Assembly: GCA_030374765.1 (NCBI GenBank)
Contig: JARGXX010000068.1
Coordinates: 2,046,001-2,110,000 of the forward strand
Direction of reading: 5' to 3'
DNA: 64,000 nucleotides
From: Agarophyton chilense
Taxonomy: Eukaryota; Rhodophyta; Florideophyceae; Gracilariales; Gracilariaceae
Shown: piece after piece, positions 1 to 64,000 of the stretch
Position numbering within the stretch: the stretch's first letter is position 1
Layout of the letters: every line of letters begins with the position of its first letter
The notes under the pieces: generated by a model
The model's input: only the letters and a program-made list of their open reading frames with translations
Database searches by the model: none
Told to the model about the DNA's origin: nothing
Program-made: the position numbers and the translations under genes

Positions 1-194
1 CAATACGCAACTTCCATTCCTTACCATAATCAATGTCTCCTTGTTCTGCGTTTCATCCGCAAAGTAGGTTCCGGGCTACAATTATATATACGCAACATAT
101 AATGACAGGGGCCACTTCCCCTTTCCTCGACACTAACCTATCGAAAAAGTCGTGCTTCCATGCGTTGCTCTTCACGACTGTAAGATTATCTTTC

Positions 195-1480
195 GAGGCA
201 TCACTTCCGCTGGTTATGAAGAAGTCAATAAACCCGAATAAGCAGCAACTATTTAATCGTGTGGATGCCGATGGTTTGTAACGGACGGTGGTTTTGCTTT
301 ATATCGTCGAACTCATCAACACCAAAAACATATCCATCGGCAACGACCAAATCACCAGCATCCAACATCCATTCGACAAACCCAGGTTCTTACACTGCCG
401 TAAGAGTCAACCCTGCTGAAGAGGTTCCAATCCAAGTCTTCAGAACAGAACGTGGTGAAACTTTCACGGCGTAACGAATAATTTGGGATATTTCTGTGTC
501 GGGATCTCCGAAAATCAAGAGGTGAGATTCGCCACGAATTCGAGTACCAGATAGGTCTGTAAACCAAACCCCACCAGTGAGAGTCATGGAGACGATCAAT
601 TTCAGGAGATACATGCCGTACATCTGGGGACAAATAGATCTGATGATACGATTCCGAGCCTCCAACTGCTTTCTCGGGCTTCTCGACGCCCGGTATCTTG
701 CAAATAATTGCCTTGATTCTTCCGTGACATGCAAAAATGATTTGTGGTCGTTATTTGAAGCTACTCGGAAGGCAACCAGCATGAGTTCCACAGCTGTTCT
801 TATACCCCGTACGAAGTTCTTGTTTCACCAACGATGCAATACTCCTGTGATGACCACATCATAACCAAGCTTCACCGTATCAGCGATATCATCCGTGAGA
901 ATAACAATAAGGGAGCGAGGTATGAAGCCGACGTCATAATGCTGAACCTTATCTTGAACCTTGATCTATTGATACTCTGGACTTCTTGGAGCGATTTCGG
1001 TCTTTGCAGTGAAATTGTTACCGTAACATGGCTTTTTTTCTGGTCTCGGACACCGTGAAGAAAAATCAAACGCACCACTTTTTGGAAAATCGCCCGTAGC
1101 TAAGAATGATTGCTTGCAACTTGAACACAAAAACTCGCGTTGTTCCTCTCACAACACAATGTTATCTGTTCGTGTAGCGATATCAATTCTTGATATAATT
1201 TCATGAAGGTCACGGTTTTGCAATGAAACGAAATGTCTCTTCACAGTGTCTGGTGATGCCGGTAGATAAAAGAGTCGTGTATGTACATACTTCTTCGTGT
1301 CTCCGACTGAGTCATGCACAGTTCTAATTGCGCTTTCTGCCTTGGAAATTATTCTACAAGGATCACTGAAAATTGCGGTGACGACATGAGGAGCAGAATG
1401 CCCAACTGATATAAAGTCAATCTCCAGAGCATAGTTGGATTCATCATTGGCAGGTTGGCCATTTTCAGTTACGAGCAGTA
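195..1480 (-). pseudogene. MCM9-like replicative helicase, decayed
   Basis: MCM8/MCM9 proteins are AAA+ hexameric helicases used in homologous recombination. Reading from about 1470 down to 245 on the minus strand, one continuous frame gives the MCM order: the N-terminal fold, a zinc-binding segment with CSSC and later Cys residues (about 1030-1130), the OB-fold region with the phrase GFIPRSLIVI (about 905-935), the MCM box entry SICPQMYGMYLLKL, RGESHLL, Walker A, PRSV, SSAGLTLTAV and a Walker B-like VDEFDDI (about 300). The spacing and the REFLCSSCK segment resemble MCM9 more than MCM2-7. Five in-frame stops interrupt it, and Walker A reads GDPDTEIS instead of GDPGTGKS, so the ATPase is dead. 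No frameshift was needed until about 240, where similarity fades towards the window edge. The family call rests on remembered motifs; MCM8 is the alternative. Confidence 0.85.
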
Positions 1481-2099
1481 AATGCTAGACAAAATGCACG
1501 CCCCGTGCGAACACTGTGAAAGTAGTAGCCAAGTATTCGGCGAGGACGCGTAATCCACGATGCAGGGGGCAGAGGAGGGTGACTGAAAGAAAGGAAGCAG
1601 GCAACGAGTGAGAAAAGGTATTTTTGGTTTATGGCGTGCGATGGTGAGTGGCAGACGAAGCAATGAGCATAAAGTCCACCGTGGAGAGGAAGGTGGGGAG
1701 GTTCTTTGGATACTAATGAGGCGTCACCAGGAGCAGCGTCCAAAGCTCTAAAGGGGACCTAATAGCAGCAAGAGTGTGCGCACAAAGCTTCAAAGGCGCT
1801 CTTGCGACGAATGGAAGCTACACGCATTCAAAGCTATCTACCCGCAGCTTTGGATCGCTTTATGTGTCCTATTACTCGAGCAGCCGACAAGCAATCACGC
1901 ACTGAAAACACGTCTTAAAGAGCTGCCGGACGCAAAGACGCCCCGAACGGAGCCAGTGCCAGGCGTAGCCCACACGTAGCGCGTTTATGCCATGCACGTC
2001 CAAAAGGACGCGCGCGCGTGCAGCCGTTTCAAAAGTGGATGAATGTTAAGTATCACTGTGTCAGCCCACGGTTCTCTGCGAACGTTCGAAACACCCGAC
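1481..2099. other. Unassigned stretch beside the MCM9 relic
   Basis: Short overlapping reading frames occur on both strands, but none carries a motif I recognise. A GCGCGC-rich patch lies near 2010-2025. No gene, RNA or repeat can be supported here. Confidence 0.4.
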
Positions 2100-2299
2100 A
2101 GCTGCCACTCTTTCACTATTTATGCGCTCCCCCATCGTGCAACCTCTCCGCCGTCCCCACCGTTCGTTCTTCCCTCACTGTCGCAAACTCCCCACTGCTT
2201 ACAACCTTTTACCCAACACATCGGTGCCCCATCCTACTTTTCTCCTTGCTAGTGCTTGCTACCGCCCCGTCTCTCTGCCACCCTCAGCTCGACCCTGCT

Positions 2300-2322
2300 C
2301 ACACCACCACCACCACCACCAA
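2300..2322. repeat. CAC trinucleotide microsatellite
   Basis: About six to seven uninterrupted CAC/ACC units lie inside the G-poor tract. Confidence 0.9.
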
Positions 2323-2654
2323 CCCATCTCTTTCCTTCCCCAGCCCGTCGTCTTCCCTTTCTTGCAACATTATTCATCCATAAGCCCCAGCTCGCTGCGT
2401 ATCACACGTCTACTGCACTGCTCACGCCTGGGAATGTAAACGCATCCTTCCATCCTCATCCCCGCGCCACGCCCCCCCCCTCCTCCCTCCTCCTCTAGCG
2501 CTTTCACCAAAGCTGCATCCAATGCTGCACGCTACGCACCCACCTTTCGAAAACCAACGCTCCAACTGGCCGTTTTGTTGGAATACCCGCACCGACTGCT
2601 TCCAGATTTCTTTTAATTTTGCCTCAACTGTCGTCATTGTGATGCACATGTTCT

Positions 2655-2915
2655 TCACTGTCATCCCTAGTGCGACACACGTACCCCGATTTCCTGCTAA
2701 ATCCACTGCCAATCCCAACTTCGCCTTAGCAACTAGCGTTTGTACCACCATCAGCAGAACATAACCTACCGAAGCGAACCCGTCAACTAACCATGACCTT
2801 GCCAAATCCTCTTCACCGCCCAAATCACTGCGACAAACCTTCCTCGATTTCCTACCAATTCCAAGTCCAACCCCAACTCCGACTTCACAACCAACGATTG
2901 AACCACTACAACCAA
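2655..2915. repeat. Diverged tandem duplication, about 158-bp period
   Basis: A segment starting with GCGACA at 2672 recurs from 2830. Both copies share GCGACA, CGATTTCCT, then a CCAAYCCCAACT-type segment and a run ending near ACCACYA. By eye the two copies agree at about 70% of positions over some 100 bases. On the minus strand both translate to related peptides (VGNRG / AGNRG), so this could be the remains of an internally repetitive gene or just a minisatellite. Confidence 0.55.
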
Positions 2916-3340
2916 AACATCATCTGCCGCCGCAGCCCCGTTCGCATCTAACCCCCGCACCAACTTTCCCTTAACTACCGCCGCAACCCCTTGCGGTACT
3001 AAACTCTGCACCAACTAAAACTCAACCACCACCCCCACTTCAACTCTCTCTATGAACCCTACCACGAACCACAACTACAACAACCCCGCCTTCACCAACT
3101 TCCACTCCATCACTACTTCGACGGAAGCTTTTGCGGCACACCACACAACTGCTTGCACCACTCCGGCTGTTGTCGCCCCACTTCCTTTCCTTCAAAGTAT
3201 CGCCCTTCACCAACCCAACTTCTCCCTTCTCTGTGCCATTTCTAATCTCGCAGTTACATGGATCAACGCTTTCTTTCCCCAAAATCTGCATCGTACCTTC
3301 TACACGTCCTACCTCTCCCACCTAGAATTTTTACAAATTT

Positions 3341-3840
3341 ATGACTCTCCCCGACGACTGTGGGGCTCCCGGCCAATCCGTCATCTCTCTCTTCGTATCT
3401 GTCATAAACTCCTTCTCTCTGACTAACTTTTCGATTGTGGTAGCTATGACAAAGAGCGAGGAGCTGCTGCTTTTGGGTCGTATTCACATTTCGAGAATCA
3501 CAAATCCAGGCACAAAGTTGCGGCTTTTCCCTTTGAAAGGAAAGAAAAGCAGGTCGCAACCCGTTCGGCTTCACTTGTACTCTTGAATCAAACACGGAAG
3601 GATAAGAGCAATTGTTATCATGTGTGAACTCCACCATGTTTAAGAAACACACGTGCCCGAACTTCATTGTCTCTTAAATAGAGTATTGAAGTTGAGTGTA
3701 GGTTTCAGTGGCAACCAAGTGCAAACTTATTCTGTTGTAATAACCGTTCACCTTTGCTTCAAACGTTGGTGCCACTCGCAAAAGATCTTTGCCGAAACGA
3801 CTGGGATGTTTTCGTGACCCTTTCTGCCCATATTCTTCAA
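3341..3840. other. Unassigned stretch
   Basis: A 134-codon minus-strand frame (3263-3667) runs through here but matches nothing I recognise and overlaps the skewed tract. No other feature is seen. Confidence 0.35.
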
Positions 3841-4605
3841 CTATCTCCTCAGAGTACTGATCCGTGTTTTGCCTCGACCACCTACCACAAATGCAATAAG
3901 GCCGGAAACAAATGAGGAGGAAATCGAAGTTTCGGAGCTCACATCGTACGAATCATCCGCGTCAGAAACTGCTCTCCACACTCTCACTACAGGAGCACAA
4001 ACGCTGACACCTTCCCCAAAGTTGAAGAACGAAGCTATTCGTCCTTCTGCATCTCTTTCTGCGACAGTGATTGCTCTCCGAGCTCTACCTGGTGTATATG
4101 AGCATGCATTACTTCTATAATTCCCTGCAGCGACTACGAAGGTCAATCTTGCCCTTAAAGATGTATCTACTGCCGCATCTATGAACGTTGCGACCATTCA
4201 ACGAGATGGATATGATTCCGGGCCCGGTTTGCCCTTTGTGTATCGTTATTGCTAGCTGCACTCCAGGAACCACGTCGTGCGCGGTCCCCTCGTTTCGTTT
4301 CGAAAATACTCTAATGCTAACTAGTTTTATCCTTGGTGCTATCCCCAAGACTCTTTCACCGATTTTGGTACCTACACCAGTACCATGACTATGATCGTCT
4401 TCGCCAGACCTGTACCCGGCGCCAGGGGCCACCAGTATCTGCACTCGATCCCGCAGCTGCTCGCGACTGCTTCTGCAAGCAGTATCAATGATGTATACAG
4501 TCACACCCAACCCGCCTCTGGTGGAACACTTTCGGGCAATATGTTGCTCACTCAAATCCACTGAGATTAAATCCCATGCTACTGCCCTGTGCGGTTTTCA
4601 TTGAA
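3841..4605 (-). pseudogene. Subtilisin-like serine protease (proteinase K type), decayed
   Basis: Peptidase S8 enzymes are secreted or vacuolar proteases with an Asp-His-Ser triad. Reading on the minus strand, the entry segment WDLISVD and GVTVYIIDTA give the Asp block (about 4470-4500). DDHSHGTGVG gives the His block (about 4385-4400), and GIAPRIKLVSIRV follows. FVVAAGN carries the oxyanion Asn (about 4115-4135), then ITVAERD and ASFFNFG, and ETSISSSFVSGL is the Ser block (about 3895-3930). The Ser motif has lost its leading Gly (normally GTSMA) and the N- and C-terminal halves lie in different frames, joined near 4190-4200. No complete propeptide or start is visible, so this is a pseudogene of a proteinase-K-like subtilase. 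Confidence 0.85.
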
Positions 4606-5090
4606 CGACAGTGGTGAAATCATTTTGAATGATCTCTGTCGCGCTGGAATCATTTCGTTTGATAAACGATTGCCATTTTTCTCGGCTTCAGTGTACAACA
4701 AAGTTGCTAGTTGGATCATCTGGTCCTGATGAACAGCGATAAATCGTCAGATTCGTCGAATCAGTCTAAGAGCCTTGCTTCCGCATTTGGCCTTGATCAT
4801 CTTTAAGTGGTCAAAGAGTATCACATGTATACACCAATTTTTTATAAGATAGTGAACTCCTTTGTTTTGGGCGAACTCTGATTGTCATCTCAAGGCCCTG
4901 ATGGCCGTCATCCCAGAAAATCACATCTCCACCGTCGTTGGCACGAGGCTGCAGTTGTTCCACGCCCCAGCCAATTCTGCACAGCTCGCTCCTTCCGGGC
5001 CCGAGCCGGAAATTGAGCAACCGACTCCCGCCGACTAACTGGCCACTGTTGCGTATTAATACGAGAGAAATACATGATCTGCTTTGATGT
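4606..5090. other. Unassigned stretch
   Basis: A 129-codon minus-strand frame spans 4811-5200 with no recognisable domain. It may be remnant upstream sequence of the subtilase gene or chance. Nothing else is seen. Confidence 0.35.
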
Positions 5091-5810
5091 TTGGGGTTAA
5101 ATGTCTCCATGAACAACGAGTTCTTCAACCGACGCTTCTTCGAGTTCGAAAAGCATCTAATGGATCTTTCTCGCGAGGTGTCATCGGCGAAGCTCTGCAA
5201 GCGCGATATCGGAAACGAGCGATTAAAACCGGCGCCGAAGGGACGAAGAGCTAACTATCGCGACGTGTTCAGCAAATACTTCTTTTGTGGGTGTCGGACC
5301 GTTTTCTCGGTTTGTATCGCAGAAGCTCCAGTTCACCAACATGCTCGCACCCTTTATCTTTATCATCACGCCGAATCAGTCACTGAGGTGCTGCATGAGC
5401 TGGGGGGAACAAGTGAATGGTAGTCTTGTGCCGCTGGACACTGTTGAGCGTCTTCTGAGTGAGATGACGGCGATGAAGGAACGTGATAGCCATCTGGAAG
5501 AACTCGTTATGTGACAGTTTAAAGAAGTGAGGGAGCGAAAACACAAATGGGATCAGAATATGATGTAGGAGACCAAGAACGTGAGGGAGAGAGAGCGCCG
5601 GTTGAAGGGTCGTATTTCGCAGCTAGCAAGAGCTTTGAAGGGACTGCAGAGGGAGAAGGGGGGTGAAAAAGGGATAAAAGAGGAAGAGGAGATTGGGATG
5701 GAGTCTTATTTACGACCAGTCGAAGGGCCAAAGGGGTATCACGGGAATGACGGGAGGGTGGGGAAAAAGAGGGTAATAACTGCGGTAGATTGGGACAGAG
5801 ATTGAGAAGG
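5091..5810 (+). pseudogene. Possible decayed coiled-coil protein gene
   Basis: Two overlapping plus-strand frames (5091-5423 and 5287-5514) are followed in the second frame by Glu/Arg/Lys-rich heptad-like sequence (PLDTVERLLSEM, then RERERRLKGRISQLARAL). This would read through to about 5800 if a stop at 5512 and another at about 5561 are ignored. The charged heptad pattern suggests a coiled coil. I recognise no family, and the purine-rich composition alone could produce such a translation, so this is a weak call. Confidence 0.3.
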
Positions 5811-6866
5811 AAGATTGATAGTGCAGGGAAGTGCAAGACGATATTGGAGAGTGTTATGGAGGTGGAGGAGGGGGTTGGGGCGATAGGGCGTTTGGGAGAT
5901 GGGAAGAATAAGTGCGGAGGCGGAGAGAACTGAGTGAGCCGAGGCAAGGGGTGGGAGAGGGTAGAGATTGTACCCCGGTAGTTTCATGCAATTTTGTTTC
6001 CGGTTAAGCAATGGCCGGATACAGAATGAGTTTCGGGTTCCGATGTGGGGGAAGGCAGTTGTTTAAGTAAATATGTTTTGACAAAAAAATGATTGCTGAA
6101 CGGTGATGCTGGTGACGTTCGTGAGTGTTAAACTAGAGAGAAAATGATTCAGATATTAAACTACTATCGAACTGCGACTAGCAGTGTTGGTTCTAGGGGG
6201 AGTGGTAACGACATTTCCAAGAAATTGAAGTTTCTACTTTACAACTGGTGTGAACTGGCGCGAACTGCAATTCCACTAAAATTTTCAGGAGTTTGCGCTC
6301 CAACATAGCTCTCTGGCACACTAAACTAGCATTCCGAGAACACAGACAGGAGATCCCAGCGCCTCGCCATTGATATTTACTTGGCTCGAGTGACGCTTCT
6401 CCCTTAGAATCAGGTAGGCACCGCCAGGATACTAAGTTACCCCCTTTCATACATTAGTTCCACCGATTGGTCTTCAAGACATCGTTTCCGTAGCTCTGGC
6501 CTGTAGAACGACAAAATAAACGCCCGCCCATTGCACCAAGTACTCTGGGAGCGGCGCCGTCAAGAATACCAACCTTAGGACCCGTTCTACCACGCTACCT
6601 CAGGCTGAGACCAGTAAGCTGACCCACCAGTCATTGCGTTACACAGCCTCACCTGTAGAAGCATGGCTCATATCTGGGGATCCACGCTGATACATTGTGT
6701 ACCCAAATGGTGGGGAGAGAAACAAAACCAGAAAAAGGAGGTTGCCTGTGGTGTGGTCTCTTATTTTCGTTGTGGTGGATCTTGGTTGGATCTCATTGGG
6801 GAATGGAATTGCCGTTCTGCATATGAGCTGCCCACCAACTTGGTTAGAATATGGTACTGCTGAAAT
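5811..6866. other. G-rich then unassigned stretch
   Basis: The plus strand is very G-rich and C-poor at about 5520-5950, the opposite skew to 2.1-3.3 kb. From 6000 to 6860 only short unrecognised frames occur. This part may include the 3' remains of the minus-strand Ty3 relic that follows. Confidence 0.35.
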
Positions 6867-8304
6867 CTAGTGGTCTGGGGCGGACAGCATAGTTGAGGGA
6901 GTCGACGGTGGTTTCGAAGGTAACCCACCAGATACTGAATTTGACCAGTTGGAGCTGGGAAGCGAATGTTCACCAACCTGAGAGGTGTCAATAAGATGGA
7001 TCGCTTTCCCATGAGGTGTGTGCCCGACTGATCCGCTATCTGTCTTGCATGCTTCTTTGATGCCGAATACTGACCATTTCGGTTTATCCTTTGTTCCTTT
7101 TAGTGGGGGGGTCACAGTCGTCTTCCCCATTTGTAGCGAATTCTCTTGGCCCTGCGCATAATGCGCAAATGCGTTTCAGTCCACTTTACATTTTGTACCA
7201 GGGTAATTTCTCACCTGAGACCTAATTGGTTTGCCAATGTTCTCAGCATACATTGAGTTTAACCTTGTGGTAGTAAAAACGCTACCGCGTCGGAACGCGA
7301 TTGCCCAAAGCCAGCGTGCGGAATCCAACTCGGTTTCTCCCGCTCGATGAAGGTGTGTGAGCACCTCAGAGTAGGCCTCCTCAATCATCTCATCTGCTGC
7401 GTAGGTTTTCCAAAACCGGCCTGATTTTTGAGGTAAAAATAAAATAACCACGTCGCGGGACCTTCTGAACACCCATTTTGATCACAATCTATCTTGAACC
7501 TCTGAAGGAAGTCTATGAGAGCGATGAAGTCATCCCCCGAAAAACGGGTATCCCCCATCGTGAAACTAAGTTTCCAGTGACCCTTAGTTGTCTTCTTAGC
7601 AACTTCATTGGTATACTCAGAGCTGTTGTTCTCCAACCTATAGGTGTGATATTCGACCGTCTTTCTAAAAAGGTCTTTCAATGTAAGGATCACTTGTTGG
7701 TCGATATCGACGACGGAATCTGACTCCGACGAGTCATGCCGTTTGGTATTACATTTGCGGATATCTTTCCCCTTCTTACGACAGGGGTCCTTCCTGCGTC
7801 TCCGTAAATCTTTTCGGCTGTCATCCATTGAAGAACCTGATTTGGTTTCCGATCTCAAAGAGGCAAGCTCCGACCGGTGCCCCTTTCTCTTTGCCCTTTT
7901 GTTTTTTTCTTACCAAATGGTCGTCGAAGTCGCTTCTCTTCTGAGCCTAACGACCCATCTTTACCACCAAGGTCTTCACAAATGATTCCCTCGGCAGTTC
8001 TACCATTAGGTTTCGGTTGGTAGTAATGCCCTGCGCCCTCAATCGCCTCCGGACCTCTCGGAATCTGGTCGTGCGGCTTTTCAATAATTTGTGAATGTGT
8101 GAGGTTGCTTTGGAGATCACAAAAAACACCATGAGGTTTCTGAAAAGGGGCTTTGGCCTCCACTTTGACTGTGTTTTCTTTCGCCCCAAGTTTGGGTTGG
8201 AAAACCCCATGATTCTGGAAGGATAGCATTACCAAATGGTCGATTTGTTTTCTTACCTCGTTCTCGAGGTAGTTGCTTATAAATACCGACACACGGTGCA
8301 TCAA
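6867..8304 (-). pseudogene. Ty3/gypsy gag relic
   Basis: Gag forms the particle of LTR retrotransposons. On the minus strand three frames line up as one broken gag: an upstream Gly/Lys-rich part (7855-8304); the core with FSGDDFIALIDFLQRFK and GCSEGPATWLF (7385-7858), which fits the retrotransposon gag pattern of capsid-like helices; and a continuation with MIEEAYSEVLTHLHRAGETELD and AIAFRRGS (7176-7472). The tail towards 6867 is Ser/Pro-rich. Frame changes and stops make it non-functional. No protease or reverse transcriptase follows at lower coordinates, so only the 5' half of the element survives. It is similar in style to the gags near 53.3 and 60.8 kb. Confidence 0.65.
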
Positions 8305-9159
8305 TTACTGATAGGCCCAATAAACCACTACAAGGGTAATCGCATCAATATTCAGATACGAAATAGAAGAGAATGGCTAATAAGACCAGAATGCTCATTG
8401 ATGAGAAAATGCTTTAGAACGAAAGCTTGGAAACGGGAGATGGCAGCACTAATAAATGTAAGAGGATGTGAGTGGAAGTAGTATAAAATCAAGACTATAA
8501 CGCGGAGAAGACAAAAAACGAGGAATGAAGGGCCTGAGGATCGAAAAAAGAGCACTACTAAAGCGGACAGACGATGAAGAAAAAACAGACACAAAAAGAG
8601 GAACCAGATGTAGTTAGTGTCCATACAACCGAGTGTTCGACCTCGAGAGAAGCCAAAATGGCCCCATATGGGGCCGAAATTTCTTTTAAGAAAAGGTGAG
8701 ATTCATTGAAGATACGAATTCTCAAGTTTAGAGCCGAAATGAAGAAAACAAAAAATGAAAAACGTACATATTTCTCATTGACGAAAAGCCTCGGGAGTAT
8801 ATTCAAAGGGAGCTTCATTATTTTTTTTAAAACGATAAAATTTTGGTGTAGCGAGCTTAAGTATTCGCAAGAAAGACAACAATGAAGTATTTTTGCTCTC
8901 AACTGATCAAAAGAAAACACGTCGAAAGGAAATGCCTCTTTAAAGCTTCTAGTAATGCATACGTCAAAACTTGAGGCCATGAGAGGAAGAGTGTTCAGCA
9001 ATTTGTTCCAGGTATGCAGGGTTTGTAGATTGACTTTATTGATTTATTACAGAGAGAAAAGTCCTCATATCAAGCCAATTCATCTCATATGAGACCATCG
9101 GTCGTAAAGAAACAAGGGGAGACTGGGGAAATTTCGAAAGAGAATGAAGCAATTTTACG
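8305..9159. other. AT-rich non-coding stretch
   Basis: The plus strand is A-rich and only a weak hydrophobic minus-strand frame (8558-9001) is open. This could be the 5' untranslated or LTR part of the neighbouring Ty3 gag relic, but no matching second LTR was found. Confidence 0.35.
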
Positions 9160-9600
9160 AAAGAGATCTTCCTACTTGTGCCGACACTTCTTCATAGTAG
9201 ATACATCATGGCGTTGAACCCCGGTGATCTGATAACTGTAATATCCATTATAACTGTGTACTGTGTGCTAGAAGTGAGCTGGTTCATCTCACAGATGCGA
9301 CGAGCAGGAACTTATTTTATCTATTACCCTTTTGCCCCCCGGTGAGTAGTGCGGGCGTGAAAAGACACCGCAGAGTGTATTACATTTTCTCTGAGCTCTA
9401 CAGCACTACAATTGACGTTAAATTAAGATAAATAACTGGTAAAGGAAGCTTCTGAAAGGTTTTCTACTTGAAGCGAAGAGGCGTCTCCCACCAATCTCGA
9501 CTCGTTCCTTCGCTCTCAATTCATTTCTCTACACCCACGGTTTCCTACAAAAAATTTGATCTTACAAATTCTGTGAACGAAACAGTCGTAACAGTAGTTG
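9160..9600 (+). repeat. Copia-2 5' LTR (approximate)
   Basis: Its left part (about 9215-9375) resembles 15200-15355, and its right part (about 9380-9595) resembles 26635-26850. The right part shares CTCYACAGCACTA, AACTGGTAAAG-like and AATTCTGTGAACG segments. It is followed by GATTCTGAGAGC, reminiscent of the copia primer-binding context, and by the gag start at 9654. Confidence 0.55.
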
Positions 9601-9653
9601 CTACAACAAACCGGATTCTGAGAGCTTTGTTTCGACAATAACATATACCCTGT

Positions 9654-10839
9654 ATGGCTTCGTCTACCCGCGCGCAGGTGTAACCTATATATGATCGCCT
9701 TCAGCGCCCCTCGACAATTATTGAGTCCCAGACAGAAGCAGGAATGCAACAGAGGGACTATGATTTCTTTGTGTTTAGCATGTACCTCGTTGTCGATGAG
9801 AGTGTTTCATTGATCCCACTTTTTCAATACCATAACTATGAGGTCGAACGAACCTTGAAGAGAATCCTAACATCACCGGTAGTAGTATTAATCTTTGATC
9901 CTGGACTTTTTCAGGTACCATTATTTACGGCTCAACTTATCCGGGATGTCTTTGAATTTTATGAATTGGACAAAATTTCTGATGTGTTGATCACTTCTTT
10001 GGTTTCGTCTTCGACAGAGACAGTAATCCGGTCTATCTTGACCTGTCTCTAGTTCATGATCTTCACAGATGCCTCCATGGGCACGATGAGAGCAGGAATA
10101 GAGCTCTATCATAGTACTAGATCTACTTCGCGCGTCCTAGGGAATGATGGTGGTCATTCAACCTCTACTACAAGTCGTCATTTTACGGAAACTGGAGGGA
10201 GTGAGTCTCTTTTTGTCTCCCTTCACCAGTCCCCGGACTCAGACCAGAAGGATGATGATACAGAACCCAACAGAGGTTTACACAGAGAAGCTGGCATCAC
10301 TCCTCCCGATTTCATCCGTAGAAGTCAAAAACCAACGCAGTGTGTCTTCTGCAGCCATTCATGGTCAATCCATCACCGAAAATACTCAAAAGGTGAGTTT
10401 TGTTCTCCAACACTTCAAGGACAGCCGCCTAAAGCAAGAGCTTAACCAGTCTATTGAGGTCACCCTACGAGACTACAGCGTCTGTGCTCGGCAGCAACGT
10501 TTTAATCCGTCACAGAATGCTGATTATTTCGTAAGTATACTGGGTAATCCAGCCCGCATTTTTTTCTTCAACAATGCAAGTGATGATATGGCATTCGAAG
10601 ATACGGCGAAGCTCGTAGTTACTGAGGACAACATCAAAGCTCGCCAGTTGCAAGTGTACGACAAGCTGAGCACTCTGAGCATCGGGAAGTTCATGGCTGA
10701 GAAGGTATTCAGTTCTGTCTCAGGAGGGTTGACAAAGATAGTCATTGTCATCGAAGAACTTTCTCCTCAGTGTCCTCCGAGAGTTCACTCTGAAGCCCAT
10801 AAGATTGAGTATCTTAACGAAGTTTTACTTGGTCTGTAA
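9654..10839 (+). pseudogene. Copia-2 gag, N-terminal and central part
   Basis: An ATG at 9654 begins a frame stopped after nine codons. The next long stretch (10144-10839) reads like a copia gag, with an alternation of charged helices and the phrases KARQLQVYDKLSTLSIGKFM and GGLTKIVIVIEELSPQCPP. It is the structural polyprotein of the element. Interruptions near 10050-10150 and the early stop make it non-functional. Confidence 0.6.
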
Positions 10840-11900
10840 TGTTCAAAGCTGCCGATCAGAAACATCGTGACGTCGAAGTATACCTTTAACGGCTTCTTTA
10901 CCGCTCTTCGCGAAAACCTATAGCTGGAAGAAGAAATTGAAGAAGCGAACCGGTCTACCGGAACTCATCTTGTCGAGGACCAAACCTTCTTCCAATAGTA
11001 CGGAAGAAACCCGTGGCATGTTCGAAAGCATGATCCTGGCAAGGACTTTCGTCATCAAAAAACACGCTATCGGATGTCTACATTCCGAACTTTTCGTTGG
11101 TTTGAAGAAAGGCGACGGAAGAACGAATGTCACAGGTGCCGTGTCACTTGGCAGCCCGGCCATCGCTGCAAGCCAGGTTCTATTTGTAGCCAGGTCCGCC
11201 ATTGCTTGAAGAACGGTGAACCCGCTGTTCACATCGTTTCTGAGCTATTACTTGGCATGGAGGGAGAGATCTCTACATCTGATGAAGTCTCGGACTTCCA
11301 TAATGAAGATGAGCCCGACAGTAGCGAGAACTAATTCCGTCAAATTTGGCGAACTGATGATGGGGAAGGCTACCGAAAAAGGCCCCTGACATTGCAACAA
11401 CCAATAAAGCGCGGTATACCAGCTACTTAGCAGATTCAATGAGTAGCCACGTCAATTCCCTCAGTGACCCGGGCCCGATAGATAGCTTTCCACTCACCTA
11501 CTCACCGGAGGTGCAAAAAATTCATTCAGGATGTTGATGTATTGGATTTTCACTTGAGGTCCATTTTGAAAGAATATCGACGTTCTAGATTACATGGGTT
11601 CTGCGAGGATATTGGAGCACAGAGGTCTGTCATGGGCAGTAAAGAACGACAACGGATGCATTATGAACAGAATGGTAGTATCCCAGTGCTCATGAAAAAA
11701 CCTGTCACGGCGAGGTTCCGCTTCGCTGATACCACCTCTGACTCTCTTGGCCAAATCATTCTGCCTTTGGCGACGCCAGCCAATGTTTTCCTTATACTAG
11801 TAAACTGGATTTCGTCAAGGCGGAAATACCTGCACTCTTGGGTGTGGATGTTCTTGACAAAGAATCTCTGATCTTTGACACAATTTCCAATCGATTGAGG
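10840..11900 (+). pseudogene. Copia-2 gag C-terminus with zinc knuckle, and protease
   Basis: A nucleocapsid-like knuckle, CHRCRVTWQPGHRCKPGSIC, lies at about 11130-11195 inside the frame 11074-11334. The frame 11542-11871 follows with FCEDIGAQRSVMGSKE, which fits the active-site region of copia-type aspartic proteases (D-x-G-A). SLGQIILPL and a C-terminal segment come next. Several frame changes separate the pieces, so both are inactive. Confidence 0.55.
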
Positions 11901-12040
11901 AAGCGATCTCACATTTAAACGACCACGGGTAGGTACAGTTTGTTGACGGATGATCTGTTCCAATTCGTCGAGCCAGAAGTGGAAATACATTTGCGGATAT
12001 AGCTCTATAGAGCCAAGTATACTTCAAGAGGTCTCAACTG

Positions 12041-12740
12041 ATGAAACTGCACAAGCAGTTCTTTCACACCTCGGCCGAAAAGCTCTTCAACATGATGAAA
12101 CGAGCTCGCCCAGAAAAAGCTACACCGGAACCACTGTCCATTCTCAAGGACCTAACGAAGAGATATGATCCTTGTAAAAGGATTCATAACGCCCAGACTC
12201 GTTTTCGAGTAGCATTTGGTGCTGAGAATGTTCAATTTAACGAGAAATACTTTCTGGATACCATGTATCAGGACGGAAAACCGGTGTTGCACTTTGTAGA
12301 CGAATGTACACACATCTCTGCTGCATATGGTCTCCCGAATGTATCGATAAAAACGATCTGGCGAAAGATGCTCTTGTGCTGGGCAGCCATACACACTGAA
12401 CTGCCGAACCGAATGCTGGATGATCAAATAACAGCATTAGGCCATCTGGTCATTAACATAGCAGCCCTCTCCAAAGTTCATGTTGACCGAACTTGGGAAG
12501 AATCGCACTCAGGTCCCGGCATCGGCGAATGGTATCACAAGCCTCTACCGCAGACTTATCGAAAGGTACTAGTCCAGGACTCTTCAACAGACCCTGAAGT
12601 TGCTTTCGCTGTTGCAGTTAAAGCAATGACTAGTACCTTAGGACCTGAAGGTCACGTTCCTTCTGCACCAGTTTCCGAGGAGTATTCGAAACTTCATACT
12701 CGGTCTAAACTCCAAGATCAAAGAGCGAAGCTATGATCTA
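12041..12740 (+). pseudogene. Copia-2 integrase
   Basis: The integrase inserts the cDNA copy. The frame shows the N-terminal zinc-binding region (FFHTSAEKL ... DLTKRYDPC, with the first Cys of the CxxC pair replaced by Tyr). The rve core follows: first Asp in LDTMYQDGKPVLHFVDE, second Asp in RMLDDQITALG, Glu in GPGIGEWYHKPL. This is a single open frame of 231 codons, but the lost zinc Cys and altered core residues suggest decay. Confidence 0.7.
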
Positions 12741-13330
12741 GGGCCAAAAATGTTCGAAAGGCGCGGGTAGAAATGGAAAAACTGATGGCCAAGCTCCATA
12801 TAGATTGTGTCTTAAGGCACAGAACACCCCCGGCGACTGACAAAATCTATAAAACTGAAGACAAGTTCTTATTTTGGCAAGAAAAAGTCGTAGTAAGTCG
12901 TATTTAAGAGTGTGTTGGCCCGTATTCCGTCAGCGGCCTCGACAAATCTAGAAGACTTTTATTTGTCTAAGACGTTCGTATTGGTGCGGGAAACCCATTT
13001 TCTCGTGCACAGGTTAACACGTATTATGTACATGGGACTTTGGCGTACTTTCGCGAGATATTCATCAGGAATCCTGTTCCTGAATTTAAAATGGATCCTT
13101 TTCAATGCTTTCAGCTGGTTGAACCACTGTATGGTTTGTGTGAGTCTAAAAATTTAGGGCACCAAACCATGGAAGATCATCGGAAGAAGGACCTTGGCAT
13201 GGTTCCCACTCGATCGGACCAGTCCCTTGTCTTCCCACACGCAAGACAGTATCCTCAATGGGCTACCTGGTGGTTTTGTAGATGATCTTTTGCGATGCGG
13301 AGCCTCTTCTTTCAAGGAACATTGCTAGAA
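12741..13330 (+). pseudogene. Copia-2 reverse transcriptase fragment
   Basis: The frames together give NPVPEFKMDPFQCFQLVEPLYGLCES, then DLGMVPTRSDQSL and a FVDDLLRC box near 13275-13300. These are the late palm motifs of copia RT, the last being the YxDD box. They lie in different frames, so the gene is broken; the early RT motifs were not recovered clearly. Confidence 0.65.
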
Positions 13331-13430
13331 GAAGAAGATGAAGTTTGAAATGACGAACGATATATATTTTTTCCTTGCACTTTCATGGTGTTTTGGGTTA
13401 TTCGAGAAAGAATAGGGCCATAATACAGAA

Positions 13431-14165
13431 TCAGCCCCGGTATTTGGGAAAGATTGAAGAACTTCCAACTACCGCATCTCTGGCTGCTCTTCGATCCACA
13501 CGCATGAGACTAGCTTGGAAATCAAACAACAGGTAAGATTGCCATTTCGGAATTTCACAACTAGCACAGGTCACTGAATAGCTACTTCGTAAGGGAAAAG
13601 TGGAGATTATCAATCAACTGAACAGAGCTCTTTGTTATGCTAAATCGAACCCTGTATCGCTTCGTATACCTCCTTTGAAGCTGGAATTGCTATAAATTGT
13701 TGGCTTTTCGGACTTTTCTTTCCCCAACAAGTATGAATTGTCTTCGAAATTAGGCCACATCTGCTTTCTCTGTGACGATACCGAAAGGTTGGCTCATATT
13801 CATTTTAGATACTACAAATCTTAAATAGTTACCCGCTCAACCCTGGAAGGTAAAATCACCGCCTTCAGTGACCTCTTTGATGTTGAAGCGGCAAAGGGAG
13901 ATGATCTAGGCCGCATCGTAGGGAAACGAGTCCCAGTATCTCTGTTAACCGATAGCAAGTCCTTATTTGTTTTGATATCCAAATGTTTGCGCACATCGGA
14001 AAAGGTGACTGTGGTTAACATCGCTGATGATAGAGAAGGATTATAAAGAAAGGTTATATTTAATATTGGATTCGTGAGAAGTTCGAAGAAGATATCTGGT
14101 AGTGTCACAAAGTCGATGCAAGAGGCAGCCCCAAAAGAATTCATTTCAATTTGAGTACTGGATGT
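13431..14165 (+). pseudogene. Copia-2 RNase H
   Basis: The plus-strand reading gives RYLGKIEELP, MRLAWKSNN, ISQLAQVTE, LNRALCYAKSN, a GFSDFSF block (first catalytic Asp of the RNase H), GHICFLCDDTE, EGKITAFSDLFDVEAA (Glu block), and LLTDSKSLFVLISK (Asp block), ending with FVRSSKKISGSVTKSMQ. This is the classic copia RNase H with its C-terminal tail. Stops are scattered through it. Confidence 0.75.
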
Positions 14166-14199
14166 ACGCCCATAGCGATTGATTATACGCCACTAAGAT

Positions 14200-15110
14200 G
14201 GAACCAGAAGATGATTTTACTTGGTGTCGGAGAAAGTCTGAAGTAGCCGTACTTCACCGATGTTTAGTCCCTCATGATCGTCTCCGCCGCAAACAATGAG
14301 CGCTGTTTCACAAAGTCGCATCGTTTTCCTTTCTTCGATGTTGACTATCTCACCGAGTTCACCGTCGACCATCACGCATTTCTTAACGTCATTAACCGCA
14401 CGCATTTGCACTTTCCATGCCCCTTCCTTTCGTATCGCAATCCATTCGAAATGTTTTGTCTTTAACTTTCATTCGCGAATCTTTGTAAAGTAGTGACTTT
14501 GTTAATCTTTGTATAGGACACGCTGACAGGCTCAGATTTATTTGCGTGGCATATCAATGTTTTCAATTTTATTTTGCCCGCGACGCCCCACTTGCACATT
14601 CGTTAACGTTTATATGCCGTCGGCAATAGCTTAAAAAACAAAAATTCTTTTTGAACGCTTTTCGTTGATCTAATGTCCATCTTCAACGAATAATTAGCGC
14701 GCTATTTGGCTTTTTGTACGTGCTACAGGTCTCACGTTTATAATGGGGAGCCTGGGGTTGTCTAAGCACCATTGGCGAACAGTGTTTTGAACTATGGTTC
14801 TCTTTCGTCGTTACTGGCGCTCATTGATGTGAAACATAGACGACTTAAGAACAGGTTTAGATTAAGATGGCGGCATTACAACGTCTATGATTTAGGGTAC
14901 GTTTTTCCATGCGCAATGCTGTAGTTTAAAAATGTAGATTGAAAACATGTATTTGTTACTGGTTTTAGCGCTCAAAATAACAAAGAAGCGCTCCGCCGCA
15001 AAAACGCGTCTGTTAAGTAAGCAAAAGTTGCTAGTTATTACTTTTTGATATTAAAGTGGTTGCTAGAGCTATCGTATGCACTTAAACCTATTTGGAAGCC
15101 TGCGGGATTC
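14200..15110. other. Copia-2 3' non-coding region
   Basis: Between the end of the RNase H and the partial 3' LTR about 900 bp carry no element gene. The minus strand holds a Val/Glu-rich frame (14217-14465) of unknown origin. Otherwise the stretch is AT-rich and featureless to me. Confidence 0.4.
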
Positions 15111-15129
15111 AATGCCATTCGTATATTGG

Positions 15130-15355
15130 ACACAGTGTCACCCGTAAGACTAACCTGTGCCAGTTGTGGCAGTATACGGTCGAGGTGGAGGTTCATTGCG
15201 GTAGCAGATCGGAAAATAGAGGTAGTTTTCATTATACCTGTGCGCTATGGGCTACAAGTGAGCTGGCGGGTCTCTTTGATACGCCGAGCAGTAATTTATT
15301 TTAATTAAAAAAATTTTGCCCGCTGGTGAGTAGCGCCAGTGTGCAATGGCACAGC
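15130..15355 (+). repeat. Copia-2 3' LTR, partial
   Basis: It aligns with 9200-9375 through GTA..TTTTCATTATA-CTGTG, AAGTGAGCTGG, GAGCAG, TTTTGCCC and GGTGAGTAG. The similarity stops at about 15355, so the right half of the LTR is missing or replaced just before Copia-1 begins. Confidence 0.5.
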
Positions 15356-15510
15356 AGCATATAATAGCACTTCTTGGAATATGTTTCGACGCGGGACGCA
15401 ACTGGACGGGGCTGGCCATATCGGTCTTTCTCGCGGCCTCTGCCTGAGGCTGTGTTGTTTTTGAGGTATCGAAACAAAACTCGTCCAAAAGTATCGATAG
15501 CAGTATGGGT

Positions 15511-15599
15511 TGTGTCAAACATTACAGTAGAAATAGACAGTCTTTTAGTCAAACGAAGATGAGCTCGAAGTAAAGGTCAGCCAGAGTCTTCCTCTCACA
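15511..15599 (+). repeat. Copia-1 5' LTR
   Basis: The repeat runs from TGTGTCAAAC to CCTCTCACA. From GTCAAAC onward (86 bp) it differs from the 3' copy at three positions by eye. Confidence 0.8.
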
Positions 15600-15832
15600 G
15601 GTTAAGGATCCTACGCTGCCTGAAAACGCAAACCGTAGCCCACCCTTTCTCCAATCCCACCCCACAGACACACAAACAACCCACAACGAATACAACAAAC
15701 GCAGGCACCGCCCGTCGCCAACGACGGCAAGACATCAAAGACATAAACACAATCACGCAAAAGATATACCACAACCCCACTATCACAGAAAACGACACAC
15801 ATCACCCAAAAGACACAACACAACATCGCAAC

Positions 15833-16729
15833 ATGGACAGCGACAGACAACCCAGACTACCAGAGCTAGATATATCAAACTATGCACCATGATATCCCGC
15901 GCTTGAAACCTACTCCATCACGATCAACGCCAAGGAACATATCTCCAGCAATCCCGATAAACCCACAGACCCCACAGAACTCGAAAATCACATCAAACGA
16001 TCGTCCAAACTACTCTCAGCTACACTCAGTAGTGTCCCATCCGAAATACTCGGCCTCTTACTAGTACCGGGCGACCGTCCTACACCGCATGACCTGGTAG
16101 CAGATATCATAGCGCATATCAATCAAGCGACTAAGGCCGATCCAAAATTCTTAAAAACAGAAGCAGAGAATGTGCCATACAACAGCGACACCAACATTGA
16201 CAGCTATCTCAAATCTCACACGGAAATACACCAGAAGATGATCGCGGCACGTTATCCAAGCATAAAACAAGAGGAAAACACAGTCGAATTCATACTCAAC
16301 GGCCTCAAGAAAAACACGACACTCACTCCCATTCTGGCTCCTATACTTCTACAGAAACCAAAAACAATCAAAGAATTCGTCAGGGGCTTCAAAGAACTCC
16401 ACGCCCTCTACCAACCAGTACATGGACTCAAACCCCAAGCCTCAGCATCCACGAGATTCACCGGGGACTACTCACCTCAACAAGTCACCCCAGAATACGT
16501 ACTGAGAGGACGAGGTCAATTCAGACGAACAAACCGCCTCTATCGACGCGGCAACTACACCCAACGCCGCATGCCTCCAGGAGCCATCCCATGTCGATTT
16601 CACACGTCAATAGGAATCCCATCACTGCACACAGACGAGGAATGCCAAAACCGAAACCATCCCAAATATCTGATCAAGACACAAGCTAAAATGGCACACA
16701 TCCAACCCCCGTACACCACATATCAATAA
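15833..16729 (+). pseudogene. Copia-1 gag, one nonsense mutation
   Basis: The ATG at 15833 opens a frame of 298 residues to TAA at 16727-16729, broken by a single TGA at 15890-15892 (probably a former TGG Trp codon). The central part reads like a copia gag: LENHIKRSSKLLSATLSS, then NIDSYLKSHTEIHQKMIAARYPS, then TVEFILNGLKK. The C-terminal part is Arg-rich (RGRGQFRRTNRLYRRGNY) instead of a clear CCHC knuckle. The same frame continues past the terminal stop into the protease, so gag and pol were probably one polyprotein. Confidence 0.75.
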
Positions 16730-17488
16730 CCCTTCCCAATACAAACTCAAGCTCCACCTGTACAACCCATCCCTTACCACCCATCACCGGGATATTCAGC
16801 AACAGAAGAAGACAATGATAACAATGGTACGTTCATATTGGACAGCCGAGCACACCCCACACACATCACATTCCCAACAAAATCCATGATCAAAGTAAGC
16901 CAACCCACTCGAACCAACACTGCGACGAACAACCAGACGCCGTGCACACACAGTGGAATGCTCAGAATCCGCCCACTCAAGAGTAACCATATCATACAAA
17001 CAACAGCAGTGGCAAATCACAATGTCAAGCACAATCTATTATCAGTACATGACCTCGCTACACGAAACGGACTCATGGCCTTCACACCATCGGTAGGATA
17101 CTTCATCAACACGCATAGTAACCCGCCAAGAATAATTGCACAAGCCCCATGGCACCAAGCCCACTACAAATTTAAGGGCCTACTTATAGATCAAACCAAT
17201 GCATACAAATCGCGAACAATAGCTTATAAACGACGCATCACACCGAAACCGACGCCACAACACAAGATAGCACCACCACAATGTGCTCATCGCAGCACAA
17301 ACAAAAAGAAGCAACTACATACGTCAAGCACCAAGGCCGCCCCTCCGATCATCACCTCACCACCCAAAACCCAGACCACTCAGACTCTCCAAAGACTATC
17401 AAATCCCACTACCCCTCAAGCACAACCCAGCACACAAATTATGCTCCACAACTGGCCCATCAAGCTAAACCATGCCGACCCCGCATAA
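16730..17488 (+). pseudogene. Copia-1 protease and pre-integrase region
   Basis: The frame continues from gag with NNGTFILDSRAHPTHI, the copia aspartic-protease active site in which the usual DSGA has become DSRA. NHNVKHNLLSVHDL follows, the typical 'LLSV' segment before integrase. The region ends at TAA 17486-17488 within the pre-integrase zinc region. The Gly to Arg change in the active site and the stop make it inactive. Confidence 0.75.
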
Positions 17489-18352
17489 TTAGCTCTCACC
17501 GCCAACAGAAGACTCATACCAACCATGCCAAAACAACTATCCAAAGACATCAAACTCACATGTAGTGCATGTCATCACGCCCAACTCTCCCCAGCCCCAC
17601 ACAAACCAAGAACCCACACGTATCCGGTAGGAGCCTACGTGAGCTCAGACACATGTGGCCCGGTTAAGTCCACATCAACACATGGAAATAATCATATGCT
17701 CCTTATTATATGTGCCACAAGCCGATGCACCATGGCCCATTTCGTGAGAAACCGCAAAGACATACCCAAACATATCGACAACACACTACACCATATAAAA
17801 CAACGTATGCACCATCTGCTAACGGATTTCCGGACTGATAACGCAAAAGAATACACATCCACGGCCATGCAACACATATACCACAACCATCAAGTCAAAC
17901 TTCACCTCTGCACACCGCATCAACCACAAAATAACTCCATCGCGGAACTATTTAACCGAAAAATTATGAACTCCGTCAGAGCACTGCTACACACAGCCAA
18001 ATTAGATGACACATACTGGGAGGACGCAGCCAGAGATACAATCTTCAAATATAACCTACTCCACCACGCACCAATCAACACATCCCCATACCATCTCTGG
18101 TACGGTCAACCACCACCACCTCAACCACTCTTCACATTCGGAGAATTAGGAACAATCCCAGCTTACGCACCGAAAAAGAAACTCGAACCACGGGCCGACC
18201 CAGCTAGATATATGTACCCAGTATCTCACACGCACTTGGTAGCCCTCAACCTGCGCACGCAGCAGTATCAACAATTACGAACGCAAGACTTTCACCCGTA
18301 TCACAATACTACAGATCCCACAGCCACACCCACCAACGCATTCAAAGCCTGA
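17489..18352 (+). pseudogene. Copia-1 integrase
   Basis: The frame is the same as gag and protease. It shows the Cys pair of the zinc region (CSACHHAQ), the first core Asp in SSDTCGPV, the second in TDFRTDNAKEY, and the Glu in NNSIAELFNRKI. A Trp-Tyr-Gly segment (PYHLWYGQPP) and the C-terminal GKR-like region follow. All catalytic residues are present; only the upstream stops and a frame change after 18352 break it. Confidence 0.8.
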
Positions 18353-18360
18353 GCACAACA

Positions 18361-19170
18361 CAGGCAACATATTCCCCAAGAGATCCAGAATACAGACCAC
18401 CTACAGAAGCAATTATACCACTCATGATGCTCTACAGATATAAACGATCAGCCGAAGGAAACATCGTTCAACGAAAAGCGAGATGCAACCTCAGAGGAGA
18501 CATGATGAAACCAGGAGTTCATTATAACCCAAAACACACGACGACATACACATCAGATCGTACAACGCAAAGGTTACCCCTAGCATTGCACGCCATGTAT
18601 CAAATGCCATTAGAGCACTTTGACATTAAGTCCGCCTACTTACACGAAAAACACCAACACGAAAAGCCAATATATGTCAAACAAATGCCCAAGTTCGACG
18701 GATCATATACACACGAAGGACAATATGGCCAAATTATCGGGAACCTCTACGGATCGCCACCAGCAGCGTATTATTACAACCACGGGCTGAAAACATTCCT
18801 TACACATCTCAAATTCAATGCATCGGAACATGACGCATGCCTCTACGTTAGACACACAGAAGAAGGCACAACACTAGTAAGTACAACAATAGATGACTTC
18901 CTTGTGCTCGCAACGAATCAAAACTTGATAGATATCCTGCATTGCCAAATCCTTACCAAATACAAGATCGAAAGGTTGGGAACTCCAACAAGTTTTCTGA
19001 ACTGGACTATAACTCACACAATGGATGGATCAGTGCACATCGCGCAACCTGATGCAATAGAAGCCATACTGGAACAGAACCACATGAACGACTGCAACCC
19101 AACAGTCACTCCCTACAACAACCTGAAACCGTTAGACCAGCAAGACGATACTACCCCATTGTCACCATAG
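18361..19170 (+). pseudogene. Copia-1 reverse transcriptase
   Basis: The RT frame (long open part 18424-19170) shows YKRSAEGNIVQRKARCNLRG, the DIKSAYLHE block (Asp of motif A), LYGSPPAAYYYN, and TIDDFLVLAT (YxDD box as TIDD), then LGTPTSFLNWTITH. It is in a different frame from the integrase, so one frameshift near 18355-18420 is needed. It ends at TAG 19168-19170, after which the connection to the RNase H continues in frame. Confidence 0.85.
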
Positions 19171-19870
19171 GAATCCAACAGATACAGACAGATACTAGGC
19201 GATATCCGATATGTCACAGACAGCACAAGGCGAGACATTGCTTATGCAACCAACGGCTTAGCTCAGCATATGTCCAAACCGCAGAAACATCACTGGCACT
19301 CTCTGAAAACCGTCTTGCGATATCTACAAGGCATAAAGACGCACGGACTGCAATTCTTTCCAACCAAAAGAAAACAAAAACCCGCTCACCACACATAGCG
19401 ACGCCGATTTTGCAAATTAAAAGAACAGAAAGTCAATCACAGGCAATGTTCATAGCATAAACAGCACTCCGGTTTCATGGTTATCGAAGAAACAGAACAT
19501 TGTAGCGCTGTCTACGACGGAAGCAGAGTACATCTCAGCAACAAGTGCCACACAACATACGCAATGGCTGCGTAAACTGCTCGAAACCACACGATTAACA
19601 CCGAGCAAGCCCACTTCCCACTTCATCGACAACCGATCGGCAATCCTCATAGCCGAAAATCAAGCACCCACAAAACGCAGAAAATACATTGACTTACGAC
19701 ATCAGTATCTACCCCATCACATATCGCAACACGCAATCACCTTGCATAGAGTTCCCACGGATCAAATGACTGCTGACATATCCACGAAACCAGGTCATCG
19801 AGACTGCTTTCGGCACTTGAGAGAACGTCTGCAAATACACCCCAGACCCGAAACAAAATGCGCCGCACCA
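19171..19870 (+). pseudogene. Copia-1 RNase H
   Basis: After the TAG the reading ESNRYRQILGDIRYVTDSTRRDIAYA leads into YLQGIKTHGLQFF. A frame change then gives SDADFAN, TPVSWLSKKQNIVALSTTEAEYIS (Glu block), HFIDNRSAI (Asp block), and KYIDLRHQYLPHHI with the tail TDQMTADISTKP. These are the hallmark copia RNase H motifs. Two frame changes and stops break it. Confidence 0.8.
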
Positions 19871-19925
19871 ACCAGGACTGTCAAACAACCTCATGATAAG
19901 ATGCTTTGCTGCGACACATTTTCAA

Positions 19926-20013
19926 AAGTCAAACATTGCAGTAGAAATAGACAGTACTTTAGTCAAACGAAGATGAGCTCGAAGTAAAGGTCAGCCAGAG
20001 TCTTCCTCTCACA
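19926..20013 (+). repeat. Copia-1 3' LTR
   Basis: Matches the 5' LTR from GTCAAACATT through CTCTCACA with three mismatches. The first bases differ (AAAGTC in place of TGTGTC). Confidence 0.75.
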
Positions 20014-20034
20014 TAATCAGCAGGGCTTTAGAAT

Positions 20035-21504
20035 CTCTTGGGATCAATGCTTTAAATTCGTCTGGGAGTTTCACCAAGTTCTTCTCAACTAGGGACAAGA
20101 AGGGCGAGACAGTTCAAAAGCTCTTAGAGTTTTGGAGCTCACACATCCCTGAAACCACAGTACCTGGCTTGTGTGGGTGTTACTTTGGAGAGCCAATCCA
20201 CAAACACATTGAACATTTCGTTCGAGCATGGAATGCTGGAATGCTTGATGATCTTGAATCAGATGAACTTAGAAAACTCGCCCAATTCCTTAGCGAAAAC
20301 ATTCGGCTCTCTCCATCTGGAACTGCGGCAAAAAACCTTTTCCTTCACTTGTTCTCTCCTGCAGCCCCCTGTGGGTCTCCTTCGCGTGCGAAATCCACTG
20401 TTTCCACGACTTCTGCCAGACGATCTGCTCCGGCTCCAAAGTCCTCTAGGCCACAACCTCCTCCCATCACTTTGTCCAAAGATGATTCTTCTTTTTCGTC
20501 TGATGATTTTGACGAGAAGGGGGGGGCGCCTTTGCTGGCGCATCTGACGAGCTGGACAATTCTATAAAACACGGTATACTGCCTTGTTTTTCAAATCTTC
20601 CTCGCAAACTAAAACACGTTCTGAGGCAAGGAGGGAAGGATTTCCAGGACTTCTTTGAGTCCTTGCAGATCGAGGTCACTACTCAATCAGAATTGTTCGT
20701 CCTTCTTCGATATCATAAAGAAGGGCTACAGCTGGTTAACATGGTTTGTCGCGCTAATGGTCTCGAAGTTGATCATGTTGCTTTCGAAACTAAACTGAAA
20801 CCAACTGCAGCTCGCTTTGTGAAGCCGGAGTTCCGTATTGATGCCGAGTTGTCCTTTCCCTTCACTCAGCGCGTTGCACCACGCAAAATTCGTCGGTGGA
20901 TGAAGCACGGCTCAATTGTTCCATGGGTTGAAGGTTTAGCCTCTCGAGCAGGTCCTCCTGAGAGGGACACTTTCGACGGTTACTTATCTCGAGAAATTCT
21001 TGCCGTGGGAATGGCCCTTGCTGCCCTGCTCGACGAATTTCACCCGCTGCCTATTATATTCTCAGCCGGAGTGGAGCGTCTCGTCAAGCGTTCGCTGGTG
21101 TTTGAGGAGGCTTGGAAATTTTCCAGAAAGGAAAGAGGTGCTTTCTACAAAAAGAAACTCGCCTTCATGGGTCTGGGTGGCGGCGCGCTTCCATCGACTG
21201 GCCTCTTTCTCTGACAGCACCCGAGAGAACTGACCAAGCCCCCTCTTTCTTGCCTGCTCGCGACTGGGGTAGTTCTCCCGCAATTGGAAGGAGACTTGTT
21301 GCCGCAATGAGCAGCTTGAGGACGGGCAACTCGCTCCAGTACTCTAGTGTTCAGACCGAGGCAGACACTGTGTTACTTGAGCGGCCGCATGTACGCGAAG
21401 CGATCGCGCGTTCCGTGCGGTTGTATGATGTTGGTAGATCAGTCTGCCTGGAGACTGATCCAGCGTCTGGATACACCGAGGGGTTGGACAGGGGCGACTA
21501 CTGA
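20035..21504 (+). pseudogene. DIRS-like element gag/ORF1 region
   Basis: The first part (to 20567) gives FFSTRDKKGETVQKLLEFWSSHIPETTV, a Ser/Pro-rich linker and an acidic end. The second part (about 20578-21214) is a long frame with KFVKPEFRIDAELSFPF and GYLSREILAVGMALAALLDEFHPLPIIF. I read these as the element's own structural ORF, based on position before the RT; I do not recognise a named domain. Confidence 0.5.
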
Positions 21505-21537
21505 AAACTGGATTGGGAGTTAGCAGCCGTCCCTCCT

Positions 21538-22330
21538 CGCTCTGAAGCTTCGATTGTAGATCCCGCAAATCTTCTACCAGAGCGGGATCTATACCGTGTT
21601 ACTGAACAATTTCTCATCAAACCTAAATCAGAATGGCCCTCTAAGATGGAACTGAAGCGGAAAAGAAATCATTTGGGAGTGAAGAGAGGGCACTACCCTC
21701 GTCTCTTGAGGCGAATGAAGGAAGCCAATATGATCGTGTGAAAGGATCCTAGAGACGGAGTAATCGAGAACTCGATGTTTGGAGCCTGGAAAAAGCATGC
21801 TGAGTGTTAGCGTCTTATTTGGGGAGATGACAAAGCTAACCTTCTCTTCAACGAGGAGGCTAGTTATGCTGAGCTACCCACACCTGCTATTCTCTCCACA
21901 TTGCGGCTGCCCCCTGGAGAGCAGCTCCAAATTGCAGGCTGTGATATCTCTAAATTCCATAACCACCTCCGGGCCCCCGATTTCTTAGTCCCACTCCTCG
22001 GTTTCCCGAAGATTTGCTCCTCTCTTGTCGACATCAGCCTTACCTCTGAATACGTCTTGCCGTGTCTTACATGTGTTACCATAGAGGCCACGTTTAAAGT
22101 GGCTCTTGCGCAAGCCGTATCCTTGTCTATTCTTGACCGATCCGGTCTGGGACGCCCTCCTCCTTTGTCGGAGTTGGTCGATTCTGTCTTGGATCAAGAA
22201 AAAGATTTTCAATTCCTTTCACATTGATGATCACAACTCTGTGCAGCCCTCAGCTCATGGTGTCAACAGATTGACCAACCGCATCGCTGAAACTTTTGCG
22301 CAAGCCGACCTGAACGTGGAAGTCGATTAG
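21538..22330 (+). pseudogene. DIRS-like reverse transcriptase
   Basis: Reading across frames gives LYRVTEQFLIKPKSEWPSKM, then RLIWGDDKANLLFNEEASYAELPTP. Next come LQIAGCDISKFHNHLRAP (motif A Asp), a FLVPLLGFP segment, ALAQAVSLSILDRSGL, and FHIDDHNSV at about 22220 (the catalytic DD box). GVNRLTNRIAETFAQADL follows. Stops at about 22225 and 22330 and other breaks inactivate it. Confidence 0.7.
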
Positions 22331-22366
22331 AATCTCTATGCGGGAGGCACTGAAGCAGGGGAAGCC

Positions 22367-23220
22367 TTGGGTCTCTGGTGGTGGACATCAGAAGTCCCTA
22401 CCGTTCGCCCAAAGTTGGCGGTCAAGCTTTTTGACATAACCTCAGCAGCACTTGCAGCGGCTTCGGTTTCGCCACACACTATGCAGACTATTATAGGTAC
22501 CTGTACGTGGGCGTGCTTGCTACGAAGACCTGTCCTCTCGGTGTTTCAAACTGTTTATGATTTTGCTGCGCTTCCAAACCCAAACCGCTGTCGTATGCTC
22601 CGTCCTTCGCGACGTGCCGAGTTGTCTGCGATGTTGCATCTCTTCCCATTAGTGTGCGCCGATCTAAGTATGGAAATCAGCCTTCGTATCTACGCTTCAG
22701 ATGTTTCCACACTTGTTGCCGGCGTTTGCTATGCGAATCTGGGCGAAGAAGAGCTGCCATCATTCCTGACTACGTGTCTAGAGACCCGAGTACAACGAGG
22801 ATGGTGCACAACGGTTGTCTGCCCTAGCTGTTTTGATAACACTTTTGTGCATCCCTTATCGCCTTTTTTCTCCGATTTGTTTGCAACGCTCTCTTTCAAA
22901 ACGGCAATCAGTTCACAATGGCGCTTGAAACGGTGGCATATCAACGTCCTTGAAGCTTAAGCTGTGCTTCTCGCAGTACATCACATGGGTCATTCAAAAG
23001 TAACCTCGAGCAAAAGCGTTGCGCCGTTCATTGACGGCACTGCCGCGCTTGGGGCAATCGCTAAAGGCCGGTCTTCTTCACGTATTCTGAATAACTCCCG
23101 TCGCTGGATCGCCTTTTCTCTTCTCATAAACGGCCTTACTCTCCTTCCTTATAGGATTCCTTCAGAGCTCAATCCAGCAGACGGTCCTTCTCGCTTACTC
23201 GCCCCTCGTTCAAATGTCTA
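22367..23220 (+). pseudogene. DIRS-like RNase H
   Basis: The frame 22367-22960 contains a LRIYASDVSTLVAGVCYA block (first Asp). It ends at HINVLEA followed by TAA, where the family continues AVLLAVHHM (Glu block). After the stop the same frame gives PFIDGTAALGAIAKGRS (Asp block) and SELNPADGPSRL. These four blocks in order are the RNase H of YR retroelements. The stop at about 22958-22960 is the main lesion. Confidence 0.7.
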
Positions 23221-24115
23221 GAACTGATCGCACCCTCCGCATACAAGTTCGTGCTGTTCACTTTCTCCGCCAGCGCAGTTTCCAACCGCAGACATTCAAA
23301 TGCTACAAGTCTGGGGTTCTACAGTTTGCAGCTTGGCAAAAAGCGCATCATCCCCTTTCGCGAAGTATTGAGGACTTGGACAATAACCTTGCTGAGTATG
23401 CCTATCGTCTATTTGATTTGAACCCTCGCCGTGGCCAGCTCCAGAAATGCCGCTTTTCACTGTGTGGCATAGAGTTTTATTGGGCGCACACAAAAGGCAA
23501 GCTTTGCTGCGCTCGACAAGCAGCTCTCGGTTGGGAAAAACAAGTCCCTTCCAAGTTTCCACCGCCACTTTCGAAAGAAATCGCCAATGCCATCTGCGCC
23601 GTTTTTCTTCAAGAGGGTTCCGAACACCTTGCTTTGGCTATTTCATCAGGCTTCCACGCGCAGATACGTGCGGGGGAACTCTGTGCTCTCCCTCCGCGTG
23701 GGGGATGTATGATTCTCTAAAGACCCCCGGCTTTCGGATTTTTCAACCCAGTCGCGAGCAGGACTTGTAATTCGTGATGCAAAGACAGGAAAAGATCAGT
23801 ACGTTCCTCTTATTGATTCTTCGTTACTTTTCCGTTTGAAGAAGTTTAATATAACTCGAAGATGTCTTGGAGATGCAGTTTCTCTCTTTCATTGCTCTTA
23901 TGCTCAACAAGCGAAACAATTCAAGAAGTGTCTAGCTCATCTCTCTCTTTTTTTTCAAGGCTACAAACTTACAGACTACATTTGTTATACCATGGTGGCG
24001 CAACGGTTGATTGGCTTAATGAAATGAATATGAAAGATATTATGCTAAAAGGCAGATGGAAATCTGAGAAGTCTTGCAAAGGTTACTGTAGAGCAATCCC
24101 AGATGGGAAAATACC
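23214..24115 (+). pseudogene. DIRS-like tyrosine recombinase
   Basis: This enzyme integrates circular cDNA without target duplication. The N-terminal helical part has FLRQRSFQPQTFKCYKSGVL and LAEYAYRLFDLNP. The catalytic part has AISSGFHAQIRAGELCAL (first Arg), then YHGGATVDWLNEMNMKDIM (box with the HxxR site apparently degraded) and GRWKSEKSCKGYCRA, where the Tyr would be the nucleophile. A frame change and stop near 23715-23770 and another near 23985 break it. Confidence 0.7.
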
Positions 24116-26260
24116 TCTCGGATGTTCGAGTCCCATTCTCGTGATAAGGGGTAACTCAGCGAACGAGCCTTCGTGCCACCGATGCGTGGGTGTAAGACCA
24201 CGGTGGTTCAGGCAATACCTACGAAGGTGATGAACCCAGGAAAATGGGAAGAATCAAAGGGGGATCCAAGGACAAGGATATTCCGTAAACCACGGAAAGG
24301 TGTATGGCGAAAATGTAGGGCGAAATAGGACGCTCGACTAAACGTACAGACCTATGAAAGGGGTATCCAAACTGGATAACCGAAATAAACACAGGTAAAA
24401 ACAACCTTATACAGGAGCGGTGTACCGTCCTAAACACAGGAAATCGAACAAAAGAAATAAGTGCACCAATAATGATGGTACAGTGACGCCTGAGCTTCCT
24501 GAGGGGATAGATTAGCCAAACCGGTCGCCGTTCCTCCCGTTAAGAGATGAAGACTCGCGTAGGTGACATAATCTAGAGCCAAGCACTCCGTTATCATTTA
24601 CTTGGTGGTAACGATGGCGGTGAAGGCATCGTTTAAGTCCATACTGGACAGTGAACTACACGTGTAGACTATAGTATTGCAAAGAAAACCTGGTCCGTAA
24701 TTGTTTCATACATGTAACTCCAGCTTTGCAGGTCCAACCGTGTACTACGGTGCTGAAGAGCAACATCTTCCAGGGAGGTTTTTGGGGACTTAAGTTTTTC
24801 CCGGAGCCTTCGGCGTGCAACCTCGTTATGAGTAGGAGTAATCCGTTTTCACGGCGATGGCCGGAACGCCGGTGATGCACCGGCGGGACCGGGTGCCATA
24901 CACGTGGCCGCAGCGCCCGCGCGACACGTGGCCGCCAGATTGGCCCCTTTGTTAGACGGACATTTAGCTATTTAGGATAGACTTTATTTATTCTATTCTA
25001 CGGTGACTACAGTACTTAGGCCGCCGGCCTCGCGGCCGCCGGTCCAGTAAAGTCTCCCCAACAAGGGTGATCTTGGTCTTCCAGATCTTGGCTCTGGGTC
25101 GAACCGCCTGCGCGGATATACAACTCCTTACGGAGGGATTTCCCGTGATGCACGGCTTCCCAACCCCCTTGGACGTTCAAGCAGCCTTCGTGTGTTGGGT
25201 ATCTATTCCCACTTTCGTGGTTCCGCCCGTGTATACGGTTTGCTACACCCGGCAGTGCCGGCTATTCCCGAGTCCCCTCTTGCGACCCGTGGTCAACCTC
25301 GCCCTCTTGCCTCCGTTCCCATTTTTCTTCCCTTTTCCTCCCCTTCATTGGGCAATTCCCGCTCTTGCGGCTCGCACTGACACCTGTCGTGCTCGCCACT
25401 CTCGTGGGTTTTGCCTCCTCAGAAGATACGCAAGCACCGCTTCTGCGGATATTCTCGGCTTCTTTCAGCCTCCCTGCGCCGTCGCGACGGTTCGGCTCCG
25501 GCTTACACCCGGCATTGCGCGCCGATCCCTGGGAGGGCTCTACCGCGCCGGTTACCTCGTGAGAGGAAGATCCGGACGTCTTCGTAGGTTTTCCTCCTTG
25601 GGGGCATTGTCCTACAGGTGCTACTGTAGAGACTTAACGAACATACCTTCTAAGGTGTCTAAAATACTTAAAACTAATACTATTCATAAAATCACCAACG
25701 TGGTCCCGATATATCGGACGCCATATGAATTGTCGTATCTGACCTTTAAGATTGTCGATATACTACAATGGCCATGTAGGTGATGGATGCGAGGGATCAT
25801 CGGCCACGCAGCTCCGGGCGAGCTACCATCTAGGGGTTGTCGGCCACGTGTAGTGTTGACATGTACCTTCTGGTTGAGTGATTGTTAGTAATTGTAATTG
25901 TAATTATATTTGTTTTATTACAGTAGTGGAGTGGCCACCTGGCACTGTAGCCAGTGCTGGCCAGGTCTCTGACACTAAGTCATAGATCGTGCCTTGCTGG
26001 CACCTTCCGGGTGATCTGGAGAGTGCAGTCCACTGCATATAGGAAGCTGCACCTCCTCCACCCTAATCTGATAAAGACTGGCACCACTTGGGTAACAACT
26101 ATACCTTTTGGTTCATTGTTTCTCAACTACCACATAGTTTATACCGCACGTCGACGCCTACCATCGTTCACCTACACGGTATAGGCTAGTTGCCCTGCCG
26201 TTTGCCCCTGCGGGTTTTCATGGTGCCCTGTTATCATCGAGATTTATTAAATCTATCTTC
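24116..26260. other. GC-rich non-coding repeat block
   Basis: From about 24840 the sequence is dense in CCGG, CGCGCG and GGCCGCCGG words, with short direct repeats. It has a long but unlikely open frame (25067-25783) whose translation is Leu/Arg/Pro-rich without domains. It may be the 3' terminal region of the DIRS-like element or a separate non-autonomous repeat. Several CAC/GTG-rich inverted pairs (for example CCACCG near 24176 and CGGTGG near 24201) suggest local hairpins. I cannot name it. Confidence 0.4.
24902..24935. repeat. Short direct repeat of CACGTGGCCG
   Basis: CACGTGGCCGC occurs twice, about 23-24 bp apart, flanking a GCGCCCGCGCG core. A related GGCCGCCGG pair follows at about 25021-25043. 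Confidence 0.7.
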
Positions 26261-26267
26261 TAAGGTT

Positions 26268-26308
26268 GAGCGCCACCACGCTCCCTACGATTGAGCGTCA
26301 CCACGCTC
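26268..26308. repeat. Two tandem short palindromes (GAGCG...CGCTC)
   Basis: GAGCGCCACCACGCTC (26268-26283) and GAGCGTCACCACGCTC (26293-26308) are near-identical hairpins with 5-bp stems and 6-nt loops, 25 bp apart. A weaker GAGCGTGCCATGCTC copy lies near 26410. Function unknown. Confidence 0.7.
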
Positions 26309-26559
26309 CCGAGACAAGACAGTAGCAGACCCCAATAGTGATTGTACGACATGAATGGTGCCTCTGCTGGTTATACGCGCACGCATTGCTCTACATTTAC
26401 TTAAATGCTGAGCGTGCCATGCTCTTGAGAGTGTCGTTACTGGACTCTCTAAATGGTTTGATAAGGGCACATGCGTTTTGATGGAATCGAACCAATGAAT
26501 GAGGATGGTGGAAGACTGGAAAACAGTAAGCGCGGTCTTGACGGCCTTGCGTTACTTGG

Positions 26560-26850
26560 TCTTCCTTACGCAGAGTTTATTGATAAAGTCTGCGCCACCT
26601 GGGCTGTCAGTGACTTGAAGTGGAGAGATCAGTGCCGAATACACTGTTTTGATCTCCACAGCACTAGAATTGCAGTAAAAGTAAGACGAATAATTGGTAA
26701 AGAAAGATTATGAAAGCATTGTTACCGGAAGCGAAGAGCTTCTCACCAGTTACGACTCGTCTTTTCGCGTTCAATTTTTTTCTTTCCACTCACTGTTTTC
26801 TACCAACAATTTAATCCTACCAATTCTGTGAACGGTTGTGGAACATATGG
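26560..26850 (+). repeat. Probable solo LTR of the Copia-2 family
   Basis: The segment from about 26635 to 26850 aligns with 9385-9595 of the Copia-2 5' LTR (shared CTCCACAGCACTA, AATTGGTAAAG, GGAAGCGAAGAG, ACGACTCGT, CCAATTCTGTGAACGG). No retroelement genes follow, so it stands alone. The left boundary is uncertain and the copy is strongly diverged. Confidence 0.5.
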
Positions 26851-28135
26851 AACATATACATCATGTCACTGTCATCAGAAGATGACGGGACAACTGTAGA
26901 ATCAATTGAGACATATCGGGCGACCTTATAGAAGGAATTGTCACAACACCTAATACGTTCTATACCGACAGCGTCGGTAGAGCAACGAACGGCCACATGG
27001 AGGTAGATAAATAGACTCTCAAGCTGTGATGAGAGACATGAGAGTGTGAGATAGGAGGGAGGAGAACGATCACTCGATAAAACAAAACAGTAGACCTCAG
27101 CGTTGCTATTGAGGTCTGAGCTGTGTGCTCTATTTGTGCCATCGTAGAGTCAAGCCGTTACCCACTGTCACCATGTCATCCGGTGAAACTACAACGATAC
27201 AGTTGTGACAGGTGTTTTAACGACAAGTATAGCCTACTAAGAGCATTTGACACTTTATTCTTGGATTTGCGCGCTACATTTTTTAAATCGTTTTTATAAT
27301 TTTGCACAACGTCATTCACGGGTTTTTTTAAACTGTATAAAATAAGTGGAGTGTAGACACTAGAAATAGAAATCAAAGATGTTTTTAAAGGTGTTGCTTC
27401 TAATTCAGCGAGCTTTTACTTTGTTTGACCTACACAAAGGCATTCAACTAGAACACCACTGTATCTCTGTTTGTAAGGTGCGGTCACGCTTCCCACCTTA
27501 AGAACCCCTAAGGAGGGTTCTTTTTGAGAAATCATCCTCCATTTGAGGGCCCCCCACACACGTCGCTGGATAAAAGCCTAACGCGTTTGCCCTTTGTTCT
27601 ATATCATGGGAAATGTACACATCGAAAGTGAACGATTTTTTCTTCCGCGGAGCAAAATTGCTACCATTTCCTTTTCTTCGGCACCAAGATCAATTTCACA
27701 TCATCACGATGACAAGAGCATAAGACGCCAATCTTGGCTGAACAGTTCTTCCCACCTTGATTCAATGGCCCAGGTTTTTTGGCGATTTAAACTCCTACCC
27801 AGGAGTCCTCTCGCATTTCCATCCCTAAACCGATTGTGACGCACTTTGACACCGTCGAAAACACGACGCAATTATTATGAGCGTCGAAATAACAAGCAGA
27901 CGCCCCATTGTATGTCTGTGTATGTCTGGACGCAGAATTTGTGCAGGACCCATGAATCAACGCAACAGGCGAAACCATTTCATGCACCCTATAAGTATCG
28001 AACAGAACCATCGATTTGGGGGCTGCGTAGGAGTGTATTGCTAACCGCCCTACACAGATCATTTCTTCTTCTCCGAATTAGCTTGCGACAGGTTTTTGTC
28101 ACAAGTCGAATAAGTTCTCCTTCCTTACCAGCATC
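26851..28135. other. Non-coding stretch before the gene island
   Basis: No frame here resembles a protein. A stem-loop AAGAACCC/GGGTTCTT with a T run lies at 27500-27525. The last few hundred bases are presumably the promoter of the Spondin_N gene, although no TATA box is obvious. Confidence 0.4.
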
Positions 28136-28810
28136 ATGAAACCACAAGCATTCTTCACTTTTTTCGGAGTGGCTATGTTCATACAACAGGCAGCTGCCCA
28201 GTGCACAGGGTCGGCTATGTACGAGGTTGTCTTCTCGAACTTGTTGACTCCGGAAAATTTTGCGTTCATCCCGAACTTCCCGGAAACCGGAGTGAATTTT
28301 TCACCACTTGCCGGCGTAGCACACTCAAACCGCCTGTCCTTTTTAACCGTCCGTGGGCTTGCTTCTCCCCAGGTGGAACAGATAGCTGAGACAGGTATGA
28401 ATGGACGCTTTATCAAGGCCGCTGAGCACCTTATGGGGAAGGGAGTGAAGACCGTGGCGTCTGGAATGGGTGCCACGCCTGGAACCAATCAAAGTGTGAC
28501 CCTGACAGTTGACTGTGAAAATCCATTCATTACCGCCCTGTCTATGGCTGCTCCATCTCCAGATTGGATTGTTCAGGTAAATAACGAGGACACTTTGGGA
28601 ATGAATCGAACCTTTGTCCCAATGATCACTGGAAATCTCATTGCGTACGATGCGGGAACAGATGATGGGGATATGTTCACAGCTCCAAATGATGCAAGCT
28701 TGGACATGCCGTCGGAACCACCAAAGAACATTGCTCCTCTAGTTGAAGATCCCACGGATCCGTTCGGAGGTAAGATCATCGGTAAATATGTTATCCGACG
28801 ACTTGATTAA
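28136..28810 (+). CDS. Secreted Spondin_N domain protein
   Basis: A 224-residue protein starts at ATG 28136. Residues 1-22 form a clear signal peptide (hydrophobic core then QAAAQ). The rest fits a single Spondin_N domain: YEVVFSNLLTPENF, FSPLAGVAHSNRLSFLTVRGLASPQVEQIAETG (typical S-P-hydrophobic-HS...G..AS...+A..G block), TPGTNQSVTLTVDCENPFITALSMAAPSPDWIV, and ITGNLIAYDAGTDDGDMF. In animals this domain occurs in extracellular-matrix and adhesion proteins such as F-spondin and mindin; stand-alone versions are found in bacteria and algae. Here it is probably an exported or wall-associated protein. An AATAAA follows 76 bp after the stop. No intron is needed. The next gene, on the other strand, also encodes a secreted protein. 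Confidence 0.85.
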   Translation: MKPQAFFTFFGVAMFIQQAAAQCTGSAMYEVVFSNLLTPENFAFIPNFPETGVNFSPLAGVAHSNRLSFLTVRGLASPQVEQIAETGMNGRFIKAAEHLMGKGVKTVASGMGATPGTNQSVTLTVDCENPFITALSMAAPSPDWIVQVNNEDTLGMNRTFVPMITGNLIAYDAGTDDGDMFTAPNDASLDMPSEPPKNIAPLVEDPTDPFGGKIIGKYVIRRLD

Positions 28811-28885
28811 GTACATTGAGCAGAAACCATACGGCACAGCCCACACCAAGCTTCTTCTCCATTGCAGCTGCAAAAAGATAACGAC

Positions 28886-28891
28886 AATAAA
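28886..28891 (+). other. Candidate polyadenylation signal AATAAA
   Basis: AATAAA lies about 75 bases after the stop codon of the Spondin_N gene. Confidence 0.4.
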
Positions 28892-29380
28892 GATTAGCTA
28901 GTTTTGTGGAGCGCTTTCGTGAGCACCCTTGTCATGTGCGACTCACGTGAAATTATATTACAGTCGTATTCCGTCCCCTCCTGTCCTTTGCTCAGAGATG
29001 CACGGCGACAAAGCATCGATAGCACACTTGAAGATCTCGGAATTCTCGTGTTTGTGATCTCATGTCAGGGCATTGAACCATGCATTTGCCAATCATGCAG
29101 CACAGAAAATCTCTTGTAAAGACTCACAAGATCCAATTCCCTGCCAATCCACCCAATATCGCCCCACGCCTAACCATCTGCTTTACCATTGGCAATGCAG
29201 GGATGGAAACAGTGCTAGAGTGACATCGACGTGTACCACGTTAGACATCGGTAGATCAGCCTTCGTAGATACCCTTAGAGAAATGTGCCACGGGGCGTCG
29301 ATAGGGAAGGGTGCTTTCCACCTGGGGACTCTTGTGCCTACGGAAATCACAATATCTCTCTTTTTGCTCTTCGCGTTTAA

Positions 29381-30826
29381 TTATAAACCAATTCCAATGG
29401 CGAAGCTCAGGATGTGCTCTTCAATGACCGCTTCAAATCTTGCCGCAAAGGCCGTGAAAAACAACTCTGATCCGAGAGCTCTTCCTCTCCAGCCAGGTTG
29501 GTATCGTGGACTGTTCACCCATTTAACCCTTTGCTTGCAACCTACTTGTGCACAATATGACTTCATCATCATAGCTTGTCCCCGAAAAAGCACCATGTGC
29601 CCTGTTGTTGCGCAATTCTCGAGAGAATCGCAGAGAACTCTCGCAGCGATGTGTTTTTTGTAGAGAAGCTTACCTTCGGTAGTGTGCTTCAAGGTCTCCA
29701 CAGCGATACATATGTTTTCTCCTAATGCAGCGACCTCCTCACAAGAAGCCGTGCCATTCGAGAAAATGCATGCCTCATTTGGACTGCAACCTGCTTGGCT
29801 CTCGCATCCTGCAGCCGCAGAAGGCATTGGAGACGAAAATGGAAGTACTGATGGGGTTGATGGAACAAAGATTGAAGGATATGCTGACGGATCTGGAGGC
29901 GCAAACGCTGTGTTTTCGGCGTTGACAATCCTCTTGGATATGCAAACCTTATGTTGTCCTTTTTGAACGCAAAATTCTGCAAGATCGCAATCTGTATCAG
30001 CGACACAGATAGCATTGGAAGTGGTGCAAACACATTGACCAAGAAAATAACATGGCAGCGTGCTGTTGTTCTCAACGCTTAGAGTTGAAGAACATACTCG
30101 AGATCCCTTGCAACTTCTCGAAGAAAAACAGCGTTCCCCGTTGACTCTTTCATTAATGAAACTTGGCGGGGCCATGCAGGTTGGGGGTGAAAAAGACTGC
30201 TGACAAATCTCTTTCTCGTTACAATTCCCATCATTCTTGCACTGTGAGTCCTGGGTCATGCATACGCAACCACCGTTGTCGAATGGGGGATTACATTGCG
30301 TATTGACTGACCTCACAATGTTGCAACTGCGAGGAGGGTGGCAGTCAAAAAGTGTGTAGCACGGCTCTCCATTGAGGTTCGGACCTCTTTGTGGAAGGGA
30401 AATACTGTTAGAGACACATACATTTTCCTTCATGAGTGGAACACACGATTCGCCTTGAGCACAATTAGAGTCATTTTCGCAACAAATGTCCGGTGTATAA
30501 CAAAAGCAGTCCTGTCCGTCGCAAGGCCTGATTTCATGGCCGAAATCGAACTTTGAGCACATGCGAGGAGGCTCACAGTCGGGATCAAGCCGGCAAAATT
30601 CAAAGTTGAGACCTGGAGGTATTGAGGGCTCTCTTGATGTTTGAAATGCGGACGAAGGAGCGGTTGAGTTTCGGTCTTTTGCTCGAAGCAGTTGGGACGC
30701 AATAAGAGACGAATGGAATGATTCAAGGTTTCTCACAGAAGTACATTCATTTGGTTGTATTTCTTCCCAGCAGTAAAGCGGGGAAAGAAGTGACAGAAAC
30801 AGCAGCGCAACTACTGCGAAAGACAT
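29381..30826 (-). CDS. Secreted cysteine-rich repeat protein
   Basis: From the ATG at 30826 the frame gives 481 residues. It opens with a strong signal peptide (MSFAVVALLFLSLLSPLYCW). At least four loosely repeated modules follow, with a pattern like N-G-x-x-C-[5-7]-C-x-x-x-R-x-C-...-C-x-C-x-T-x-x-x-x-C-x-x-D-x-x-C-x-x-x-E-x-C. Examples are CRLDPDCEPPRMCSK, CENDSNCAQGESC, CYTLFDCHPPRSCN, CKNDGNCNEKEIC, CFSSRSCKGSRVC and CVADTDCDLAEFC. The spacing suggests disulfide-knotted extracellular modules. A Ser/Pro-rich linker (about residues 325-355) precedes a last module. I do not know a named family. A good splice donor (GAAG|GTAAGC, first intron base 29673 on the minus strand) lies near the 3' end, so the last about 95 residues could partly be intron; no convincing acceptor was fixed. 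It probably works at the cell surface or wall. Confidence 0.75.
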   Translation of the reverse strand: MSFAVVALLFLSLLSPLYCWEEIQPNECTSVRNLESFHSSLIASQLLRAKDRNSTAPSSAFQTSREPSIPPGLNFEFCRLDPDCEPPRMCSKFDFGHEIRPCDGQDCFCYTPDICCENDSNCAQGESCVPLMKENVCVSNSISLPQRGPNLNGEPCYTLFDCHPPRSCNIVRSVNTQCNPPFDNGGCVCMTQDSQCKNDGNCNEKEICQQSFSPPTCMAPPSFINERVNGERCFSSRSCKGSRVCSSTLSVENNSTLPCYFLGQCVCTTSNAICVADTDCDLAEFCVQKGQHKVCISKRIVNAENTAFAPPDPSAYPSIFVPSTPSVLPFSSPMPSAAAGCESQAGCSPNEACIFSNGTASCEEVAALGENICIAVETLKHTTEGKLLYKKHIAARVLCDSLENCATTGHMVLFRGQAMMMKSYCAQVGCKQRVKWVNSPRYQPGWRGRALGSELFFTAFAARFEAVIEEHILSFAIGIGL

Positions 30827-32343
30827 TATTTCCTCTTCTCGTAAGCTGCGAGGGCGTTTAATGAATGTCAAGGAGAGAGACCATGGATGCAAGATGATAA
30901 AGATCCGTTGAAAAGATGAAAGCCCACCAAACTCTTCTTAGAACTACGTTGATACTGGTGACAACTCTCCGTTTAATTGTGGTAATCTAGGAAAATCCTG
31001 CCAGTCGCATCGCGCACAAACGAGTTGTCATATCCCAGAGCAGTAGTGTGGATCTTTGCCATTGTGAAGTATGAGATATGTCCTATAATCTCCCACGCAC
31101 AATTGGTAGGCATATGCCGCTGCTGACTATTTTTTAGCTGGAGCTTTGAAATCTGAACGATGCAGGGATTGCATTATTGCCGCCGATTGATTCGCCTAGC
31201 GACCGACATTAAGAGCCGGTCGTAGAGCTCAGTTCCATGGAGTTTGAGCTGTATATATTTTTATCCACGCCAATGAGCAGCTTCACTGTCGTCATGTCTT
31301 CAAAAGATTCGAAGAGAACGCCTCTATTTTGTAGGCGAGTAAGCTATGTAGAGGGGCAGAGTAGCACGATGGCGTGTAGATAACAAGTAGAATACAGTTG
31401 TATACTAGTGAAGAAATCCGAGTACGAAAGGAAGAATGAAGCGCGCGGGAACTTTCGCCCCGGGAACCCCGAAGACTCTTTCAAGAAACTAGGGTAACTT
31501 CATACTACATACAATAAGCAAAGAAACATTCCTTTTTGGGCAGTGCTGCTGTCGCCGCGCCGCCTCTTTTTATTACTTGACGTAATATTACGAGAATTGT
31601 CGCGCAGAATAAAACCATTGAACCACATTCGTTTTCACCATCCTACAGCGGAGGATAGAAACAAAGAAACAATGAATACCTTAATAGCCTAGTCAGAAAA
31701 GAGAGAGCAGCAAGTCGAAGAAGGGAGGAAGAGTGGGAAAGAGAAAGGCACAAAGACGACCAAACGGCCAGTCTTGGGGCCGATCGCTGACGCTTTCATA
31801 TGACGGTGCTGGCGCCCGATCGTCTTTGCGATCGCTGCAATTGAGGAACTCGCATTGACTGGAGCAGTCTGCGCCATCCTCGCTGTCCATGTGTAGTGCG
31901 TTTCAGCACCGAGTGTGGCAGGTAGGATATAAACCGGTGGTCTAATCATCTAGTTCGCCGACTGTACGAAGGTACGAAGGGTAACCCTTTAGCTCGGTCT
32001 CTAGAGAAGAGAGCACGTGTACAATCAATGCAATGGCAAAACACTCTCGCGGCGCGATTGGCGGTGGGCTTTTCCAGAATTTGGCATTACAGCACCTGCT
32101 GTGGTTTCGCGACGGATAATTCCTTACGGGCTTGCTGTCAGCGACAGCACATTGTTCTGCACCAGCACTGAAGACCCGGCAGACCCGGCAGATATATATC
32201 ATTGATTGTTTCCCCGTTTCTCATAAGTCCCAACTAACCATCATCTTGGATCGCCTCTTCAAAACCGTGATCCCTCAATTTTGGTCGTCAGCACCCAGCA
32301 CTGAATTCTATCTTGTTCATCTAACAAATTCACCGACAGCACT
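30827..32343. other. Divergent intergenic region
   Basis: This 1.5-kb gap separates the start of the cysteine-rich gene from the start of STRAP. It holds only short unrecognised frames. A GACCCGGCA direct duplication lies at about 32167-32186, followed by a GATATATATC palindrome. Both promoters must lie here. Confidence 0.5.
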
Positions 32344-33412
32344 ATGACAACAACAACTATTCGTCAATTACCCATGGTATGCCCCGGACATAATCGCGGC
32401 ATTGTTGAGCTTCAATATTCACCACCTGGATCGGAAGGGATTTTTCTCATGTCTGCCTGTCTCGACGGCATCCCCATGTTGCGAGATGGGATTTCTGGAG
32501 ACTGGATTGGTTCATTTGTAGGCCACAAGGGTGCGGTTTGGGGCGCTTGTATATCCTCCGACGCCTCCTTGGCCGCCACAGCTGGTGCCGACTTTACTGC
32601 ACGGCTTTGGAATGCTATTACAGGCCAATGCAAAACTGTTCTCACCCAAAAGCACATTTGCAAATCTGTTGCTTTTTCAGCGGACAACTCTCGATTGCTC
32701 ACAGCAGGGAACACCAGTTCCATCAACATTTACGATGTTGCGGCGTGCGAAGACACCCCTGTTGCGTTGCTAACTCCGAAAGATTCTACTGCTACCAAAC
32801 ACAGTGTAAAGCTGGCGCGATATGTCAAATCGGGCACGAACACTGTGGTTTCTGCCGTCAGTAGCGAGCAAGAAGAAAAGGTGTTGTCTATATGGGATGT
32901 CAGGTCTGGAAACGTTGAACGCAAACTGCCTTTAGGCTCGATATGCAAATCTGGAGAGTTAACTTCCGACGGTAAGATTCTCACCGTCACAGGAGGCGAT
33001 TCGACTTTATCAGTTTATGATTTTGACAAGATGGAGCGCATACAGCAAATACATCTTCCAGAACATACAGAAAGTGCTAGTCTTCGGTACCCACATATGG
33101 ATATGATGGTCGCTGGAGGTCAAGATCTTACGGTGAGAAGATTCGAGGTAGCGACTGATGGCACGACCGTAGAAAAAGAGGCAAACAGGGGCCATCATGG
33201 ACCAGTTTGGGTTGTTCGTTTCGCTCCAGATGGTGAAAGCTACGCCAGCGGCTCTGACGATGGTACAATTCGTTTATGGTAAGTTTACTTGAAAGCTCAT
33301 CACGAGGTCGGGGGAGCACAGCACTTGTCGTTAGTTACTAACAAGTTCTGCGTATTGCAATATGAAAACCATATCCAGGAAAACCAGCGTTGATCCGTCC
33401 CTCGTCGCCTGA
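32344..33412 (+). CDS. STRAP: STRAP-like WD40 repeat protein, two exons
   Basis: STRAP (unrip) is a seven-bladed WD40 protein that in animals binds the SMN complex and kinase receptors. The start at ATG 32344 gives the family opening with PMVCPGHNRGIVELQYSP, then GHKGAVWGACIS, TAGADFTARLWNAITG, HICKSVAFSADNSRLLTAG, VLSIWDVRSG, SGELTSDGKILTV, GGQDLTVRRFEV and GHHGPVWVVRFAPDGESYASGSDDGTIRLW. The open frame stops right after IRLW, but TGGTAAGT there is a splice donor. Joining 32344..33278 to 33379..33412 through an intron with a TACTAAC branch site extends the protein by KTSVDPSLVA to 322 residues. Human STRAP is about 350 residues with a longer acidic tail. It is convergent with NPL4, whose stop lies about 255 bp away. 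Confidence 0.88.
33279..33378 (+). other. Intron of the STRAP gene
   Basis: Donor GTAAGT at 33279, branch-site-like TTACTAAC at about 33335-33342, first AG well past it at 33377-33378; length 100 bp. It splits the Trp codon of the last WD repeat. Confidence 0.75.
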
Positions 33413-33667
33413 TGGTCCGAACTCAAGATGATGACATTCGTTTCCTTTCTGAAAACAAAAAATAGGATCGTTCCGAGACGACTATTTTGGCGACTTTCGT
33501 CACTGATTGACTTGGCAATCGAGGCGGAGCGTCAAGCTCTGCCAGATAATCTTGCTTTCATTAAGCGACTTATCCATATCTAGCTAGATGTGCTTACATC
33601 ACGACGGGATGGTGGGGGATGTCTTACAAGCGCAAGTCGACTGTCTCGATACCCAGGGATGCCTGGG

Positions 33668-35029
33668 TCAAGCCGGAGAGGCCATACCATCGATCATAAG
33701 TCGGAATCCCTCACCAATATCCTGGCCTTCTTTTATAGACGACAAGAGACCCGGCATGTCTGTGCTCATGTCGAAAATATTAGACAAGAAAAGCAGCGCG
33801 TGAAAGTCACTGAGCCTTTGCGTATACGATAGTTCTTCGTTGGCAAGGATCTTCTTAAGGTCAGATGGGCCTTGGGGAGCAATTTCTCGGTTTTCAACAG
33901 CAAAAGCAGTTCGCAACCAGCTGTCGCAACTCTTGATTGGAATGTTCAGCAAAAAGAACTCAGTGTGCACTTTACGCGCATCTTTGCCTTCTACCAGTAC
34001 GTCCTCTTTACAGACCACGCGTCCTGAGTTAGGTTTTTGGTTGTCTTGATCCTCAAAGATGTCGTCAACATACATCTGCATGGCTAGATCAGAGATTTGA
34101 TAGGCTTCAAATAAAGTCTCTCCGGTTTCCGCTGTTGTAACGACCAGCACAACAAATGCTTTCTTCTGTTCATCTGAGAGATCTTTCGCCATACGTGCGG
34201 CAAATATCACATCCATTCCTGACAAGATGCACTTTCTGGGCCGTGCTGAAAACACTATTCCCACCCGCTGCAACCCTAACAATTGAGCTACGGTATCGGC
34301 TCTTTGAGTCATATCACCTTCATCATCCAGTTTGTAGAACTGATCAGAACCACTTTGTGGTGGCTCGTAGATAGCTAGAACACGCGTTTCTCCGCTCTCC
34401 GTTACATCGCCGTAGCATATACCGATACGTTGCTGTTGAAATCCTGTGCGCGCGATGTAGGCTTGAAACTGCTCTGCAGCTTTGTTGTCGACTAAGACGG
34501 CAGTGACATGAGCTTCAGACTGGGCTGTAATCTTGGTTTTCAGAGCCTCTAGGGCTTCCATAACGGCGACGCTCATGCCACGTCCTTTCCATTTGGCAAG
34601 CTCGTTCTCATATCGCTTGCGCTTGTCCTCCTTTGGCATACAGTGTTCGCACATTCCGCGGGGGCCGTGTCGGCATCGTGGTCGCCACGTTTCTGGTTCT
34701 GGCTGCGGCTGATCGTCATCAGCTCGGTCGGTTGTTGTTTCGTCTGCAGCGGATACCTTTGGTTCTGGCGCAGAGGAACTTGGTGATGGTGAGGTTTGCG
34801 GTTTGGACGGAGCTGTAGGTTTTGCTACCCCCTTGATGAAAATAACATCTCCGTGGCGGGCTTGTTCGAACATGAAGGGTTGGGTGAAGCGGATATCTGA
34901 ATAAAGCGCGAACTGGCCTTCCATTTTATCTAGGGCCTCGATCTTCGCTCCAAGATGTTGAAGGGTTTCGCCAGAATCAAGATTGACGCGCTCTGTAGCG
35001 CCATTCGGGAGTCGGATTCGCAAAATCAT
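33668..35029 (-). CDS. NPL4: NPL4 homologue, Cdc48/p97 ubiquitin adaptor
   Basis: NPL4 pairs with UFD1 to recruit Cdc48/p97 to ubiquitinated proteins in ER-associated degradation. The first ATG in frame is at 35029 (MILRIRLPNG), giving 453 residues. Residues 1-70 look like the ubiquitin-like N-terminal domain (GDVIFIKG at its end). A Ser/Pro/Asp-rich linker follows to about 115, then the zinc segment CRHGPRGMCEHC (Cys at about 119, 127, 130), and the MPN-like NPL4 domain with the diagnostic LAIYEPPQ (about 220), LGLQRVGIVFS, and FEAYQISDLAMQMYVDD. It is shorter than animal NPL4 (about 600 residues) and lacks a C-terminal NZF finger. It is convergent with STRAP and divergent from the KIX gene. 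Confidence 0.9.
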   Translation of the reverse strand: MILRIRLPNGATERVNLDSGETLQHLGAKIEALDKMEGQFALYSDIRFTQPFMFEQARHGDVIFIKGVAKPTAPSKPQTSPSPSSSAPEPKVSAADETTTDRADDDQPQPEPETWRPRCRHGPRGMCEHCMPKEDKRKRYENELAKWKGRGMSVAVMEALEALKTKITAQSEAHVTAVLVDNKAAEQFQAYIARTGFQQQRIGICYGDVTESGETRVLAIYEPPQSGSDQFYKLDDEGDMTQRADTVAQLLGLQRVGIVFSARPRKCILSGMDVIFAARMAKDLSDEQKKAFVVLVVTTAETGETLFEAYQISDLAMQMYVDDIFEDQDNQKPNSGRVVCKEDVLVEGKDARKVHTEFFLLNIPIKSCDSWLRTAFAVENREIAPQGPSDLKKILANEELSYTQRLSDFHALLFLSNIFDMSTDMPGLLSSIKEGQDIGEGFRLMIDGMASPA

Positions 35030-35841
35030 CAAGTCAGACAAAATATATTTGTGTACGGCGACGAGCGGCACGGGCAGCGATCTGAATACCGCTGGAGAAG
35101 GAGGACGATCGAACGCGCCGAAGAAGACAGACCAGGCGTAGAGGACGTCGCGCTAAGCGCTGGGGGCTGGAAGCGTCGACGAGTGGAGCGCAAGCGACAA
35201 AAAGGTCGAATGGAAGGGAGGCGCGAAATGGGGCGATCGACGAAAGTGAGCCGCATGGTGTTGTACGAGGTGGAGGGTATCTAACTCACGCGAAGCAAAG
35301 GCGAGGAGCGGGCGCGCCGCGCTGGACGGGAACAGCCAATCATTCGACGCACAGCGCCAGAGCACAGCAATGTCACGGCGGCCATGCTGTGTTTCGGCTG
35401 CAACTGGTCTTAGAGCGTTTCTTTCCACCTCGTGGTCGGAGTCACACACCTCAAACTGCCAATTTGGCGGAGCGCTCCGTACGGCCTATTACCATGAAAC
35501 AGCGCTCTGGGGCGGTTCGTTGCACTGTCCACCGCCGCTCGAAACAGACCAAGTCGTTCCCGTGCCGTGGGATAGCCTCCTCGTTCCTTTCGTAGCTCAG
35601 GCGTCATTCTCGCTCTGGTGCAAAGCACGCAAGCTCACCACCGCGAACTCATTGCCTCCAGCATGCTTGCACTCCACCATTCTTGTTTTCCTCAGTCATC
35701 AGCGCATGATACAGCATCTCTTTGGCTGCCCCTGCCTTCTGCTTCTGCGTTCTTCTATCTTCTTGATCCATAGTGGTTGCCAGCTTTTGCCAATCTTCGC
35801 CAGTCTTTGCTCTCGCATTTACTAGTCTTTGCCAATCCTGC
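35030..35841. other. Divergent promoter region between NPL4 and the triple-KIX gene
   Basis: About 0.8 kb. A plus-strand frame (35370-35825) and short minus-strand frames are open, but their translations show no domain and I treat them as chance. A word like CTTTGCCAATC is partly repeated near 35775-35840. No TATA box stands out. Confidence 0.45.
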
Positions 35842-37053
35842 ATGTCTCGGAATATCGATGCAGGGGACTGGTGTGGTGGATTGTCCCAGGTGGACCGGAG
35901 CGGTGTACTTTCTTCTGTGCTCGCCTTTCTAAGAGGTAAGATTCTACCTTAAATGTGTAAACTACCGTTTCTCTACTAACCTCTCACCTTTTGAACAGCG
36001 CACCACCCAAATGTCCCCCTACAACGGCTTTCTGATATTGCGTTTTCAATCGAACAAAGCTCTTTCACCGAGTCCGCATGCCCGACGTACTATTCTGACG
36101 CTGTTGTTGCTAGGTTGTATAATGCCAACGTTTCTTTATCAGTCGCGAATAGCGTGCCCAGTGCAACAGCTCCGTCTGAAACCAGTGTCACTGAGCATCC
36201 TCTAAATGAACAGCTTTCTACCTGTGCTGACTGGAGGCGCAGTTTGACTTTAGAAACGCGCAACAAAATCCTCCGATACATGGTCCGTAAAGTAACGGGT
36301 ATGTAAGCGTGTGTTCGCACCGCAAGCTCATCCTAATCTCAAAGACTCCTGACCGTTGTGCTCCTCTTTCTGCGCAGCATGCAATTTGGGAACATCTCCG
36401 CAAGCAATCATCAACGCAGTCGCAGCATTTGAGACCTGTGCCTTCTTCAGAACAAACTCATGCTGCGACTACCTTAAGCAATTAGCAGATGAAATCTATC
36501 GTTGTGAACACTATCACACCCTGCCTGTACTTTCTGCGGATGTACCGCTTCTACTGCAGCAATGGGGGATTCAGCCGCACGCACCTCAAACTCAAACTAG
36601 TCAACCGATGTCAGATAATGTGCCTGTTCCAGCTCCTCCAACTGGGCCGCAGAATATCATGAATATGGAACCTGGCGAGCTTCTGTCGTCACTCTTTGAG
36701 AAACCCAACTGGAAAGACCTACTCACACCTGCGGACCGCCACACTGTCGTGAGATTTATTTTCTCAAAACTAACGAGTAAGTTTTATTTAACCCTCCATA
36801 AATTCGGCTGTTTTTATGCTCCAAATTACTAAACATTGTATGAGGCGAAGATCTTAACCTAAGCGAGACGTTACAAGAAACATATCAAAGAGCAATCTCT
36901 TGCGAACTTGATGCATACACCAAAGCCGAAACAGGGCGCTCTTATCTCATGCATCTGAAAGATGTTAGTGCTGCATGTCTTCAGCCCGAGCGCGTTTCGG
37001 AAGCACGCACATTGTTGGAACGGAATGATGAGCGAAATGGAGAGGATACCTGA
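35842..37053 (+). CDS. Protein with three tandem KIX-like domains, four exons
   Basis: KIX domains (CBP/p300, MED15) are three-helix folds that bind activation domains. I join 35842..35935, 35999..36298, 36378..36776 and 36845..37053 to obtain 333 residues. Each of three units begins with D/N-W and keeps Trp (10, 110, 243), Leu four residues on and Arg nine residues on. Unit 1: DWCGGLSQVDRSGVLSSVL ... IAFSIEQSSF ... YYSDAVVARLY. Unit 2: DWRRSLTLETRNKILRYMV ... AVAAFETCAFF ... DYLKQLADEIY. Unit 3: NWKDLLTPADRHTVVRFIF ... YQRAISCELDAY ... SYLMHL. The introns (63, 79, 68 bp) have GT-AG ends, two have CTAAC/CTAAA-like branch sites, and each splits codon 23 counted from the Trp, in phase 1. Linkers are Ser/Thr/Pro-rich; there is no Gln-rich MED15 tail. 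It is probably a nuclear co-activator-like adaptor. The domain call comes from pattern matching. Confidence 0.75.
35936..35998 (+). other. Intron 1 of the triple-KIX gene
   Basis: GTAAGA donor, CTACTAAC branch-like site at about 35973-35980, TTTTGAACAG acceptor; 63 bp, phase 1. Confidence 0.8.
36299..36377 (+). other. Intron 2 of the triple-KIX gene
   Basis: GTATGT donor, CATCCTAATC branch-like site, pyrimidine-rich stretch then TGCGCAG acceptor; 79 bp, phase 1. Confidence 0.8.
36777..36844 (+). other. Intron 3 of the triple-KIX gene
   Basis: GTAAGT donor, TTACTAAAC branch-like site at about 36827-36835, TATGAG acceptor; 68 bp, phase 1. Confidence 0.75.
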
Positions 37054-37307
37054 TAAACTGCCTTCATGCCTTGGTACAACTTCAATATCTTTCCAGAATA
37101 GGATTCAAAAGTCTCAAGCCAATAGCGCAAATGCAATCTTTCATAAACAGTGCTGTATAAGATACGTATGATAGAAACTTCTCTTGTACCTGTTAGAACA
37201 TTTCCGTTTATCCTTATCAAGACACCCTGTACAGGAACTGTCAGATTCTTAAAGAGGCCCAAAGTTAACATTCAGGGCCGGGATTCAACGGCAATTCCAT
37301 TTAAAAG

Positions 37308-37889
37308 TTACCACGAAACTTCGTCTATGTCTTTCAAAGCCGCTTGAAATTCGTCATCACAGTCATCAATTCCATCAGTAGGCTTCTGATAACAGAGGTC
37401 AGGAAGCATCTCACACATGATCTCGGCCCTACTCTTGATGGGTCTTCCAAACCGGTCTGGTACACCTTTCCCGGCATCCTTCAACTTAGAGCCCAACTGT
37501 TCCTTTTCTCGCTTCCTTCGTATGGCATTCTTCACCAAATGTCTTACATATCTTGGTCGCATCCACTGTCCTTCAAAACCTTTTTTCCTTAGCTCTATGG
37601 CCACTTGCATCGGAGTTCGACATCCTTTCCATACGATTTCCTCGATCGTCGTTTGAGCCTCTTCCTTTGTCACGTAGAGTCCCTTATGCAGCGTGGCAGC
37701 TTTGCGCCTGGCACTTCGACTGATACGGTGTAGTCGCGCCATGGTAAGTTGGTGCTTTATGTCTCCATGCATGAGGTTGAATGTATCGCTGATATGCTCA
37801 TTCTGAAGGTATGGATTTGCGTGACATAAATTAACGGTCCGTCGCAGATTCTCAGCTATTTGCTCAGTTTCCTTCTTATTGAATTCCAT
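37308..37889 (-). CDS. Unknown 193-residue basic/acidic protein
   Basis: An ATG at 37889 opens a clean frame of 193 residues. The N-terminal half is helical and charged (MEFNKKETEQIAENLRRTV, then RLHRISRSARRKAATLHKG). The middle reads ATTIEEIVWKG-like and PMQVAIELRKKGFEGQWMRPRYVRHLVKNAIRRKREKEQ, which suggests a small helix-turn-helix-like basic segment. The end is acidic (DDCDDEFQAALKDIDEV). I recognise no family. It has no signal peptide or membrane segment. It converges with the triple-KIX gene (255 bp between stops) and lies about 150 bp downstream of the next gene on the same strand. A nuclear or nucleic-acid-binding role is only a guess. Confidence 0.55.
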   Translation of the reverse strand: MEFNKKETEQIAENLRRTVNLCHANPYLQNEHISDTFNLMHGDIKHQLTMARLHRISRSARRKAATLHKGLYVTKEEAQTTIEEIVWKGCRTPMQVAIELRKKGFEGQWMRPRYVRHLVKNAIRRKREKEQLGSKLKDAGKGVPDRFGRPIKSRAEIMCEMLPDLCYQKPTDGIDDCDDEFQAALKDIDEVSW

Positions 37890-38039
37890 TCTGCTCGGTA
37901 AACAATTTCAGGCAGTGCGAAAAGACAAGAAGATAGCACTGTGGTGCGCCCTTGGCACCATCAGATAGAGGGCGATGAGAATGGGCAATACAACCGTTCT
38001 CGTGCAAAAGAAACGGCTTGCCCATAGGCATTTAAACCG

Positions 38040-39095
38040 TCATGTTATGGTTTTTTCTCTTAAATTGGAAGGGAAAGATGAGATACGGCCGCGATGTCTC
38101 ACAGGATTAGGTTCCATTACAATAGTTTTTCTCTTCTGAGTTCTGCATCTACGATCTGCAAGCCAGTCAACTGGTGCCTCATCAAAATTAGTTGTCAAAT
38201 AACGCGCCATGCTTTGCACGAAGTCCCTTCTCCACACCCGAGCAACCATGTTAGACGAACGAAGCTCATGGGCATCCGCTTCACCACCAGAGAGATCAAA
38301 CAGTGATGCACTGCACATTCGAATTTGCTTTGGTCTCCCTTGTGCATTGGTAACAAACGATTCTTTCAAGTGTTTGTCGCACCACTGAATGACATTTTTC
38401 ATCTGCTCGCGAAATAGAACATCATCCTGAACAACAATTATGTACTCAACATCGTTTTCCTCCATGCAACGCAGAAGAACGTCTGCGTAATCCAGAGCTT
38501 CTTTACTTCTCCATTCAACACGCCGCTCATCATCACCTAGGGTGACCTTTCTATGGGGAATAGGTGGACGTTCTCTCTTACTAAGCTTGAGCCAGCTGGG
38601 AAGGTCAGTAAGAGCAGTGTCAAACACGTTATCCAGCCAAGAGGGGCGTGCAGCTGGTTGAAGATCCATGTCAAAGACCGTGAGCTGTCTCACATCTAAG
38701 CTTTGGTTCGTTGCCAGTCGCCAGGACTTGACAGCGTTGCTGACATATTCAACGGGTATTCCACCTTTTATTCGAGTAACGCTCGGCATACATGCCGCTC
38801 CGCGAGCGCGGAAGTTTGGATGAACATAATCATCTGCCTGGATTCTGGAGAATGATAAGGATTCCTCATCGTCGGATGTTGCGTTGGGTGCAAGTAATTT
38901 AATAGTAATTGGATCAGATCGGTTGTATCGAATGATCTGATGTATAGAGAACAGGGACGCCGTGAGTAGGATGGAGAGGATGCATATTGCTCGAGATGAG
39001 ATGGGAAACGATTTGTGGGAAGGGGAGGCAATAGATGGACAAAAGTCTGAGTTCGACGATGTTGCGAGAGCTCTGCGACGAACAGTGGAAACCAT
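38040..39095 (-). CDS. Type II membrane glycosyltransferase-like protein (PGAP4-like?)
   Basis: 351 residues from ATG 39095. A short basic cytosolic tail is followed by one membrane segment at about residues 36-54 (AICILSILLTASLFSIHQII). A luminal part then has ACMPSVTRIKGGIPVEYVSNAVKSW, VFDMDLQPAA, CMEENDVEYIIVVQDDVLF (QDD at about 223-225, a DXD-like metal/nucleotide-sugar site) and the C-terminal VMEPNPVRHRGRISSF. The 'D/E-D-D' block after a YII-hydrophobic strand and the final V-H-G-S-like segment recall GPI-GalNAc transferase PGAP4 and related GT-A enzymes. That suggests a Golgi enzyme working on glycans or GPI anchors. The family link is by motif style only. No intron is needed. Confidence 0.6.
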   Translation of the reverse strand: MVSTVRRRALATSSNSDFCPSIASPSHKSFPISSRAICILSILLTASLFSIHQIIRYNRSDPITIKLLAPNATSDDEESLSFSRIQADDYVHPNFRARGAACMPSVTRIKGGIPVEYVSNAVKSWRLATNQSLDVRQLTVFDMDLQPAARPSWLDNVFDTALTDLPSWLKLSKRERPPIPHRKVTLGDDERRVEWRSKEALDYADVLLRCMEENDVEYIIVVQDDVLFREQMKNVIQWCDKHLKESFVTNAQGRPKQIRMCSASLFDLSGGEADAHELRSSNMVARVWRRDFVQSMARYLTTNFDEAPVDWLADRRCRTQKRKTIVMEPNPVRHRGRISSFPSNLREKTIT

Positions 39096-39307
39096 CGCAT
39101 AGATTCAGCTTAGATTGTGCAAACTCTCGACTCCGACGAAGTAAGCGAACACCAGGCGTTCGACAGACTGGGTTGTCAGGGTCTCGATGGGATCGTTTGC
39201 AGAATGCATCACAAGATGAGCGTGACACTGTGTCATTCGACCATTAAGATTTATATTTTTCTTAGTTTATGAACTGTTGATGAAGCATGAGAAGACACCA
39301 CCGAACC

Positions 39308-39380
39308 GGGTCTGTAGCTCAATTGGTAGAGTGCTCCCTTAGCATGGGAGAGGTACCGGGATCGAAGCCCGGCAGATCCA
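39308..39380 (+). tRNA. tRNA-Ala (anticodon AGC)
   Basis: 73 nt without CCA. The acceptor stem GGGTCTG pairs with CAGATCC (one G-U). The D-arm TAGCTCAATTGGTAGAG holds the A box, the anticodon stem CTCCC/GGGAG encloses TTAGCAT with anticodon AGC, and the T-arm CCGGGATCGAAGCCCGG holds the B box. A run of seven Ts at 39384-39390 is the RNA polymerase III terminator. No intron. Confidence 0.97.
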
Positions 39381-39383
39381 GTA

Positions 39384-39390
39384 TTTTTTT
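39384..39390 (+). terminator. RNA polymerase III terminator (T run)
   Basis: Seven Ts start 4 nt after the tRNA-Ala end. Confidence 0.85.
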
Positions 39391-39553
39391 CCATTTTAAA
39401 GGGCTCATACGTGGCCACATCGGCAATCGGTCTTCCGCTGCATCACGTCACTTGCTCCACCTCGCCATCCTGGTGATCCAGCGTCTACACCACGCTCTGT
39501 ATCCCCAATCTGTCAACTATCCTCGGCCACACTTCGTTCCTGTGAAACACAAA

Positions 39554-40936
39554 ATGGGCGATCCGCCTTCACCGTCGCCACAGCCTTCAATTGAGGAACT
39601 TTTGGCTACAAAGCTTTCAATAACATCCTACTCCATCAATGGCGTCAATCGAACAAAAGAAAAACTTATTCACAAAGTTCTGCAGCCTGTTTTATCCACG
39701 GGTGGCGATTTTGAAGGCGTTATAAACGATGTTTCGACAGCAGTTGATCGTTTAAGATCTACAAATTGCTATAAGGGGATCGACGCTTTTATTGATCATC
39801 AACATGATAAAACCGCTTCTGTCAGATTCACGTTTACGGAAAAATCGTCCGTGCAGCTTACAACTGGTACTTCGATTGATACGTCCAGTGAACGCGATGC
39901 ATCAATGGAAGGTACCTTAAGTATTCGGAACCTACTTGGTTCTGCTGATACGCTACGTTTCACGTTGGCCTGGATTGGCGCAACGTCTACATCGAAGTCA
40001 TTTTCAAAGAACCCTTCGAATTCATTCAGCGCATCGTACAATAGGCCGTTTGTACTTGGTTTGAACTCGTCTATGTTCTCAAATGTTTCGTATTCACAGC
40101 TGAATCACTCAGAAGCTTCCAGCTATAATCTTGTCACAAGACTTGCCGATTGCGGGTTGCATACCGTCTTGGGTACATTCACGCTAGCTTCAGCGTGGAG
40201 GAATCTTACCCATATTCAACCAACTGCTTCTTCTTTAATTCGCGATGATGCAAAGCATACATGGAAAACTTCTCTGAGACACAAAGTGGATGTCGATCTC
40301 AGAGATAATATGGTGATGCCGAATAAAGGCATTTTTGCATCTCTGACGCATGAGCATACCTTGCCGCTTGGAGATATTCAACTATCAACCGTAGAAACAG
40401 CCTTTCAATCGCATATTCCACTAGTAGCTGATGCAGTCTTGTCCTTTTCTTCCCGACTTGGTGCCCACTTTTCAAAAAGCCGCGTTCAAACCCCAGACCG
40501 TTTCTTCGTCGGTGGTTCTAATTCTCTACGTGGCTTTCAGACACGAGGAGTTGGTCCGATGGATGGGAAGGATTCAATCGGTGGAGATATGTTTTACACA
40601 GCAAGCATGATGCTGTCACTACCAATGCCTGCTAACTCGTTGCTATCGCAGTTGTTTAACGCGAGATTGCACGTGTTTATGAATGGCGGTGATGTACTTG
40701 AAATGGCTGATATGAGACAAGCAATCACAGATTTCAGGGGTCAAGGCTTGCAAGAAGCTGCCACGAAGGCTTACGAAGGAATGTACGATGGATTTCGGGT
40801 TGCTGCTGGGGTTGGTGTGGCATTCGATACTTCCGTTGGGCGAATTGAACTCAATCTTTGCAATGTGCTCAAGAGCTGCGTGTCGGATCAACCTCAGGTA
40901 GGATTTCAGTTTGGAGTCAGTCAATCTTTCTTGTGA
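39554..40936 (+). CDS. SAM50: SAM50/TOB55 mitochondrial outer-membrane beta-barrel insertase
   Basis: SAM50 (Omp85 family) folds beta-barrel proteins into the mitochondrial outer membrane. I start at ATG 39554 (MGDPPSPSP), giving 460 residues; the open frame extends further upstream but there it runs through the tRNA gene. The N-terminal about 110 residues look like a single POTRA domain (ITSYSINGVNRTKEKLIHKVL, FEGVINDVSTAVDRL). The rest is barrel with alternating strands. The L6 motif is GGSNSLRGF at about residue 320, and the C-terminal strand QVGFQFGVSQSFL is a good beta-signal. There is no cleavable presequence, as expected. The tRNA-Ala lies 174 bp upstream on the same strand. An AATAAA occurs about 75 bp after the stop (41011). 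Confidence 0.9.
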   Translation: MGDPPSPSPQPSIEELLATKLSITSYSINGVNRTKEKLIHKVLQPVLSTGGDFEGVINDVSTAVDRLRSTNCYKGIDAFIDHQHDKTASVRFTFTEKSSVQLTTGTSIDTSSERDASMEGTLSIRNLLGSADTLRFTLAWIGATSTSKSFSKNPSNSFSASYNRPFVLGLNSSMFSNVSYSQLNHSEASSYNLVTRLADCGLHTVLGTFTLASAWRNLTHIQPTASSLIRDDAKHTWKTSLRHKVDVDLRDNMVMPNKGIFASLTHEHTLPLGDIQLSTVETAFQSHIPLVADAVLSFSSRLGAHFSKSRVQTPDRFFVGGSNSLRGFQTRGVGPMDGKDSIGGDMFYTASMMLSLPMPANSLLSQLFNARLHVFMNGGDVLEMADMRQAITDFRGQGLQEAATKAYEGMYDGFRVAAGVGVAFDTSVGRIELNLCNVLKSCVSDQPQVGFQFGVSQSFL

Positions 40937-41826
40937 GTGTTGCCGTATATTGTAACTTCTGCTTCCGGAATTGTGGCTATTTAAAGAAAATGGGTTTTGT
41001 TCAATTGCAAAATAAAACGGTACATCTCATATTTCCAAACTGAACAACATGTTATGTTCACCGCCATCTTCGTCGTGTGGCATAGTCATGCAGCATTCAG
41101 GCAGGGGTAAGGGTTACTCTTCCCTGTTTACCCTTCAACCTGATTGTTCCATCATTCAAGATTTGAGCAATTCTGTCGCCATTCTCTCAGTGTTTCTTTT
41201 CTTCCGCTTCCTGAAATTCCAGGAAAATAAAGAACGTCAGAACCATCATATGAGATGGGTAGATTCATCAAAAACAGGGGTTTAGTCTGGAATACAATGT
41301 GGCTTGGATATTTGTTCTTGTGAATCTTCTTCGTTCTTATGGGTAGATTTATTCTAGAGATGACATGATTAAGGCATGAGGCTCCGTTGGGGTTTTACGG
41401 AAGGCCCAAATGACTGCTCAACTAAGCTCTTGAGCTAGTTTTCCATGACTCTCCAAGTTCCAAATTCCCTTTCTCTTCTGTGCAATTGTTGACGTGTCGC
41501 GTGCTAGACTGCACACACACGACACACACGTGCAACACCACACTAGATATAGACCTGACCGGCGTCGCACCACAGAGCGAAGAGAACGAGTACCGTTGTC
41601 CGTCACATCGCCAAAGAGTCCCACACCAAGGCGGCGGAACGTCCAACCCCATGACTTGCGAGAGAGAATGCCCACCGTAGTACGCCAAAATACATACAAC
41701 GAACGCAATAGAATGCAGGCAAAATGCCCAAATCCTTTCAAAACAAACGTGGAAAAAGGCAAAGAAGAGGTGCGATATCCCCCGTGTAATAACTCACTAT
41801 TAGTTGCTCATAACTTGAAGCGGTCA
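40937..41826. other. Intergenic region between convergent SAM50 and FBPase
   Basis: About 0.9 kb with 3' untranslated sequence on both sides (AATAAA at 41011-41016). Overlapping frames on both strands near 41.4-42.0 kb show no domains. Confidence 0.5.
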
Positions 41827-43017
41827 CTACTCGCTCTCCTTGTACATATCCAGGAGCTCTTCTACATCTTCCTTACTACCAATAATGAGGGGCATACGTT
41901 GATGCACAGTGTCTGGAATAACATCCATGACCCGTTCTTTACCGGTTGTGGCGAGTCCACCCGCTTGTTCAATGATGAAGGACATCGGGGCACACTCGTA
42001 CAACAATCTTAGCTTCCCATTGGGATTCTTGCGGTCTCCAGGGTATCCGAAGACTCCACCATACAACAAAGTGCGATGGACATCGGCAACTAAACTGCCA
42101 ATATATCTCGAAGAATACTTCACCCCAGCATTGTTTTCACCGCTCTTCAGTTTCTCAACATACTTTCTTAATACAGGATCCCAGGCCGGGGAATTGGCCT
42201 CATTGAAAGAATAAATCTTTCCTCGTGATGGAATCTTAATGTCTGGATGTGTGAGGACAAATTCGCCGATCTGTGGGTCAAGTGTGAACCCATTAACTCC
42301 GCTTCCGGTGGTAAGCACCATCATTACGGATGAAGAATACATGCAATACCCTGCAACGACAAGATTGGCACCAGGTTGCATGGTGTTGTACAAGCAAGTG
42401 AGTTCACTTTCGTCAATTTTTGACTCCCAATCAGACGCCAAGCAGCCGGTGTTTTGTACAAAGATTCCGAAGATAGTACCGGTGGCAATTCCGGCGTCGA
42501 TATTGGAACTTCCGTCAAGCGGGTCGAACACAGCGACATAATTTCCAGAATAAACTTCATCCACCATAACCGGCTCGTCTTCCTCCTCCGAGGCAATGAT
42601 ACCCATCTTTCCAGAGTAACGCAAGGCATTCTTTAGCACCTCATTGGACAAGACGTCAAGCTTCTTTTGCTCTTCACCCTGAACATTTATAGCACCGCCT
42701 TCATCGTAGCCGGTCAAATTGGTTATGCCAGCACGCTGCACAAGCGAAGCAATCTTCTTGCACGCGAGTTGAATGGAAGACATGAGGGACTGCATATCTT
42801 GCATGTGTTCCAAATCTGTATTATCCATTGCACTCTGAATCATATAGCGAGTGAGAGTCATGGGTGAAGTATCGGAATGCACGGTCTGAGTCGGAGGCGC
42901 AACGACCATTGTCGGCGTGCGACGACTACGCACATGCTGGGTAGAGCGACTCTGGGAGGAAGATACAGCAGTCGACGGACGAACCGGGAGAGCGAGGGCG
43001 GGGATGAATGCCGTCAT
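41827..43017 (-). CDS. FBP: Plastid fructose-1,6-bisphosphatase
   Basis: FBPase hydrolyses fructose-1,6-bisphosphate to fructose-6-phosphate in the Calvin cycle. The start at ATG 43017 gives 396 residues. The first about 50 residues (Ser/Thr/Arg/Ala/Pro-rich, ending near VVAPPTQTVHSDT) are a plausible plastid targeting extension. Catalytic and metal sites are intact: SEEEDEP (143-149), DPLDGSSN (165-172), NNAGVKYSSRYIGSLVADVHRTL, and KLRLLYECAPMSF (335-347). The regulatory loop has Cys192 and Cys208, 16 residues apart, in the place where plant plastid FBPase forms its thioredoxin-sensitive disulfide, while the loop sequence itself differs. A third Cys (225) is in the conserved AGYCMYSSS block. 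No intron. It diverges from the AAAP gene over 476 bp containing a large palindrome. Confidence 0.95.
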   Translation of the reverse strand: MTAFIPALALPVRPSTAVSSSQSRSTQHVRSRRTPTMVVAPPTQTVHSDTSPMTLTRYMIQSAMDNTDLEHMQDMQSLMSSIQLACKKIASLVQRAGITNLTGYDEGGAINVQGEEQKKLDVLSNEVLKNALRYSGKMGIIASEEEDEPVMVDEVYSGNYVAVFDPLDGSSNIDAGIATGTIFGIFVQNTGCLASDWESKIDESELTCLYNTMQPGANLVVAGYCMYSSSVMMVLTTGSGVNGFTLDPQIGEFVLTHPDIKIPSRGKIYSFNEANSPAWDPVLRKYVEKLKSGENNAGVKYSSRYIGSLVADVHRTLLYGGVFGYPGDRKNPNGKLRLLYECAPMSFIIEQAGGLATTGKERVMDVIPDTVHQRMPLIIGSKEDVEELLDMYKESE

Positions 43018-43239
43018 CTTCAGAAGCGTGGTCGGGAAGGGGGTGAGGGGGTAGTAAGCAGACAGATTGGGGGCAATGAAGATTTGGGGAAACGGAGATA
43101 CAAAGTACTCCTGTGTACATGCCCGTGGCCATTGTGCAGCAGTTGAGCTGGCACCCCGTACGCATCATGTGTGGTCAGCACAGGCTCGGCTCGACCAGAT
43201 CCCAGATCCATTTTGAGCAGGTTAGAGCCTCTGCAACCC

Positions 43240-43305
43240 CTCTGACTCCGAGGATTGCTGGCTGTCAGCATTGCTGACAGCCAGCAGTCCCTCTGATTGT
43301 CAGAG
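43240..43305. promoter_or_regulatory. Nested palindrome in the FBPase/AAAP divergent promoter
   Basis: TGCTGGCTGTCAGCA (43256-43270), one T, then its exact reverse complement (43272-43286). Outside it CTCTGAC (43240-43246) faces GTCAGAG (43299-43305). It sits between the two start codons (43017 and 43494) and could be a dimeric protein site or a cruciform. The function is unknown. Confidence 0.7.
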
Positions 43306-43493
43306 TGAGTCTGAGAGTGAACTTTGTGCGAGTCGAGTGCGGCGTCTTGCTGCCTCGGAGTTGGTAAATGTCAGGCAGGGCACTGCGCCACTATTCTTCG
43401 GTGCTCCTCCTTTCGCTTCGTCTTCAGTAATTCAGCTTTCACTTTGCCAGCTATTTGTCATACTCGACTTTGGCACGGATTTCTGCTTTTGAA

Positions 43494-44933
43494 ATGCATG
43501 ACGACCAGCCGCCATCGGCGCGACTTTCGGATTCAGATGAAGGGGTTGTCGAGGAGAGTGAGCGGTTTGACCTACTTACTGACATAGGCAACATGTTGAA
43601 GGCTTTCATCGGCCTGAACTTTATGTATGTGTCTTACGCGTTTTCCAATGCCGGGTTGTGGCGTGGGGCTGTTGCTCTTATTATCATCACGCTTATTACC
43701 GAGCATTGTTGTTTGTTGCTCATTGATGTTAAGAATGCCTCCCCGCTTGCTTTGCCTACTTCTACATCTGAGCCGTTTCTGCGCTCTGAAGAACCCAAAA
43801 GAGAAAGCTCTACAGTAGAATCTCTCGAATGGTCCGCCGAAGAAGACCTTGAAGAAATGAGCGAAGAGCCACACACTCACCATCATGCTTCGTACGGGGA
43901 TATAGCGGAAGCTGTGGGAGGACATACAGTCGGAGCGGTCATTCACTTTGCCGTTGTGCTTACTCAGTTCGGCTTTTGTGTCGGCTATCTTATATTTCTA
44001 TCTCAAACTTTACACGACCTTTTTAAATCCACACATGCAGTGATGTGGTTCGTTCTCATCCCTCTGCCAGCAATAATGGCACTCGGTCTTTTCTCATCCA
44101 TACGCTCATTGGGTCCATTCTCCATCCTCGCGAATATTGCGATTTTTGTAGGGTTTATAGCTGTCGTGACATTTCTTGGAAAGCATTTTCGGTGGCAGCC
44201 TTCAAGGCCACCGATAACAAGCTTTCCTATATTCTTTGGACAGATGACAGCCGCTCTAGAGGGCATAGGTTTAGTTGTTCCTGTACAGTCATCTATGAAA
44301 TCTCCACATCGCTTCCCACTGGTATTACGAATCGCACTCGCTATGCTGTCCACAGTTCTCATGGTCATGGGTATTCTGGGCTATGCCACCTTTGGTGAAG
44401 GTACCAGGTCCATTATTCTTCTCAACTTTGGTGATTCTCCAATTGTTGCCGCGGTGAAGATTGTGCTTGTGATAGGTATTCTGTTCACTTACCCATTGCA
44501 AATCATTCCAGTGTTTCATTACTTTGAGCGCGCTCTGTTACAGCGGGAACTGATCGAACCGCAACCCAATGACCAACCCGAAGTATCCTCATCTACCATT
44601 TCTGCTATGCTATCGTCCGGCTTCTTTGTTAGCGATTGGCGTCGAATTGGCATCAGGTTCTCCATCATACTCTTCACGGCCCTTGTTGCTGTACTAGCCG
44701 GTGGAAGCTTTGGTCTATTTCAAAGCTTGGTTGGATCTGTCGGGGGTACTGTACTTGCGTATTGTGCGCCACCAGTGTTGCATAACATGGCTTACAAAGA
44801 AACGATGTCTAGGTGGAGTAGGTACAAAAACTTTGCGCTGATTTCATTCGGCGTGGTCGGTGGTATCCTCGGGGCATATACATCCGTGAGGGAAATTCTT
44901 GAGATTCATAAGGGCAATTCTATTCCAGTTTGA
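43494..44933 (+). CDS. AAAP-family amino-acid transporter
   Basis: The first ATG in frame is at 43494, giving 479 residues. The amino acid/auxin permease (AAAP) pattern is clear. A cytosolic acidic N-terminus is followed by TDIGNMLKAFIGLNFMYVSYAFSNAGLW (a variant of the G-P-G first helix) and a second helix ending in CCLLLIDVKNA. Next come an acidic Glu/Ser-rich loop with HTHHH, then SYGDIAEAVGG and QFGFCVGYLIFLSQTL. FFGQMTAALEGIGLVVPVQSSMKSP and GYATFGEGTRSIILLNF complete the pattern. About 10-11 membrane helices are expected. It resembles the vacuolar/plasma-membrane AVT/SLC36 group. No intron. It diverges from FBPase. Confidence 0.88.
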   Translation: MHDDQPPSARLSDSDEGVVEESERFDLLTDIGNMLKAFIGLNFMYVSYAFSNAGLWRGAVALIIITLITEHCCLLLIDVKNASPLALPTSTSEPFLRSEEPKRESSTVESLEWSAEEDLEEMSEEPHTHHHASYGDIAEAVGGHTVGAVIHFAVVLTQFGFCVGYLIFLSQTLHDLFKSTHAVMWFVLIPLPAIMALGLFSSIRSLGPFSILANIAIFVGFIAVVTFLGKHFRWQPSRPPITSFPIFFGQMTAALEGIGLVVPVQSSMKSPHRFPLVLRIALAMLSTVLMVMGILGYATFGEGTRSIILLNFGDSPIVAAVKIVLVIGILFTYPLQIIPVFHYFERALLQRELIEPQPNDQPEVSSSTISAMLSSGFFVSDWRRIGIRFSIILFTALVAVLAGGSFGLFQSLVGSVGGTVLAYCAPPVLHNMAYKETMSRWSRYKNFALISFGVVGGILGAYTSVREILEIHKGNSIPV

Positions 44934-47460
44934 TACATTTCACCACATGGACGTCTATTCTTATCTTTCGTTAAACAGCCAGTCTGTCAATAGAAGTGGA
45001 GCGCCGACTGACATTTCCATATTCGAGAGCAATCACTCACTCGAAGTCTTTGGTCTCGACGTGGGAAGTTGCATTTTTCTGAGAGTACGGATATGTTTAT
45101 TCTTCAATCCGTGTCACATGGTTTTGCTGTGCTGGATCCGTCCTATGTAATTAACTTTATTTGCTTGTCGGATAAGCACATCCCAAAGTTTCCGTCATCG
45201 TCTATTGAAACAATTCAACCGAACGCAGCATACAGTTTCATACGTGAAATGTATGCCCAAGATCTAAGTGTTGTGATTTCGTTTTCACTGAGTTTCGCTG
45301 TGGTATTGGAATCCCAAACATGGAAATGTGTGGCAACTTCATATGTCAAGACTCTAGTCATCCAGGAGAAAATGGCAAGAAATCTGTAATAATATCTTAT
45401 TAACTAGAATGTTTTTAGAGCAAAACCCCGACTTCACCAGAGCCATAGGTATCTTTGATGTGTCTGAATTGAATGATGACAACGATTCGGTGCGATTTTA
45501 GCGGAAAGTTGAAGTAAGCGTTGAAGGTGTAGATACTGGTGGCAATTATTCTCCTCTAAAGCAGTTTTAAAGAGTTGTGCATCGAATGAAACGAGCCACA
45601 TGTTGTGGCCTCGCTTCCGGTGGAGAGAAAGGGTACACTCGACAGGACCCACATCTTCGTTGACTTACGTTCCGCAACTGCACCGGATTCCTTTCTGCCC
45701 CAGCAGGTACGAAGGATAAAGGGACACTGGAAGAGGGCCTCTATGATATACGTTTTCAGAAATCTAGACGACAGTACATTCAAGTTCCTCAAAGGTACGA
45801 ACTAACAGAAATCTTCAGGATCACTGTTTCGGCATTTCTCAACTACAAGAGTATCTGAGCTTTATGGAGCGATGTCCGCCAACCGAAGATATCTACTTCC
45901 ACAACAGAGTAGAAATCTAGCGTCTCTACGAAGCATTGCTTACAATCAGTGCACACATAAAACGAGATAGATATCTACTTTCGTTTTTTCAACCGATGGT
46001 ACAAGTGCACAAGTACGGCAGTGATTACGCATGATAGTGTGAAACTAAACTAATAATGAAATCGCTTTTTACGACATTACCCGGTCAACCGAAACGTTCT
46101 AAGGCTATATTCAAAACTCTGATTGCATGTGAAAGAGTAGGAAGGCAATGAAATACTTCCTCTCATTCGTCAGCAACTGAAGTAAGACTAATCTGATGTC
46201 CTCAAGTAAAACCAAAATAACACTCATTGGGTCCATCCCAAAACTCGCAGTTCTACCCGTTTTACACTCTTGAAGCAAATGAATCGGCGACATCTGGAGC
46301 CCTAGCTCTACCACTGGTGAAATTGTGAGAGGTATGCGGAGCCCCCCCCACCCCCCCACACTCCTCCAGGTGCACCATTCTTGTAAGTGAACAATGTCTT
46401 TACGCCATATACGCATGCTTTCAACCATGCCCTTCTCCAAAACTCATTCCGTCACAGAACGAATTTCCAAAGACCGCACAATATTGTTCCAACTTCACAG
46501 TGATAGTACGAGTGTCATAAGAATACCGCTCTCATACCTCAAATTCTTGCAATTGCCACGATAACCCTTGACCAAGTTCTCGTCACCCAAAAGACTGCTG
46601 CAAAAACGCAACGCAAAAAAAAACCGATACACAATCAACAAAAAGTACAAACACACTGGTATACATCATCTTCGATTTAATAGCACCGCATGGCAAAGAC
46701 TTATCAATTGCAGTTTGGAAAACAAAGTTGTAGTATCTCTCGGTTAAACTTTACACTGTTCTTGCTCTAAGTACTAACAGTGTTTCAGAAAATAATTCCA
46801 AACGTCTATGGAGGATGATCTACCTGGGGAGTGGTAATCGCACGCGACAATATTTTTGCACGAGCTTCGAACCAGAGATATGAGCTATAGGATCCCATGT
46901 ATTTTCTTCTGGAGGAAGAGCATACCAACAGATTAAATACAGTTATTCTCTGGCGTTTTTATGCTCCTCATGTTCACATATTCCATCCATAACATACTCC
47001 TGGACATTTCTCAATGTTTCCACTAATAGACCGATATTATTGTGAAGAGATTTGAAACACCATAGAGTGAACGTAAGCATTTCTATGCTAGCAGTCTCAG
47101 CTCTGCCAAGCGTTTTTACATAGAATAGAGGTTTTTAACTAAGAAAAAATTGTGTTATTCGAGTTCTATTTTAGCTGAACGCAATCTCGTCGCTTTAATT
47201 ACGCATTTCAGTAGTGCTAAAATTTCTGATATTCAAAGATACGGGTAATTATAGCAAAACGGGCTACGATCCCGCAAACTAGAAATCCCACTGTTTTTGG
47301 CGGGAAATCGAAACAGTTCTGCACGAATCTAGAACCGACTACTCCGCTGCCTGCGCCGTTGGAAATGGAGTCGCTGGAAATGAACCCATCCCTCCTCAGC
47401 AAGCAGCCAATCGGCAAAAAAGTGGCATCGACCAACGCGCCGCCTGCTTCTAAAGAGTAA
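44934..47460. other. Right flank of the gene island, no gene recognised
   Basis: Contains 3' sequence of the transporter gene and about 2 kb of AT-rich DNA with weak frames (for example 45434-45805 and 46111-46440). A C-rich homopolymer-like run lies at about 46340-46365. No domain or repeat is recognised. Confidence 0.45.
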
Positions 47461-47467
47461 AGAGGCT

Positions 47468-47505
47468 CCGGGCGCAGCCCGGCGGGGTCTGGGGCGCAGC
47501 CCCAG
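47468..47505. repeat. Two adjacent GC hairpins with GCA loops
   Basis: CCGGGC-GCA-GCCCGG (47468-47482) and CTGGGGC-GCA-GCCCCAG (47489-47505) sit next to each other, shortly before the Harbinger transposase relic. Similar GGGCGCAGCCC words are common at repeat ends in many genomes. Confidence 0.75.
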
Positions 47506-47679
47506 CGTGATGGGGGGCTCGTGCTCTCAAATTATGTTCATGTTTCGACACGGATACTTTAGGGGGGGTAAAGGTGGTGGAACCACGGTGCGGAGGAATC
47601 GTGTTTAAAGCGCGTTATCAACGTAAACTACTCATCGCTTTTTCAGCTCTTTCCAGCTTCTACTTGTATCATTCTAGCG

Positions 47680-48620
47680 TCTGCAAGGCCTAGCGATTTC
47701 TTACAATGCGCCAGTTAGCTATCATCGCATCCTCAGTTAAAGCTGTGGGTAATAGGCGTTTTTCCAGCGCCCACCTCCTGAGAAAGATTCCATGCTGATT
47801 ACATATATACTCTATCCCCCAATCATTCACCATCCTTTGCATTCTTATGTCGCAGTTGTGTGCGCCTTTCAAATGCCATTCGGTGCTCTAGTTGGCCTTG
47901 AAGGGCACCACCAGGTCCCCGTCACCAGCAAAACCCATGTCCGCCATACCGTGCTGCTCTTTCGAGAGATATGCGTCGCGATTTTGGTACACATCAGAGT
48001 CTACGTGGAGCATATGGTCGTTCTCTGCCCCCTTATCCGTGATCTTCAGACGAATAAAGCGGCCGAATAGATTGCAATACACAAGAAGTGCAAAGACGTG
48101 TTTGCGTTTGTAACCATTGTATGCGCGTTCTTGTTCATGGTCGTCGCCGGGCCTGAATCTCTTAGCCTTGTTACCATCTACGAAAAGAATGCACTGCGGG
48201 AATCCGATTACGAGATCCTCCATCTCCTTCCGCTCATTTTCATCGGGCCAACGTATGAGAGGGGGGGATCAACTGAATGTAACGCTTTGATGATGCCGAA
48301 GAGAGCGTGGCGGAAGTAGTTAGAATCCGTACCACAAGACACGTCTAACTTCATCGCGGCCTATTCTACGCCAACAACGCCCTCGTTACGGCCCCCTAGA
48401 ACGAAGAAGAAGAGAAAAAAGTATCTCTTCTGTCTGTAGTCTGCGCTTCCGATTTCGCCGCATGCTGTTTGCTTCATCGCTTAGCTCATGACGCACGTTC
48501 ATGGGCTGCTCTAGTTCAGGGCGCACGAGATCCAGAAGGTCGTCAAACTCCTCACAACTGAGGTGGAAGATTCTACCAAGGAGACCTACTTCGGGGTCGT
48601 CATTTTGCACGCACTCATAG
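47680..48620 (-). pseudogene. PIF/Harbinger-type transposase relic A
   Basis: On the minus strand the pieces run in order. First is an N-terminal helical part (IFHLSCEEFDDLLDLVRPEL, 48386-48610). The DDE_4 core follows with FVDGNKAKRFRPGDD, RAYNGYKRKHVFALLVYCNLFGRFIRL, DHMLHVDSDVYQN and MGFAGDGDLVVPFKAN (47888-48223). The C-terminal part is MVNDWGIEYICNQHGIFLRRWALEKRLLP (47690-47872), with the Glu expected in the W-G block. The second catalytic Asp is in GDGDLVV. Stops and frame changes between the pieces show it is dead. No terminal inverted repeats were found. Confidence 0.75.
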
Positions 48621-48821
48621 AACGCGCTGTGCTTGCGTCGCGCGTATGTTGCTTCGTGTGCCCATCAAGCCATTCTTTCATTTCAAATGCTGTTTAGACG
48701 ACGTGGGCGGGTCCATTTTTATCTCTATTATCAGCAAAACCGGAGCCGGAGGTTTCCGTGAGAGCACAACGTCGAACGCTGCCGTCTTCGTAAAGGTATG
48801 AATTTTCGTAATGTACGCATA

Positions 48822-49076
48822 TCACAGAGTATCTGTGAAGAAGTTCCATTCTTTCCGGTGATCCGCAAAGTAGGGTTGTAATGTTGCTCTCAGCGTGCGG
48901 TTGAAACGCTCCACTTGACCGTTGGATTGCGGATTATAGGTCTTGATAAACAAGTTTCGAATGCCCAGAATGAGGCAAACATTCTGAAACAACTTCATCT
49001 TATAGTCATGAACAACTTCGTTTCTCCTAGATGACCAAACAGTCTGCTGTAGTTTGCCAGATGGGGAACTAGACAC
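48822..49076 (-). pseudogene. Ty3-A integrase fragment
   Basis: NVCLILGIRNLFIKTYNPQSNGQVERFNRTLRATLQPYFADH fits the end of the rve core, with the catalytic Glu in NGQVERFNR. The zinc-binding part and the first Asp were not recovered. Confidence 0.75.
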
Positions 49077-49429
49077 TTCATGATGTGTGGAATCACGATT
49101 TGATCAGGCTTTTCGACATGTTTTAGCAATATTACTCAAGAATCGAGTGAAAAGGAGAGATCTCACCCCCTCCCATTCAGACGAGAGCGTATCGACGCTC
49201 AAAACGTTTTGGTGTGCTGTACCTTGAAGATCTCAGTGCACGGGACTCGGTCGAGTTGATCTGAACGTTCAGTATCTGCCAAGGTAAGAATCGGGTCTGC
49301 AACCGAATAATTGCCAATTATTTCTTGTTCTTCTTCTTCCGAAGAATGTGAATCGGTATTTATGTAAAAGAAAGGTATTTCTTTATCAATTTCTTCTTCG
49401 GTTTTGTCGAATGTTTTGAGTCACGATAG

Positions 49430-50075
49430 CCCGTAAGCTTGAATATTAGCTAGTACCTTCCTGTACTTCACTTCGAAATCGAATTCAGAAAGGCGTAAAA
49501 TCTATGGTGTGAGACGACAGGAGGGGTCTGTGATTGACAGTAACCATTGTCGAGCCGAATTATCCATGTTGACGATAGAACGTTCTCCTTGTAGATACGG
49601 TTTTAAAGTGGTTATAGCCAAGGCGACTGCGAGGCATTCTTTTTTCTGAAACTGAGTACTTTTTTGAGCTGTTTTCAGCGATCTCGACCAGTAACCAATA
49701 GAATTTCGTTCACCATTAGGGTGTGTTTGGAAAAGGAAACACCCTACTTGGTAATTGCTGAAGTCGGTGTCCTTTGAATATGGTAAATTGGAAACTGGTA
49801 GCGCTAGAAGTGGAGCTGTAATAATTAATGCTTAGCTTCAGCCTGTCAAACGCTTCCCATTCAGCCGATTCGAATTGGTTCAGCGGTAATAGCTGCCCCT
49901 AGCAACATTGCGTTCAGTGGTGCCGCTGTGTATGAGTGTGTCGCGGCAAAATCGTCGGTAGACTTCAGAGACGCCCAAGAAATATCGCAAATGCCTCTGT
50001 GTAGACCCAGATTGGGCCTTGCAGAGAACCGCTGCTTGCGTTTCCTGAATAGCAAGCTTCGCCGGCGTGGTCATG
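49430..50075 (-). pseudogene. Ty3-A RT connection and RNase H
   Basis: Near 49.9-50.0 kb the thumb-end phrase 'FLGVSEVYRRFCRD' is readable. At 49.65-49.43 one frame reads ECLAVALAITTLKPYLQGER, MDNSARQWLLSITDPS, then a stop, then LRLSEFDFEVKYRK. This is the classic C-terminal half of a Ty3 RNase H. Confidence 0.7.
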
Positions 50076-50189
50076 TTTTCCGAGAACTTGACAGTACCAT
50101 CAAACCATTAGCACTTCTTGAACCTCAAGATGATATCTTCGGTCTGAAGTGCTTTGCTCGACATGCCGTAAATGGCTTTCCTCATCTTG

Positions 50190-50620
50190 GAAAAAGATAA
50201 TCACATGGCCCATATAGATTAAACCAGTCGTCTACTTTTATTTTGAGAGCAAGATGTCCAGAGTACGGTGGATAGTAGCTTGGGGGGTTTTAAAGCCAAA
50301 TAGCTTCCTCCTGAAACGGTAGAGTTCGGAATGACCTGAAAAAGTTGTTTTGTTCTGATCTTCCTCCGCTATGGGCACCTTCCAATAGCCAAAATTGACG
50401 TCCAAAGTGGTGAACACATTTCTTCCTCCTAAACTGTAGACAAATTCGTCCATTCGGGGCAACGGATATGTATGCCGAACTGTAACTGAGTTCAGTTTTC
50501 GATAATCGATCAAAGTCGTAAAGAACTATCGGGGTTTGGAAGCAAAATACTGGTGAGGCCCAAGCAGATTGAGCTGCTTCAATGACTTCTTCTTCCAGCA
50601 TCTTTCTGATATTTTCCACC
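50190..50620 (-). pseudogene. Ty3-A reverse transcriptase
   Basis: MIDYRKLNSVTVRHTYPLPRMDEFV, then NVFTTLDVNFGYWKVPI (motif A Asp) and HSELYRFRRKLFGFKTPQATIHRTLD. The 'DYRKLN...YPLPR...' and 'F-G-x-x-x-x-P' blocks are typical of Ty3 RT. A second frame overlaps at the N-terminal side, and the YxDD box downstream is not preserved in one frame. Confidence 0.8.
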
Positions 50621-51261
50621 TCGATTTGACGAGTTCAAGGCCCTGCTATGTAAGGTGGTTGAGATATGGGTCAACACCCTGGAGCCAAATCGAAATGACG
50701 TTTCGCAGTGGAGATCTATCCTAACTTCCCATTCCAGATGGAGGCATACTTCTTAAGCATTAGCCTGATCTTGGTTCTGTAATGTTCAGACACATGTGCT
50801 AAATCTCGCTCCTAATCCAGGCCCTCTGAACTGTTTACAGCTGCCAATTGATCTCCATACGGAGTTTGAGCTTCTTCGTCTGTGTCACCGACATGGGTTA
50901 ATCACAATATTTCTGCAGTACAAATATGATTAGCGACCACCATTGTGGGGTTAGGAAAAGCAGTTGCAACAACCTGATTCTTCGGTATCTGATAATCGTT
51001 TTCGATACAGTTACTCTACACTATCTAAAAGGGTTTACCAGGTTCCACCTGAACAGTACCCTTAGCGACCAGCAATCCCCGAGATGTGTGCATTCGAGTA
51101 TTCTGTTGGACTACCACGAGTGTTTCTCTTTCCGATCTAACTTGAACAAAGGTTTAGGGCTGAGCCCTTAGCATTACAGTCTTCGTAAATCGAATATTCA
51201 GCGAGACATGTCCGTTTAATTTCCCGTACTGCATAGATGGTGGGAGTGGAGGTGCTTCGGA

Positions 51262-51560
51262 TCATCGACTCGGCGGCTTGCGAACAATTGGGAATGTGGA
51301 CCCATCATCTAGTTCCATCTGTTTTCTTCGCGGGTGAATCGCTTCAACAAACCTGTCGAAATAATCAGATCCCAACCCCACTGCTGTAGCTAACGTCATA
51401 CAGACGAAGAAGTCAACTAGGACTACAAAGCGTCCAAATCGCACTACGATTCGAACTGTTCCTATTGTCTTCACAGCGTTTTTTTGGCATCCCGGATATG
51501 CGGTGACGGACCATATCGGATACATTCCAAGTCACCAGGAACAAGATTCGACTACCGCAT
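51262..51560 (-). pseudogene. Ty3-A protease C-terminal part
   Basis: The frame ends VGLGSDYFDRFVEAIHPRRKQMELDDGSTFPIVRK, which fits the 'LG-x-D' C-terminal block of Ty3 retropepsins and the linker that follows. The catalytic D-T-G part is not clearly retained. Confidence 0.5.
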
Positions 51561-52899
51561 AAAGTTCGGACGAGCACTTGTATCCAGGACTTTCAATGTA
51601 CCAGTCAACTGAATCCTGTCAGAGCCGGTGTCAGCATAGACCTAATACTTTCTTTTTGTTAATACAATAAGGTAACCTTCCCGTTTTGAAGGACGAGTAA
51701 AACGTCTCCAGGGACGATATCACTCACATTCCAACTTTACTCGCTTTCAGAAAGTCGGATTACGTCCGGTCAACGGACACTTAAGAGGCCTCAAAAGAAT
51801 CTTGGGCTTCTTAGATTGGGAGTATAGAGGCAACATCTCCCTAGTTAGCACTATATACTTGACTACTGTCACCCCTTTTGCCTCTCCCTTACTTGGTTTT
51901 TCGACTGCCTCGGCTGATTTGCCTCCATGGCGACCGTTCGTACAGGGGTTACGGGGTGCACTACTTCAACACTCTGACCATCAGGCTGGTCTGTCCGGGA
52001 AATTGACGTCTGAGGAAACCAAATTTTGGCTCTCCAATACATGCCGGCCTGTACGCTGATCCTTTATTCTTACGTAAACGCTTCATATTTCGTGGTGATA
52101 CGATTAAGATTTTTTGCAGGAAGCGTGCGTTCAACACTTAAATGGTGTTTTCAATCACATGAATAGCCTTTCAAACCGTCACAATAGTTGTCACATATAG
52201 GTTTTGAACGGTAACCCCTACGAGTATTAACCCATCCGAGTTTCCCGTTCTTCTGTTCTCATTGTGACAGTACCGTATGCGGAAAGTACACGGAGCGACT
52301 TCCCTCCATTTCCAAAAGGGCTTCTTCGTCTTGAGACTCCGAGTGTGATAGAGCCACTGTGACTACGAACGAGTCCAGGTATCTCATTAAATAGACCGTT
52401 TTCTCATGCGGAATACTTTCTACTGGGGCCAACGACAAATATTGGGAGAACGCCAGAGATTCCAGATGTAGCAGTTTTCTGCGCGGATAAATCTTGCCGA
52501 GCTCTTCTCTTTACCCCTAGAGGTATCAAAAGCCCCTGAGCGGCGGGGGTGGCCACGCCCTCTTACTGAATCCTTCTCCGATTGAGCAAACTGCACTAAC
52601 TCCAAAACGAGGAGCTTTCAAATCTTTTATCGGTATCGAGCTACCAATAATATGTTGCTCTGGTCAAACATATAAAAGGTAATATTGTACTCCAGCGAAT
52701 GAACGTTTCCCCAGCGGACTGAAGTTTTGTTAAGTCTTGAGCGGTACTCAGCTTCGACCTTATCAAACTTTTGAGTTACGTCTTTTCGGTCCAAAATCGC
52801 CTGACATATGGCGTTTTAAGTCGCGTAACTGCGCAGCAAGTACTACACCGCCTGTGGCCATGAGATAACACCGCCTATATCGGCAGTCGGAGATCCGCA

Positions 52900-53705
52900 A
52901 ACGGAACTCTATTGCTCCAAAGAACAGCCTTTCAGAAAGGGTGATAAAGACACAAATGCTTATGGTTCCCTCATCTCAAAGGTGTCCGATTCGGCAACGA
53001 ACAGAGTCAGAAACTCGACAATGAGAAATGAGGGTTTCCCATCAGACATAAATTCATTAAGGCCGATCTGCAATCGCTTAATATGGTCCTCCACCTTCGC
53101 GGTTTCGCGTTCTGAGCGCTTCTTGCTCTTCTCCTTCAGACCATAATACATGTAATTCAAGACCTTATGATACAGGGAATTTTTGCACGGGACCACCTTC
53201 CATCTTCTATAAAGTTGGCTTTTATTTCTCAGTAGCCACGAAGACCTGTTCGTTCTTCTCCCGAGATCGGGACCTTCGAGGACCAATATCGCTGTGGTCG
53301 TCACCTGACGTAACTAAATCAACAGAATCATCAGTGATAGGGCTGTCATATTCAGTACTTGAGTATTTATCGCTCGAATCACGAGCGGACTACAGCTTCT
53401 GATGTCGTGACTTTGACTTCTTCAAAATAGCTCCCCTTGAGAAAGCTCCATTCTCTGCCAGCGCGACCAGATCAGCAGCAGTCTGGGCATGAATTGCCGC
53501 CTCCAGCTGTTCTTAACCAGGTTTATCTCGTGTAAGGACTTCTTTCACGTCCATTATTGAGCCGAGTAGCGTCTCGCGCGTATTTCCGTACCTTTTCATT
53601 AAATGTTTAAATCCAAACGTACGGTTCTTACTGAGGCAGATTTCTGTTCCCTTAAGTCTTGAAGAACGATGCTTGTTATACACGACGTACCTGTTCGACA
53701 TCCGC
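52900..53705 (-). pseudogene. Ty3-A gag
   Basis: Two minus-strand frames (53513-53701; 52960-53304) frame a Ser/Lys-rich region. They end in the capsid-like phrase KPSFLIVEFLTLFVAESDTFEM, a pattern seen again in the gag at 60.9 kb. This weak but positionally consistent similarity supports gag. Confidence 0.55.
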
Positions 53706-53857
53706 GAAAAGAGCAGTAATTTGCGACTCCCATTGAATTATGGGGACACGAGATGCGTTGGACTCATACTTGAGACGAAGCACTTCCCTGTGCACATAAT
53801 CCTGTTTTTGAGGTCTAACGACCTCATGGTCAACCACAACATCTGTGTTGGGCTAAA

Positions 53858-53883
53858 CTGCCACTGCCACTGCCACTGCCACA
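53858..53883. repeat. CTGCCA microsatellite
   Basis: About four tandem CTGCCA units. Confidence 0.85.
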
Positions 53884-53905
53884 GGGTTCAGGTATCCGAA
53901 AGATC

Positions 53906-54272
53906 TCGTTCATCATTCGCGAAACGGGAGTGCCATATCACTCCACGATACAACCGCCCACCCACTTCAACAGATGTGGCAATGCTCTTTTTCGGTGGTG
54001 GTATTGGAAGACCTGGGCGTCCAGTACTCGACTGGCTTTGGGTCTTCGGTATTCTATACCAAAACTACGTCCAGGTGCGAACGCACTGGTGTCGTCTTCG
54101 ACTTTTCGACCACGTGCTCAAATACGATGAATTCCGAACTGGCCGCAGGTGATTCGACAACCAATAACAAGACTGTGACTCTACTAGTTCCAAGTATCGA
54201 AATTGATTCCACGTTCCAGGAAGGAAATCTTAATTGCAACTGATCACAATGGTTCTCAGTAGGTAGACCACT
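53906..54272. other. Unassigned stretch before LTR copy A
   Basis: A plus-strand frame (53974-54243) is open with Ser/Thr-rich translation but no known motif. It may be untranslated sequence of element A. I call nothing here. Confidence 0.3.
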
Positions 54273-54989
54273 TGTTGTATCCGCTCTTTCGATAAGAGCA
54301 GACACCTGCGACATAGTTCGTACTGGCGATGTGGTGTTTGCGTCTAATGTAAAAAGGAGATGGTAGAGCTACAACACCTACGATCTGGAAGTGGGTTGTA
54401 AGGCATCAACACTCCAGCGAGGATGAACAGTACACTGTGTAAGGCAGATAGGGCGTGGTACACGAGGCGGCTCGGGACGTATTTGTGTACTAACTGTCTA
54501 TTATGTACCGTCTGGATGTCTGGTTAAAGAGTCTTTAGCGAGGAACAGAAGAGTCATGAAACCCATGTTATCTCTTTTAGTTTGGAGTCGGATCTCATCT
54601 CTGGTACCAAATAAACTGTTTACCAGGGTGAGGTCCCAAATAATACGTAAATACTACCCAGTGGTCAGCCACTTAGCCAAACTTCTGTACGGTTATAGTC
54701 TCTAATAGGCTTCTAGATGTGAAGGGTAGTAAAGCCCTGCACGTGGATGGCCAATAAAGGTACGGTTGCCAATATGGAATTATTCTATGAAAGGATGCAA
54801 AAGCGCGCCCCATGGCAAACCACTCCACCCGTGCCAACACGTGTTCTACTAAAATATCCAGCTTTTTTGCAACTTATGCGAGACTCCGCGCCATATCATC
54901 TTATTGAGCATACTTCTCATTTAAAAGTACCAACCGCGACTATGCGATATAGTATCCCATGGGTTCAGCCAACAAAGCAGAATACTACA
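54273..54989. repeat. LTR copy A of the TGTAGTAT family
   Basis: It starts TGTTGTATCCGCT and ends GAATACTACA. It is alignable over its whole length with copy B, with strong identity in the middle (for example GAGTCATGAAACCCATGT and AAACTGTTTACCAGGGTGAG). No target duplication was found (flanks CCACT / GTTTC). Confidence 0.8.
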
Positions 54990-55084
54990 GTTTCGCAAAC
55001 CGGTCAGTCCACCAAGTTTCAAAGAGTGCGATAGATGCAATACTCTAGACTGTATAGTATGAGGACCTACTACTTATGGGGATA

Positions 55085-56440
55085 CCTAGAAGAAACCATT
55101 GTAATTGAAGTATCGGTGAGCATTAAGAGAATTGGACCTTTTCATTGAAATGTAATGGAACGTTCATTAAAGGTGATTGTAGTATCCGCTCTAACGGAGA
55201 GAGCAGACAGCTGCGACAGCGTTCGGACTGCCGATGGGTCGCTTGCGGCGAAGGAAAAGGGGTGGTAGAGCTACAACACCAGCGAGCTGGAAGTGGGGTG
55301 TAAGGCCACTACTCGCCAGCGAGGGTGAACAGTGCAACTGTAAAACGTTGATGGGACGTAGGTACGAGACGGCTCGTGAAGTGGTTGGGGGCTAACTATC
55401 TATTATATCTCGTCCGGATCTCCGGTTAAGGAATCCTAAGCGAGGAACAGAATAGTCATGAAACCCATGTTATCTCCTTTAGTTTGGAGTCGGATCTCAT
55501 CTCTGGTACCAAATAAACTGTTTACCAGGGTGAGGTCCCAAATAATACGTAAATACTACCCAGTGGTCAGCCACTTAGCCAAACCACTGTATGGGTATGG
55601 TCCCTAATGGACGTCTAGCTACAAAGGCTAGTAAAACCAGCCACGTGGATCGCCACTACATGCGCCGTTGCAAGCCACTCCACTCGTGATACCACGTGTC
55701 CCAACACTGTACCCTGCCTCCTCGCATCCTACGCGGCGTGCCGTTTCATATCACAAGTTTGATGACATCACTCACTTATGAGTTCCAACCGCGACTTCGC
55801 GAAAAACCAACCCATCGGATTCACCGACATAGTAGAATACTACAGTGATATTTCCAAAAACGAAAGGTAATAGAACCTTAAGTGAAAAAGCGCCTCACTT
55901 ATAATTCAATGACAATGGTAATCGTTCAGGTACTGTAGGATTCCTCTTCACTACGGACACAATCACAATCCAATTTTATCTTACTAAAAGGTTCTTGCCT
56001 GGGTCAGGAGAAGCAGATTGTCCCCATGGCTTCGTATCTCCTAGGGTAAACAGACTTTCCAAAAAATATCGCGAATACAAACACTCAGGATGCGTTGCTT
56101 AACACGGTTCATCCAACTACGGACCCCAGTTCTAGTCATCAAGACAACGCCTCTGGCACCACATTACCGGTGGTTCAGGAGTTTAGGCGAGTTCTCACAG
56201 TTTTGGATACAGCTGCTGGCCCAAACTTCATGGTAGAATCGATATTGACCCCGCCTTCACAGCCTCAGACCGGCCATGGCGTCATAACAGACTTCACTAA
56301 TGCGAATAATTACACGCTGCCAACGCTGGAAATATGAGCCTTGACGGCTGCCTGGGTTCTTTCGTAGTAAAGGGTGATTTCACTATATGCCAGGTATTGG
56401 CTGCCCCGTAATGCTATGATTGCGCTTAGGCTTCAACGTT
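55085..56440 (+). pseudogene. Plus-strand Ty3 protease fragment
   Basis: The frame 56095-56337 contains RVLTVLDTAAGPNFMVESIL, the retropepsin active site (D-T-A-A in place of D-T/S-G-A). It matches the minus-strand copy at 59446-59721 almost residue for residue. Similarity to the minus-strand arm extends from about 55085 to 56440 once LTR copy B is removed. The fragment lacks the rest of its element. Confidence 0.8.
55179..55844. repeat. LTR copy B: solo LTR with target duplication
   Basis: It runs from TGTAGTATCC to GAATACTACA, 666 bp, flanked by GTGAT on both sides (55174-55178 and 55845-55849). The host sequence is interrupted here but uninterrupted (AAGGTGATATTTCC) in the inverted related copy near 59965, so this is a solo LTR insertion. 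Confidence 0.9.
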
Positions 56441-56471
56441 GTGCATTGCCTTGTTGTAAATAACTTGGAAG

Positions 56472-57044
56472 TCATATTCCGCTGGGTGGAGTCTCTAACG
56501 CTTTAAGCGGCCTGGGGTTTCCGAGAACGTCAAAAGCCATTTTATGGAATAGTGATTCGTGTAGATAGTAGAGTTCACACCCATGAGATGGGGGCGAAAA
56601 GTAGAGAAAGCACCTGCAAGGCCCCGAAACTCTTCTTCCGACACGGAGTAGTTGCGTTCGTGGACTCTGAGCGAGCGTAGTTGATACCCATTTGGTTTTC
56701 TCTATCCTTCGAAAGTTTTCCGAAAGATAGCACAACCTGTTTGATAGTCACTAGTGTCTGTGTCCAAAGAAAGCGATATTCCGGGAATCGGTACCGATAA
56801 GATCGGTGGTTAATGTGACGGCCTTAATAAAAGATCTAAAAGCCTCAAATGGGGCGGACGTGAAATGCCCCAACCTAGGTGGTTGACCTTTTTGCAGAAG
56901 TACGTTTAAGAGATCCGCAGTGTCCGCGCAGATAAATATAAATCGTCCGTAGAATTTGAAAAATTCTGTAAAGGGGCGTAGTTCTTTTTTAGTTGCGGGC
57001 TGTATCGCTAGGAAATGCGATTTCACTCGAGAGTTTTTCATCAT
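56472..57044 (-). pseudogene. Ty3-B RT thumb and RNase H
   Basis: AIQPATKKELRPFTEFFKFYGRFIF and LLNVLLQKGQPPRLGHFTSAPFEAFRSFIKAVT lie in the first frame, then a shifted frame (56472-56735). This is the region after the YxDD box in Ty3 elements. Confidence 0.7.
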
Positions 57045-57188
57045 ACCTTATCCACGACGGATAATATGACACAAATACTTCATGGTATCTCTGAAGAAGT
57101 TATATTTCTCTATCTTGATTGTATTTCCAGCCTCACGTAACGTACTCATGATATCCCTGAAATGGGTAAGGTGGTCATTCAGATTATC

Positions 57189-57554
57189 TCAGAACACAAT
57201 TATATCGTTCAGATAGACGAAGCATGTACGCCACTTAAATAGGGCTGGTTGGATATCAAGAGCACACTGAAAGGTAGCAAGAGCACTGGTCAGTCCAAAA
57301 TTGCATCCGTTTGAAATGGTAGAGTCTCGAATGACAGACATAAAAAATACTGTCCCGGTCCTCTTCTCTGAGGAGAACTTGACAGTACCACCAATTTGGG
57401 GGTCCAAAGCCGAAAAAATCGTGGCATTGCCGAGCAAATCGATGTACTCATCCATATGTGGAATCGGATACACGTCTTTGACGGTTACGTCATTCCATCG
57501 AAGGTAGTTGATATAGAAACGCCAGGACCCATCTAGTTTCTGGGCCAATACCAC
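57189..57554 (-). pseudogene. Ty3-B reverse transcriptase
   Basis: QKLDGSWRFYINYLRWNDVTVKDVYPIPHMDEYI, ATIFSALDPQIGG (motif A Asp), NGCNFGLTSALATFQ and FVYLNDIIVF (catalytic box, normally YLDDIIVF) appear in one open frame of 121 codons. Asp to Asn in the DD box makes it inactive. Confidence 0.85.
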
Positions 57555-57705
57555 TAGAGAGGCCCACGGCGACTAAGCCGTTTCGATCAGTCTACCTCAA
57601 AGCATTCCAGCTACTTGAAACTGTTCCTCTTCACGAGCCTCGCGGCCTGCCCTGTAAGGTTGCTCAACCGGTAAAGTGTCGTCTGTGTATTCAGAATGAT
57701 AATAT

Positions 57706-57948
57706 GGTGCTAGTATATTTCGTGAATTTGTCCAGTATTTTTCTCATATTCAAAATATTCATCAAGAAATTCGTGTTTTGTTTGTTTGTTTAACATTCCA
57801 TAATTCTAGTTTGGAAATTGTACTTTACGAACTAGCATTGTTGACTGTTAAAATTGAACACTAAGCATGTATTTATTGATGAAAAATACAAATATGCTAA
57901 AAAATAATGGATAATTTCACGAGATATGCATTCTGAAAACTAGCACCG
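57706..57948. mobile_element. AT-rich element with inverted ends (MITE-like)
   Basis: GGTGCTAGTATATTTCGTG at the left faces CACGAGATATGCA...ACTAGCACC at the right (57918-57946). The reverse complement of the right end starts GGTGCTAGT and later carries ATATCTCGTGAAAT, so the ends are imperfect inverted repeats about 240 bp apart. The interior is about 70% A/T, unlike the surrounding Ty3 sequence. No target duplication was confirmed. Confidence 0.35.
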
Positions 57949-58114
57949 AACTAGCATAAAGTTGGCACAACTAGTACCCAACCTGGCCTTTCAAAAACAT
58001 ATACGGTTCGACAACAAGTCTATCCGTTGTTCCGTTGTAATTATATCAACAAGAGCACAATCCAAACTTGGTCTAAACTTTCGTAACATGTTACGGCTCT
58101 GTTCACGGTGCTAT

Positions 58115-58765
58115 TGTAGTATTCTACTACTGTCAGAATGCCGACGGAATATTTTTCGACTAAGTACGATGATACTCATAGGTGAGTGCAACAGCTGGGA
58201 TGAAGCTATGAAGCGGCATCCCGCAGATAGCCGGCGAGGTGGTCTGGTACACGTGGGATCTCGGTCTGCCACGGCGTATCCGATACGACCCTTTCTAGGG
58301 AAATACCGGATTGGCAACGGCGCATACAGTGGATACCCACGTGACAACCAAGTCTACCATTCGTAGACGGAAGCCCATTTAGAGCTAAATATCCCGCACT
58401 GTACAAGGGTTAGTTGGCTAACCAAATTTATATCTAGATATTATTATGTGCGGCGCTCACCCCTGTGCAAAGCACTTAAGGCACAGAGGGGAGTGTCGAC
58501 TCCAAAGTAAAGGAGATAACAAACGGGTTCACAACTCACTTGCTCCTTGTTCAGGATTCCTTAACCGGAGATCCGGACAGCTACAACAAGTAGTTATCCG
58601 TTCCATAGGACCAACCACCCTCATCGGCGAGTGGGGCCTTACAACCTCCATTCTAGCTCGCTAGTGTTGTGCTCTACCACATCTTCCCCGTAGCCGCTAG
58701 CACCCATTTGGCAGTCCCGAAAACTGTCCCAGGTGTCTGCTCTCTCCGTTACAGCGGATACTACA
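58115..58765. repeat. LTR copy C of the TGTAGTAT family, inverted
   Basis: On the minus strand it reads TGTAGTATCCGCTG...GAATACTACA, 651 bp. The flanks are GCTAT (58110-58114) and GCGAT (58766-58770), a 4-of-5 target duplication. It is inserted between the protease and RT of Ty3-B. Confidence 0.8.
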
Positions 58766-59394
58766 GCGATTCTGGAACGTGGCCGAGGTCAAGTTTCTCG
58801 AGTTCTTTCACGGGATCTATCTGGTCATGTCTGATTATAACGAGGGGTTTCTCTGCTTCGGCAGGTTGTCACTCCAGGATATTCATTGATTGATTGACAT
58901 TCTCCTCCCCCTCTTCAAAGTGAACTAAATTGAGTATACTGGTCGCTTTCAACTTATTAAACACCATGGCGGTGAGATGAGGCATTACCGAACCACTAAC
59001 TTGGGGTTTCACAAGTGATTTTGGTGTGGCGTCAAAAATGGCAACCGGAACGATGAACGGTTTGTTCGGATCAATCCGACCAGTGCCATTGGCTACGGCG
59101 AGTTGATACTTACTGTATGGTGATGAGAGATTTCGAATAAACCGTATTCCGTGTTAGGCAGAACTGCCAAGCCCCCAGATTTGGAACTCAGATGGGATTC
59201 TTATCTAGGCTTTAACGAGAAGCTTAGCAGATATCCGAGAAGTGGGTGACGCCTCCTGTGCCGCAAATCAGAGTATTAGCTTACTTGAGGCACGCCTAAG
59301 AAGACGACGGACTATCGGAAGCGAAGAACCGTCTCCCAGTTTCACAAGCTTTAAACGGGATGTTTTTGCATCAACGAATACGTCGTAATAGTGA

Positions 59395-60060
59395 CATCCT
59401 AGTATTACGGGGCCGCAAATGCCTGGCATATAGTGAAATCAATCTTTACTCCGAAAGAACCCAAGCGGCCGTAAAAGCTGATATTTCCAGCGTTGACAGC
59501 GTGTAATTATTCGCATTAGCGAAGTCTGGTATGACGCCATGGCCGGTCTGAGGCTGTAAAGGCGGGGTCAATATCGATTCTACGATGAAGTTCGGGCCAG
59601 CAGCTGTATCCAAAACTGTGAGAACTCGCCTAAACTCCTGAACCACCGGTATTGTGGTGCCAGAGGCGTTGTCTTGATGAGTAGAACTGGGGTCCGTAGT
59701 TGGATGAACCGTGTTAAGCAACGCATTCTGCGGGTTCGTATTCGCGATATTTCTTGGAAAGTCTGTTTACCCTCGAAGATACGAAGCCATGGGGACCATC
59801 TGCTTCTCCTGACCCTGGCAAACCCCGTTAAGTAAAATAAAATTGGATTGTGATTGTGTCCGTAGTGAAGAGGAATCCTACAGTATCTGAACGACGACCA
59901 TTGTCATTAAATTGTAAATGATACGTTTTTTCACTGAAGGTTCTCTTACCTTTGGTTTTTGGAAATATCACCTTCTATGAACGTTTCATTACATTTCAAT
60001 GAAAAGGTTCAATTCTCTTACTGCTCACAAATAATTCAACTACAATGGTTTTTGCTAGGG
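59395..60060 (-). pseudogene. Ty3-B protease (minus-strand copy)
   Basis: It contains RVLTVLDTAAGPNFIVESIL (D-T active site) and, further on, the phrase DYYDVFVDAKTSRLKLVKLGDG typical of the C-terminal protease block. This is the inverted partner of 55085-56440. Confidence 0.75.
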
Positions 60061-60326
60061 AGAGGATTCATGGACTCATAATTACGGATCACTCAGGCGA
60101 ATTCTTTCAATGTTAGAATAAAGTCCGGGGAAGTGTGACCGTGTTAATAACACATGGGGCCTATGATTCCAGGGTTTAGGGGCGACAAACAAAGACCAGC
60201 TTCCGTGATCTTCACCACAAGAAGAATATCTCTCCACCCAGGACGAAGTTTTCGAGTGCTCGTGTTCACATAGGGAATAAGAGGCCCTTGGACGCGGGGT
60301 GAAGCTGCTTGAAGCAGATGTTGTTC

Positions 60327-60995
60327 CTAATCTTTCTCAGTAGAGAAATCCATAGTGTATGTGAATTTTGTTTTCGTAACAGACCGAATATCTCTGCGAC
60401 AGCATTGAACGATATCGAAATCCCTTTGGGGGTTCCCACTCGCGACCAGGGATAAGAATGTCGAATTCGCTTGAATCATCAAAACCTTTTGTGGAACGTG
60501 CCTTCTGACAAGGGTTACGAGCTCGGAGTGCATCGGTTTCCACTTGTAAAGTTTGTACTAACTCTAAAAAAGTGGTTCTTCTTCTAAATTACGGATATTT
60601 TGCCACCAGAGTACGGATTGTGAGATCCACTTTATCATTGTACATAGTGGAGCACCCCCCAGCGGAGTAAACATTACCACAGCGGTGAGAAGACTCATTC
60701 AGAGGTACCGAGAACTCGGTGTCTGATTGTCCAGGCTTCTGATGGGTGTCATGGAAAGCGAAAATAGTCAACTGAATTGCTTGATTAGTAGCGTAGGCTC
60801 TGAAGAGGTTTTGAACTGCTTTGAGCCAGCACGTAGCCTCTCTTTCGGATGCTTGGCATGAACCTCTTACACAGTTGTATTGATTTTTAGCTATTCTACG
60901 TAGAATAAACGGTAGCGCAGTATACAATTGACCCTTATTCATACCAAGTATGTCGGCTTCCGCAACAAAGCGTGCGTGGAAAACGAACACTAATA
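60327..60995 (-). pseudogene. Ty3-B gag
   Basis: MFVFHARFVAEADILGMNKGQLYTALPFILRR is followed by CWLKAVQNLFRAYATNQAIQLTIFAFHDTHQKPGQSDTEF, a typical Ty3 gag capsid segment. A shorter downstream frame (60327-60533) continues it, in a shifted frame. Confidence 0.7.
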
Positions 60996-61000
60996 TTGGT

Positions 61001-63005
61001 TCGTCTCCGGAAAAGAAATGCTAGGGGAGGGGAAGCTGCATACTCACTAAGAATTCCTTCACTCTACCCGTTCCTCTGAGTTTGTGGTCCAATGAAGAGT
61101 GATGGGGCCGATAATACCGGTATGTTACCAGTTTTCTGTACAAAGGGGTTGTTCAGTTTAGTTATTTCAAACCAGTGTGCTTCCTTCTCTTAGTACGAGA
61201 GTAAAGTAGGCCCTTGGTTGCAGACGTACGATTAAAACAAGATGAATGCCTGCGATGAACATCATCGAATTTGAAATCTGAAGACATTGACTCATTTGAA
61301 TGGTAAGGGTTCCATCAAAACCAGGGGGAACCCAAGAAATGGGAAACAAAATTATCTTGCTTCTTTCGCCTTCGGAGGTTCTCACCCGTTTTCCTGTGCA
61401 CTATTTTCTGCGAGTCAACTATAAGCCCCTCGAGGACGTTACCATCCATCAAGATGGCTTGCTCCAGTTTTTGCAGACGGGAAATGAAACGATCGAATCA
61501 GGGTTCAACGTGCTTCATGTAAACGGCACGACAACCTAATCATTCCAACTGTGTGTTGACATCCGCCCGCAAACGACGGAGGTCTTCGAACAAGTCCGTC
61601 ACAAAAGATGCATCGAACCTAACACGCAGAACTTTAAGCTTCTCCACGAAAGCATTATGAGCATTGTTCATCTGAAGGAACTGCTTTTGTAAATCAGGAT
61701 CACTTTCTATGCGAATGTTTCAATTTTGGCGCGTAGCAGAACCTGCAGGGACCTTCGTATTTACAGCAGGATTCGGTTTCTTTTCATTAATGATTGCTTC
61801 ATGTGACGCCTTCAGCGGTAGTGATTGACTCTTCGAAAAGCCCTGAATCTTATGTTAAGATTCCTAGTTAACCGTCATAGGTGGGCCAGTGACGTTTTTC
61901 TTCAAAGAACGAAGAACTACAGCATTATCGGCAGTATTCATATAGGAGGCGGAACGGCTCCTTTTCTGGGCAATTTCGGCATCTTAATGCCGTCAAAACA
62001 TATCAAAACTAATCCACTGGTATTCAAAAAACTTGTTGCTCCTACGGAATGCTTTTGAACTAAACAAACCGATAAGAGTCTTAAAAAAAACTGATTGAAG
62101 AATGTAAAGACCGACTTACAGACCATAAACTAAAAAATTTACCTATCTTATCTTAAGATTAGAAACCATTTTAAGGTGTAAACCCAGAGAACTAAGCGAC
62201 AAAAAACGTTTGGGACCTTTTACTACAAGAATTTGGATATTAATGGAGACTTTTGAGTAACACCCGACCAATTAAGTTTCTAAGTATAAATCGATCCGAT
62301 ACGACAAGCAGGAAATAATAATAATAAAAGCTAAGGGCTCAGTAATTGATTCAATGTGGTATGTAGCCTCCAAAGTGGGCGGTTGGGAAAATTATTTCAC
62401 CTACTGGGACGAAAAAAAGGAGGGCACGGGAGGCAAAGAGAAAAAATAGAAACAATTCTACGCAGGAACAAGAACACGACAAGAAATAAATAACAAACGC
62501 CAAAAACCGAAATAATTCTGTTGAACACGAAAAATGAATAATTCTACCGCAAATAACGCGGCTGAACCTCTAAAGAGGGTAGTAGTACACGAAAACGAAA
62601 AACATGTGAAGCCATAGATATCGTTTTGGGAAGATTGACGAAGAGAAAGGGCAGAATGGCCGAGCCACTGTATAGTGTAGAATACAATAGTAAACTATTA
62701 AATTTAATAGAAAAAATGCAGATAAATATGTAAACTATCCATCAATGCTGGGTGCAAACGTGTACATCTCGCGCGAACGACCATTCCGCCGTGTCATGAT
62801 GCTACGTTAGGGTCTGTCAATAGCGACAGGATGCGATGAAACACTGACTGCCAAACTGAGAGCCCTTTAGAGAAATCTTTCAAAAATGGCCCCACAACTT
62901 TTCAGAGCAAACAAGCTCTTTAAGAGCTGATCCCACGGTGAACAACCGAGATACTGTGATATTACGATGTGACCGTCGCCTCGGGTTGCCATCGCACGGG
63001 CCTCT
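61001..63005. other. AT-rich stretch without recognised gene
   Basis: About 2 kb between Ty3-B and the right-hand Harbinger relic. Several weak frames exist (61167-61385 minus, 61300-61539 plus, 61825-62058 plus) with no domain I recognise. It is probably 5' sequence of Ty3-B followed by unique AT-rich DNA. Confidence 0.4.
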
Positions 63006-64000
63006 TTGGCATTGTACTACTTCATTAGCCCTCGTTGCAGGATCGCGCGCAGAACGCTCCGCAAAAGACGACCATTTTGGGTAATGAACTACAATCTCTC
63101 TGATGGCGAATTCAAACCATGCTATCGGGTTTCCAGAACGTCTTTCCAACGACTTTTTAAAATCCTTCCGTCCATTCTTATCCCAATACAACGAAGAAGA
63201 ATATCACGATGAATTGGAAGAGCATTTCAACAGTGGAGCGATGGAAGCCGCTACAAAACTTGGGACCTTTCTTCGCTTAATTTCTGGAGCTAGTTACCGG
63301 GATGTTATGCTCACTTATGGATTAGCACGATCCACCGTCTATACCATTTTCGACAACTTTCTTAGTGCTTGTGATGAGGTCTTAGAGTTTGAAGGTATTT
63401 CATCGAAAGATGATATCAAAACTTATCCGAGAAGGGCCTTGGATTTTTCCATATCCCGCGAGGCTATGAATCCTCTTCCCGGTTGAGACGGAGCCTAAGA
63501 TGAAACTCTAATTTTTGTGCAGAAGCCGACGAAGGAACTTAACAATCAACAATTTTACACCAGGAAAGGCGGGTTTAGAGTTCCTGTCCAGGCGCTTGTT
63601 GACGCAAAGTATCGGTTTATTGCGTCATCCGCAGTTTGTGTGGGATCTACGGTAGACCACATGGCTCTCGCTCACTCGAACATTGGCAGATTTCTAGAAC
63701 GAGAAGGTCTTCCTGAGGGCTTCTGGATAGCTGGAGATGAGGCGTATGGGTGTACGAATTACATAGTTACTCCAATTCCGCGCTCTATGGCTAGCAGATA
63801 TCAGGATGGTTTCATTTTTTTCCTTTCCCCTCATTGCGTTCATGTGTAACAGGCTTTTGGAAGGATTAAAAGACGATGGGGTATGCTGTGGCGACCTCTT
63901 CAGTACGATCTGCAAAAAGCTATAGTAAATGTGAACACTGCGATGAGGCTCCGCAACTACTTCATCAATTCTGGTGATTCTGGTGATGTTTTGTGCTCTG
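63006..64000 (+). pseudogene. PIF/Harbinger-type transposase relic B (runs off the window)
   Basis: The N-terminal part (about 63006-63190) gives LSDGEFKPCYRVSRTSFQRLF. After a frame change the helical region LRLISGASYRDVMLTYGLARSTVYTIFDNF follows (63103-63486). The DDE core follows: ALDGTL-like Asp block broken by two stops near 63484-63500, NNQQFYTRKGGFRVPVQALVDAKYRF, FWIAGDEAYG (second Asp), then a TAA at 63847-63849 exactly where the catalytic Glu of 'VE-x-AFGRIKRRW' is expected, followed by QAFGRIKRRWGMLWRPL. It is clearly inactive. The right end lies beyond the window. Confidence 0.85.

Follow-up and report, generated by a model that had tools for sequence, protein, structure and literature searches.

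MED15 carries one KIX domain, CBP and p300 likewise have one per protein, and KIX8 and KIX9 of Arabidopsis, small proteins without HAT or Mediator-tail parts, combine one KIX domain with an EAR motif. The preliminary description of the locus treated here had stated that KIX domains in CBP/p300 and MED15 usually occur once per protein, which is right for these proteins. In land plants, tandem-KIX proteins, with up to six domains in Brassica oleracea, are recorded in the available parts of the KIXBASE paper (PMC5668377) and of PMC3936767, and soybean KIX proteins carry one or two KIX domains (PMC10565003, available part). The domain itself is described in PMC3936767 as a site of three helices on which transcription factors dock, and KIX8 and KIX9 appear in the accessible text of PMC5814100 as adaptors linking PPD and TOPLESS. 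Red algae have been reported, in what is available of PMC5499015, to be without CBP acetyltransferases; in the excerpts obtained from the literature on KIX combined with red algae, with multiple or tandem KIX, or with intron phase, no red-algal multi-KIX protein is described.

The present review of a stretch of 64,000 nucleotides from the red alga Agarophyton chilense (the window) is focused on one gene, which encodes a protein with three KIX units. Several KIX domains per chain, here three, liken it to the plant tandem-KIX proteins, a likeness drawn by description for a case that is red-algal; tandem KIX being already known in plants, the protein is neat and not unprecedented. We class it among the tandem-KIX proteins, its domains being of the MED15 type, and regard it neither as a MED15 subunit nor as a CBP.

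Exons, introns and neighbourhood of the three-KIX gene

The gene lies on the plus strand of the window and consists of four exons, which once joined give a coding sequence of 996 nt, that is 331 codons plus a stop; the three introns, of 63, 79, and 74 nt, are all of the GT...AG type, and the exon ends given in the preliminary description (35935, 36298, and 36776) are correct. Exon 1 (35842..35935), whose start codon is the earliest Met in frame downstream of a stop, encodes the N-terminal half of KIX unit 1 (residues 1-31 and the first base of codon 32) and is followed by intron 1 (35936..35998; phase 1, GTAAGA...AACAG), in which a branch-like TACTAAC stands close to the end. Exon 2 (35999..36298), symmetrical 1-1, carries the C-terminal half of unit 1, a linker and the N-terminal half of unit 2; intron 2 (36299..36377; phase 1, GTATGT...CGCAG) contains a CCTGAC branch-like site. 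Exon 3 (36378..36776), again symmetrical 1-1, comprises the C-terminal half of unit 2, a Pro-containing linker and the N-terminal half of unit 3; in intron 3 (36777..36850; phase 1, GTAAGT...CGAAG) a branch-like site, TTACTAAAC, is recognized by eye, and exon 4 (36851..37053) closes the gene with the C-terminal half of unit 3, a short C-terminal tail and the stop codon.

Retention of any of the three introns brings in an in-frame stop. GT/GC-AG pairs that keep the frame open within 40 nt number 3, 6, and 13 for introns 1, 2, and 3, respectively (the pair of the model being counted), and the donors used are, by eye, the nearest to GTAAGT among the choices. For intron 3 there is an alternative in-frame acceptor, the AG ending at 36844, 6 nt upstream of that of the model; with it the score of unit 3 against the Pfam family KIX_2 is 22.9 bits, compared to 25.8 bits with the model acceptor, and the distance between the interrupted codon and the conserved Glu, otherwise 18 residues in all three units, is no longer equal. 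Codon usage, trained on four other open reading frames of the window (1724 codons; three with Pfam matches, the fourth at 32344), ranks the proposed frame first among the three forward frames in each of the four exons; none of 1000 shuffled versions of the coding sequence scores as high as the sequence itself, the value of which is near zero (0.026 bits per codon). A DNA search of the genome (79.8 Mb, 135 contigs), together with tblastn, returned, among the best candidates scored, the exons of the window only, and the gene is apparently single-copy and nuclear.

Around the gene, Pfam identifies members of the NPL4 family (window 33668-35071, minus strand), of the Omp85 superfamily (39287-40936, plus strand) and a fructose-1,6-bisphosphatase (41827-43017, minus strand). 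A 193-aa open frame on the minus strand (37308-37889), oriented tail to tail with the three-KIX gene at a distance of 254 nt, has no Pfam match at E 0.01, and at 17525-18352 (plus strand) a match to an integrase core (rve) of 32.5 bits, the cut-off being 32.6, is likely a piece of a retroelement. The contig to which the window belongs (C68) starts with telomere-like CCCTAAA repeats, 126 of them in 3 kb (L054, C68:1-3000).

Three divergent domains of the MED15 type

The conservation of Trp, Leu (+4), and Arg (+9) claimed at the outset is borne out in all three units, whose Trp residues are 10, 110, and 243; Gln +30, Glu +40, and Tyr +53, counted from the Trp, are invariant too. The Trp, Arg, Glu, and Tyr presumably correspond to Trp591, Arg600, Glu636, and Tyr649 of CBP, with which we matched them by eye. 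Alignment of the units over 69 residues requires no gaps, the identity of unit 1 being 16% to unit 2 and 19% to unit 3; gapless pairwise scores exceed those of shuffled residues by 4.7 to 7.7 SD, and register 0 is the best register in each of the three pairs.

When the spliced protein is compared with Pfam, KIX_2 (PF16987) is matched in three stretches with a total of 53.4 bits (E 2.5e-14; cut-off 25.6), so that the three KIX-type domains of the preliminary description, for which this very search had been suggested, are supported by sequence. Taken singly, units 1 and 2 score 17.5 and 19.3 bits, below the cut-off, and unit 3, with the value given above for the model acceptor, lies over it; one exon out of four matches KIX_2 on its own (exon 3, 14.6 bits, a weak half-match), and three shuffled proteins tested, out of four made, match no Pfam family. 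The domain signal thus resides in the spliced protein and not in single exons or shuffles, which argues that splicing at these sites makes the domains. A wrong gene model, or a dying gene whose units are remnants and which yields no intact spliced mRNA, would be in keeping with the low scores of units 1 and 2 alone; it is nevertheless very unlikely, given good splice sites, a spliced reading frame that runs for 331 codons without a stop, a codon usage that is specific to the frame in all four exons and the E value of the KIX_2 match. We infer that the gene is spliced as modelled, and its anatomy, the homology of its domains and the common position of its introns may be regarded as established from the sequence.

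KIX_2 aside, no Pfam family comes near its cut-off on the spliced protein; a match to NTP_transf_5 overlapping unit 3 (E 0.0084; 16.1 bits, with the cut-off at 31.2) was taken as chance, and a scan with NCBIfam, a prokaryote library, gave no match. The KIX_2 type is a feature shared with MED15 and MED15a; unlike MED15, the three-KIX protein holds just 16 Gln in 331 residues and has no Med15 family among its Pfam matches up to E 10. With CBP/p300, whose KIX (PF02172) is of the same fold family, the differences are that TAZ, bromo, and HAT domains are absent from the Pfam matches up to E 10 and that PF02172 is matched, by the whole protein and by unit 2, below the cut-off only. KIX8 and KIX9 differ in turn by their single KIX and by the TOPLESS-recruiting EAR motif, since neither LxLxL nor DLNxxP, the patterns given for EAR in the available part of PMC6283911, is present in the three-KIX protein.

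Searched against the PDB set, a profile built from the three units has a single match up to E 10, the KIX domain of MED15a (9zjn_C, E 2.8e-4); a six-sequence profile, to which three of the eight KIX_2 places over cut-off in the same genome were added (L002, L007, and L008), matches MED15a KIX at E 4.4e-8 and the KIX domains of CBP and p300 from E 9.3e-4, the latter being the value for CBP. The whole protein, used as a single phmmer query against PDB chains, finds none up to E 10. AlphaFold, run on the two internal exon pieces singly, gave models of low confidence (mean pLDDT 46.7 and 45.9); the helices of these low-confidence models, at 7-18, 33-51, and 84-98 in the exon-2 piece and at 7-23, 26-44, and 117-131 in the exon-3 piece, with shorter ones elsewhere in both, coincide with the expected positions of helix 2, helix 3 and helix 1 of the following unit. 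Each unit is therefore likely, as far as such models and profiles indicate, to be a three-helix KIX bundle.

The same evidence bears on the proposal that the KIX fold is re-used here outside transcription activation, for example in a scaffold for repair or protein turnover. Such re-use has precedents, KIX domains being reported in RECQL5 and in rice F-box proteins (PMC3936767, available part); it is however unlikely for this protein, in which no helicase, F-box, or other partner domain was found by Pfam and whose nearest solved chain is the KIX of MED15a.

A shared intron and the KIX relatives in the genome

The introns interrupt codons 32, 132, and 265 after the first base, that is, codon 23 from the Trp in phase 1 in every unit, exactly as the preliminary description had it. 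A search of the genome with KIX_2 recovered nine places, eight of them over the cut-off; the window gene was missed because its domains are split by introns and the search was carried out without splicing. Three of these places are genes on contig C117 (L007-L009, at C117:321617, 384391, and 450607), in each of which a Gln-rich tail comes after a single KIX, and five are copies of another type (C29-type, L002-L006, on C29, C103, C104 (two), and C105), more than 99% identical where they overlap. A Gln-rich tail was read in four of the eight (L002 and L007-L009), amounting in L007 to 91 Gln in 319 residues. These single-KIX, Gln-rich genes share with the three-KIX gene the KIX_2 type and, on C117, the intron site, and differ from it by having one KIX and a Gln-rich tail each. 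Med15_N is found in the genome in three places, which are the C117 genes, all below cut-off; Med15_C gave none at E up to 1, in a search whose controls were also silent and which an intron-split gene could escape, and zf-TAZ gave none in an intron-blind search.

In all three C117 genes a phase-1 intron lies 13 codons past the conserved Arg, as in the three units of the window; the site is codon 23 from the Trp in L008 and L009, and L007 has Ser there. Since codon and phase are the same in these single-KIX genes, the intron probably predates the triplication. The C29-type genes match KIX_2 in a single open stretch and are thus without the phase-1 intron. The simplest account, as judged from these sequences, is that the intron is old in the KIX domain of this lineage, was passed to all three units and was lost in the C29 type; inheritance along with the domain probably explains the common position, repeated insertion at one site being less likely.

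The preliminary description had proposed instead a triplication at the level of exons, by 1-1 units. This proposal is supported in part only: the common intron position is accounted for by inheritance from a state shared with the C117 genes, and the pattern of similarity among the halves speaks weakly against it. Copying of a 1-1 exon (a C-terminal half plus the next N-terminal half) would leave the C-terminal halves of units 1 and 2 as the closest, whereas in both halves it is units 2 and 3 that score highest with each other (N-terminal half, score 40 versus 21 and 12; C-terminal half, 27 versus 8 and -4). The balance, drawn from pairwise half-domain scores alone in three diverged units, leans weakly towards whole domains having been duplicated with their intron, and faster change in unit 1 could mislead it. 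With unit 1 so little identical to the other two, the triplication looks old.

Other observations on the relatives concern the genome rather than the window. The C117 genes are spaced 63 and 66 kb apart and two of them are 99.4% identical over 2.5 kb, the segment having been copied recently; L007 contains long VQGVQN-like and QQHQL-like repeats. The repeat that holds the C29-type KIX and Gln-rich gene exceeds 10 kb, is more than 99% identical and lies near contig ends (L002-L006, L043-L050); on C104 (74.9 kb) it is found at both ends in opposite orientation: probably an unresolved long repeat bearing a MED15-like gene. A broken C29-type KIX gene (L037, C88:3069245), its KIX pieces spread over different frames and interrupted by stops, is found about 46 kb from a contig end, and the end piece in question (L051) has 14 TTTAGGG. 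A subtelomeric KIX family was considered and is not supported: in the terminal pieces of C29, C103, C104, and C105 no strand has more than one CCCTAAA-type repeat.

Among weaker candidates, the ninth place (L010, on C99) was not counted as KIX, its 20.4 and 16.8 bits being below the cut-off and EloA-BP1 scoring equally at 16.8. All 11 matches to PF02172 elsewhere in the genome are below cut-off and were treated as chance; the plus-strand matches (L017-L022, six in number) continue into one common protein that, by reading, resembles retroelement gag, and the five on the minus strand resemble the reverse complement of this gag-like protein. Viral contigs, searched for relatives of the three-KIX protein, yielded none. 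Matches to phycobilisome families (n=15, all over cut-off; 14 on C39 and 1 on C27) are as in red algae.

A putative multivalent adaptor

By analogy with the known KIX proteins, a role as co-activator or adaptor is plausible. The reading that we prefer, to which we give an even chance, is that three divergent KIX domains of the MED15 type and their linkers, derived by successive whole-domain duplication, act as a multivalent transcription adaptor. A whole KIX domain already bearing a phase-1 intron just past its first helix would have been duplicated in successive steps whose order is presumed; in the protein, presumably nuclear, each three-helix bundle would dock in its groove the amphipathic activation (or repression) motif carried by a regulator of transcription, as expected from the domain, and one molecule could bridge several regulators, or a regulator to a cofactor. 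The linkers (residues 75-105, 31 residues, and 175-238, 64 residues; 12 Pro within 172-241) could allow the units to act independently. Being devoid of HAT, TAZ, and Med15 regions, the protein itself would bridge and not catalyse.

The main rival to a bridging adaptor is a decoy, that is, a KIX-only protein that would damp transcription by competing for activation domains with the single-KIX, Gln-rich (MED15-like) proteins which the alga also has. The lack of any effector domain detectable with Pfam or NCBIfam is in its favour, as are the potential competitors represented by the eight other KIX_2 places over cut-off, with the Gln-rich tails read in half of them; shared targets are not favoured by the low identity, 14-19%, between unit 1 and the five remaining sequences of the alignment. 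A decoy seems improbable. A bolder extension of the adaptor reading, quite unlikely in our judgement, is that a red-algal lineage without CBP tripled the MED15-type KIX into a stand-alone, multivalent co-activator, whose copies would be tuned to different activators and would integrate them combinatorially as animal CBP/p300 does.

KIX domains are a model for the recognition of disordered activation domains, and a compact protein with three divergent KIX, in an algal group reported to be without CBP acetyltransferases, would offer a natural case for testing how activators dock in a multivalent way. The common intron, for its part, provides a marker of descent for red-algal KIX genes that is independent of their very low sequence identity.
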